A DNA stretch of 28,555 nucleotides, from positions 1 through 28,555 of IMG/VR virus record IMGVR_UViG_3300009507_000086. One strand, 5' to 3'. The translations under genes and the position numbers were made by a program. The notes beneath the pieces are model-generated. The model searched no databases and had not been told where the DNA came from. It was given only the letters and a program-made list of their open reading frames with translations. Below are positions 1 through 28,555 of the stretch, piece by piece; the first letter of the stretch is position 1; each line of letters starts with the position of its first letter. This DNA is from a virus.

Positions 1-83
1 TCAGTAGGTCTAATACTATACAACTTACCATCTTTGTAAGCACTTGGTATCATTACCAAACTTGCATCTTTATATAAACTCAT
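1..83 (-). CDS. Tail or fibre structural protein, N-terminal fragment
   Basis: The first 27 codons of a gene run off the left edge of the window. The N-terminus reads MSLYKDASLVMIPSAYKDGK and continues with a YSIRPT segment. From memory, this kind of opening is seen in large tail or fibre-like proteins of environmental phages, where a jelly-roll or lectin-like region follows. The ATG shares one base with the TAA of the preceding 104-aa gene (TAATG), so the two are translationally coupled. Only the start is visible, so length and domains are unknown. The tail role is inferred from this opening and from the virion gene neighbourhood. Confidence 0.7.
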   Translation of the reverse strand, partial: MSLYKDASLVMIPSAYKDGKLYSIRPT

Positions 84-397
84 TAGAATAAATCGTTTAG
101 TTCGTTAATTGTACAGGTTCTTGCTTCTGTACCGCCTCCTGCTGCTACCACTCTCGTATCATAAGCATCCATCAATTGTCTGCCTCTATCCGCTTGTGGG
201 AATCGTCTCAATGACTTACTGACACATTCAAAAGCCTCCATCGTAGCACCATCCGCTAACGCTCTTTGTTGGAATTGTGCAGGGTCAAGAATATAAAACA
301 TTGCACTTCCCCAACCTATCTGATTGGTGAAGGCATCTCCGCTGCCCCACCACGTAGAGCCGTATATTGAGCCGTAGCCCTTTTCGTCAGTTGCCAT
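83..397 (-). CDS. Small hypothetical virion-region protein, 104 aa
   Basis: I do not recognise a family with certainty. The N-terminal third is rich in Gly, Trp and Tyr (YGSIYGSTWWGSGDAF), as in small tail or appendage proteins. The middle has an Arg-rich helix-like stretch, and the C-terminus carries a single Cys in RTCTINELNDLF. There is no signal peptide or membrane segment. The gene sits between a connector-like gene and a tail gene cut by the window edge. It overlaps the preceding 30-aa ORF by 11 bases and the next gene by one base, which supports the ATG at 397. A virion component is likely from context only. Confidence 0.65.
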   Translation of the reverse strand: MATDEKGYGSIYGSTWWGSGDAFTNQIGWGSAMFYILDPAQFQQRALADGATMEAFECVSKSLRRFPQADRGRQLMDAYDTRVVAAGGGTEARTCTINELNDLF

Positions 398-479
398 TCT
401 TCTTTGTTTTCTTTAACAAGTAACTTTGCAGTTTCTTTATGTTCTTTTGCTTTGGCTTGTATGTTGTTACAGTACCCAT
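387..479 (-). CDS. Mini-protein, 30 aa, strongly basic
   Basis: This short ATG-to-TGA frame fills the space between the 166-aa connector-like gene and the 104-aa gene. It overlaps the first by 13 bases and the second by 11. The product contains about ten Lys residues (YKPKQKNIKKL, then LLKKTKKNGN) and no acidic residues. Without it there would be a 69-base untranslated gap in an otherwise gap-free gene string, which is the main reason for calling it. It has no recognisable domain. A DNA- or capsid-interior-binding peptide is conceivable from the charge alone. It could also be a chance frame in A-rich sequence. Confidence 0.45.
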   Translation of the reverse strand: MGTVTTYKPKQKNIKKLQSYLLKKTKKNGN

Positions 480-967
480 CCGTTGAATGTGCTATCTTTT
501 AAAGGGTGAATATCATCATTTGTATTCGTGTTGTACTCCGGATACAAGTTATTATTAAACGCCATATAATCAATAAACCTACGAGTGTAGTATTCAGCAA
601 GGTTGCGTTCCTTCTCAATGAGGAACGACAAATCGTTTCGGGATACGTTCTCACCGTTTTCTACGGTTTTCTTATATACTCCCCCGTTGGAAGCAGTAAA
701 CGCTGCAAACGGCAAGTATTCAACCATAGCCCAATGTATAATCATTGCTTGTATGTGGTCGTTTACCAAAGTTTGATAGTTGCCCGTTAATGTATCGTCA
801 ATAATATCTTGCGATATTTTGTCGTATAGCTTTGAGCCAAGATATTGTTGTACGTGTACTTCTTGTGCAATTTTTATGAACTGAATGAACTTGTCAGTAT
901 CTACGTTTCCGGAAAGAAACGTATTACGTACAAGGTCGCTTCGTTTTATGAATAGTGCAGTAGCCAT
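467..967 (-). CDS. Head-tail connector-like protein, 166 aa
   Basis: The protein is mainly helical. It begins MATALFIKRSDLVRNTFLSG, followed by a segment like IQFIKIAQEVHVQQYLG and LYDKI, then a long middle helix and a Tyr/Asn-rich C-terminus (NLYPEYNTNTND). The opening resembles small proteins next to portals in Bacteroidota phages (DUF6712-like, from memory), which are assumed to be head completion or connector proteins. Its ATG overlaps the portal stop by one base, so portal and connector are coupled. This position supports a neck role at the portal vertex. The family assignment should be checked by profile search. Confidence 0.65.
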   Translation of the reverse strand: MATALFIKRSDLVRNTFLSGNVDTDKFIQFIKIAQEVHVQQYLGSKLYDKISQDIIDDTLTGNYQTLVNDHIQAMIIHWAMVEYLPFAAFTASNGGVYKKTVENGENVSRNDLSFLIEKERNLAEYYTRRFIDYMAFNNNLYPEYNTNTNDDIHPLKDSTFNGWVL

Positions 968-2997
968 TAGATTCCTCCTTGTTTGTCTTTATCACTTGGT
1001 GGGTTGATGAATCCCTTGTTCTTCATCCTGTTTGGTGCTATGCTAACCTTGTTTTCATTAGCCGGTGCACGGAAACCCTTTGTACGGGCTTTCGTTGTGC
1101 TGATTGTTTCAGCATTCGGGCTTTTAACGTCCGGCTTAACACCATCTTTCCACATATACGTTTTACGCACCCACTTGTGGTGGCATCTTGCACCACCTTT
1201 ATACAACCATATTGAGTAGTTGTCGCTGCCGTTAGGTCCAAAACCTGCATTGACCGACAACGTTTCCATTCTTACAATATCTTCCTTGCGGTATATCTTC
1301 TTGGCTGATACCATTTTCTTGCAAAAATTACGGCTATTGGCTCCTGCCCTCAAAGGCGAGTACTGATAACGCACTCTAAACTGCTCTCCGGCAGCGTTAG
1401 AGCCATCCTGCTCGCTTTTTGCGTTCGGACGGGCCGCTCCTGTACTTGCAAGGCCAATCATCTTGTCAAGGGCTTCCTCTTGGTCGTAGTCAACATCACG
1501 CTCGTCAACCAATTCCCAATTTTCCAAGTCCTCATCTTCACCAAACTCCAATAAAGCATCAGCGTTGGCTTCCAAGCTCTCCTCCGGAACACAATTAGGA
1601 ACCTTTTTACCATCCTTCATCTTGTGGCCTATCATAACATAGCCGTCCCAACAAGGGTCGTCTTTGTCTTTTAGCTCCTCTATATCGTGGGACTGGCAAG
1701 GCATATACCAAGTCTGCCCATCAAGCTCGTGAGTATGATAGCCTTCACAACCGATTTCCTTTGCAGCTAATTCTGCTTCTTCTTTTGTATCAAATGCAGC
1801 TCTACCATCAATTTGCTTACTTGCTAAACTTACCTTCTTGCATCCGCAATCGTGTGCGGATAACTTCTCGCCTGTTTCCTTCTCCGTTTCTTCCTTCGTA
1901 ACTGAAGCACTTCTATCCGTGAACTCTAAAGGCTGCAAAGTCTTAAAGTACAGGTCAAGGTTTATACCGTTGACTGCAAGAATCTGCTCAATAGAGCTTA
2001 TAATCAAGTTTTGGAACGGTCTAATAACCGTGTTGTCAAACAACAAGCTGGCAGTCTCAATTTCTTCGGCATTGTTTCCTAATCCACTATTATCCTTGAT
2101 ACCCAACAACATAGGCGAGGTAACACGGTGCGATACCATTAGCTTTTGCATTGCTTCGTTAGAAAGAAACTCATATTGTTGTGGCGCATCCGAAAGTGGT
2201 ACGGCATCAATAGATGCAGCTAACTCTTTGCTTTCGTTAAACGCAAGAATGAAGTTACCGGCATTTGAACTGCCGGAAAACTTATCACGTATCTTACGCT
2301 CAATGTCCATACGCTCCTCCTCATCCGGTACACCGTTGTTGAAGTTAATCATCATAGAAGGCGAGAGGCCATTCTTGATATTGTTGATATGGTAGTTTGC
2401 TACTTCTTCCTCAAGTTCTGCATACGGAATACCTCCTTGGTAGTCTACCGGTGAGTAGTAATAGAATCCTGCTTTGTAAGGGCGTATTACAAGTATCTCA
2501 ATAGCATCTTTTGAAGTGCCGAACGCTGCGTAGCGTTCCGGCTTTTCGTTTGGCTTCAGCTTTGTCCAATCAGCACAATGGTAATAAGCCTCAATGTCCC
2601 CTTCTTCGTTACACTTCTCCGCACGTATCGTTTGAATAGGCATATGTTCTACCTGCGCTACCTGACGTCCCTGCTTGGTGTAAATTACTTGGAATGCTGC
2701 TTGGCCCATCAACTTTAAGTCTCCTGCAACTTTCTGCAAACAATCACCGTGAATCAAAGAACGCATTTGAGCGTACTCTCCGGGCTTTTTACTGCTATCC
2801 GTAGCATCTATACCTTTTCCGTAGATAAGGTCGCTAACGGCATTTATAATAGCGTTATTCGTAGGGCTACCGTTGTAACGGTCTATCAAGTATTGATAGT
2901 AGTTGTTGTCAGCACCATACTCAACCCAATCACGGTTCTTCTGCTCAATGATTTGAGGCTTGGTGTAACTTGCAAGATTTATAGCGTGTAGCTTCAT
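967..2997 (-). CDS. Portal protein with long Cys-containing C-terminal extension
   Basis: At 676 aa this is the likely portal, the ring through which DNA is packaged. Residues 1-360 look like a portal core: an N-terminal segment with WVEYGADNNYYQYLIDRYNGS, then a central region ending in VTSPMLLGIKDNSGLGNNAE followed by a long helix, as in Bacteroidota phage portals. Residues 380-676 form an extension. It has Cys/His clusters (HDCGC at 382-386, GCEGYHTHE at 416-424, YMPCQSH at 431-437), then CWDGYVMIGHKMKDGKKVPN (449-468), then a basic tail with RYQYSPL and GGARCHHKW. The extension is larger than a standard portal needs. The ATG overlaps the previous stop by four bases (ATGA). Confidence 0.82.
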   Translation of the reverse strand: MKLHAINLASYTKPQIIEQKNRDWVEYGADNNYYQYLIDRYNGSPTNNAIINAVSDLIYGKGIDATDSSKKPGEYAQMRSLIHGDCLQKVAGDLKLMGQAAFQVIYTKQGRQVAQVEHMPIQTIRAEKCNEEGDIEAYYHCADWTKLKPNEKPERYAAFGTSKDAIEILVIRPYKAGFYYYSPVDYQGGIPYAELEEEVANYHINNIKNGLSPSMMINFNNGVPDEEERMDIERKIRDKFSGSSNAGNFILAFNESKELAASIDAVPLSDAPQQYEFLSNEAMQKLMVSHRVTSPMLLGIKDNSGLGNNAEEIETASLLFDNTVIRPFQNLIISSIEQILAVNGINLDLYFKTLQPLEFTDRSASVTKEETEKETGEKLSAHDCGCKKVSLASKQIDGRAAFDTKEEAELAAKEIGCEGYHTHELDGQTWYMPCQSHDIEELKDKDDPCWDGYVMIGHKMKDGKKVPNCVPEESLEANADALLEFGEDEDLENWELVDERDVDYDQEEALDKMIGLASTGAARPNAKSEQDGSNAAGEQFRVRYQYSPLRAGANSRNFCKKMVSAKKIYRKEDIVRMETLSVNAGFGPNGSDNYSIWLYKGGARCHHKWVRKTYMWKDGVKPDVKSPNAETISTTKARTKGFRAPANENKVSIAPNRMKNKGFINPPSDKDKQGGI

Positions 2998-3326
2998 ATT
3001 ACTATGTATTCATTGGCGTTAGCCTTCTCGTATTCCGTATATACGTTTTCGTTCGTAGTGTACTTGTCGTAGTCCGTTTGGTCGGTACAAAACACTTTAC
3101 CACGATACAACTCTTTTGTTCCGGTCATCACAATATAGTAAAATCTTCCTTCTTTGAATGTGTATGTTGGCGTAACGTTCACAAAATTACCGCTTTCCGT
3201 AGCGGTTACGTTGGCCGTTGTAGATTTATTTGTTTGCTCGTCCGTTATCTTGAGAGATATTGTGCCGGTTTCCACTATGCGTGGAACAAACTTAATCTGC
3301 TTGTTCGTTGTACTTACTATGTGCAT
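2994..3326 (-). CDS. Small virion-associated protein, 110 aa
   Basis: This is predicted to be a beta-rich protein starting MHIVSTTNKQIKFVPR, with alternating Thr/Val strands and an FYYIVMTGTKELYRGKVF segment before an acidic Tyr-rich C-terminus. I recognise the general type (small protein next to the portal in Bacteroidota phages) but no function. The frame stays open to a TTG at 3359, but that codon lies in the U-tract of the terminator just upstream. The ATG at 3326 is therefore preferred. It ends in a four-base overlap with the portal start. Because it follows a terminator and precedes the portal, it may be the first gene of the portal unit. Confidence 0.65.
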   Translation of the reverse strand: MHIVSTTNKQIKFVPRIVETGTISLKITDEQTNKSTTANVTATESGNFVNVTPTYTFKEGRFYYIVMTGTKELYRGKVFCTDQTDYDKYTTNENVYTEYEKANANEYIVI

Positions 3327-3357
3327 ACCTAAATAACGTATCACTAAAGTTTTTTGC

Positions 3358-3387
3358 AAAAAAAAGGAGAGCCGAAGCTCTCCCTTT
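3358..3387 (-). terminator. Intrinsic terminator after the tail-tube-like gene
   Basis: Read on the minus strand, GGAGAGC-TTCG-GCTCTCC is a perfect 7-bp stem closed by a UUCG tetraloop and followed by eight T. It lies about 20 bases past the stop of the gene at 3407-3955. It would limit read-through from the highly expressed capsid and tail-tube genes into the portal gene set. Confidence 0.92.
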
Positions 3388-3406
3388 CATTTTGCTAAAC
3401 AAACGT

Positions 3407-3955
3407 TTAGAAGTCAGAACCAGCAACAATCGTTGCAGTAGCCGCAGCCATACCGTCAAACGGGTCTCCAGCAACAGGAGAGTCAATGAAGTTAGCAGGA
3501 GTCAATTCGGAAGCAGAAAAGGATAGGGTGTAACCACTCAAGTCCCCCATCGCTGCACCTGAAACAACTGTTCCACCTGTTACATCAGCACCGTGCTCAC
3601 GGCCCATCAAGAAAGCATTGCCATTATAGTCAACAACCACGATATGTGGACGACCATAAGCCAAAAGTTTTAATTCTTTGTTATCTTCTTTACTCAATTT
3701 TGGTAAAGTCAAGTTTAATACCTGCTCGTAGAAAACTGTACCGTTCTCACGAGAAGCATTTACACTTTGCTCTAAAGAGCTATTGCCCTTTAGCAAGTAT
3801 TGGAACGCACTAAACGTACCACTCATATCCGTAATTTCATCTGCGGATTCCGAAACGGTACCCAAGTCGCCAAAGTCTACAAAGTAAACCTCTTTGATTC
3901 CACCAACGGAATCACGACAAGGAAGCACACGTCCTTTTGTTAAATCACAAGCCAT
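3407..3955 (-). CDS. Putative major tail tube (or abundant virion) protein
   Basis: This 182-aa protein opens MACDLTKGRVLPCRDSVGGI and continues with a KEVYFVDFGD strand. A central FYEQVLNLTLPKLSKEDNKE segment is followed by GRPHIVVVDYNGNAFLMGRE and a Gly/Thr-rich C-terminal half. From memory, this pattern is common in Bacteroidota phages next to the capsid gene. The predominantly beta composition and size fit a tail tube monomer. It is flanked by strong terminators on both sides, as expected for a product needed in large amounts. The gene directly follows the major capsid gene. The tail tube call is an inference; an alternative is a capsid decoration protein. Confidence 0.7.
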   Translation of the reverse strand: MACDLTKGRVLPCRDSVGGIKEVYFVDFGDLGTVSESADEITDMSGTFSAFQYLLKGNSSLEQSVNASRENGTVFYEQVLNLTLPKLSKEDNKELKLLAYGRPHIVVVDYNGNAFLMGREHGADVTGGTVVSGAAMGDLSGYTLSFSASELTPANFIDSPVAGDPFDGMAAATATIVAGSDF

Positions 3956-3968
3956 ATTATAATGTATT

Positions 3969-4002
3969 AAAAAAGGGCAGACAAGCCTTTGCCTACCTGC
4001 CC
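3969..4002 (-). terminator. Intrinsic terminator after the major capsid gene
   Basis: On the minus strand GGGCAG-GTAGGC-AAAG-GCTTGT-CTGCCC forms a 12-bp stem (with three G-U pairs in the inner half) and an AAAG loop, followed by six T. It sits 26 bases past the capsid stop. It probably trims or partially terminates the capsid transcript before the tail-tube-like gene. Confidence 0.88.
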
Positions 4003-4027
4003 TCTTTGTTAGTTTAAATCAACTATT

Positions 4028-4954
4028 TTAGTTGTAAAGAACGATTTCAGAGCCGATACCGTATTGGATACCTGCAGTAAAACGCATTACAACACGAACG
4101 TTTTGACTTCCGTCAAGGTCCGCCATATCAATCAACTTCACTTCGTTGTGGTCAGCCAACAACCCTGTTCCGAAGAACAAGTTTGATTTTTGAGCAGCAG
4201 CCATAGTGTCATCAGCAAGTCCCGGAGCAACGAAAATCTTCACACCGTCAAATGCAAGGTCTTGACCGTTGAACCAAGTAGTACCTTCGTTACGAACACC
4301 ATTAGCACCCAAACCTGAAGCACCGAATCCACCTAACGCACGAACGTAAGCACGAGCAACGTTAGAAGAAACGTACAAGTACAAATCTTCTTTTCCGTAT
4401 ACTGCAGTTGGGATAGCATCAACTACTTTACCCATTTCAGTAATTACGTTTGCAGCAGTTACTGAAGTACCTGTTACGTCTACTACGTCAGCATCAGCTT
4501 CCCATAGAGTTTCAAAACCATCAAACTCACCTTGAGTTGCGTTAGTACCTGCCCAAATGTTTGTTTCCATTTTCTCTGCAACCTTGGCAGCAACGTGGCC
4601 CAAGATGTAGTCAGAGAATGCCGGAGGCAAGTTGTCAAATGCAGAGTAACCCATTTGGATTGCTTCCCAATCAGAACGGAAGTCTTTCTTACAAAGCTCA
4701 AGGTTCACTTGGAACTCTTCAGGTTGTAGGATACGCTCCGTTAAAGTAACAGTAGAAGTATCAGCGAAGTCACACGTTGCATCTTTTACGATTGCATCCG
4801 TTGCAAGTTTCTTCATTACCTCTTTGTACTTTACATTCGGTTTTACGGTGATACCACCGCCTTCAATAGTATCAGCAGACAAAAGTGCTGCTGAAACATA
4901 CTTACCTGCAAATTCGCCAGCGTAAGTTGTAGTAATAGATACAGTTGTAGCCAT
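4028..4954 (-). CDS. Major capsid protein (HK97-fold type)
   Basis: This 308-aa protein is the likely shell subunit. It starts MATTVSITTTYAGEFAGKY and has an N-terminal region ending in acidic and Thr-rich strands. A PEEFQVNLELCKKDFRSDWE segment is followed by a helix with LGHVAAKVAEKMETNIWAG. A region with KEDLYLYVSSNVARAYVRAL comes next, then a C-terminal set of strands ending RFTAGIQYGIGSEIVLYN. Length and layout fit HK97-like capsids of Bacteroidota phages. It lies downstream of protease and scaffold genes, as expected for head assembly. The leader is A/T-rich with two copies of TTTTTATTTAA (plus strand) just upstream of the ATG. A strong terminator follows. Confidence 0.88.
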   Translation of the reverse strand: MATTVSITTTYAGEFAGKYVSAALLSADTIEGGGITVKPNVKYKEVMKKLATDAIVKDATCDFADTSTVTLTERILQPEEFQVNLELCKKDFRSDWEAIQMGYSAFDNLPPAFSDYILGHVAAKVAEKMETNIWAGTNATQGEFDGFETLWEADADVVDVTGTSVTAANVITEMGKVVDAIPTAVYGKEDLYLYVSSNVARAYVRALGGFGASGLGANGVRNEGTTWFNGQDLAFDGVKIFVAPGLADDTMAAAQKSNLFFGTGLLADHNEVKLIDMADLDGSQNVRVVMRFTAGIQYGIGSEIVLYN

Positions 4955-4985
4955 CTTTCGTTTTTATTTAATTTTTATTTAATTT

Positions 4986-5375
4986 TTAAGTAAGAGCTTT
5001 TCTTGCCGATTCGGCATTTGCGATAAGCCTCTTATAAAAGTTTAAGTAACCTTTATATTGATTTATGGAAAGTTGAGCGTCCATAAACTCCTTGCTATCT
5101 GAAGGCTTCATACCTAAATCAGAAAAGGATTTGTTTATTCCTTTGATTTCATCATTAGCATATTCAATGTTTCCTTCAATGTTTCTTACGGCATCTTGCA
5201 GGTCAGAAGCTATTTTAGAAATAGAACGAGCCATTTGATTCAAATCCGCTTCCATTTTGTCTATTTGCTTTGCGTTTTTAGGAAGCCTTTTGACATAAAC
5301 CTGAAGATTCTTTACAGAATTCAGCTCAACTTTGTTGGCTGATAATTCAGCCCATATAGATTCTACTCTTTTCAT
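4986..5375 (-). CDS. Coiled-coil head-region protein, paralog A
   Basis: This 129-aa helical protein opens MKRVESIWAELSA, almost the same as its neighbour at 5385-5780, and later has a DLGM motif as the neighbour does. Heptad-like stretches (ADLNQMARSISKIASDLQDA) predict a coiled coil over much of the length. There is no membrane segment and no Cys. It lies between scaffold and major capsid, so a head assembly or internal capsid role is likely but not shown. The two genes look like an old tandem duplication in which the N-terminal 13 residues have been kept. Confidence 0.72.
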   Translation of the reverse strand: MKRVESIWAELSANKVELNSVKNLQVYVKRLPKNAKQIDKMEADLNQMARSISKIASDLQDAVRNIEGNIEYANDEIKGINKSFSDLGMKPSDSKEFMDAQLSINQYKGYLNFYKRLIANAESARKALT

Positions 5376-5384
5376 TTTAATTTT

Positions 5385-5780
5385 TTAAATTGAAAATACG
5401 TTTGCATTTCTACTTGTAGGTATTTTCCCACCAGCGTCAGAAACCGCATCTACTCTTGTGAAAAGCTCTTTGGGGACGGCCATTCCAAGGTCTTTTAAAA
5501 CTTTTTCTGCCTCAAAACCTATTTTGAATGCTTCCTTTCTAAACTGCTCAATCTTTTCTTTAGCAGCAAAGTTTGCCTTGTTTACTCGCTGAAACATTTT
5601 TTCAACTTCCTTTGACTCCGCTATACGGTCTTGAGCAATTTTAACGGCTTGTTTTTCAAGAGACTTGAGGTCATCAATTACACCAAGCTCAACCTTTTGA
5701 ACCTCACTCAACTCAACTTCTTTAGAAGCCTCTTGAGCTTTAGCAGATAACTCTGCCCAAACTTTTTCTACCTGCTTCAT
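5385..5780 (-). CDS. Coiled-coil head-region protein, paralog B
   Basis: This 131-aa helical protein opens MKQVEKVWAELSA and is rich in Lys/Glu. It has long helices (VEKMFQRVNKANFAAKEKIE) and a VLKDLGMAVPKELF segment before a short tail ending NANVFSI. The N-terminus matches paralog A at 10 of the first 13 positions. The start overlaps the scaffold stop by one base. I do not recognise a named family. Position between scaffold and capsid suggests a role in head assembly or an internal head protein. Confidence 0.72.
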   Translation of the reverse strand: MKQVEKVWAELSAKAQEASKEVELSEVQKVELGVIDDLKSLEKQAVKIAQDRIAESKEVEKMFQRVNKANFAAKEKIEQFRKEAFKIGFEAEKVLKDLGMAVPKELFTRVDAVSDAGGKIPTSRNANVFSI

Positions 5781-6397
5781 TAGCGTTGAGAAATTTTAGA
5801 AAGTACACGGTCCAAAGTAGATTTGCGACCATTGTTCGCAAACTTCATCATATCCTTTTGAACTGATGCTTCAGGGTTTGCTTTAATAGGTTTGGCAGCC
5901 GGTTCTTGTGCGCTCATTTCAACTTGTTCAGTTGCTTCTTTGCTCACGTGCTCCTCTGCACTCATTTCTTCTTCCTCTTTAGGGCTCATCATTTGCTTGA
6001 CTTCCTCAATCATTCCTTTGAGTTCGTCCATAGCAGCACCTAATTCTTCTTTAGTTGCGTACGCCATTTCTTCTTCTTTTACTTCCTCATCTTCGGCAGC
6101 TTCTACTTCTTCTTCTACTTCCTCTGATTCGGCTCCTGCTTCACGGAGTTCAGCAATTACGCCTTCCTCTGCAACAACAAGCACACGACCATCTTCAAGG
6201 TTGTACTCACCGATAGGCAAGGCAACCTTTTCATCTTCAGTAGCAATAAAAACTGCTGAACCGGCCTCAAAGCTCTCCGCTTCTATTACCGTTCCGTTGT
6301 CAAGTTTCATACTCTCAAGAGACACCTCTTGAGTTTGTTCTGCAAGGTCTACATTCAGTAGACCGGCAATTTTTGATAGGGTTTCTTTTGCGCTCAT
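5780..6397 (-). CDS. Putative capsid scaffolding protein
   Basis: The 205-aa protein has an N-terminal small beta domain (GSAVFIATEDEKVALPIGEY and NLEDGRVLVVAEEGVI). It is followed by an extremely acidic Glu-rich stretch at about 90-112, a helix (ELGAAMDELKGMIEEVKQMM) and a basic C-terminus (NNGRKSTLDRVLSKISQR). Acidic, helical and low-complexity sequence with a basic end is typical of phage scaffolds, in which the basic end can touch the shell protein. The beta repeat resembles the start of other Bacteroidota phage scaffold-region proteins, from memory. It follows the protease gene and precedes the capsid gene. A virion core protein is the alternative. Confidence 0.7.
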   Translation of the reverse strand: MSAKETLSKIAGLLNVDLAEQTQEVSLESMKLDNGTVIEAESFEAGSAVFIATEDEKVALPIGEYNLEDGRVLVVAEEGVIAELREAGAESEEVEEEVEAAEDEEVKEEEMAYATKEELGAAMDELKGMIEEVKQMMSPKEEEEMSAEEHVSKEATEQVEMSAQEPAAKPIKANPEASVQKDMMKFANNGRKSTLDRVLSKISQR

Positions 6398-6445
6398 AAC
6401 TAATAAACTAACTATATTAAACTATTTTGTTTCATTTTCATTTAT

Positions 6446-7045
6446 TCAACCGTTGCTCCAAATTTTCAGCTCATTAACAATAGCATCAAGAATTTCTTGC
6501 GATTTCTTGTCCTCATCAATTTGCTTGGACATATTTACCTTATCTGCAAAGTAGCCCTCAATGGAAAAGCCTTTGACCTTACCGGTCTTTACGTAACTCT
6601 CCCAAACCTCATCGTTGTAAACCTTCATACTAACCATCCACGTTCCTTCGGGAACATTTAAACCGTATGACTGGCTTTTATCTTTATCGCTTTCAACAAT
6701 CCAACTCTCAACAACACTCAAACCCTCTAACTCAAAGTTGTGCTCAAGAGTGCTTTTGTTTTGGTTGCCTTTCGTTAGGAAAAGCTCCGAGGCTTTTCTT
6801 ACCGTGTCCTTTGAGAAGTATATGTAATACTCCTCCTCACCGTTGGTACGGAAGATAGTCTTGTTAGGGATAAGTGCAGGTCCCATTAAGATTCGCTTCT
6901 CGCTATCTACCTCTGCAAGTTTTATCTCTTGCTCTTTGCTCAAGGTAATGAAATCCGATTCAATGGCCGGATGCTCAACAATGCTGATGGCTTGTACGCC
7001 ACTCAACATTTGTTCTTCGTCAAGTATTAGTTCTACTATTTTCAC
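6446..7045 (-). CDS. XkdF-like prohead protease
   Basis: This 199-aa protein resembles the XkdF family of phage serine proteases that cleave scaffold and head proteins during maturation. The N-terminus has the typical ISIVEHPAIESDFI strand. A GPALIPNKTIFR segment follows, then LEHNFELEGLSVVESWIVE with the candidate catalytic His at 102, and later KVKGFSIEGYF with the candidate Ser at 161. The start codon is GTG at 7045 and overlaps the tape measure stop as GTGA. It sits directly upstream of the scaffold gene, which fits a protease acting on it. Catalytic residues are assigned by pattern only. Confidence 0.82.
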   Translation of the reverse strand: MKIVELILDEEQMLSGVQAISIVEHPAIESDFITLSKEQEIKLAEVDSEKRILMGPALIPNKTIFRTNGEEEYYIYFSKDTVRKASELFLTKGNQNKSTLEHNFELEGLSVVESWIVESDKDKSQSYGLNVPEGTWMVSMKVYNDEVWESYVKTGKVKGFSIEGYFADKVNMSKQIDEDKKSQEILDAIVNELKIWSNG

Positions 7046-8931
7046 AATGTTGCGTTTTTAACTCGTTTTCTATCTATTTCCTGTTGGGAAGATACATCAC
7101 TTCCCACAACATATGCACGTACCGGACCTTGTTGTCGTAGGCTTTGTGCAATTTGATTTGTACCACTCGCACCCACAACATTAAATGAAGGTGTGAACGA
7201 ACCGCCCGTTGGTGCGCTTGTTTCCGTAGGCACGTCCGGTGATTCAAACTTACTGTTTTGTATCTGCTTCAGCTTTGCAATACCAAATGCCGTGGCTAAC
7301 CCTGCTTGTATAGCAGGATATGCAGGGAACGCTGCCGTAATAGGGCTCTTTTGAGCCGTGCTATATGCGTTTTGGGCAGCTTCAATAGTTGATACAACCG
7401 TGTTTGCAGCACTCAAAGCCTTTTGAACTTGAAAGGCTCTACGTTGTTGCTCCTCACTTTCACCGGCAAAGGCCTCGGACAATGCCGACAAGGCATCAAG
7501 CCCTTGCGTGGCTATTTGCGTTATAGCCTGTTGCGTTTCTATCCTACGGTCAATCTTTGCTTGTTCCGTTTCTTGGTCAAGCCTTTTGCTTTCCGCATTA
7601 AACTCCGATTCGGCAAGTAGCCTTTCGTTTAGCAGTTCTTGGTAGCGAAGCGTTCCTTCTTTCGTGATAGCAAGTTCATCTTCTATCAGTTTTATACGGG
7701 CTTCTTTCTTGGCTTGAGCCAATTCCTTCTCAAGCTGAATGCGCTTGATAACATCAAGCTCTGCATCAATAGCTGCTTGTTTCTCAATTTCTGCAGCTTC
7801 GTTCTCCGCTTCTATCTTACCACGATTCAGTTCAAGCAATTCTCTTTGCAACGCTTCTTCGTTGCTCAACTGCTCACTACGGAAACCTGCTACTTGAGCC
7901 TCAACACCTGCTAACTCATTTTTTGCTTCTATTAAAGCCTTTTCAGCCTCAAGGTTGCCTTTTTTCTTCTCGGCCTCACGCTCGGCAGCCAACAACCGTG
8001 TACGGGCTGCAGCCATCATCTCTGCCTCTTGCTTGTCTAATACCGCACCAAGGTCCTCGTTAGCTTTTATTCTATCAGCAATAGTTTGACGTTCGTCATC
8101 ACGTACTTGTCGCAGTTTCTCTGCTTCCAAGTCGTACTTCTCAATCAACCCTTGACGTATGGAGTCCGATAACTCGGCAGCCTTGTTAAGCTCAACAGTT
8201 TCTTTTGCAGCTTTGGCCGTTTGAACTACATAGTCTTTGGTTGCCGTAGCAACTTTTGTAATGGCCTCTTTACCCTTGTCAAAGGTGTTGTTAACACCGG
8301 TGAGAACGTCAAGCGATTCCTTACCTGCACTTTTAACATCTTTTAACGCTCCGGCAAAATCTCCGCTAAATACTTTTTTAACGGCACTCGCCAAGTAGCC
8401 AAGCGTATCAAGATATGAATCAAAGCGTTCTAGTATGTTTCTCTTAAACGCATCAGCAAAATCAAGCAATGCTTGTTTCGGGTCCTCAAAAATACCTTTG
8501 AAGAAACCGGTTACTGCACCGGAATTAGAAACAATGAAGCTTACAAAGTCATTAAAGGCAATGGATAGAAATTCAAATGCCGTATTGAACGCATCAACAA
8601 CAATTTGGTTCTCACCAAAAAGTTCTTTAAGGATATTTAAGCCCTCTATAACAAGACCGATACCGGCTGCTTTCATAGCAGCTCCCATTCCCCTAAAACC
8701 TTTTGAAAGTGTCTTTACACCTTTCTCGCTATTCTTTGCGCTATCGCCAATATCCTGAACACCTTCATCAACCTTGTTTATGTTGTCGTTAGCCTCTTGG
8801 AAGCCATCGTTCATAGAACCGGTCATAACTTCAATAGCCTTCTGCAAGTCTTTGATAGCAGACGTTAGGTCGTCTGCCGTCTTATCCGCATTAGTTTCTA
8901 CGTCTATCTTTACGGTTTCCTTAATGGCCAT
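7042..8931 (-). CDS. Tape measure protein
   Basis: This 629-aa protein sets tail length and fills the tail lumen. The N-terminal 80 residues are a predicted helix pair. A hydrophobic, Gly/Ala-rich segment follows (GFRGMGAAMKAAGIGLVIEG, about 78-97), with more hydrophobic stretches to residue 160. A very long Glu/Lys/Ala coiled coil covers roughly 240-480, and a small C-terminal region contains FNVVGASGTNQIAQSLRQQG and RAYVVGSDVSSQQEIDR. That C-terminal pattern is, from memory, frequent in Bacteroidota phage tape measures. At 629 aa it predicts a fairly short siphovirus-type tail. It overlaps the protease start by four bases. Confidence 0.85.
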   Translation of the reverse strand: MAIKETVKIDVETNADKTADDLTSAIKDLQKAIEVMTGSMNDGFQEANDNINKVDEGVQDIGDSAKNSEKGVKTLSKGFRGMGAAMKAAGIGLVIEGLNILKELFGENQIVVDAFNTAFEFLSIAFNDFVSFIVSNSGAVTGFFKGIFEDPKQALLDFADAFKRNILERFDSYLDTLGYLASAVKKVFSGDFAGALKDVKSAGKESLDVLTGVNNTFDKGKEAITKVATATKDYVVQTAKAAKETVELNKAAELSDSIRQGLIEKYDLEAEKLRQVRDDERQTIADRIKANEDLGAVLDKQEAEMMAAARTRLLAAEREAEKKKGNLEAEKALIEAKNELAGVEAQVAGFRSEQLSNEEALQRELLELNRGKIEAENEAAEIEKQAAIDAELDVIKRIQLEKELAQAKKEARIKLIEDELAITKEGTLRYQELLNERLLAESEFNAESKRLDQETEQAKIDRRIETQQAITQIATQGLDALSALSEAFAGESEEQQRRAFQVQKALSAANTVVSTIEAAQNAYSTAQKSPITAAFPAYPAIQAGLATAFGIAKLKQIQNSKFESPDVPTETSAPTGGSFTPSFNVVGASGTNQIAQSLRQQGPVRAYVVGSDVSSQQEIDRKRVKNATL

Positions 8932-9058
8932 TCTTTAGTTTCTTTAGGTATTGCTTCCAATTCTTTGGCTCTTGGTACTTGCCTTTTGCTATGGCTATGT
9001 TCTCCGTGGTCGGCTTGACCTCCGGAAGTGTTTCTATCAAATAACGTATATAGCTCAT
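8921..9058 (-). CDS. Small tail-region protein, 45 aa
   Basis: The ATG at 9058 comes three bases after the stop of the large tail gene upstream, and the TAA lies 11 bases inside the tape measure gene. This leaves no gap in the tail gene string. The product starts MSYIRYLIETLPEVKPTTEN and ends in a basic YQEPKNWKQYLKKLKNGH segment. I do not recognise it. A gene this size before the tape measure could be a short tail assembly factor, but nothing in the sequence shows that. The packing at both ends is the evidence that it is translated. Confidence 0.65.
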   Translation of the reverse strand: MSYIRYLIETLPEVKPTTENIAIAKGKYQEPKNWKQYLKKLKNGH

Positions 9059-9061
9059 ATA

Positions 9062-11068
9062 TTACACATCGTTAAGCAATTCCAATGAAGCCTCACCGGT
9101 GGTGAGGTTCAGCTTTACTGAATTTATAATGTAGTTTCTTTCAAGGATTGTTAGCTTGTCATTGTTCTTTAATTGAACCATAATTCCCAACGGTAACTGC
9201 GCTTTGAAGGTAAAAACCCTTCTGCTTACATCATACAAGTCCGTGATGTAATCCTTCCAATAAGTATCGTACAAGCCTGTTGAGAAACCCTGCAACAAGT
9301 ACGGGTCTACCTCCGTTCCGAAGTTTAGTGTCTTGGTTACGCTCGATGCCACATCGCTATTTAAATTACTAACAAGCCAAAAGTCTGTTTTAGACTGTTC
9401 CGTTGGGTTTGTGCCCATAGGTATGTATGCAAAAGTATTTGTACCCCTCAAAGCAGCAGGAACATAGAAGATAAGTGGTGAGCCGATATATGGCTCAATC
9501 TCTCTTGTAATACTCTTGCCTACACCTATCGTTGTTAATGCACCTCCGTTTTGGTTGCTCAATCTTTCAAAGAGCATATGGTCAAAGCCAACTTTAACTT
9601 CAAACTCCTCGCCATCAAATGCGAAGTCGGCCCGTAGGTCGCCATAACCAATGTCATTCTGCAGCCTGTATTCCTCGCCAAGTATAGCTTCCGTTTCATT
9701 GTAGCTGAAATTTATTCTACGATACAACGGAGCTTTCTTTATAGACACTTCCTCCGTGTCTACATATTCGGATATTTCTCTTGTTGTTCCTTCGCTATAC
9801 CAATCGTCCAAAGTCTCAATATCGTATGTGGAAGGTGCCGTGGGCACCACCACCAAGTTAAAAGCCCTTACAAGGCTTCCTATAAAGTCGCTTACTTTTT
9901 GCTCTGGCATTTGGTCAGCAACAACCACCTCACTCGTGATGCTTTGAGACGCTAACCTTCCTACCGTATCAGCCTCTTGCCAACTTGCACCATCGTCATA
10001 TTCCAAGTAGAAGGTGGTGGTGTTGATGCTAATTGAACTTGCATCCCAATCGTTAGGCGGTGAGAACCTAAATTGAATAGTATCTCCTATTGCTCTCTCG
10101 CCAAGAGTTATAATTTCATCAACAATGTTACCACTATGACTACGACTACTAAATAGCTTATCATTTATAAAAATATGTATCTTGTAGTCATCAGCAGAGT
10201 TTAAGGTATAGCGCACTCGTAAGTCTGCCTCTTGGGCAGCCGTTACCGTATATTTTTGAGTAGTTAGGTTGTAGTCTCCTGTTGCATTTGAGGTGAAGTT
10301 TATCACCTCCGGAGTAAATCCATTAGACTGGTCTTTGAACATATAACCTGCTCTCCTATGACACCACATAAACAAATCACCAAAGTCAGCAGAAGAAAAC
10401 AAGTCACTATTGAAGGTTAGACCGTACTTTGTCTCAATCGCATCTATAATCTTCTGCAGCTTAACTGCCGGTTTCAAGTCGTAGTAGAATACTCCGTGTT
10501 CATTGTGTCCGTTATGGTAGCTTATGTTATTCGGTGAGTGGTCACTACCACTTGAATCATAGTACCAATTTGCTACAGGTGAGATAAGAGGATAGATAAT
10601 AGAACTGCTTGTACCACTTACAAAGCCATTCAGTCCTGTTACAATGTTCGTGTCATTGTAGGTGTGGTCGTATGACGATAGGTCAAGGTCGTTGAGTGTA
10701 TCCTCACCGAACAAGTCCTTTAGAGCCGTTGTGTTGCTATAAAAAGAAACGGAGTAGGCATAGGGCTCATTGTCCTTCATTTGTACCTCCTCAAGCTCTA
10801 ATACGCCTTGCTTAAAAAGGTTGTTGTTTACTTCAATAAAACTATCTGCTCGTAGGTTAGCCGTAAAGCCACCTAACAAGTCAACGTTGTAATAGTGTTT
10901 GAATATGGCATTGTTTGTTGCTGAAGCCGGAAGCGTAAATCCATTACTGTAATCCCCAAATACCTTTGAGATGTCTTTGACGTTTTGTGTGGTCAAAGTC
11001 ATTTCTATGTTCTCGTCCTCAAACAAGTCGGCCCGTTGGCCGTCTATGTAAAGCAATACTTTATACAT
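9062..11068 (-). CDS. Large tail protein (baseplate/tail tip region), 668 aa
   Basis: The protein begins MYKVLLYIDGQRADLFEDEN and continues with an NVKDISKVFGDYSNGFTLPA segment, an opening I recall from Bacteroidota phage tail proteins. It is beta-rich with many Asn, Asp, Ser and Thr residues and no coiled coil. A conserved-looking FIGSLVRAFNLVVVP segment in the middle could pack into a baseplate hub. The frame extends to a TTG at 11080, but the ATG at 11068 matches the expected N-terminus and gives an ATGTATAA overlap with the preceding gene. Position before the tape measure gene suggests a tail tip or distal tail component. Confidence 0.7.
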   Translation of the reverse strand: MYKVLLYIDGQRADLFEDENIEMTLTTQNVKDISKVFGDYSNGFTLPASATNNAIFKHYYNVDLLGGFTANLRADSFIEVNNNLFKQGVLELEEVQMKDNEPYAYSVSFYSNTTALKDLFGEDTLNDLDLSSYDHTYNDTNIVTGLNGFVSGTSSSIIYPLISPVANWYYDSSGSDHSPNNISYHNGHNEHGVFYYDLKPAVKLQKIIDAIETKYGLTFNSDLFSSADFGDLFMWCHRRAGYMFKDQSNGFTPEVINFTSNATGDYNLTTQKYTVTAAQEADLRVRYTLNSADDYKIHIFINDKLFSSRSHSGNIVDEIITLGERAIGDTIQFRFSPPNDWDASSISINTTTFYLEYDDGASWQEADTVGRLASQSITSEVVVADQMPEQKVSDFIGSLVRAFNLVVVPTAPSTYDIETLDDWYSEGTTREISEYVDTEEVSIKKAPLYRRINFSYNETEAILGEEYRLQNDIGYGDLRADFAFDGEEFEVKVGFDHMLFERLSNQNGGALTTIGVGKSITREIEPYIGSPLIFYVPAALRGTNTFAYIPMGTNPTEQSKTDFWLVSNLNSDVASSVTKTLNFGTEVDPYLLQGFSTGLYDTYWKDYITDLYDVSRRVFTFKAQLPLGIMVQLKNNDKLTILERNYIINSVKLNLTTGEASLELLNDV

Positions 11069-12311
11069 AGCGAATGTCAAAGGCTTCTTCTACCTGCACA
11101 ATGTAGTTAATAGTCTTGTCGTTGACAGACTTTTGAAGCGTTAGGCTTTGTGTTGATACGTTCACGGGAACGTCATCAAGCATTACACGTTCGCTAATCA
11201 TCATTTGCTCCATTATAGCATTGTAATCCTCGCCTACCCAACCCGTGTTTAGCGTAAAGCGTTTTCTACCGTTTACGTTGTAGCGTTGGTACAATGGGTT
11301 TGTTGTAGAGTATGTGAATCCTGCTGACGAGCTGCTTCCTATTGACTTGCGGTATTGTTCTCCCGAAGTGCTAACTTCTTCCTCGCTGCGCTTAAAGAAG
11401 GTTACGCTCTCCCAAACACCATTCTTGTTTACGAACTGCATATGAGCAGGTGTGTACTTTGCTTCACAAGTAGGATAGAATCTACGAGTGTCTAATGTCG
11501 TACCATCCTTGTCCTTGAGGTTGAGGTCGTAGTAATTTGCATAAGTCAATGGCTCACCTACACTACCCAACCAAGTAGTAAGGTTAGTAACACCACAAGG
11601 TAGTAGCATCACTCGCTCCTCTGCTTGTAGCCCTTGTAGTTGTGCTTCAGTAATAGGTAAGTCTACATTGTAGCCACTATCCCCTAAATACTCTACTTTG
11701 TGCAGCCCGATATTAGCACAAGCACTACCTCCCTCAACAGTACCGCCATCTGCAATAACTCTATCTTTATACGCCCAATATATATCATAGCCCTCACCCC
11801 ACTTGCCAAGATATACAGGCACAACTTCGTTGCCTGTATCCTGAATGTATTTAACCGCATTTATACTTGCGTAACCTTTGTTTACTTCCTTGTTGGAAGC
11901 CTCAATAAATATGTGGTAACCATTAGAAGCCTCAAAGATATCCGAGCTTCCTGTATCATTAACTGTTACAGGTGGGTCTGCTTTGTTTTGGTAATTGACC
12001 GTGTAATCTATCTGCACCCACACTACGCTACCATCCGGTGCGAAGGCAACAGTTGTGCCGTCAAAGTTTTCGTACTCGTTTGAAAGGTACTCACGAACCA
12101 TTGGCGCAATATCAAAAGATACATCAGTACCTGCAAACACATCACGGAACAAAGTGTATTGTGCGGAGGCTGGACGTGAGGTTCTTGAACCCGTCCAAAT
12201 GTAAAGCTCAAACTCAACATCTGTTAGTGAAGAAGATAAGGCTGAATAACCGGCAGTAATGTATATAGGGCTTCTTGCTCCTACTAAACTTTGTGGTGAT
12301 ACAATGGGCAT
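11061..12311 (-). CDS. Tail structural protein, 416 aa
   Basis: This is a beta-rich protein starting MPIVSPQSLVGARSPIYITA, followed by strands such as DVEFELYIWTGSRTSRP and FDIAPMVREYLS. It has four Cys residues in its middle and no membrane segment. The C-terminus (SLTLQKSVNDKTINYIVQVE) looks like another beta sheet. I know similar proteins only as uncharacterised virion proteins of Bacteroidota phages. It lies between the connector-like gene and the large tail protein, with one-base and eight-base overlaps. A tail or baseplate role is inferred from order. Confidence 0.65.
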   Translation of the reverse strand: MPIVSPQSLVGARSPIYITAGYSALSSSLTDVEFELYIWTGSRTSRPASAQYTLFRDVFAGTDVSFDIAPMVREYLSNEYENFDGTTVAFAPDGSVVWVQIDYTVNYQNKADPPVTVNDTGSSDIFEASNGYHIFIEASNKEVNKGYASINAVKYIQDTGNEVVPVYLGKWGEGYDIYWAYKDRVIADGGTVEGGSACANIGLHKVEYLGDSGYNVDLPITEAQLQGLQAEERVMLLPCGVTNLTTWLGSVGEPLTYANYYDLNLKDKDGTTLDTRRFYPTCEAKYTPAHMQFVNKNGVWESVTFFKRSEEEVSTSGEQYRKSIGSSSSAGFTYSTTNPLYQRYNVNGRKRFTLNTGWVGEDYNAIMEQMMISERVMLDDVPVNVSTQSLTLQKSVNDKTINYIVQVEEAFDIRYV

Positions 12312-12838
12312 TAGAATATATTTTTAAGTGTAAACTTCATAAAATCCTCAACATCAAGTTTGAAGGCCTCACGGACTTCAACAGGCAGTCTTTGAAAGCC
12401 CAACTTAAATGCTCTTGTAAAGAAATAACTAGGCTCGATACCTTTGTAGTACAGTTTCCTTTGAATTAGGTAGACCAAACTCTTGCGAGATATGAACCTA
12501 CCTTTGTCATCACGAACACCTTGTAAGCCCTTGCGTACTGCCCACCTGTCGAGTGGGCCACGAGGAGGCATCTTGTTGGTATAACTGTATGGTGTGTTGT
12601 ATTTCTTCTTAATACCGCTAACCCCTTTGTCCTGAAACTCTCCATAGTCCTCCATAAGAAAGTCAAAAGAAAAAGAAGCACCCGTTTGGCTTGTTGTCTC
12701 CTTGTACTGAATGCTATCGTATAGCGTTTTGGAAACGTTCTTCTTTTTTTTGGTTAGGTTGGCTCGTGCTTGTTGCACGACATACTTGCCGAACTTGTCA
12801 AATGTTTCCTTTAAATGTGTAGGTTTAAGGGCAGACAC
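12311..12838 (-). CDS. Head-tail connector / neck protein (HK97 gp10-like candidate)
   Basis: This 175-aa protein starts at a GTG and carries KFGKYVVQQARANLTKKKKN, a helix, then SKTLYDSIQYKE, a strand FSFDFLMEDYGEFQDKGVSG and a later ARG/KLGF-type helix with EPSYFFTRAF. The motif of a Tyr/Glu-rich strand ending in QDKGV is typical of gp10-like neck or tail completion proteins that join head and tail. It overlaps the tail terminator-like gene by 14 bases and the next tail gene by one. The call is based on this motif and on order. Confidence 0.7.
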   Translation of the reverse strand: MSALKPTHLKETFDKFGKYVVQQARANLTKKKKNVSKTLYDSIQYKETTSQTGASFSFDFLMEDYGEFQDKGVSGIKKKYNTPYSYTNKMPPRGPLDRWAVRKGLQGVRDDKGRFISRKSLVYLIQRKLYYKGIEPSYFFTRAFKLGFQRLPVEVREAFKLDVEDFMKFTLKNIF

Positions 12839-13292
12839 TTATATCGGAGTTTGGAATTGATATAGCAACAGTCAAGTCCCATCCTGCTACTTGATTGTCA
12901 AAGCGTTCTACGAAAGGCTCACAACTTGGTGTACCTGATATTTGGTACTTGTCCGTGTATAGGTCGCCTCTTGATAAGTCGCTCCATAGTTTGTTGGCTA
13001 CTTGAAGCATTGTGTTGAGAACATCCTGCTCGTTGTTGTTTCCCCTAAAAGGCTTGTCAGCCTTTGGCTCATCCTTGTTGAAGTCTACCAAGTCCATAAA
13101 AAGTATGTTCATATTGAACGTTATGGTGTGTTCTTGGAATGTAGCATTCTGAATAATAATGTGCGACAAAGGAAAGATAGTTTGCTTTGCAAGGTCAACG
13201 TCAAGCAAGTCTCCTTCCGTTACGGTATTCACGCTTGGGTTTGCCTCAAGCGTTACTCGTAGCTTCTCTAATATATCGTAGTATCCTCTCAT
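12825..13292 (-). CDS. Tail completion / tail terminator-like protein
   Basis: The 155-aa protein begins MRGYYDILEKLRVTLEANPS with a helix, then EGDLLDVDLAKQTIFPLSHI and a series of strands with FNMNILFMDLVDFN, ending in a domain with CEPFVERFDNQVAGWDLTVA. This is the usual order for small proteins that cap the tail tube in Bacteroidota siphoviruses, from memory. Its ATG at 13292 overlaps, as ATGA, the stop of the -1 reading frame of the upstream chaperone gene. That overlap is one reason for believing the frameshift product is made. Confidence 0.68.
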   Translation of the reverse strand: MRGYYDILEKLRVTLEANPSVNTVTEGDLLDVDLAKQTIFPLSHIIIQNATFQEHTITFNMNILFMDLVDFNKDEPKADKPFRGNNNEQDVLNTMLQVANKLWSDLSRGDLYTDKYQISGTPSCEPFVERFDNQVAGWDLTVAISIPNSDISVCP

Positions 13293-14016
13293 TGTTTAAG
13301 TAACTTCTTTTCAGTATCTATTTTCTCTTTTTCAAATTCAAGGTACATTAAAGCGGAGTGTAAGGGGAGTCTACTAACTGCTTCAAACTTTGTAACGTCT
13401 CCTTGAGCGAGTTGATAAAAACTTCCGTACCACCCCCACTTTCTTCCGAAGTTTGCTTCTGCAGAGAGGTCGTGCTCATCTCCTCCTCCAAAGATTCCGT
13501 CATAGCTATCGACAAGTCGATTCCTAAACGATAAAAAAAAACCAGCGAACCAAGTACCACTTCCAATGTCATCTGCTTCATCTGCTCGGAATACTTGTCC
13601 GTACCATCATATTCCTCTATTTCGTAATACTCTCCTGCTTCGCTAACAACAGGCCGGTACAACACGGCCATCGCTTTGTGCATATTGGCCCAATCAACAA
13701 CATTGGCATCAAGGTCAACATACTCACCAAGCGTTATATCCTCAAGGTTTGGGACAAAACCATATAAAACCTTTTTAAGCGTCTTTCTTTTCACAAGCGA
13801 AGGGTTGCCCTCAAAATAACTAAACACACGTTTAGCAAGTCGCTGAACGGTATTGTACGGCATCTTGTCCACAAGTATTAATGGGACATTGCAAAATATC
13901 TCTACTGCCTTTTGAGTAAGAAACATATCGTCCTTGCTTTTCAAAGCAAGAAACTTCTGATACTGCTCAAGGGTAATGTCCTGCAATCCTTCAGGAATTA
14001 TAATATCAATGTCCAT
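13289..14016 (-). CDS. Tail assembly chaperone, -1 frameshift product (242 aa)
   Basis: This is the predicted long form of the chaperone gene. Translation follows the same first 161 codons as the short form, slips back one base on U9 and continues for 81 codons in the -1 frame. That frame has no stop between the slip and 13289. It encodes a plausible sequence with ANFGRKWGWYGSFYQLAQGD, an EAVSRLPLHSALMYLEFEKE segment and a Lys-rich end. The WGWY pattern and the leucine-rich helix match, from memory, related Bacteroidota phage proteins. Its stop overlaps the next start as ATGA. In lambda, G and GT are made in a similar way, and the role here (chaperone bridging to the tape measure) is inferred by analogy. 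Confidence 0.78.
13348..14016 (-). CDS. Tail assembly chaperone, unshifted product (222 aa)
   Basis: This is the in-frame product of the same gene. The N-terminal part (DIDIIIPEGLQDITLEQYQK, then LTQKAVEIFCNVP, then EDITLGEYVDLDANVVDWAN) is shared with the long form. After VLGSLVFFYRLGIDL the zero frame continues for about 60 residues, ending QSLKQLVDSPYTPL. It also contains a Gly-rich SGGGTEVFINSLKETLQSLK stretch that I recall from short forms in related phages. Production of two ends from one start is the standard pattern for tail chaperones. It lies directly after the large terminase gene. Confidence 0.75.
   Translation of the reverse strand: MDIDIIIPEGLQDITLEQYQKFLALKSKDDMFLTQKAVEIFCNVPLILVDKMPYNTVQRLAKRVFSYFEGNPSLVKRKTLKKVLYGFVPNLEDITLGEYVDLDANVVDWANMHKAMAVLYRPVVSEAGEYYEIEEYDGTDKYSEQMKQMTLEVVLGSLVFFYRLGIDLSIAMTESLEEEMSTTSLQKQTSEESGGGTEVFINSLKETLQSLKQLVDSPYTPL
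13533..13541 (-). promoter_or_regulatory. Slippery U9 run: probable programmed -1 frameshift site
   Basis: On the minus strand the zero-frame codons are GTT TTT TTT TAT, giving nine consecutive T. The heptamer T TTT TTT allows both P-site and A-site tRNAs to re-pair fully after a one-base slip. Downstream, both frames stay open: zero frame for 62 codons from the TAT at 13533-13531, -1 frame for 81 codons. A run of nine U could also act by RNA polymerase slippage, which would likewise yield mixed products. I did not identify a downstream pseudoknot by eye. Confidence 0.75.
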
Positions 14017-14031
14017 AGTTAAATAACGATT

Positions 14032-15195
14032 TTAACGAACTGCGTACCTTCCGTAGTTTGGTCTTGACATTCGGTTATATGTTGCATACCTCACCGCATC
14101 TATAGCGTGGTTGTATGAATCCACCGGTTTGTTCAATACCTTTCCGTTGTAGTCCTCTACGAATTTATAGTTTCTTAATTCCTTAATCAAGTTCACACTT
14201 GATTTAGTTGCATTAAGTTTATAACGCTTTAGCATATCAATACCGGCCATAACCGAATCCTTCCCTTTGGCCGTTGGCTTTATGTTCCAACCAAATAACT
14301 GAAGCTCTTTGATACTCTTTGGTTCAGCACTATCGGCAAATATCTCCGTGCGCTTGTCAAAGCCAAGCGACTGAAGTTTCTTGTGTATGTCCCTGTTGGT
14401 TAGTCCCGTTTCATATACAAGCTCCTCAAAGTACAAGTCTATGTCCTTGCGGTATGCTACAACAAGGGTGGTGGGGTCGTTGGTAAAACCAAAGTCCATA
14501 CCTGCTGCAATCAACGATGCGCCTTCCGGAATAGCCTCAACCGTTTGGTGGGTAAAGATTACTGCTTTGCTTTGTCCCCTCTCACCAAGGCCGTACACCT
14601 GCCAATAGTTCTCGTCAGTTTCTTTCAGTCTTTCAATCTCCGATACGATAGCATCGGAAAGGAAAGGATTGTCAACGTAGGTAGTCTTGTAGAACTCGGC
14701 ATCATCTCTTGGTATTACCCTGTCGTATATCCAATGGTACTCGTCCGAAGGGTTGTAGTCTAATATGATTTTACCGGAGGTACGCATTATAAGCTGCTGC
14801 CAGTCCTCAAAGTGAAGCTCGTTGGCCTCGTTGATATATAACATATCACGCTTACGACCACGCACCTTTTGCGGTTGGTCAAGCGATATGAACTCAACCA
14901 TATTACCGGAGAGGTAATACTCGTTTCTACTTTTGTTGTGTTGGTCCGGCTTGTATTGACCGGCCCGTTCAAGTATCTCAAAGAAGTCACGCATCACGGA
15001 AGCACGAACCGATGGAAAGGTCTTACGACAAATAGTAATTGTTTGTCCGCTAACGTCAGGGTTTAGACAGTAGTATATTATCCATATAAGAATGTTATAT
15101 GTTTTACCGGAACGAGTACCGCCTTGTTCAATAACAATCCTACTTGTACTGTTTTGTAGGTGCCTGAATACAACGTTAGTCTGAAGTGTTGCCAT
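14032..15195 (-). CDS. terL: Terminase large subunit
   Basis: This 387-aa packaging motor and nuclease pumps DNA into the prohead and cuts it. Walker A is GGTRSGKT at 25-32. Walker B is at DMLYINEAN (117-125), with the Glu at 123 as catalytic carboxylate. The C-terminal RNase H-like nuclease shows candidate acidic residues in GMDFGF (D234), FADSAEP (D288) and HAIDAVRY (D366). It overlaps the small subunit by 20 bases and is followed by the tail chaperone gene. At 387 aa it is compact, within the range of Terminase_3-type enzymes. Overall confidence in the function is high. Confidence 0.95.
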   Translation of the reverse strand: MATLQTNVVFRHLQNSTSRIVIEQGGTRSGKTYNILIWIIYYCLNPDVSGQTITICRKTFPSVRASVMRDFFEILERAGQYKPDQHNKSRNEYYLSGNMVEFISLDQPQKVRGRKRDMLYINEANELHFEDWQQLIMRTSGKIILDYNPSDEYHWIYDRVIPRDDAEFYKTTYVDNPFLSDAIVSEIERLKETDENYWQVYGLGERGQSKAVIFTHQTVEAIPEGASLIAAGMDFGFTNDPTTLVVAYRKDIDLYFEELVYETGLTNRDIHKKLQSLGFDKRTEIFADSAEPKSIKELQLFGWNIKPTAKGKDSVMAGIDMLKRYKLNATKSSVNLIKELRNYKFVEDYNGKVLNKPVDSYNHAIDAVRYATYNRMSRPNYGRYAVR

Positions 15196-15523
15196 CTACA
15201 ATCTCTATGCGAAGGCCGTCCGGACTGTCGTGTTGTATCTCTTGACGCTCCACATATCCTCGTGCCTTGCCTTTGGTCTTTAGATAAAAGATAGTGGCCG
15301 TTGGGTTGCCCTTGCTTATTTGTTTGTGTAGTTGACTTTCTGCAAAGTCTATGGCTACGTTCTCAAGCTCCCGTACCGATGCGTTGTACTCCGCATCTTC
15401 TTTCATCCAACGGTAATGTGTTTCACGTGAAATACCTACGCTCTTACAAGCGGAGGTAACAACACCAAGCGACTTTTCAAGTGCTTGGAGCATTGCGTTT
15501 TTACTTATGTCAGATTTTGCCAT
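15176..15523 (-). CDS. terS: Terminase small subunit
   Basis: This 115-aa protein recognises the packaging site and loads the large subunit. The N-terminal helix-turn-helix reads GVVTSACKSVGISRETHYRW, typical of terS DNA-binding domains. Next come an ELENVAIDFAESQLHKQISK oligomerisation helix and a short segment ending in YVERQEIQHDSPDG. It overlaps the large terminase gene by 20 bases. The start lies one base downstream of the stop of the dioxygenase gene, so packaging genes and the modification cassette appear to share one transcript. Confidence 0.88.
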   Translation of the reverse strand: MAKSDISKNAMLQALEKSLGVVTSACKSVGISRETHYRWMKEDAEYNASVRELENVAIDFAESQLHKQISKGNPTATIFYLKTKGKARGYVERQEIQHDSPDGLRIEIVDGNTSD

Positions 15524-15524
15524 A

Positions 15525-16424
15525 TTACTTTTTGTTTTTTATATCGCTTGTTTGCTTTTCTTTTTGCGATTGTCTGCGTAGTTCGTCTGCTCTTTCTTGG
15601 AGCTTTGCTTTGTGTTCAGGGTCTATTCTTGTTTTCTCTTTTACCTGTTGTGATTCTCGTATTCTAACTATTTCATCGTCAATAGGCTCACACTTCCACA
15701 TTTGTTCTAACGAGTAGTACACAACAGAGTACCGGTATGACTGTTCGTTTTGAGTTTCTATTGGTGTTACACCGTGTAGTATTTCTTGTCCGTTGAATAT
15801 GGTTAGTGTGTTGTCTGCTATTTCAAGTGCTATGTCTAATTCGGGAATGGCCAAGTGGCCTCCCTCAACATCGCCTTTGAATGCAACCATATTACTCATA
15901 ACGCCTTTAAAGTTTCCTGCATCAAAGTGGTATTTAAGTTCGTTGTTCTTGTTTATGATACCGCTTGTAAACACACTGTTCTTTATCTTCCATTCGGGTA
16001 GTACCCTTTCATCTACGATTTGTTCGTGTTGTTCGTGTGTTGCTGGAAAGTGCTTTTTGTAAATATCAGAAACATACTCTGCAAATTTAGAGACAACAAA
16101 GTGTTGCTTTGGAAAATCCAAAGCCATACTTGAAGCGTGGCAGAAATTGTGCCTCATTGCAACCCTTGGAGCATATCCAAATATCCTACTCACGGACTTT
16201 AAACCTCTTGCCCGAACCCCCGTTGCATACTTTGTGTTTTTAACGGCCCAACGAAGGTTCTTTGTCATTTCCTTGTCAAGTTTGATATATAAAACACTTG
16301 GTACACCGTTTTTTGTAATCAGGCAGTCCTCTTTTATGATTCGGGATACATCCGAAACATAAGCCGTGCGCTTTTTATACTTGGCTACATCAATTTCTAT
16401 TGGCGTTATCTCTATTGTTTTCAT
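15525..16424 (-). CDS. TET/JBP-type 2-oxoglutarate/Fe(II) DNA base dioxygenase
   Basis: This 299-aa protein is a likely base hydroxylase of the TET/JBP superfamily, which oxidises the methyl group of 5-methylcytosine or thymine in DNA. The double-stranded beta-helix core is at about 150-240. It has KYHFDAGN (H166, D168 as iron ligands), then GDVEGGHLAIPE, then FNGQEILHGVTP (H217 as third ligand) and SYRYSVVYYSL (R231 as 2-oxoglutarate anchor). The N-terminal half includes GVRARGLKSVSRIFGYAPRV, as in phage members of the family. The C-terminal 50 residues are charged and probably helical. It overlaps the glycosyltransferase start by one base in TAATG and stands directly upstream of terS. Substrate (5mC or T) cannot be told from sequence. 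Confidence 0.85.
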   Translation of the reverse strand: MKTIEITPIEIDVAKYKKRTAYVSDVSRIIKEDCLITKNGVPSVLYIKLDKEMTKNLRWAVKNTKYATGVRARGLKSVSRIFGYAPRVAMRHNFCHASSMALDFPKQHFVVSKFAEYVSDIYKKHFPATHEQHEQIVDERVLPEWKIKNSVFTSGIINKNNELKYHFDAGNFKGVMSNMVAFKGDVEGGHLAIPELDIALEIADNTLTIFNGQEILHGVTPIETQNEQSYRYSVVYYSLEQMWKCEPIDDEIVRIRESQQVKEKTRIDPEHKAKLQERADELRRQSQKEKQTSDIKNKK

Positions 16425-17224
16425 TACGGTTGCAGGAAGTTTGTTTTATATACTTTGGTTCTTGCTCTTATTTGCAGGTCGTAGTATCCTTTGTAAATCC
16501 TCATATTTGTTAGCAACTTGTATTTGTTGTGCAAATACTCCGTTGCTTGTTTCTCTCCTTCGTTGTTTCGGCTTTCTTGGTGGCCTCCTTCTTCTCCCCA
16601 ATAATTACTCAAAACACCAAACGCACGGTATTTTAAAACACCACCGTACTTATCATACATTTTAAGCGCACGTTCGTGGCTTTCTTTTCCTGCGGAAAAG
16701 TTAGCACGTGCCTTAATCTCCTCTCCCTCGTCTACAAATACCTCGCTGGTATTTATAAGCCCGTAGAAGTTTCCAACGATATAGATGAGCCCTACGGATA
16801 CTGTTTGCTTCATCTCAAGGTTGCTGATTGTTGAGTTTATACCCCACATCTTGAACTTCAAACCCTCGGCTTGTTGAAAAGCCTTTTGTACAAATTCGTG
16901 TATTGCGGTACACTTTACAATCTTTCCTTGCTTGTTCATACCCTTCAGACTTTTTATGTCGTCATCAATAAAAACAAGATACTCACCCTCATCAAAGTAA
17001 CGCTGAATAAAGTTTCGTTGGTTTGGAATACCACGAACACCTTTTACAACGGTAATATCCTCATAGTCCTTGAGCTTTTCATTGTAGATTTTCTCCTCAT
17101 CTTCGTTTGCAACAAAGACATAAATATCTTTTGCAATGTCTGTTTCGTACAGACACTTCAAAGTTTTCTTAATTATTGTATCCGGTCTTTTGTATGACGG
17201 GATAATTATCTTATAGCTTTTCAT
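16424..17224 (-). CDS. GT-A glycosyltransferase (probable DNA base glycosyltransferase)
   Basis: This 266-aa protein shows a GT-A fold: an N-terminal IIIPSYKRPDTI nucleotide-sugar strand, then VFVANEDEEKI, then GIPNQRNFIQRYFDEGEYLV and an FIDDD metal-binding motif with D87-D88-D89. After that come a segment with KFKMWGINSTISNLEMKQ and a C-terminal region with NYWGEEGGHQESRN. Coupling to a TET/JBP enzyme suggests that it adds a sugar to the hydroxymethyl base (TET-associated glycosyltransferase). It overlaps the ParB-like gene by 14 bases and the dioxygenase by one. A virion or host glycan role is possible but less likely given the order. Confidence 0.78.
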   Translation of the reverse strand: MKSYKIIIPSYKRPDTIIKKTLKCLYETDIAKDIYVFVANEDEEKIYNEKLKDYEDITVVKGVRGIPNQRNFIQRYFDEGEYLVFIDDDIKSLKGMNKQGKIVKCTAIHEFVQKAFQQAEGLKFKMWGINSTISNLEMKQTVSVGLIYIVGNFYGLINTSEVFVDEGEEIKARANFSAGKESHERALKMYDKYGGVLKYRAFGVLSNYWGEEGGHQESRNNEGEKQATEYLHNKYKLLTNMRIYKGYYDLQIRARTKVYKTNFLQP

Positions 17225-17789
17225 TGACCAATAGTTTTACGAGCTCCGCATTGTTTTCTACATCTAACTTGTTTCTCAACTGCTCAAAGTTGTCAATCAG
17301 CTTTTCGTAATCTTCTTGTGGGTAATACAATACAACTTGTTTTATCGCACCGTTTATGTATGAGTCAAGGTTCATTGCAAGTTCGTCCTCGTCAAACTCC
17401 GGCTCGTTGTCCTCCTCAAAATAAACCTTTGGTAAGTCAAGCCCCCAAGCATCTAACTCATCAATGTTCCATTCGTTTGCAAGTAGGTCCCAATCCCACT
17501 CGCCAAATGATGAGTTGTCTTTAATAACAAACTCTTTCTTTTGCTCGTCCGTGAAGTCCGAGGCTTTTATAATATATACTTCTTTGAGTCCTGCTTCCAA
17601 ACAAGCACGTAAACGCATATTGCCTCCAAGAACTGTCATTGTTTCATCAACAACAATTGGGCGTAGCTTTAGCATATCCGGAAAGTCCTTAATGCTTTTG
17701 ACAAGTTTCTTGAACTTGTCATTTTTAATTACCCTTGGGTTGTTAGCCGAAAGTCTTACTTTTTCAATTTTTACCTTTTCCGTTTTCAT
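17211..17789 (-). CDS. ParB/sulfiredoxin-fold protein in the modification cassette
   Basis: This 192-aa protein carries a ParB-type N-terminal domain at about 5-95. It has VRLSANNPRVI, then KLVKSIKDFPDML, RPIVVDETMTVLGGNMRLRA (GGNMRL at 55-60 is the ParB-like nucleotide-binding/nuclease motif) and EFVIKDNSSFGEWDWDLLAN. The C-terminal half is acidic and lacks the classic ParB HTH. Stand-alone ParB-fold domains are common in phage modification clusters, where an ATP-dependent nuclease or sensor role has been proposed. The start overlaps the RecE-like stop by four bases. Specific activity is unknown; a chromosome partition role is unlikely with no ParA in the window. Confidence 0.75.
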   Translation of the reverse strand: MKTEKVKIEKVRLSANNPRVIKNDKFKKLVKSIKDFPDMLKLRPIVVDETMTVLGGNMRLRACLEAGLKEVYIIKASDFTDEQKKEFVIKDNSSFGEWDWDLLANEWNIDELDAWGLDLPKVYFEEDNEPEFDEDELAMNLDSYINGAIKQVVLYYPQEDYEKLIDNFEQLRNKLDVENNAELVKLLVNEKL

Positions 17790-18580
17790 AATGTTTCTTC
17801 AATATAATATCCATCTAAATCAACTCCTTCTTGGAAGAACTTCTTGTAAAGTTCTATACCTTTTCTTGTTCTTTCTTTACCGCTATTGTAGAAATCCTCG
17901 CTAACGTGGTAAACTCCAATATCAAGGCTTCCTTTGTCGATAGCGACAAAGTGGAAGTTCTCCGGAGGTATTCCAAAAAGGTTGCAGTAAATATACACTT
18001 GAATATCGTAACCATATTTATAAGCTGAATACTTGAAAGCGTGAAGGTCGCTTGTTGTTTTCAGGTCAATGATATGGTCGCCTTGCAGTATATCTGCTTT
18101 GGCTCGGAACGGCATTCCATCAAGCATATCCACACGAGGTATCTCAAACTGCGCATCTTTCAAGTAACCAAGCACTTTTTCGTTGCGGAGCATATGGTCT
18201 TGCAGCCTACGAACCTCTCCTTCTTCTTTTGAGGTTATAACATCACGGCCCTCGTTGGCCTCAACTGCTTCTTTGAATTTCTTTGTTGCTCTTGACTGAA
18301 CATCTACAACCATAACGTCATCCATCTTGTGCGGTTCAAGAACCGACAAGTGAAATAGCTTACCAATCAACAAGGCTTTTGAATTGTTGTTGCCTCCATA
18401 CTTGGTAACGTAGTGGTAGGTCTTGGGAGATTGCAGTAGCATCTTGATAGAACTTGAGGACAAGGCTGCTTGTCCCAAGTATCCGTAGTAATGCTCGTCC
18501 TCCTTTGCAAGTTGCTCAAGATGGCCTACCTCGTGGTAGATACCATCAAGCATTAGTATTTCTTTGTTACTGTAAAACAT
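17786..18580 (-). CDS. RecE-like PD-(D/E)XK exonuclease
   Basis: The protein is 264 aa from the ATG at 18580; a TTG at 18595 and an ATG at 18553 are alternatives. It has a QAALSSSSIKMLLQSPKTYH start segment and GKLFHLSVLEP, which are characteristic of the RecE C-terminal / exonuclease VIII-type family. The nuclease core follows with FRAKADILQGDHIIDLKTTS (D163, D172 and K174 as catalytic residues) and YGYDIQVYIYCNLF. Such enzymes resect DNA ends for recombination or repair. It starts the run of genes that contains ParB, glycosyltransferase and dioxygenase, with a four-base overlap downstream. Confidence 0.82.
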   Translation of the reverse strand: MFYSNKEILMLDGIYHEVGHLEQLAKEDEHYYGYLGQAALSSSSIKMLLQSPKTYHYVTKYGGNNNSKALLIGKLFHLSVLEPHKMDDVMVVDVQSRATKKFKEAVEANEGRDVITSKEEGEVRRLQDHMLRNEKVLGYLKDAQFEIPRVDMLDGMPFRAKADILQGDHIIDLKTTSDLHAFKYSAYKYGYDIQVYIYCNLFGIPPENFHFVAIDKGSLDIGVYHVSEDFYNSGKERTRKGIELYKKFFQEGVDLDGYYIEETL

Positions 18581-18893
18581 CTCCGTACTCCTCAATGTTA
18601 AACCATTCCAAGAAAAGAGTTTTTAACGCAACCTGCTCCATCGGAGAAGTAATCTCAACCTCATCGCAAGTAAACCATTCTTTAAAAACAAAGAAGAAAC
18701 GAGCGTTTTTACCTCTGCCTCGCATTACGATAGATTCAGAAGGCCCTCCCCAAGAAAGAAGCCAAGTCCATTCATCATCATCGGGATTGTAAGTCAAGGA
18801 TAAGCCGTAATTGTCAAGGCCATCGTGGTCTTGGGATATCATCATCATCTCGACATCCTCCATTCTGCTGATTAAGTGTTCTCTTGTTGTCAT
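18567..18893 (-). CDS. Hypothetical early-region protein, 108 aa
   Basis: I do not recognise this protein. It starts MTTREHLISRMEDVEMMMIS and contains several Trp residues in DDDEWTWLLSWGGPS and EWFTCDEVEITSPMEQVALK, with an acidic composition. There is no signal peptide or membrane segment. The frame is open to 18935, but the ATG at 18893 is preceded by AACCAACT-ATT, the same leader element found before several other genes in this region. That makes it the better start. It overlaps the exonuclease start by 14 bases. Confidence 0.65.
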   Translation of the reverse strand: MTTREHLISRMEDVEMMMISQDHDGLDNYGLSLTYNPDDDEWTWLLSWGGPSESIVMRGRGKNARFFFVFKEWFTCDEVEITSPMEQVALKTLFLEWFNIEEYGDVLQ

Positions 18894-18896
18894 AAT

Positions 18897-18904
18897 AGTT
18901 GGTT
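18897..18904 (-). promoter_or_regulatory. AACCAACT leader element before the 108-aa gene
   Basis: The minus strand reads AACCAACT-ATT-ATG. The same octamer stands close upstream of four other start codons in the window, each time downstream of a TAACATTG promoter box. Here no comparable box is next to it, so this copy may act on translation or be a leftover. Confidence 0.5.
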
Positions 18905-18912
18905 GTTGTAAA

Positions 18913-19071
18913 TTAATAAGATATGAAATCGGCAAGAGATTCTTGCATCAATTTTCCGTTGGCAAAGATTTCAGTAGAAGGACAACAGCCCTCTGAAACT
19001 GCGATTTCAACAAGCTCGTTAAGATTTGCAGATTCTAATTCTACACGCTTGATAATCATTGAATAATTCAT
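18913..19071 (-). CDS. Small protein, 52 aa, first gene after a promoter
   Basis: This is a short protein starting MNYSMIIKRVELESANLNEL, with a Cys pair in EGCCPSTEIF and a helical end ESLADFISY. It has no known family that I can name. The ATG at 19071 follows the AACCAACT element directly, and the candidate promoter lies at 19102-19134. It would therefore be the first gene of the transcript that leads to the exonuclease, ParB, glycosyltransferase and dioxygenase genes. Early expression is a reasonable inference; function is unknown. Confidence 0.65.
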   Translation of the reverse strand: MNYSMIIKRVELESANLNELVEIAVSEGCCPSTEIFANGKLMQESLADFISY

Positions 19072-19101
19072 AGTTGGTTGATTTTTATTTAGTTCCATAA
19101 G

Positions 19102-19134
19102 CAATGTTAAAAAAAGCGCAGCTCACTGCAAAAA
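19102..19134 (-). promoter_or_regulatory. Bacteroidota-type promoter before the exonuclease/modification unit
   Basis: On the minus strand TTTTTG, a 19-base spacer, then TAACATTG (-7 box, consensus TAnnTTTG) fit the -33/-7 promoter layout of Bacteroidota. A leader of about 22 bases then leads into AACCAACT and the ATG at 19071. The spacer includes a GCAG-TGAG-CTGC mini-hairpin followed by T7, which could also weakly terminate the upstream transcript. Confidence 0.72.
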
Positions 19135-19136
19135 GT

Positions 19137-19529
19137 TTACTCATTTATTTTATTCGCTAAATAAACAGGTAGGAAACCAACGGTCTTGACTATCTTTCTT
19201 CTATCGCTAAAGTGTGAGGTGGTGGGGAGTCCGCCTTTGTCCTCCCATTGAGGCTCCGGCAGCTTCCCCAAGTTAAATACAAAGATGCCTTCAGGCGTAC
19301 TGTTAATGTACATAGGCGTTGTCCCGAACTCCTCGCTGCGTTTCACCAACGCATCGTACTTATCTTTCTCAATGAGAAGTTCATCGTAGTGTTTGTTGCG
19401 ACACTTCAGCTCAATATCCATTTTGTACTTTTCGGAATAACAATCATAGCGAGAGTATTGCTTCTCGCTTTTTTGCAGGTCAGGTACGTGCGTTAGCTTG
19501 ACTATGTTAAACAGGTCTATCTCCCTCAT
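19137..19529 (-). CDS. Possible PD-(D/E)XK-type nuclease, 130 aa
   Basis: This 130-aa protein begins MREIDLFNIVKLTHVPDLQK, then SRYDCYSEKYKMDIELKCRN. The D-(x)n-IELK pattern (ExK) preceded by a conserved acidic residue is the signature of small PD-(D/E)XK nucleases. A DELLIEKDKYDALV helix and the C-terminal GLPTTSHFSDRRKIVKTVGF segment complete it. It starts 23 bases inside the preceding gene. The nuclease call is tentative because only the core motif is visible. Role in DNA repair or host DNA breakdown would be consistent with the neighbours. Confidence 0.55.
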   Translation of the reverse strand: MREIDLFNIVKLTHVPDLQKSEKQYSRYDCYSEKYKMDIELKCRNKHYDELLIEKDKYDALVKRSEEFGTTPMYINSTPEGIFVFNLGKLPEPQWEDKGGLPTTSHFSDRRKIVKTVGFLPVYLANKINE

Positions 19530-19959
19530 AGGATTCGTATAACCCCTTCAGGTCGTTTATAAAGGACTTCCATTCTTTTGGGGCACAAGGGCAGGGAATA
19601 GCAAACTTATGGCTAAAGACACGTGCGTGTATTCTTGCAAGAGGTTCTTGGTATTGTTCCTTAATTGCTCGGCCATCAAAGTTTGAGAAGAATTGCTTTA
19701 GAGTTTCGTACTCCCCTGCTTCCAAGCAGGATATCTGACTCTTGCGTGGGAATAATTTATTGAGCTTTTCTTTACGAGCATCACAACCGCAGTCAATTCC
19801 GGTTGTTTCACTAAACCAATCAACGGCAGCCTTGATGCCGGTTGCCTTTGTTAGCTTTTCAACATCATCACCCAAGCCCTTGGACTTATTCTTCTTTTTT
19901 GCCGGAGCGGTACGCTTTGTACTTTTCCCCGTGCTTTTTTTGGATTTTTGTTCGGACAT
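19507..19959 (-). CDS. Conserved phage protein with DCGCD motif, 150 aa
   Basis: The N-terminal 28 residues are very basic (KSKKSTGKSTKRTAPAKKKN), followed by GLGDDVEKLTKATGIKAAVD and ETTGIDCGCDARKEKLNKLF. A C-terminal half contains further Cys residues (SCLEAGEYETL, PCPCAPKEWKSF). I recall short proteins with DCGCDxRKEKLN in Bacteroidota phages, but not their function. Paired Cys residues suggest a metal-binding site. It overlaps the end of the sigma-like gene by 74 bases, which is long for this genome. Confidence 0.65.
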   Translation of the reverse strand: MSEQKSKKSTGKSTKRTAPAKKKNKSKGLGDDVEKLTKATGIKAAVDWFSETTGIDCGCDARKEKLNKLFPRKSQISCLEAGEYETLKQFFSNFDGRAIKEQYQEPLARIHARVFSHKFAIPCPCAPKEWKSFINDLKGLYESYEGDRPV

Positions 19960-20410
19960 TTTTTATTGTGTTAAATATAGAGCTTTGACTTATTTTGCTT
20001 CCTTCGCTCAACTCACGTATCGTTTCGTTGTCGCCGTAGTATATCTCAAATATCTTTTTGTCATACCAATGCATACCCTCAACGGTTTGCTCCACTTCGG
20101 TGAGCAACTCCTCAAGAATTTCCTTGCAGTTTTCTTCATTAAAAGAATCATCAGGTATTCCTTCCTGTATATCTTGGAAGGTTACCTTGACTCTTTTTTG
20201 GTCGTAATAAAGGTTTCTTAAAGTAACGTAAACGTAGAATGTGTTTACATCGTCATCACCGTACTTGATTTTCTCGTAGGTGGTTTTGTCATAGAGCTTT
20301 AGGTACATCTCTTGCACCAACTCCCGTGCCCACTCTTTGGTTAGGCCAAAGGATTGGGCCATACGCATCCAATCCTCATCACGCTCGGCAAGTTTCTCAA
20401 GAAGTTTCAT
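19886..20410 (-). CDS. Phage sigma-70-like RNA polymerase sigma factor
   Basis: This 174-aa protein resembles a small sigma factor. A region-2-like segment (ELVQEMYLKLYDK, then TFYVYVTLRNLYYDQKRVKV, about 30-77) would bind core polymerase and the -10/-7 element. A C-terminal region-4-like HTH follows, with YDKKIFEIYYGDNETIRELS and KISQSSIFNTIKNVRTKIQK (about 116-158). The linker is acidic. It may redirect transcription to late virion genes, for which no Bacteroidota host-type promoter was seen. A 7-bp inverted repeat lies over its start codon. No other regulator was recognised nearby. Confidence 0.75.
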   Translation of the reverse strand: MKLLEKLAERDEDWMRMAQSFGLTKEWARELVQEMYLKLYDKTTYEKIKYGDDDVNTFYVYVTLRNLYYDQKRVKVTFQDIQEGIPDDSFNEENCKEILEELLTEVEQTVEGMHWYDKKIFEIYYGDNETIRELSEGSKISQSSIFNTIKNVRTKIQKKHGEKYKAYRSGKKEE

Positions 20411-20434
20411 TCAACGTTTTATGCTTCCGTTGAA
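20410..20434 (-). repeat. Inverted repeat over the sigma-like gene start
   Basis: The minus strand has TTCAACG, an 11-base loop, and CGTTGAA, with the last A belonging to the ATG at 20410. The hairpin would sequester or present the start region. It could therefore tune translation of the sigma-like protein or serve as an operator. It has no U-tract, so it is not an intrinsic terminator. Confidence 0.5.
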
Positions 20435-20441
20435 ATATACA

Positions 20442-20717
20442 CTAAATTTCTACACGCTCAAGAAGTTCTGCGTTTTTTTTACGAAGCTCCTTGTTTTCCT
20501 GTTTGAGTTGTTGTATGTCAATTTTGATATGACCGTTCTCAATTTGAGCTTGAAGGATGCGAGTCTCAACCTTTTCTATGGACGTCATACAAAAGCTGAT
20601 TGCAGTATAAAGCTGCTCCAACTGAAGTATTGCAATACGATTGTCCTTGTTGTCTTGTATCATTGCTCCAATAATGAGCAACTGCTCCCGTAGAGCCATT
20701 GTAGCAAAACCATCCAT
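20442..20717 (-). CDS. Coiled-coil hypothetical protein, 91 aa
   Basis: After MDGFATMALREQLLIIGAMI the protein continues with helices and ends in a clear leucine-rich coiled coil (KIDIQQLKQENKELRKKN, then AELLERVEI). There is one Cys. There is no signal peptide. The start lies six bases after the stop of the 118-aa gene, and the gene precedes the sigma-like gene. The dimeric coiled coil suggests an adaptor or regulator role but nothing identifies the partner. Confidence 0.65.
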   Translation of the reverse strand: MDGFATMALREQLLIIGAMIQDNKDNRIAILQLEQLYTAISFCMTSIEKVETRILQAQIENGHIKIDIQQLKQENKELRKKNAELLERVEI

Positions 20718-20723
20718 ATCGCA

Positions 20724-21080
20724 TTACAAATGAAAGTTTTCAATCTCGTCAGCAATGAATTGCCACAAGTCGCTCGTCATATCTACCTTTTCCATATTGG
20801 AAGTGTAGATTAAACCGATTTCCCATTGGTCGTCAATATGTGGTTGGTCATAAGTTTGTTCTTGTCCTTCGTGGAAGTCAACCTGCACAAACCAATCAAC
20901 GCCTCCGACCTCAAAATGTCGTAGGCCTCTCCTTGCGATTGTTTCTTTGAATAGCTGCTCGGCAGCGTAGTCGTTTACAAGGTCATAAATCTCGTCAAAG
21001 ACAATGTCGCCTTGCTGCTTTGGTAAAGCATCTCCGTGCATATGACCGAAGTCTTGCAATAGTTTTAGTAAATCTTTCAT
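20724..21080 (-). CDS. Hypothetical early-region protein, 118 aa
   Basis: This acidic protein starts MKDLLKLLQDFGHMHGDALP, with a helix DEIYDLVNDYAAEQLFKETI, a strand with GVDWFVQVDFHEGQEQTYDQ, then WEIGLIYTSNMEKVD and a helical end DLWQFIADEIENFHL. I do not recognise a family. It is the first gene after the promoter at 21098-21130 and carries the AACCAACT element directly before its ATG. It is probably expressed early with the coiled-coil and sigma-like genes downstream. Confidence 0.65.
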   Translation of the reverse strand: MKDLLKLLQDFGHMHGDALPKQQGDIVFDEIYDLVNDYAAEQLFKETIARRGLRHFEVGGVDWFVQVDFHEGQEQTYDQPHIDDQWEIGLIYTSNMEKVDMTSDLWQFIADEIENFHL

Positions 21081-21097
21081 AGTTGGTTAATTTAAGT

Positions 21098-21130
21098 CAA
21101 TGTTAAAAAAACAATTGTTCTAAACCAAAA
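21098..21130 (-). promoter_or_regulatory. Bacteroidota-type promoter before the sigma-like unit
   Basis: The minus strand reads TTTTG, 20 bases, TAACATTG, then nine bases, AACCAACT, and the ATG at 21080. The -7 box also contains the TAA stop of the upstream gene. The transcript would carry the 118-aa, coiled-coil and sigma-like genes. Spacing fits the Bacteroidota -33/-7 type. Confidence 0.68.
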
Positions 21131-21627
21131 GCCTGATGCAAATCCTCGTTGGCTATTGTCCAATTGTCGGTTTTCATTTTGAATGTTGTCCCGTCATCCC
21201 TTGTTATCTTCTTGCCTTCAGGCGTGAAATAAGCTATCTTCTTAAATTTGTTGGTAGATATGTACCCACAAACAGTTAAAACGCTTGTACGCTTGTTTAA
21301 GCTGCAAAATAGATAGTAGTCGCAGTCGTAGTTCAACTGCGAAGCGATAAGATTGTTGACGTAATGTGGTTGTGGCTCCACCATTCGGCCCATAGTTTTA
21401 ACGTCCCACTTTCTTTCATCGGCATCAACCAAGTCAAAGCCACCGTCAAACCCACCGGCAAAGTCCATCTTCATTCCCAAGTAATGTTTAATGGTGTACT
21501 CGCCAAGAAGTCCTACATATTGTTCTTCTTGATTTCCGTCAGCGTTCCCTCGCTGACCAATGTTGTTGTCCTGAAGGTACTGCCATACCTTTACCTTGAG
21601 TTCCCTTGGTATGTTTAGTTGTATCAT
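21103..21627 (-). CDS. PD-(D/E)XK nuclease-like protein, 174 aa
   Basis: The protein has a GLLGEYTIKHYLG helix (E43), a GGFDGGFDLVDADERKWDVK segment (D65, D75 and K77) and an ISTNKFKKIAYFTPEGK strand, the order of a PD-(D/E)XK fold nuclease. It could act as a phage endonuclease or resolvase. The N-terminal helix MIQLNIPRELKVKVWQYLQD comes before. Its ATG overlaps the preceding stop by four bases, and its own stop lies inside the promoter of the next unit. Functional detail is not visible. Confidence 0.65.
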   Translation of the reverse strand: MIQLNIPRELKVKVWQYLQDNNIGQRGNADGNQEEQYVGLLGEYTIKHYLGMKMDFAGGFDGGFDLVDADERKWDVKTMGRMVEPQPHYVNNLIASQLNYDCDYYLFCSLNKRTSVLTVCGYISTNKFKKIAYFTPEGKKITRDDGTTFKMKTDNWTIANEDLHQAFGLEQLFF

Positions 21628-21764
21628 AGGTCTACAAAATGTTTTAATATCTCAACCTCGTCTCTTGATAGCTGCCTTCGCATATGAACTTGTATCAACA
21701 CATCAACCAATGCTTTGTAGTTGCTCTTGTTTATAAGCATCAATTCTGTACCGGCCTTATCCAT
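21624..21764 (-). CDS. Small protein, 46 aa
   Basis: A short helical protein, MDKAGTELMLINKSNYKALV then DVLIQVHMRRQLSRDEVEIL and a KHFVDL end. It has no known family. The frame is open further upstream, but the ATG at 21764 gives an ATGGATAA overlap with the 57-aa gene and is preferred. It ends in an ATGA overlap with the nuclease-like gene. It is likely a real part of a mini-gene string before that gene. Confidence 0.58.
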   Translation of the reverse strand: MDKAGTELMLINKSNYKALVDVLIQVHMRRQLSRDEVEILKHFVDL

Positions 21765-21930
21765 TTGTCTTGTTGAAAGTACAGAACTCAACAAAGAATG
21801 TATCACGGTTCTGCTCAACCATAAATAAATGCCAGCTCATATTACCAAAGGCAAAGCGAACAAAGGTTAAGTTCCACCAACCTTTGTCAATGTGCTGCCA
21901 CCCGAAAAGCTCAATATCAAAGTATTTCAT
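21757..21930 (-). CDS. Small aromatic protein, 57 aa
   Basis: This product starts MKYFDIELFGWQHIDKGWWN and is rich in Trp, Phe and Tyr, with later segments FAFGNMSWHLFMVEQNRD and TFFVEFCTFNKT. The alternating pattern predicts beta strands. The gene starts two bases after a 19-codon ORF and overlaps the next by eight. The composition is unusual but the packing and the absence of stops are good evidence that it is expressed. No function can be given. Confidence 0.62.
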   Translation of the reverse strand: MKYFDIELFGWQHIDKGWWNLTFVRFAFGNMSWHLFMVEQNRDTFFVEFCTFNKTNG

Positions 21931-21932
21931 AT

Positions 21933-21992
21933 CTAATCTTTTTCAATTCCATTATCATCCAAGTCTCTCTTGCACAACTCTATTATGTCCAT
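21933..21992 (-). CDS. Mini-ORF, 19 aa
   Basis: The ATG overlaps the stop of the 60-aa gene as TGATG, and its TAG lies two bases before the next ATG. The peptide is MDIIELCKRDLDDNGIEKD. It may be a real micro-protein or only a coupling ORF that carries ribosomes to the 57-aa gene. It is too short to say more. Confidence 0.35.
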   Translation of the reverse strand: MDIIELCKRDLDDNGIEKD

Positions 21993-22174
21993 CACATTTT
22001 TATTAAGCGCAGCCTTCTTTGATACTTGCGTATCAACAAGGCACTATTTGTTAACTGATTTTGTATGTCCTCGTTCCATCCGAACCTACTTGCTTGTATC
22101 GTCAAGTTCACTTGGTCTATCATTAACATCTCCAAGTATTTCTGAATCTCCCGTATGTGTTTCCTTTTCCTCAT
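21992..22174 (-). CDS. Small protein, 60 aa, basic
   Basis: This protein starts MRKRKHIREIQKYLEMLMID and has QVNLTIQASRFGWNEDIQNQ and a basic end RKYQRRLRLIKM. It looks mainly helical and may bind nucleic acid. The ATG follows AACCAACA, a one-mismatch copy of the AACCAACT leader element. It overlaps the longer 64-aa gene by 89 bases in a different frame. Both frames look coding. It leads into a string of mini-genes. Confidence 0.55.
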   Translation of the reverse strand: MRKRKHIREIQKYLEMLMIDQVNLTIQASRFGWNEDIQNQLTNSALLIRKYQRRLRLIKM

Positions 22175-22280
22175 TGTTGGTTTTCTTTATTAAGTTTCTT
22201 TTAAAGACTTGATTAGCCATCTTGTCGCCTATTCTATTCATTGCCCTTCGTTGCCTCCGGTTAGGCTTGTGGTCTTTCAT
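22086..22280 (-). CDS. Small protein, 64 aa, basic start and acidic end
   Basis: The first half is strongly basic (MKDHKPNRRQRRAMNRIGDK, then KRNLIKK); the second half is acidic and Thr/Ser-rich (TNNEEKETHTGDSEILGD). Such split charge is common in small phage nucleic-acid-binding proteins. The start codon follows a repeat-containing intergenic region. The overlap of 89 bases with the following gene is unusually long, so one possibility is that only the first half is under selection. Confidence 0.5.
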   Translation of the reverse strand: MKDHKPNRRQRRAMNRIGDKMANQVFKRNLIKKTNNEEKETHTGDSEILGDVNDRPSELDDTSK

Positions 22281-22288
22281 CTCTTTTT

Positions 22289-22381
22289 GGTGTTAAAGGT
22301 TTCTAATTTGCGCCCATCTTTATATGCTTAAACACTTGTTAGTGGTGTAAATAAGCACTATTCAATGGTGTTAAAGGTTTC
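22289..22381. repeat. Two 15-bp direct repeats flanking an inverted repeat
   Basis: GGTGTTAAAGGTTTC occurs at 22289-22303 and again at 22367-22381, 78 bp apart (plus-strand reading). Between them TGCTTA (22325-22330) and TAAGCA (22352-22357) form an imperfect hairpin that extends inward as AACAC/GTGT. This is the largest non-coding space among the replication genes. It may be an operator or origin-like region near the DnaA domain IV-like gene. Confidence 0.5.
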
Positions 22382-22498
22382 GTCGTAGTAGTCTTGAAAT
22401 TTTATACGCTTACCATACAAAGCACCATCCGCATAAACTTTTTCAAGAATCAGTTTTGTTATGACTGAACTATCTACTACTTCTTTCGGCTCACCCAT
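22358..22498 (-). CDS. Small protein, 46 aa
   Basis: The sequence starts MGEPKEVVDSSVITKLILEK and continues with VYADGALYGKRIKFQDYYDE. It is acidic and mixed helix/strand. The gene overlaps the preceding 41-aa ORF by 22 bases, and its 3' end holds one of the two 15-bp repeats. The same frame is open upstream for about 37 more codons without an ATG, so a longer product from a non-standard start is not excluded. No function can be given. Confidence 0.5.
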   Translation of the reverse strand: MGEPKEVVDSSVITKLILEKVYADGALYGKRIKFQDYYDETFNTIE

Positions 22499-22602
22499 CT
22501 TGCGTACATCTTGGCTGCCCAAGCGTTTCTTTGTTTCTTGAAAGGGTATCTCTTTCTTAACCTCGCATTTGCTATGCGTAGGAACTGTTCCATCTTTCTC
22601 AT
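22477..22602 (-). CDS. Small basic protein, 41 aa
   Basis: The protein MRKMEQFLRIANARLRKRYP followed by FKKQRNAWAAKMYARWVSRK is strongly basic with Trp/Tyr residues, as in small phage nucleic-acid-binding proteins. The ATG overlaps the DnaA-like gene stop by four bases (ATGA). This gives it better support than the overlapping upstream extension of the 46-aa frame. No family is recognised. Confidence 0.52.
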   Translation of the reverse strand: MRKMEQFLRIANARLRKRYPFKKQRNAWAAKMYARWVSRKK

Positions 22603-23132
22603 AGTAGGTTTTTTAATCTTAAACATTCAGCATTTAAGTTCTTTGCTCTTTCTTCGGCTCTTTTAAGAGCCTTTACGAGACTTTTATTCGTGTGTTGAAG
22701 AACCTCAACCTCTCCAACGTATCTTTCCTGTAGTCGCTTTATTTTACGTTCATACGTCAACTCCCAATTGTTGATAATATCGGAATCGTTTATCTTTATT
22801 GAACGTTCCCTTAACAACTCTTGAAGTTGGTCATCGTACCGCTCACAAGTTTTCTCAATCTCACTTGTAAAAAGGTTATATACCCGTGCGTAGGTCTTAT
22901 CGTTTATTAAATTCCACTTGTGGTTCTTTCGGCTATGTATTACCGTTGCGTGGTCACGGTTCAATATCTTGCCTATTTGCTTCATAGGAAGCACCGTATT
23001 CTCAAGACAGGCCACGGCAAAAGCGTGGCGGTGTATTACATTGTACCGGTCTCTTGTTGGCTGAACATTGTGTTCCCTTGCAATTCGTTCCCACAATTCC
23101 TGTATAGTATCCTTTTGTTCTATGATAATCAT
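22599..23132 (-). CDS. DnaA domain IV-like DNA-binding protein with coiled coil
   Basis: Residues 10-75 contain TIQELWERIAREHNVQPTRD and VLPMKQIGKILNRDHATVIH, which match the helix-turn-helix of the DnaA C-terminal domain (RDHATVIHS is its signature). The rest (90-177) is a long charged coiled coil ending KALKRAEERAKNLNAECLRL. There is no AAA+ ATPase domain, so it cannot melt DNA like DnaA. It could bind DnaA-box-like sites and steer the host initiator or the phage helicase to the phage origin. The start overlaps the HNH gene stop as ATGA. Confidence 0.75.
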   Translation of the reverse strand: MIIIEQKDTIQELWERIAREHNVQPTRDRYNVIHRHAFAVACLENTVLPMKQIGKILNRDHATVIHSRKNHKWNLINDKTYARVYNLFTSEIEKTCERYDDQLQELLRERSIKINDSDIINNWELTYERKIKRLQERYVGEVEVLQHTNKSLVKALKRAEERAKNLNAECLRLKNLL

Positions 23133-23374
23133 AAAAGTCTATTGTGTATTTTTTTTAGCCATTCCTTCTTGCTCGGTACGTCCCCGTATTTAACGTGGCA
23201 CGAACGACAAACGGCCATTAGGTTTTCTATTGTGTCGGCAGCTTTTGAACCGCCCATACCTCGTGCCTCGATATGGTGAATATCTACGGCCTTGGAACCG
23301 CATATCTCACAAGGTATGAAGTCTTCACGGCCATAGTTAAAGTAATCAAGATAGAGTTTGGTATGCTTTTTCAT
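23129..23374 (-). CDS. HNH endonuclease-type protein, 81 aa
   Basis: The start is the ATG at 23374, which shares a base with the preceding TAA. The protein has CEICG (C22, C25), VDIHHIEARGMGG (H33, H34) and ENLMAVCRSCH (N51, C56, C59, H60), a typical zinc-ribbon HNH nuclease. It may nick or cut DNA in replication, recombination or packaging; free-standing HNH homing enzymes are another option. At 81 aa it is nearly only the nuclease domain. The next gene starts in its stop codon. Confidence 0.82.
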   Translation of the reverse strand: MKKHTKLYLDYFNYGREDFIPCEICGSKAVDIHHIEARGMGGSKAADTIENLMAVCRSCHVKYGDVPSKKEWLKKIHNRLL

Positions 23375-23550
23375 TACAAGTTGTTGAGTTTGTCCCAAGT
23401 TCCTTCAAATCCGGGAATATCTTTTTTACGCTCGTGGTAGACAAGGCTTTTCATTTCCTCAACAAAACATAGTGGTGTGTACCAATCGCATTGTCCGATT
23501 CCGCTCAAGCGATTTTGAATGTGGTCAAGTATTTCTTCTCTTGTTCTCAT
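23374..23550 (-). CDS. Small protein, 58 aa
   Basis: The ATG overlaps the preceding stop by four bases (ATGA), and its TAA shares a base with the HNH start. The product begins MRTREEILDHIQNRLSGIGQ and continues with CDWYTPLCFVEEMKSLVYHE and a FEGTWDKLNNL end. It is acidic to neutral and probably helical. I do not recognise it. The perfect junctions at both ends make a real gene likely. Confidence 0.65.
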   Translation of the reverse strand: MRTREEILDHIQNRLSGIGQCDWYTPLCFVEEMKSLVYHERKKDIPGFEGTWDKLNNL

Positions 23551-24005
23551 ACTGCAAGTAATTTATCTTTTGCCGTTGCAACGGTATGCTTCTCGCCTAT
23601 GTAGTAATTCCAATAGGCTTTTACGGAGCAATCCGTTTTGTATTCATCGGGCATACATTGTGGTGGCTGCTCAAAGGAATGGATTGCAATGTTAGGAGGA
23701 AGGTCAGCAAGGACCTTCTCACATTTTTTAATGGTTAAATGTTTGCGACCATAACGCCTCGTGTATTCACGACCAAGAGCCATCATATGAAGGTAAACCC
23801 ATTGGTAGTGATTTGCATCAGAACGGGTCCAAACTGCAGAAGGGTGGTTCTTGTGGGTGGCCTTGTAAGGCACATCCTCGTTGCCGAGCTCTCGGTGAGC
23901 CGTGCAAAGCAGTTGTGCTGATTCAAGAATCATTTTGACAACGTGCTTATTGTACATAAGCCTTGCGGATTTTTGCGGACAAGAGTGCAAATAGAAAATG
24001 TTCAT
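23547..24005 (-). CDS. Conserved phage protein, endonuclease V-like candidate
   Basis: This 152-aa protein begins MNIFYLHSCPQKSARLMYNK, then HVVKMILESAQLLCTAHREL and a YKATHKNHPSAVWTRSDANH segment. Further on is a YTRRYGRKH helix and QPPQCMPDEYKTDC, then AYWNYYIGEKH. I have seen this family in marine phages, and the order of elements resembles pyrimidine dimer glycosylases such as T4 endonuclease V, but identity is too low to be sure. It follows the promoter-like block at 24030, so it may begin a transcript. Repair of UV damage would be the role if the call holds. Confidence 0.5.
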   Translation of the reverse strand: MNIFYLHSCPQKSARLMYNKHVVKMILESAQLLCTAHRELGNEDVPYKATHKNHPSAVWTRSDANHYQWVYLHMMALGREYTRRYGRKHLTIKKCEKVLADLPPNIAIHSFEQPPQCMPDEYKTDCSVKAYWNYYIGEKHTVATAKDKLLAV

Positions 24006-24029
24006 AGTATAAAAAGTTGGTTATATTCT

Positions 24030-24060
24030 CAATGTTAAAAAAAAAGCGACAGTTACAGTG
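24030..24060 (-). promoter_or_regulatory. Promoter-like block before the endonuclease V-like gene
   Basis: The minus strand carries T9-AACATTG (-7-like TAACATTG), then seven bases, AACCAACT, nine bases and ATG at 24005. The expected -33 TTTG is replaced by a poor CACTG at a spacing of 18. The block otherwise matches the other three, so it may be a weak or activator-dependent promoter. Confidence 0.5.
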
Positions 24061-24979
24061 ATAGTTGGTCATTTTTATTGCGAATTGCTTTTACAAGGTC
24101 AATACCGCCAATCTCAAAACCAACGTTTCCTGCCTTGCTTCTCATAATAACCGGCTCTTGCATAGGCGTAGGCCTACCACCGGTTTCCATTTCCTTTACC
24201 TTGCGAACGTGCAAGTGCGAATACATCCAATCAGTAGGGTGTTGCGAGTACCGGTGAATCACAAGGAAATCCGAAGCACGGTTAACCCACTTTCCTCCTC
24301 CTTCAGAGTCAGCAGCCATTGGTGGCGAAGGGAACCCTTCATAGTTTTGACCTCTCTTGTTTGTACGCCTCAAGGCTTCGGTAACTGCGTGGGTATTAAG
24401 CCATATGCTCACGTTGTTTTTTGAACAAAACATACGCATCATAGTAGAAGCGAGATAATCATAGTCGTGGCCCGTAAGACCGGCCATTGCATCTTTGTCC
24501 TTTGCAAGAGAATTGTACGGGTCAATGAGGAATCCATCGTATTCCCACTCATCGTGTATTTCTTGCGCTCGTTCCAACAGGCTTTTGTAGGTAAGCAAGT
24601 CGCTAATGTCCATTATAACAAAGAATTGTTGCAGGTACAAAAGGCTTGTTTCAAACTTTGCGGAAGAAAGTTTCTCAATGACCTCACCGTTGTAATACTC
24701 AATCAGCTTTTTCATAATTGAGTACGGCTCATTCTCGCTTGAATAGATAAGCCATTTTATACCGTGCTTTAGCGAAAGCAAAAGCATCAGGTAAACAGTC
24801 AAACTTGTTTTACCCACATTGGCGTGGCCAAGTATTATGTTAAAGTTCTTTGGTTTGAATCGTAGAAACTCATCTATCGCTTCGTGGCCGAACTTGTAGC
24901 CTTCTTTGACACGGCCTTCTCGTACCGCTAATAAATCTTCGTGTAGTTTGCTAAAATCAATCGTATTCTTCATCGTCAT
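24053..24979 (-). CDS. DnaB/RecA-type replicative helicase
   Basis: This 308-aa protein has the RecA-like ATPase core: FNIILGHANVGKTSL (Walker A, 51-59), WEYDGFLIDPYNSL (Walker B, D153), NVSIWLNTHAVTEALRR (motif with Thr-His sensor) and MAADSEGGGKWVNRASDFLV, which is typical of DnaB-like C-terminal domains in phages. The DnaB N-terminal domain is absent, making it a short form. It would unwind DNA at the fork, together with the SSB-like and DnaA-like proteins in this unit. The gene starts 23 bases inside the 57-aa gene; the ATG at 24973 is an alternative. Confidence 0.8.
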   Translation of the reverse strand: MTMKNTIDFSKLHEDLLAVREGRVKEGYKFGHEAIDEFLRFKPKNFNIILGHANVGKTSLTVYLMLLLSLKHGIKWLIYSSENEPYSIMKKLIEYYNGEVIEKLSSAKFETSLLYLQQFFVIMDISDLLTYKSLLERAQEIHDEWEYDGFLIDPYNSLAKDKDAMAGLTGHDYDYLASTMMRMFCSKNNVSIWLNTHAVTEALRRTNKRGQNYEGFPSPPMAADSEGGGKWVNRASDFLVIHRYSQHPTDWMYSHLHVRKVKEMETGGRPTPMQEPVIMRSKAGNVGFEIGGIDLVKAIRNKNDQLSL

Positions 24980-25130
24980 TCCCTAATTCTAATCTACGCA
25001 ACATTATCTCGTATTGCTCTCGTAGCTCGGAGTATTCCAATTGTAGTCGGTAGTAGTCAACTGCAAGCTCCTTATACGCCATATCCTTGCGCCACAATGC
25101 TTCTTGTAGAAATCGTTCATATTCTTCCAT
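24957..25130 (-). CDS. Small coiled-coil protein, 57 aa
   Basis: The sequence MEEYERFLQEALWRKDMAYK then ELAVDYYRLQLEYSELREQY is a nearly continuous helix with heptads and ends in acidic NDDEEYD. It overlaps the helicase start by 23 bases. It may be a helicase partner or loader peptide given the position, but there is no motif to support that. It is the first gene after the strong terminator at 25141-25170, so it may be reached by read-through or have its own unseen promoter. Confidence 0.65.
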   Translation of the reverse strand: MEEYERFLQEALWRKDMAYKELAVDYYRLQLEYSELREQYEIMLRRLELGNDDEEYD

Positions 25131-25140
25131 ATTCAATGAT

Positions 25141-25170
25141 AAAAAAAAAGGGCGGACTATCAGCCCACCC
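25141..25170 (-). terminator. Intrinsic terminator after the SSB-like gene
   Basis: On the minus strand GGGTGGGC-TGATA-GTCCGCCC forms an 8-bp GC-rich stem (with two G-U pairs) and a five-base loop, followed by nine T. It lies 12 bases past the SSB-like stop. Confidence 0.9.
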
Positions 25171-25182
25171 TCTTTAAATTAT

Positions 25183-25641
25183 TTAAAACGGAAGGTCGTC
25201 ATCGGTAGTAGGTGATGACAACTGCTCACGAACTTGGGCCGGTGGTGGCGTGGCCTCCTCCGGTTTTGGTTGTTGATTTACCCAATCGTTAAAAATATCT
25301 GCTACTTGCAGAACTTGATTGGCTTTTAAGTTCATACCGGAAGAATACTCAACGGCTGCTTTTAAAGCCACCTGACGAACGATTAGCTTGTCCTTGGAAC
25401 CACCGCCTCCGGCTGAAGGTTTATACCCTCCACCGCCTCCGGTGTAATTGCTATTAGGGTTTACACGCTTGAACCTTGATTTCTCAACGTCATAAGTGTA
25501 ATTGAATTCCTCACCGGCCTTTGGCTCCCAAGTTTTTGTGAAGATTGAACCGCTTTGACCGTTGTCTAACGATAGTTTGTAAATGTTGAAGTCGTTCCAC
25601 TTGCTTTCAAACATTACGTCTTTGATAGTTGCTGTTTTCAT
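25183..25641 (-). CDS. Single-stranded DNA-binding protein (SSB-like)
   Basis: At 152 aa it has an N-terminal OB-like part (DVMFESKWNDFNIYKLSLDN, GSIFTKTWEPKAGEEFNYTY), a Gly-rich linker (YTGGGGGYKPSAGGGG), a helix and a flexible Pro-rich region ending in TTDDDLPF. That acidic tip at the extreme C-terminus is the hallmark by which bacterial SSBs recruit partners. It would coat ssDNA at the phage fork and interact with helicase and nucleases. It lies in a unit that begins at the promoter 25972-26004 and ends with a strong terminator, fitting high expression. Confidence 0.8.
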   Translation of the reverse strand: MKTATIKDVMFESKWNDFNIYKLSLDNGQSGSIFTKTWEPKAGEEFNYTYDVEKSRFKRVNPNSNYTGGGGGYKPSAGGGGSKDKLIVRQVALKAAVEYSSGMNLKANQVLQVADIFNDWVNQQPKPEEATPPPAQVREQLSSPTTDDDLPF

Positions 25642-25652
25642 ATTTATTTAAA

Positions 25653-25784
25653 TTAAAGTTCAAAGTATTTACGTTCTACATATGTTGCTTCGGCCTCAAA
25701 GCCTTGGTCAGTAAACATATTCCATATGGATAATGCGTCAGCAGTATCTACAAGTTTTTGGATTTGCTCTTGAGAATATATCAT
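25653..25784 (-). CDS. Small protein, 43 aa
   Basis: The ATG overlaps the preceding stop by four bases (ATGA). The product MIYSQEQIQKLVDTADALSI followed by WNMFTDQGFEAEATYVERKY looks like a small helical/beta protein with an acidic character. It has no known family. It lies between a 54-aa gene and the SSB-like gene in one operon, so it may modulate replication, but no motif shows that. Confidence 0.65.
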   Translation of the reverse strand: MIYSQEQIQKLVDTADALSIWNMFTDQGFEAEATYVERKYFEL

Positions 25785-25945
25785 TTCTTGTGCATTTTAA
25801 TAAATTGATTGATTAAATCTTGACAGGCTTCGTTGCCGATACTCTTTGCCTCGTAATCCCGATAAATGTATTGACGGGTCATTGCGAGTTCCTCTCGCAA
25901 GGCTTTTACTTCAGCCTCGTAAATTTCAATTAGTTGGTCTTTCAT
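25781..25945 (-). CDS. Small coiled-coil protein, 54 aa, first gene after a promoter
   Basis: It starts MKDQLIEIYEAEVKALREEL and continues with AMTRQYIYRDYEAKSIGNEA and a QDLINQFIKMHKK end. The first half is a good amphipathic helix. The ATG at 25945 is preferred over an upstream in-frame codon at 25969, because it follows AACCAACT and the promoter at 25972-26004. It is the first gene of the SSB unit. Function is unknown. Confidence 0.65.
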   Translation of the reverse strand: MKDQLIEIYEAEVKALREELAMTRQYIYRDYEAKSIGNEACQDLINQFIKMHKK

Positions 25946-25971
25946 AGTTATTAACAGTTGGTTGAACAAGG

Positions 25972-26004
25972 CAATGTTAAAAAAAACTTCCTAATTAACA
26001 AAAA
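25972..26004 (-). promoter_or_regulatory. Bacteroidota-type promoter before the SSB unit
   Basis: The minus strand reads TTTTTG, a 19-base spacer, TAACATTG, eight bases, AACCAACT and an ATG ten bases on. It lies between the upstream terminator (26015-26047) and the 54-aa gene, in about 125 bp without a gene. This is the clearest copy of the four. Confidence 0.78.
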
Positions 26005-26014
26005 GATAAGCCAT

Positions 26015-26047
26015 AAAAAAAGATAGCCCCACCGAAGTGAGGCTATC
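26015..26047 (-). terminator. Intrinsic terminator after the RusA-like gene
   Basis: The minus strand folds as GATAGCC-TCAC-TTCG-GTGG-GGCTATC, an 11-bp stem (one G-U pair) with a UUCG tetraloop, then seven T. It ends the lysis/resolvase transcript just before the SSB promoter. Confidence 0.93.
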
Positions 26048-26070
26048 CAACCAACTAATCTACAAGGGAA

Positions 26071-26427
26071 CTAACGTAGATATATTTTAACTATTGAAGT
26101 ATCTTTTTTAATCGTGCTATCATACGAGAGTTTAATCTCTCCAAGATATTTAGGGGAATCATTAGGCAAAAATCCAAGGTCAACAAGACTATCACAAACA
26201 AACTTTGAAACCATAATACAGTTATCAAGGTCATACCGATAATTGCAGAGGATATGGAGTTTCGCAGCTCCGTAACCATTAACATCATAACGGTTAAGTT
26301 CGCTCTCAATTTCCTTCTTCCATTTATCCTTTTGCTGCTTTCGGAAAGTCCAATGGCGGCTGGAGTAAAAGGCGTTAAGGGAAGGAACCTTACCAACGCT
26401 GATTTCAATTTCATTTGTCCATTGCAT
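26071..26427 (-). CDS. RusA-like Holliday junction resolvase
   Basis: At 118 aa it matches the RusA family, small dimeric nucleases that cut four-way junctions. The N-terminal segment KVPSLNAFYSSRHWTFRKQQ binds DNA. The acidic site has YRYDLDN (D66, D68), FVCDSL (D79) and GFLPND (D90), followed by GEIKLSYD. It may remove junctions before packaging. It overlaps the 59-aa gene by 17 bases and is followed by a strong terminator. Confidence 0.82.
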   Translation of the reverse strand: MQWTNEIEISVGKVPSLNAFYSSRHWTFRKQQKDKWKKEIESELNRYDVNGYGAAKLHILCNYRYDLDNCIMVSKFVCDSLVDLGFLPNDSPKYLGEIKLSYDSTIKKDTSIVKIYLR

Positions 26428-26590
26428 CTAAAAGCCTTTGACTTTTTTCAGCATCATACTTACCAATCAATTTGTAAATATGCTTACTGATATTGCGAAT
26501 TTCCATTTTTAATTCAGGTGTTGATTCAACATCACTCCAATTAGCGTGAATTGAAGTGTCTATCGCAAGAAGTGTGTCTACTATTCCCAT
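26411..26590 (-). CDS. Small protein, 59 aa
   Basis: The product begins MGIVDTLLAIDTSIHANWSD, then VESTPELKMEIRNISKHIYK and a helical end. It is acidic at the start and basic in the middle. The gene starts nine bases after the spanin-like stop and overlaps the RusA-like start by 17 bases. No family is recognised. Confidence 0.65.
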   Translation of the reverse strand: MGIVDTLLAIDTSIHANWSDVESTPELKMEIRNISKHIYKLIGKYDAEKSQRLLDAMDK

Positions 26591-26599
26591 TTTATCTTG

Positions 26600-27019
26600 T
26601 CAGTTTATAAGCCTTCTAACGAAGGCTATTAAACTAATTATAATTAAACTAATTATAACTAACTTAACAAAGTCAAAGTTAGACAACTTTTCTTGGTACA
26701 CAACTTTTGGTACTAAAATTTCCTTTTGTATCCGGATTGTATCCGGAGGACATTCAACTTCAATCATAAAAGTATCGTGAACGACCTTTAAAAGAGTTTT
26801 AACGCCATTACTCTCAAAAGTGAGGGAAGTGTCCCTATGGATTATGAACGTTCCTTTAGAGGGCCTTATTGGAGTTATTACCGTTGTGTCTACTATTACC
26901 GGTTGACTTTTTACAATCGTTGGTTCTTTTGCAATTGCACGTTTCAGGTGATACGATGCAGAACAACTTGTCAGCATCAATAGTGTAATTCCTACGATTA
27001 ACTGCCACAAGCCTCGCAT
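26600..27019 (-). CDS. Probable unimolecular spanin (lipoprotein plus C-terminal TM)
   Basis: This 139-aa protein carries a lipoprotein signal peptide with lipobox LTSC (Cys at 19, after LWQLIVGITLLML) and a C-terminal membrane helix at about 117-134 (FVKLVIISLIIISLIAFV) with basic residues after it. The periplasmic part in between is beta-rich (VIVDTTVITPIRPSKGTFII, then HDTFMIEVECPPDTI). A lipid anchor in the outer membrane joined to an inner membrane helix in one chain is the design of u-spanins, which fuse the two membranes at lysis. It lies in the lysis cluster with an endolysin and holin candidates. A short direct repeat in the DNA encodes the repeated IISLI in the helix. Confidence 0.75.
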   Translation of the reverse strand: MRGLWQLIVGITLLMLTSCSASYHLKRAIAKEPTIVKSQPVIVDTTVITPIRPSKGTFIIHRDTSLTFESNGVKTLLKVVHDTFMIEVECPPDTIRIQKEILVPKVVYQEKLSNFDFVKLVIISLIIISLIAFVRRLIN

Positions 27020-27120
27020 TCTTCAGGATTTTCTAAATTACAGGTTGGCTGCTCTTTGCTTTCCAACTCATTTACAAAGTCCTCAAAGTCGTTTGAGAAA
27101 CCGAAGTCAGTATCGTTCAT
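26998..27120 (-). CDS. Small acidic Cys-containing protein, 40 aa
   Basis: The product MNDTDFGFSNDFEDFVNELE is followed by a C-terminal part with three Cys (QPTCNLENPEECEACGS). The ATG directly follows the stop of the 81-aa gene, and it overlaps the spanin-like start by 22 bases. The Cys arrangement suggests metal binding or disulfide formation. A lysis regulator is conceivable from position only. Confidence 0.6.
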   Translation of the reverse strand: MNDTDFGFSNDFEDFVNELESKEQPTCNLENPEECEACGS

Positions 27121-27366
27121 TTATTTATTGTTTTGTGAATCTTTGTATCCTTTCTCGTACTCATCGTGCAGCTCAAGAGAGTAGACTCTATCCTCTATGT
27201 GGCTGATTACATCAATCTTTTTATCCAATCTTTCGTGAACTGTAGTGAGTTCCATCTTGAGCGATGTAAACTCTGCATAGATACCACCTGCTGCAAATAC
27301 TGCTGCAACAATCCATATTAACATTGACCAATTGTCCTTTAAAAAAGATTTAGTCTCTTGAGCCAT
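27121..27366 (-). CDS. Small membrane protein with coiled coil, 81 aa (lysis-associated)
   Basis: After a short cytosolic-like start MAQETKSFLKDNWS comes one membrane helix (MLIWIVAAVFAAGGIYAEF, about 15-33), then a coiled coil ELTTVHERLDKKIDVISHIE and a charged end. The layout resembles i-spanin- or holin-like phage proteins anchored in the inner membrane. Since a u-spanin candidate follows, an antiholin or auxiliary lysis role is one option. It is joined to the preceding 50-aa gene by TAATG. Confidence 0.62.
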   Translation of the reverse strand: MAQETKSFLKDNWSMLIWIVAAVFAAGGIYAEFTSLKMELTTVHERLDKKIDVISHIEDRVYSLELHDEYEKGYKDSQNNK

Positions 27367-27518
27367 TACTTTTTATTGTGCATTAGGTACCACCGTTGTG
27401 CGGTGTACCCAATAGATATTACAAGCAGAGCTATTTTAAGTGCATCCTCAATATGTGCAAAGCTAATAGTAAATGTTGTTGCATTCAGCAACATTACTTT
27501 GATGTCGGTCTCGGTCAT
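27366..27518 (-). CDS. Small single-TM protein, 50 aa (holin candidate)
   Basis: The product MTETDIKVMLLNATTFTISF followed by AHIEDALKIALLVISIGYTA has one hydrophobic helix at about 28-40 and a basic C-terminus RWYLMHNKK. Its start overlaps the 72-aa gene stop as ATGA and its stop overlaps the next start by one base. With size and position it may be a holin or antiholin component. Three small membrane genes in a row make the assignment of the actual holin uncertain. Confidence 0.6.
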   Translation of the reverse strand: MTETDIKVMLLNATTFTISFAHIEDALKIALLVISIGYTAQRWYLMHNKK

Positions 27519-27733
27519 TTTGCAAACTTTTCAAGTCCTGCTATACCAAAGCTACCAAGAGTAACAAAAACAAAACTATTGTATATAAATTCATTAACGA
27601 GCAAGTCTTTACCAATCCAACCGGTAACAACGTCAGCAATCATTACAATGACCATAACGGCAAACGACATAAAACCTATAATGGTCTTTTCATTCCAATC
27701 GTTGCTATTCTTAAAAATGTTTAGAAAACTCAT
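27515..27733 (-). CDS. Small two-TM membrane protein, 72 aa (holin candidate)
   Basis: The protein starts MSFLNIFKNSNDWNEKTIIG and has two predicted membrane helices, at about 19-39 (IGFMSFAVMVIVMIADVVTG) and about 49-67 (FIYNSFVFVTLGSFGIAGL), with a polar loop WIGKDLLVNE. A two-helix protein of this length directly next to the endolysin gene is the best holin candidate in the window. Start and endolysin stop overlap as ATGA. Confidence 0.7.
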   Translation of the reverse strand: MSFLNIFKNSNDWNEKTIIGFMSFAVMVIVMIADVVTGWIGKDLLVNEFIYNSFVFVTLGSFGIAGLEKFAK

Positions 27734-28188
27734 ATGTGCTTGTATCTTGTTTGGCCTTTATCCTTGTAGGCCATTAAAACTTCTCTACGGTTCTTTCCCT
27801 TGTTATAACTAACGTGAATCCAAGCAGGATTTTCGTTTGTGCCAAACTCCCATATAAGCTGGTCAAAATCAGTATGCTCACGCAAGTAATTAAATATATC
27901 AGCATTGGTAGTTCCACCAAAAACATCAGCGTCAACGTCAATAGCCTCACCTTTGCTATGCTGACTTGAAGAGCTTCCACCTATCAAGTCATTTAACGCT
28001 TTGCTTCTATAACCACTTGTAACTGCAACGGGAACACCGAAGTGTTCACGCATTGGCTGAAATACATTGTCTGCAAGAGCTTTAAGCGATTCTAAATGGC
28101 CAATGGAAGGCTCGTTTGCTATTCCGTGTTTTATAGCCGTAGAACTCTTTACAACCTCTTTTACCGATAAGTTCTTGGATAGCATCAT
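27730..28188 (-). CDS. M15-family peptidase endolysin
   Basis: This 152-aa protein matches phage peptidases M15 (Peptidase_M15_3-like). The zinc site is visible: SQHSKGEAIDVD (H77, D84) and AWIHVSY (H125). A conserved VAVTSGYRSKALNDLIGG segment (55-71) comes before. It cleaves the peptide stem of peptidoglycan. It has no signal peptide, so it would need a holin for release. The gene is between the Cys-rich tail-linked gene and the holin candidate, both with four-base overlaps. Confidence 0.88.
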   Translation of the reverse strand: MMLSKNLSVKEVVKSSTAIKHGIANEPSIGHLESLKALADNVFQPMREHFGVPVAVTSGYRSKALNDLIGGSSSSQHSKGEAIDVDADVFGGTTNADIFNYLREHTDFDQLIWEFGTNENPAWIHVSYNKGKNRREVLMAYKDKGQTRYKHI

Positions 28189-28343
28189 TCGTCATCAATT
28201 AAATAAATAGTTCCAATACCTTGTGCCCACAAACTACCATCACAACACTCTCTTGAGTATGTGTTCTTGTCTTTGCATAGACAAGCTCTACGGCTTCCCT
28301 TTGGGGAAGTCCGTGAAGGTGTTTTGTCGTTATACAAGCTCAT
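28185..28343 (-). CDS. Small Cys-rich tail-associated protein, 52 aa
   Basis: The start at 28343 gives MSLYNDKTPSRTSPKGSRRA, then CLCKDKNTYSRECCDGSLWA and a QGIG end. The motif CLCxDxxTYSxxCCDGSxxAQGIG is one I recall from small proteins, and from protein ends, near tail genes of Bacteroidota phages. Four Cys residues in two pairs suggest a metal-stabilised or disulfide mini-domain. The frame is open further upstream but the ATG at 28343 gives a 14-base overlap with the preceding gene. Its stop overlaps the endolysin start as ATGA. Confidence 0.68.
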   Translation of the reverse strand: MSLYNDKTPSRTSPKGSRRACLCKDKNTYSRECCDGSLWAQGIGTIYLIDDE

Positions 28344-28555
28344 CCTCGCTTGGTTCAGGGAAGTAATCAGGATGCAACTCCTTACAAGTCTCTGTCCACT
28401 CACGAATAGCTGAACTGCTACCGAATGTATGGACACCGATAGGCGCACACCATATCATAGCAGAATCCCAAGATGCATCAGCATCACCATTCCATAGTAC
28501 ATCTACACAATAGTTATCGGATAGTACAGGAGGTGTTAGTTCGTTTCCTTCATCA
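28330..28555 (-). CDS. Tail-region protein, C-terminal fragment (75 aa visible)
   Basis: The gene runs in from beyond the right edge. The visible part has LTPPVLSDNYCVDVLWNGDA, then DASWDSAMIWCAPIGVHTFG, then SSSAIREWTETCKELHPDYF and a short acidic end. The DVLWNGDAD and GVHTFG segments resemble the C-terminal ends of tail or baseplate proteins in Bacteroidota phages. The function of the full protein cannot be judged from this fragment. It precedes the lysis genes, a usual place for the end of a tail module. Confidence 0.6.
   Translation of the reverse strand, partial: DEGNELTPPVLSDNYCVDVLWNGDADASWDSAMIWCAPIGVHTFGSSSAIREWTETCKELHPDYFPEPSEDELV

Follow-up and report, generated by a model that had tools for sequence, protein, structure and literature searches.

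A TET dioxygenase, glycosyltransferase and ParB cassette in an exchange slot beside phage terminase genes: a candidate thymine-glycosylation module

Which DNA base is modified by a phage that encodes a TET/JBP-type dioxygenase, a glycosyltransferase (GT) and a ParB-domain protein, and no methyltransferase alongside them? The question is raised by IMGVR_UViG_3300009507_000086, a linear virus contig of 28,555 bases that may be a fragment (the whole contig is here called the window). Nearly all of its genes lie on the minus strand, including the following:

14032..15195, minus strand: TerL, terminase large subunit (PF04466, 3e-21; PF17288, 2e-18)
15176..15523, minus strand: TerS, terminase small subunit (phrog_309, 4e-12), found directly past the slot described below in relatives and forming its constant downstream border
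15525..16424, minus strand: TET/JBP-type Fe(II)/2-oxoglutarate dioxygenase, 299 aa (Pfam Tet_JBP, AlphaFold2 model, invariant residues)
16424..17224, minus strand: TAGT, TET-associated GT-A glycosyltransferase, 266 aa (Pfam TAGT, GT-A model, alignments)
17211..17789, minus strand: ParB-domain protein, 192 aa (ParB_N; phrog_620, 5e-26)
17786..18595, minus strand: DUF3799 PDDEXK nuclease (PF12684, E = 1e-19), found in the same place in relatives and forming the constant upstream border of the slot

The three cassette ORFs are present as an earlier note on this DNA had described them, with overlaps of 14 nt between ParB and TAGT and 1 nt between TAGT and TET; PDDEXK and ParB overlap by 4 nt, and TerS and TerL by 20 nt. 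The cassette is not joined by overlap to the terminase genes, as that note had supposed, because 1 base parts TET from TerS. The nearest TerL relatives belong to Flavobacterium phages (~40% identity), and a Bacteroidota host is likely, judged solely from TerL kinship with Flavobacterium and Bacteroides phages. One scan of genome contigs found no host chromosome carrying this TET.

The dioxygenase matches Pfam Tet_JBP (PF12851) with E = 1.2e-16 and 60.9 bits against a cut-off of 34.9. The residues proposed earlier from the sequence, H166, D168, H217 and R231, form the iron triad (HxD...H) and the 2-oxoglutarate-binding arginine, and are unchanged in an alignment of 19 relatives. An AlphaFold2 model (pLDDT 85.9) folds as a double-stranded beta-helix of the TET type. 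CcTet, NgTet1, human TET2 and CMD1 account for all of its 26 best PDB matches, which argues against the kinship with non-DNA oxygenases that the earlier note had named as a possible refutation. The designation 'queuine tRNA-ribosyltransferase', given to this TET family by PHROG and GenBank, is ruled out by profile and fold. The same label is carried by phrog_6059 and by many actinophage gp2 records (for example, NC_023701.1 gene 2), which are TET/JBP by profile and alignment.

The GT matches Pfam TAGT (PF20691) with E = 7.9e-12 and 46.0 bits (cut-off 27.5), its model (pLDDT 86.1) has a GT-A fold, and its DDD at residues 87–89 aligns with the DDD of related GTs, in agreement with the earlier assignment. 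Kinship with cell-surface enzymes, the other refutation suggested, receives a divided answer: the sequence places the protein with TET-associated GTs, whereas the nearest solved structures are general GT-A/GT2-type enzymes. At the usual position of the catalytic base, the window GT reads KES-H; the remaining TAGTs in the alignments carry an Asp there, usually within ED or DD, and the acidic ED motif typical of inverting GT-A enzymes is absent from the window GT, L001 and L336. KES-H also occurs in these two loci, in a 98% identical GT in L001 (1296-2093) and a 68% identical GT in L336 (2078-2881), the latter within a ParB-GT-TET-TerS-TerL array whose TET and terminase are distant from those of the window. 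The window gene (16424-17224) thus belongs with L001 and L336 to a KES-H TAGT subfamily kept at 68% identity between distant phages. In four other loci (L050, L037, L055 and L189), an extra protein of 221–242 aa, GT32-like by resemblance, lies between PDDEXK and ParB and could extend a sugar chain. In L071 (7832-10001), NTP-transferase-like and HAD/kinase-like genes adjoin the GT, a pairing that suggests a special sugar or nucleotide donor made by that phage.

The third protein was earlier described as ParB-fold, an assignment that stands: the match to ParB_N (PF02195) is marginal (E = 4.1e-6, 27.2 bits against a cut-off of 26.3), and the PHROG ParB matches are stronger (1e-25 to 1e-27). The GERRxR CTP-binding motif is absent from the window ParB, which reads GGNMRLRA, and there is no ParA among the Pfam and PHROG family matches of the window.

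In line with the earlier note, which saw neither a C5-methyltransferase nor a hydroxymethyl-pyrimidine synthesis gene, profile searches of the window gave no C5-methyltransferase (PF00145) and no thymidylate synthase/hydroxymethylase (PF00303). We extended the search to 89 virus records of the same TET clade, comprising 80 loci with a TET of at least 54% identity and 9 added by a profile scan. PF00145 scored above its cut-off in 0 of the 89. One close relative, L052, has a sub-threshold match corresponding to a short C5-methylase-like ORF, and a dedicated profile of this type of C5-methylase gave no other case among the TET records searched with it, so that the count stands at 1 of 89. The eight complete actinophage genomes with this type of TET (Stinger, Kharcho, Lilmac1015, Tonitrus, Acadian, Terij, LittleMunchkin and KayaCho) have none. 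PF00303 was likewise without a match above cut-off in 39 related records. The PF00145 search is able to detect such enzymes, since it gave positives in 5 of 50 records from the other phage TET clade. Many of the virus records are short fragments, and the absence is therefore firmest for the complete phages and for contigs of 20–38 kb. With a C5-methyltransferase in 1 of 89 virus records and in none of the 8 complete actinophage genomes, its absence is, as read from these sequences, a property of the clade and not of a fragment. The ORF at 6446-7045 of the window, which PHROG labels a DNA methyltransferase (phrog_1530), was rejected as a candidate, its other matches being head maturation proteases; the label is probably wrong and could misdirect searches for methylases. 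Elsewhere, L213 has a 422-aa C5-methylase-like ORF (240-1505), and the ParB slot of that phage is empty.

A consistent order, ParB - X - TET - TerS - TerL, where X is a gene or a short gene group, is kept strictly in almost every locus of the clade. The families found as X are many and dissimilar. They comprise TAGTs of several groups, further GT-like groups, a single possible GT-B, a P-loop kinase, and ADDT (amino acid:DNA transferase) in a set with an FAD oxidoreductase and a kinase. ADDT (PF18724) occurs with a P-loop kinase in L058, L063 and L064, a kinase in L069 and L070, and ADDT/kinase-like genes in L176. Actinophages have the order ParB - TET - X - terminase, X being a PF18751 P-loop kinase (as in Stinger), ADDT and a kinase (as in Tonitrus) or a GT. 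The functions given here for ADDT and the kinases come from family assignment, which is weak for some kinases of Bacteroidota-type phages (generic AAA matches). Neither a 5hmU (5-hydroxymethyluracil) DNA kinase nor an ADDT was found by Pfam and PHROG among the scanned ORFs of the window. In the TET tree, obtained by a quick method and containing long branches, TETs with kinase or ADDT partners are nested among GT-bearing TETs, and supported branches force at least four partner changes, across which the TET active site is constant.

ADDT and the kinase are assigned to thymidine hypermodification. The repeated exchange of the GT partner for enzymes of this kind is our main argument that the TET acts on thymine: one TET with a constant active site that feeds both GT and kinase/ADDT partners would most simply make 5hmU. 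Together with the lack of a methyltransferase and of a hydroxymethylase in the clade, the ADDT/5hmU-kinase-type partners favour a route from thymine to 5hmU to glycosylated 5hmU. From this context, we consider thymine the probable substrate; the earlier note had left the base open, and the comparative evidence now leans to thymine, short of proof.

The residues at the base-reading edge of the TET do not discriminate between thymine and 5-methylcytosine (5mC). The relevant positions are N171 (D+3) and L239 (R+8) in the window. All 104 clade members have Asn at D+3, where 85 of 86 members of the other phage TET clade have Asp; at R+8, Leu is found in 102 of 103 members of the window's clade and Arg in all 85 of the other. 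The solved TETs (TET2 and NgTet1) have His at R+8; at D+3, the 5mC-oxidising TET2 has Asn, and NgTet1 has D. Compared with the solved enzymes, the base-reading edge is thus altered in both phage clades, each having lost the R+8 His. We dropped these residues as a discriminator because D+3 is Asn in both TET2 and the clade, and because the His is lost in both phage clades.

What else can occupy the place of the cassette? Loci were picked by TerL and by the PDDEXK nuclease, ignoring TET, and were read from the nuclease to TerS, giving 57 slots. ParB and TAGT without TET fill 18 of these, a ParB-N4/N6-methylase fusion 10 (with a separate methylase in 1 more), ParB with GT and TET 8, and ParB with Mom (PF25680) 7. 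Six are empty or hold non-modification genes, and 4 hold preQ0 genes, read from sequence as QueC/QueD/QueE/FolE. The remainder are single cases: ParB with TET, ADDT and kinase; ParB alone; and ParB with an unassigned 261-aa protein. Even among phages with a TerL 77–94% identical to that of the window, the slot holds TET and GT, TAGT alone (L191, L192), ParB-methylase fusions (L195-L198, L205-L208, L210) or nothing (L213); Mom or preQ0 genes are found in more distant phages. Comparison thereby shows that the stretch bounded by the PDDEXK gene and TerS-TerL is an exchange slot in which whole modification chemistries are swapped. The replacement of the cassette by such enzymes in relatives supports, along with the profiles and the fold, the earlier proposal of a DNA-hypermodification cassette, and we regard this role as very probable.

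All 46 slots that hold a ParB-associated modification enzyme also have ParB, against 1 of the 11 remaining slots (Fisher p = 2.5e-10, in a test that ignores kinship, uses hand-typed categories and counts preQ0 slots as 'other'). We rejected the idea that ParB belongs to packaging and not to modification, given its presence in all 46 modification slots and its absence from 10 of the 11 empty or preQ0 slots. Three further observations concern occupants of the slot. In ten loci (L191, L192, L212, L218, L221, L224, L236, L248, L249 and L260), one or two TAGTs and ParB precede TerS, and the record contains neither a TET nor a hydroxymethylase; a search for a TET in records with such GT-only slots was negative in all 33 (control, 7 of 7). 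The preQ0 (7-deazaguanine) synthesis genes of L230, L250, L252 and L253 precede TerS without ParB. In L306 (11968-13026), a 353-aa protein encoded between ParB and TerS resembles a fusion of a P-loop ATPase with a GNAT-like acetyltransferase, possibly a further modification chemistry.

The boundaries of the exchange run through genes. DNA identity to close relatives is 78–90% outside the exchanged segment, and no match is detectable by blastn inside it:

15972..17351, no strand: exchanged segment (blastn against L029, L187, L010, L013, L015 and L012)

The left edge falls within the TET gene at 15971-16191. The right edge falls within ParB, at 17352 or 17353 in 5 of the 6 relatives with a clean break and at 17365 in L012. 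ParB divides into an N-domain (~17355-17789) and a C-terminal tail (~17211-17354). When the window is compared with relatives whose TerL N-terminal halves are 83–89% identical, the ParB N-domain has 71–84% identity and the tail 21–32%; measured over residues 1–115, the identity is 70–83%, against 26–34% for the tail. Partial Mantel tests over 56 loci correlate the ParB tail with TET (0.595; maximum of 300 permutations, 0.316) and the N-domain with TerL (0.46; permutation maximum, 0.178), and the crossed terms are −0.18 and −0.08. By sequence comparison, ParB is a mosaic, its N-domain inherited with the terminase and backbone and its tail with GT and TET. This split inheritance makes ParB appear to be a fixed adaptor between the backbone and the modifying enzymes; the most economical reading is that the tail docks the enzymes, by a physical contact that we infer, and that the N-domain remains with the phage. 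The TET of the window clusters with that of L002, a phage whose TerL has just 36% identity, instead of with those of the phages closest to it in terminase, indicating that the module moved between phage lineages.

We propose the following mechanism. ParB would bind phage DNA and recruit the enzymes through its variable C-terminal tail. With O2, Fe(II) and 2-oxoglutarate, the TET would hydroxylate the 5-methyl group of thymine in DNA, yielding 5hmU. TAGT would then add a sugar to the new hydroxyl, giving a base-J-like glycosylated 5hmU; the donor may be a nucleotide sugar of the host, as no sugar-nucleotide gene was recognised in the window. The modified base could shield DNA bound for packaging from nucleases. 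The module would act after replication, as one occupant of the PDDEXK/TerS-TerL exchange slot. We judge this explanation as a whole, a post-replicative thymine-glycosylation module in an exchange slot, to be reasonably likely. A broader reading, which we hold tentatively, is that base J has a counterpart in phages: a TET clade devoid of methyltransferases may oxidise T, a GT or kinase/ADDT may finish the base, a mosaic ParB whose tail is matched to the enzymes may target them, and the whole may plug into a slot beside the terminase where Mom, preQ0 genes and ParB-methylase fusions are accommodated as well.

The substrate might instead be 5mC, made either by the host or by a methyltransferase encoded in phage sequence that the contig does not cover, with glycosylated 5hmC as the product, as in characterised phage TET systems. 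The phage TETs that have been tested are 5mC dioxygenases (Burke et al. 2021, as cited in PMC12730594), the close relative L052 has its short C5-methylase-like ORF, D+3 is Asn as in TET2, and the window may be incomplete. However, 88 of the 89 related records and the 8 complete actinophage genomes are devoid of a C5-methylase, ADDT/5hmU-kinase partners occur within the clade, and the R+8 His of TET2 and NgTet1 is Leu in nearly all clade members, which makes this reading rather unlikely. Oxidation of another methylated base, for example N6-methyladenine (6mA) or N4-methylcytosine made by phage or host methylases, seems extremely improbable: the clade's partner enzymes belong to thymidine pathways, the window cassette has no visible N4/N6 methylase, and N-hydroxymethyl products are, as a matter of general chemistry, unstable and poor glycosyl acceptors. 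This is so even with CcTet, crystallised with 6mA DNA, among the top structural matches and with N4/N6 methylases in the same slot of related phages.

It is also conceivable, and in our view very unlikely, that the cassette is degenerate or not directed at DNA, the GT being inactive through replacement of its catalytic Asp or modifying a protein or surface sugar. KES-H does replace ED in the window GT, and the closest GT folds among solved structures are those of cell-surface and secondary-metabolite enzymes, but KES is kept in the 68% identical GT that L336, a different phage, encodes next to a TET of its own; moreover, the reading frames are all open and overlap, the TET active-site residues are invariant and the profile identifies the GT as a TAGT.

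Iyer and co-workers reportedly predicted phage TET/JBP genes with GT and ParB neighbours, and the TET family and its thymine prediction are already published. The suggestion of a 'minimal or new variant' in the earlier note survives in part: ParB-TET-partner-terminase arrays are common, and that of Tonitrus is published; that the cassette is one of several interchangeable occupants of a slot was beyond what the note could see. As far as the literature consulted shows, novelty lies in the clade-wide absence of methyltransferase combined with partner switching, in the exchange slot with several chemistries and in the split inheritance of ParB. At stake is whether a bacteriophage TET acts on thymine, which would provide a phage counterpart of the base J pathway; the clade supplies compact systems of two enzymes, as well as completely sequenced actinophages of laboratory hosts, on which this could be tested directly. 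DNA chemistries are exchanged as units among phages whose virion genes are almost the same, making the slot a natural series for studying base modification against host nucleases, and the split inheritance of ParB offers a specific hint at its role in such arrays.

Several known systems can be compared with the cassette. Burke et al. 2021 (PNAS) are said to have described clusters of phage TET, C5-methyltransferase and GT, the active TETs acting on 5mC. Those clusters share with the predicted route of the window a TET step followed by glycosylation of the hydroxymethyl group, but have a C5-methyltransferase that the window cassette lacks. PMC12730594 cites the same study for phage TETs active on 5mC. 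The Rhodococcus phage Tonitrus carries a published, predicted thymidine-hypermodification system (PMC11955845). Like the window, it has ParB and TET upstream of the terminase and no C5-methyltransferase, and its TET is the best match by bits to the window TET in the phage collection (38.8% identity). Unlike the window, its partners are ADDT (annotated aGPT-Pplase2) and a kinase, with no GT, and its order is ParB-TET-partner where that of the window is ParB-partner-TET. ParB-TET-GT sets of the same TET clade, near the terminase or in one small array, are found in Mycobacterium phage Acadian (genes 1-3) and Arthrobacter phage Lilmac1015 (genes 65-68), where the TET is annotated as queuine tRNA-ribosyltransferase or oxidoreductase; they differ from the window in the order of GT and TET and have only ~24–27% GT and ~32–33% TET identity to it. 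Nonlabens phage P12024L, a Bacteroidota phage, resembles the window in having TET and TAGT and no C5-methyltransferase, but its TET is of the other clade (HxDxxD, Arg at R+8), an N4/N6 methylase is adjacent and the genes lie far from the terminase. In the kinetoplastid base J pathway, T in DNA is oxidised by JBP1/2 and then glycosylated by the J glucosyltransferase. The proposed logic of oxidation followed by glycosylation is the same in the window, whereas the window TET, unlike JBP1, is a single 299-aa dioxygenase in which Pfam finds only Tet_JBP and no J-binding domain, and the system is of phage origin with an unrelated targeting protein, ParB.
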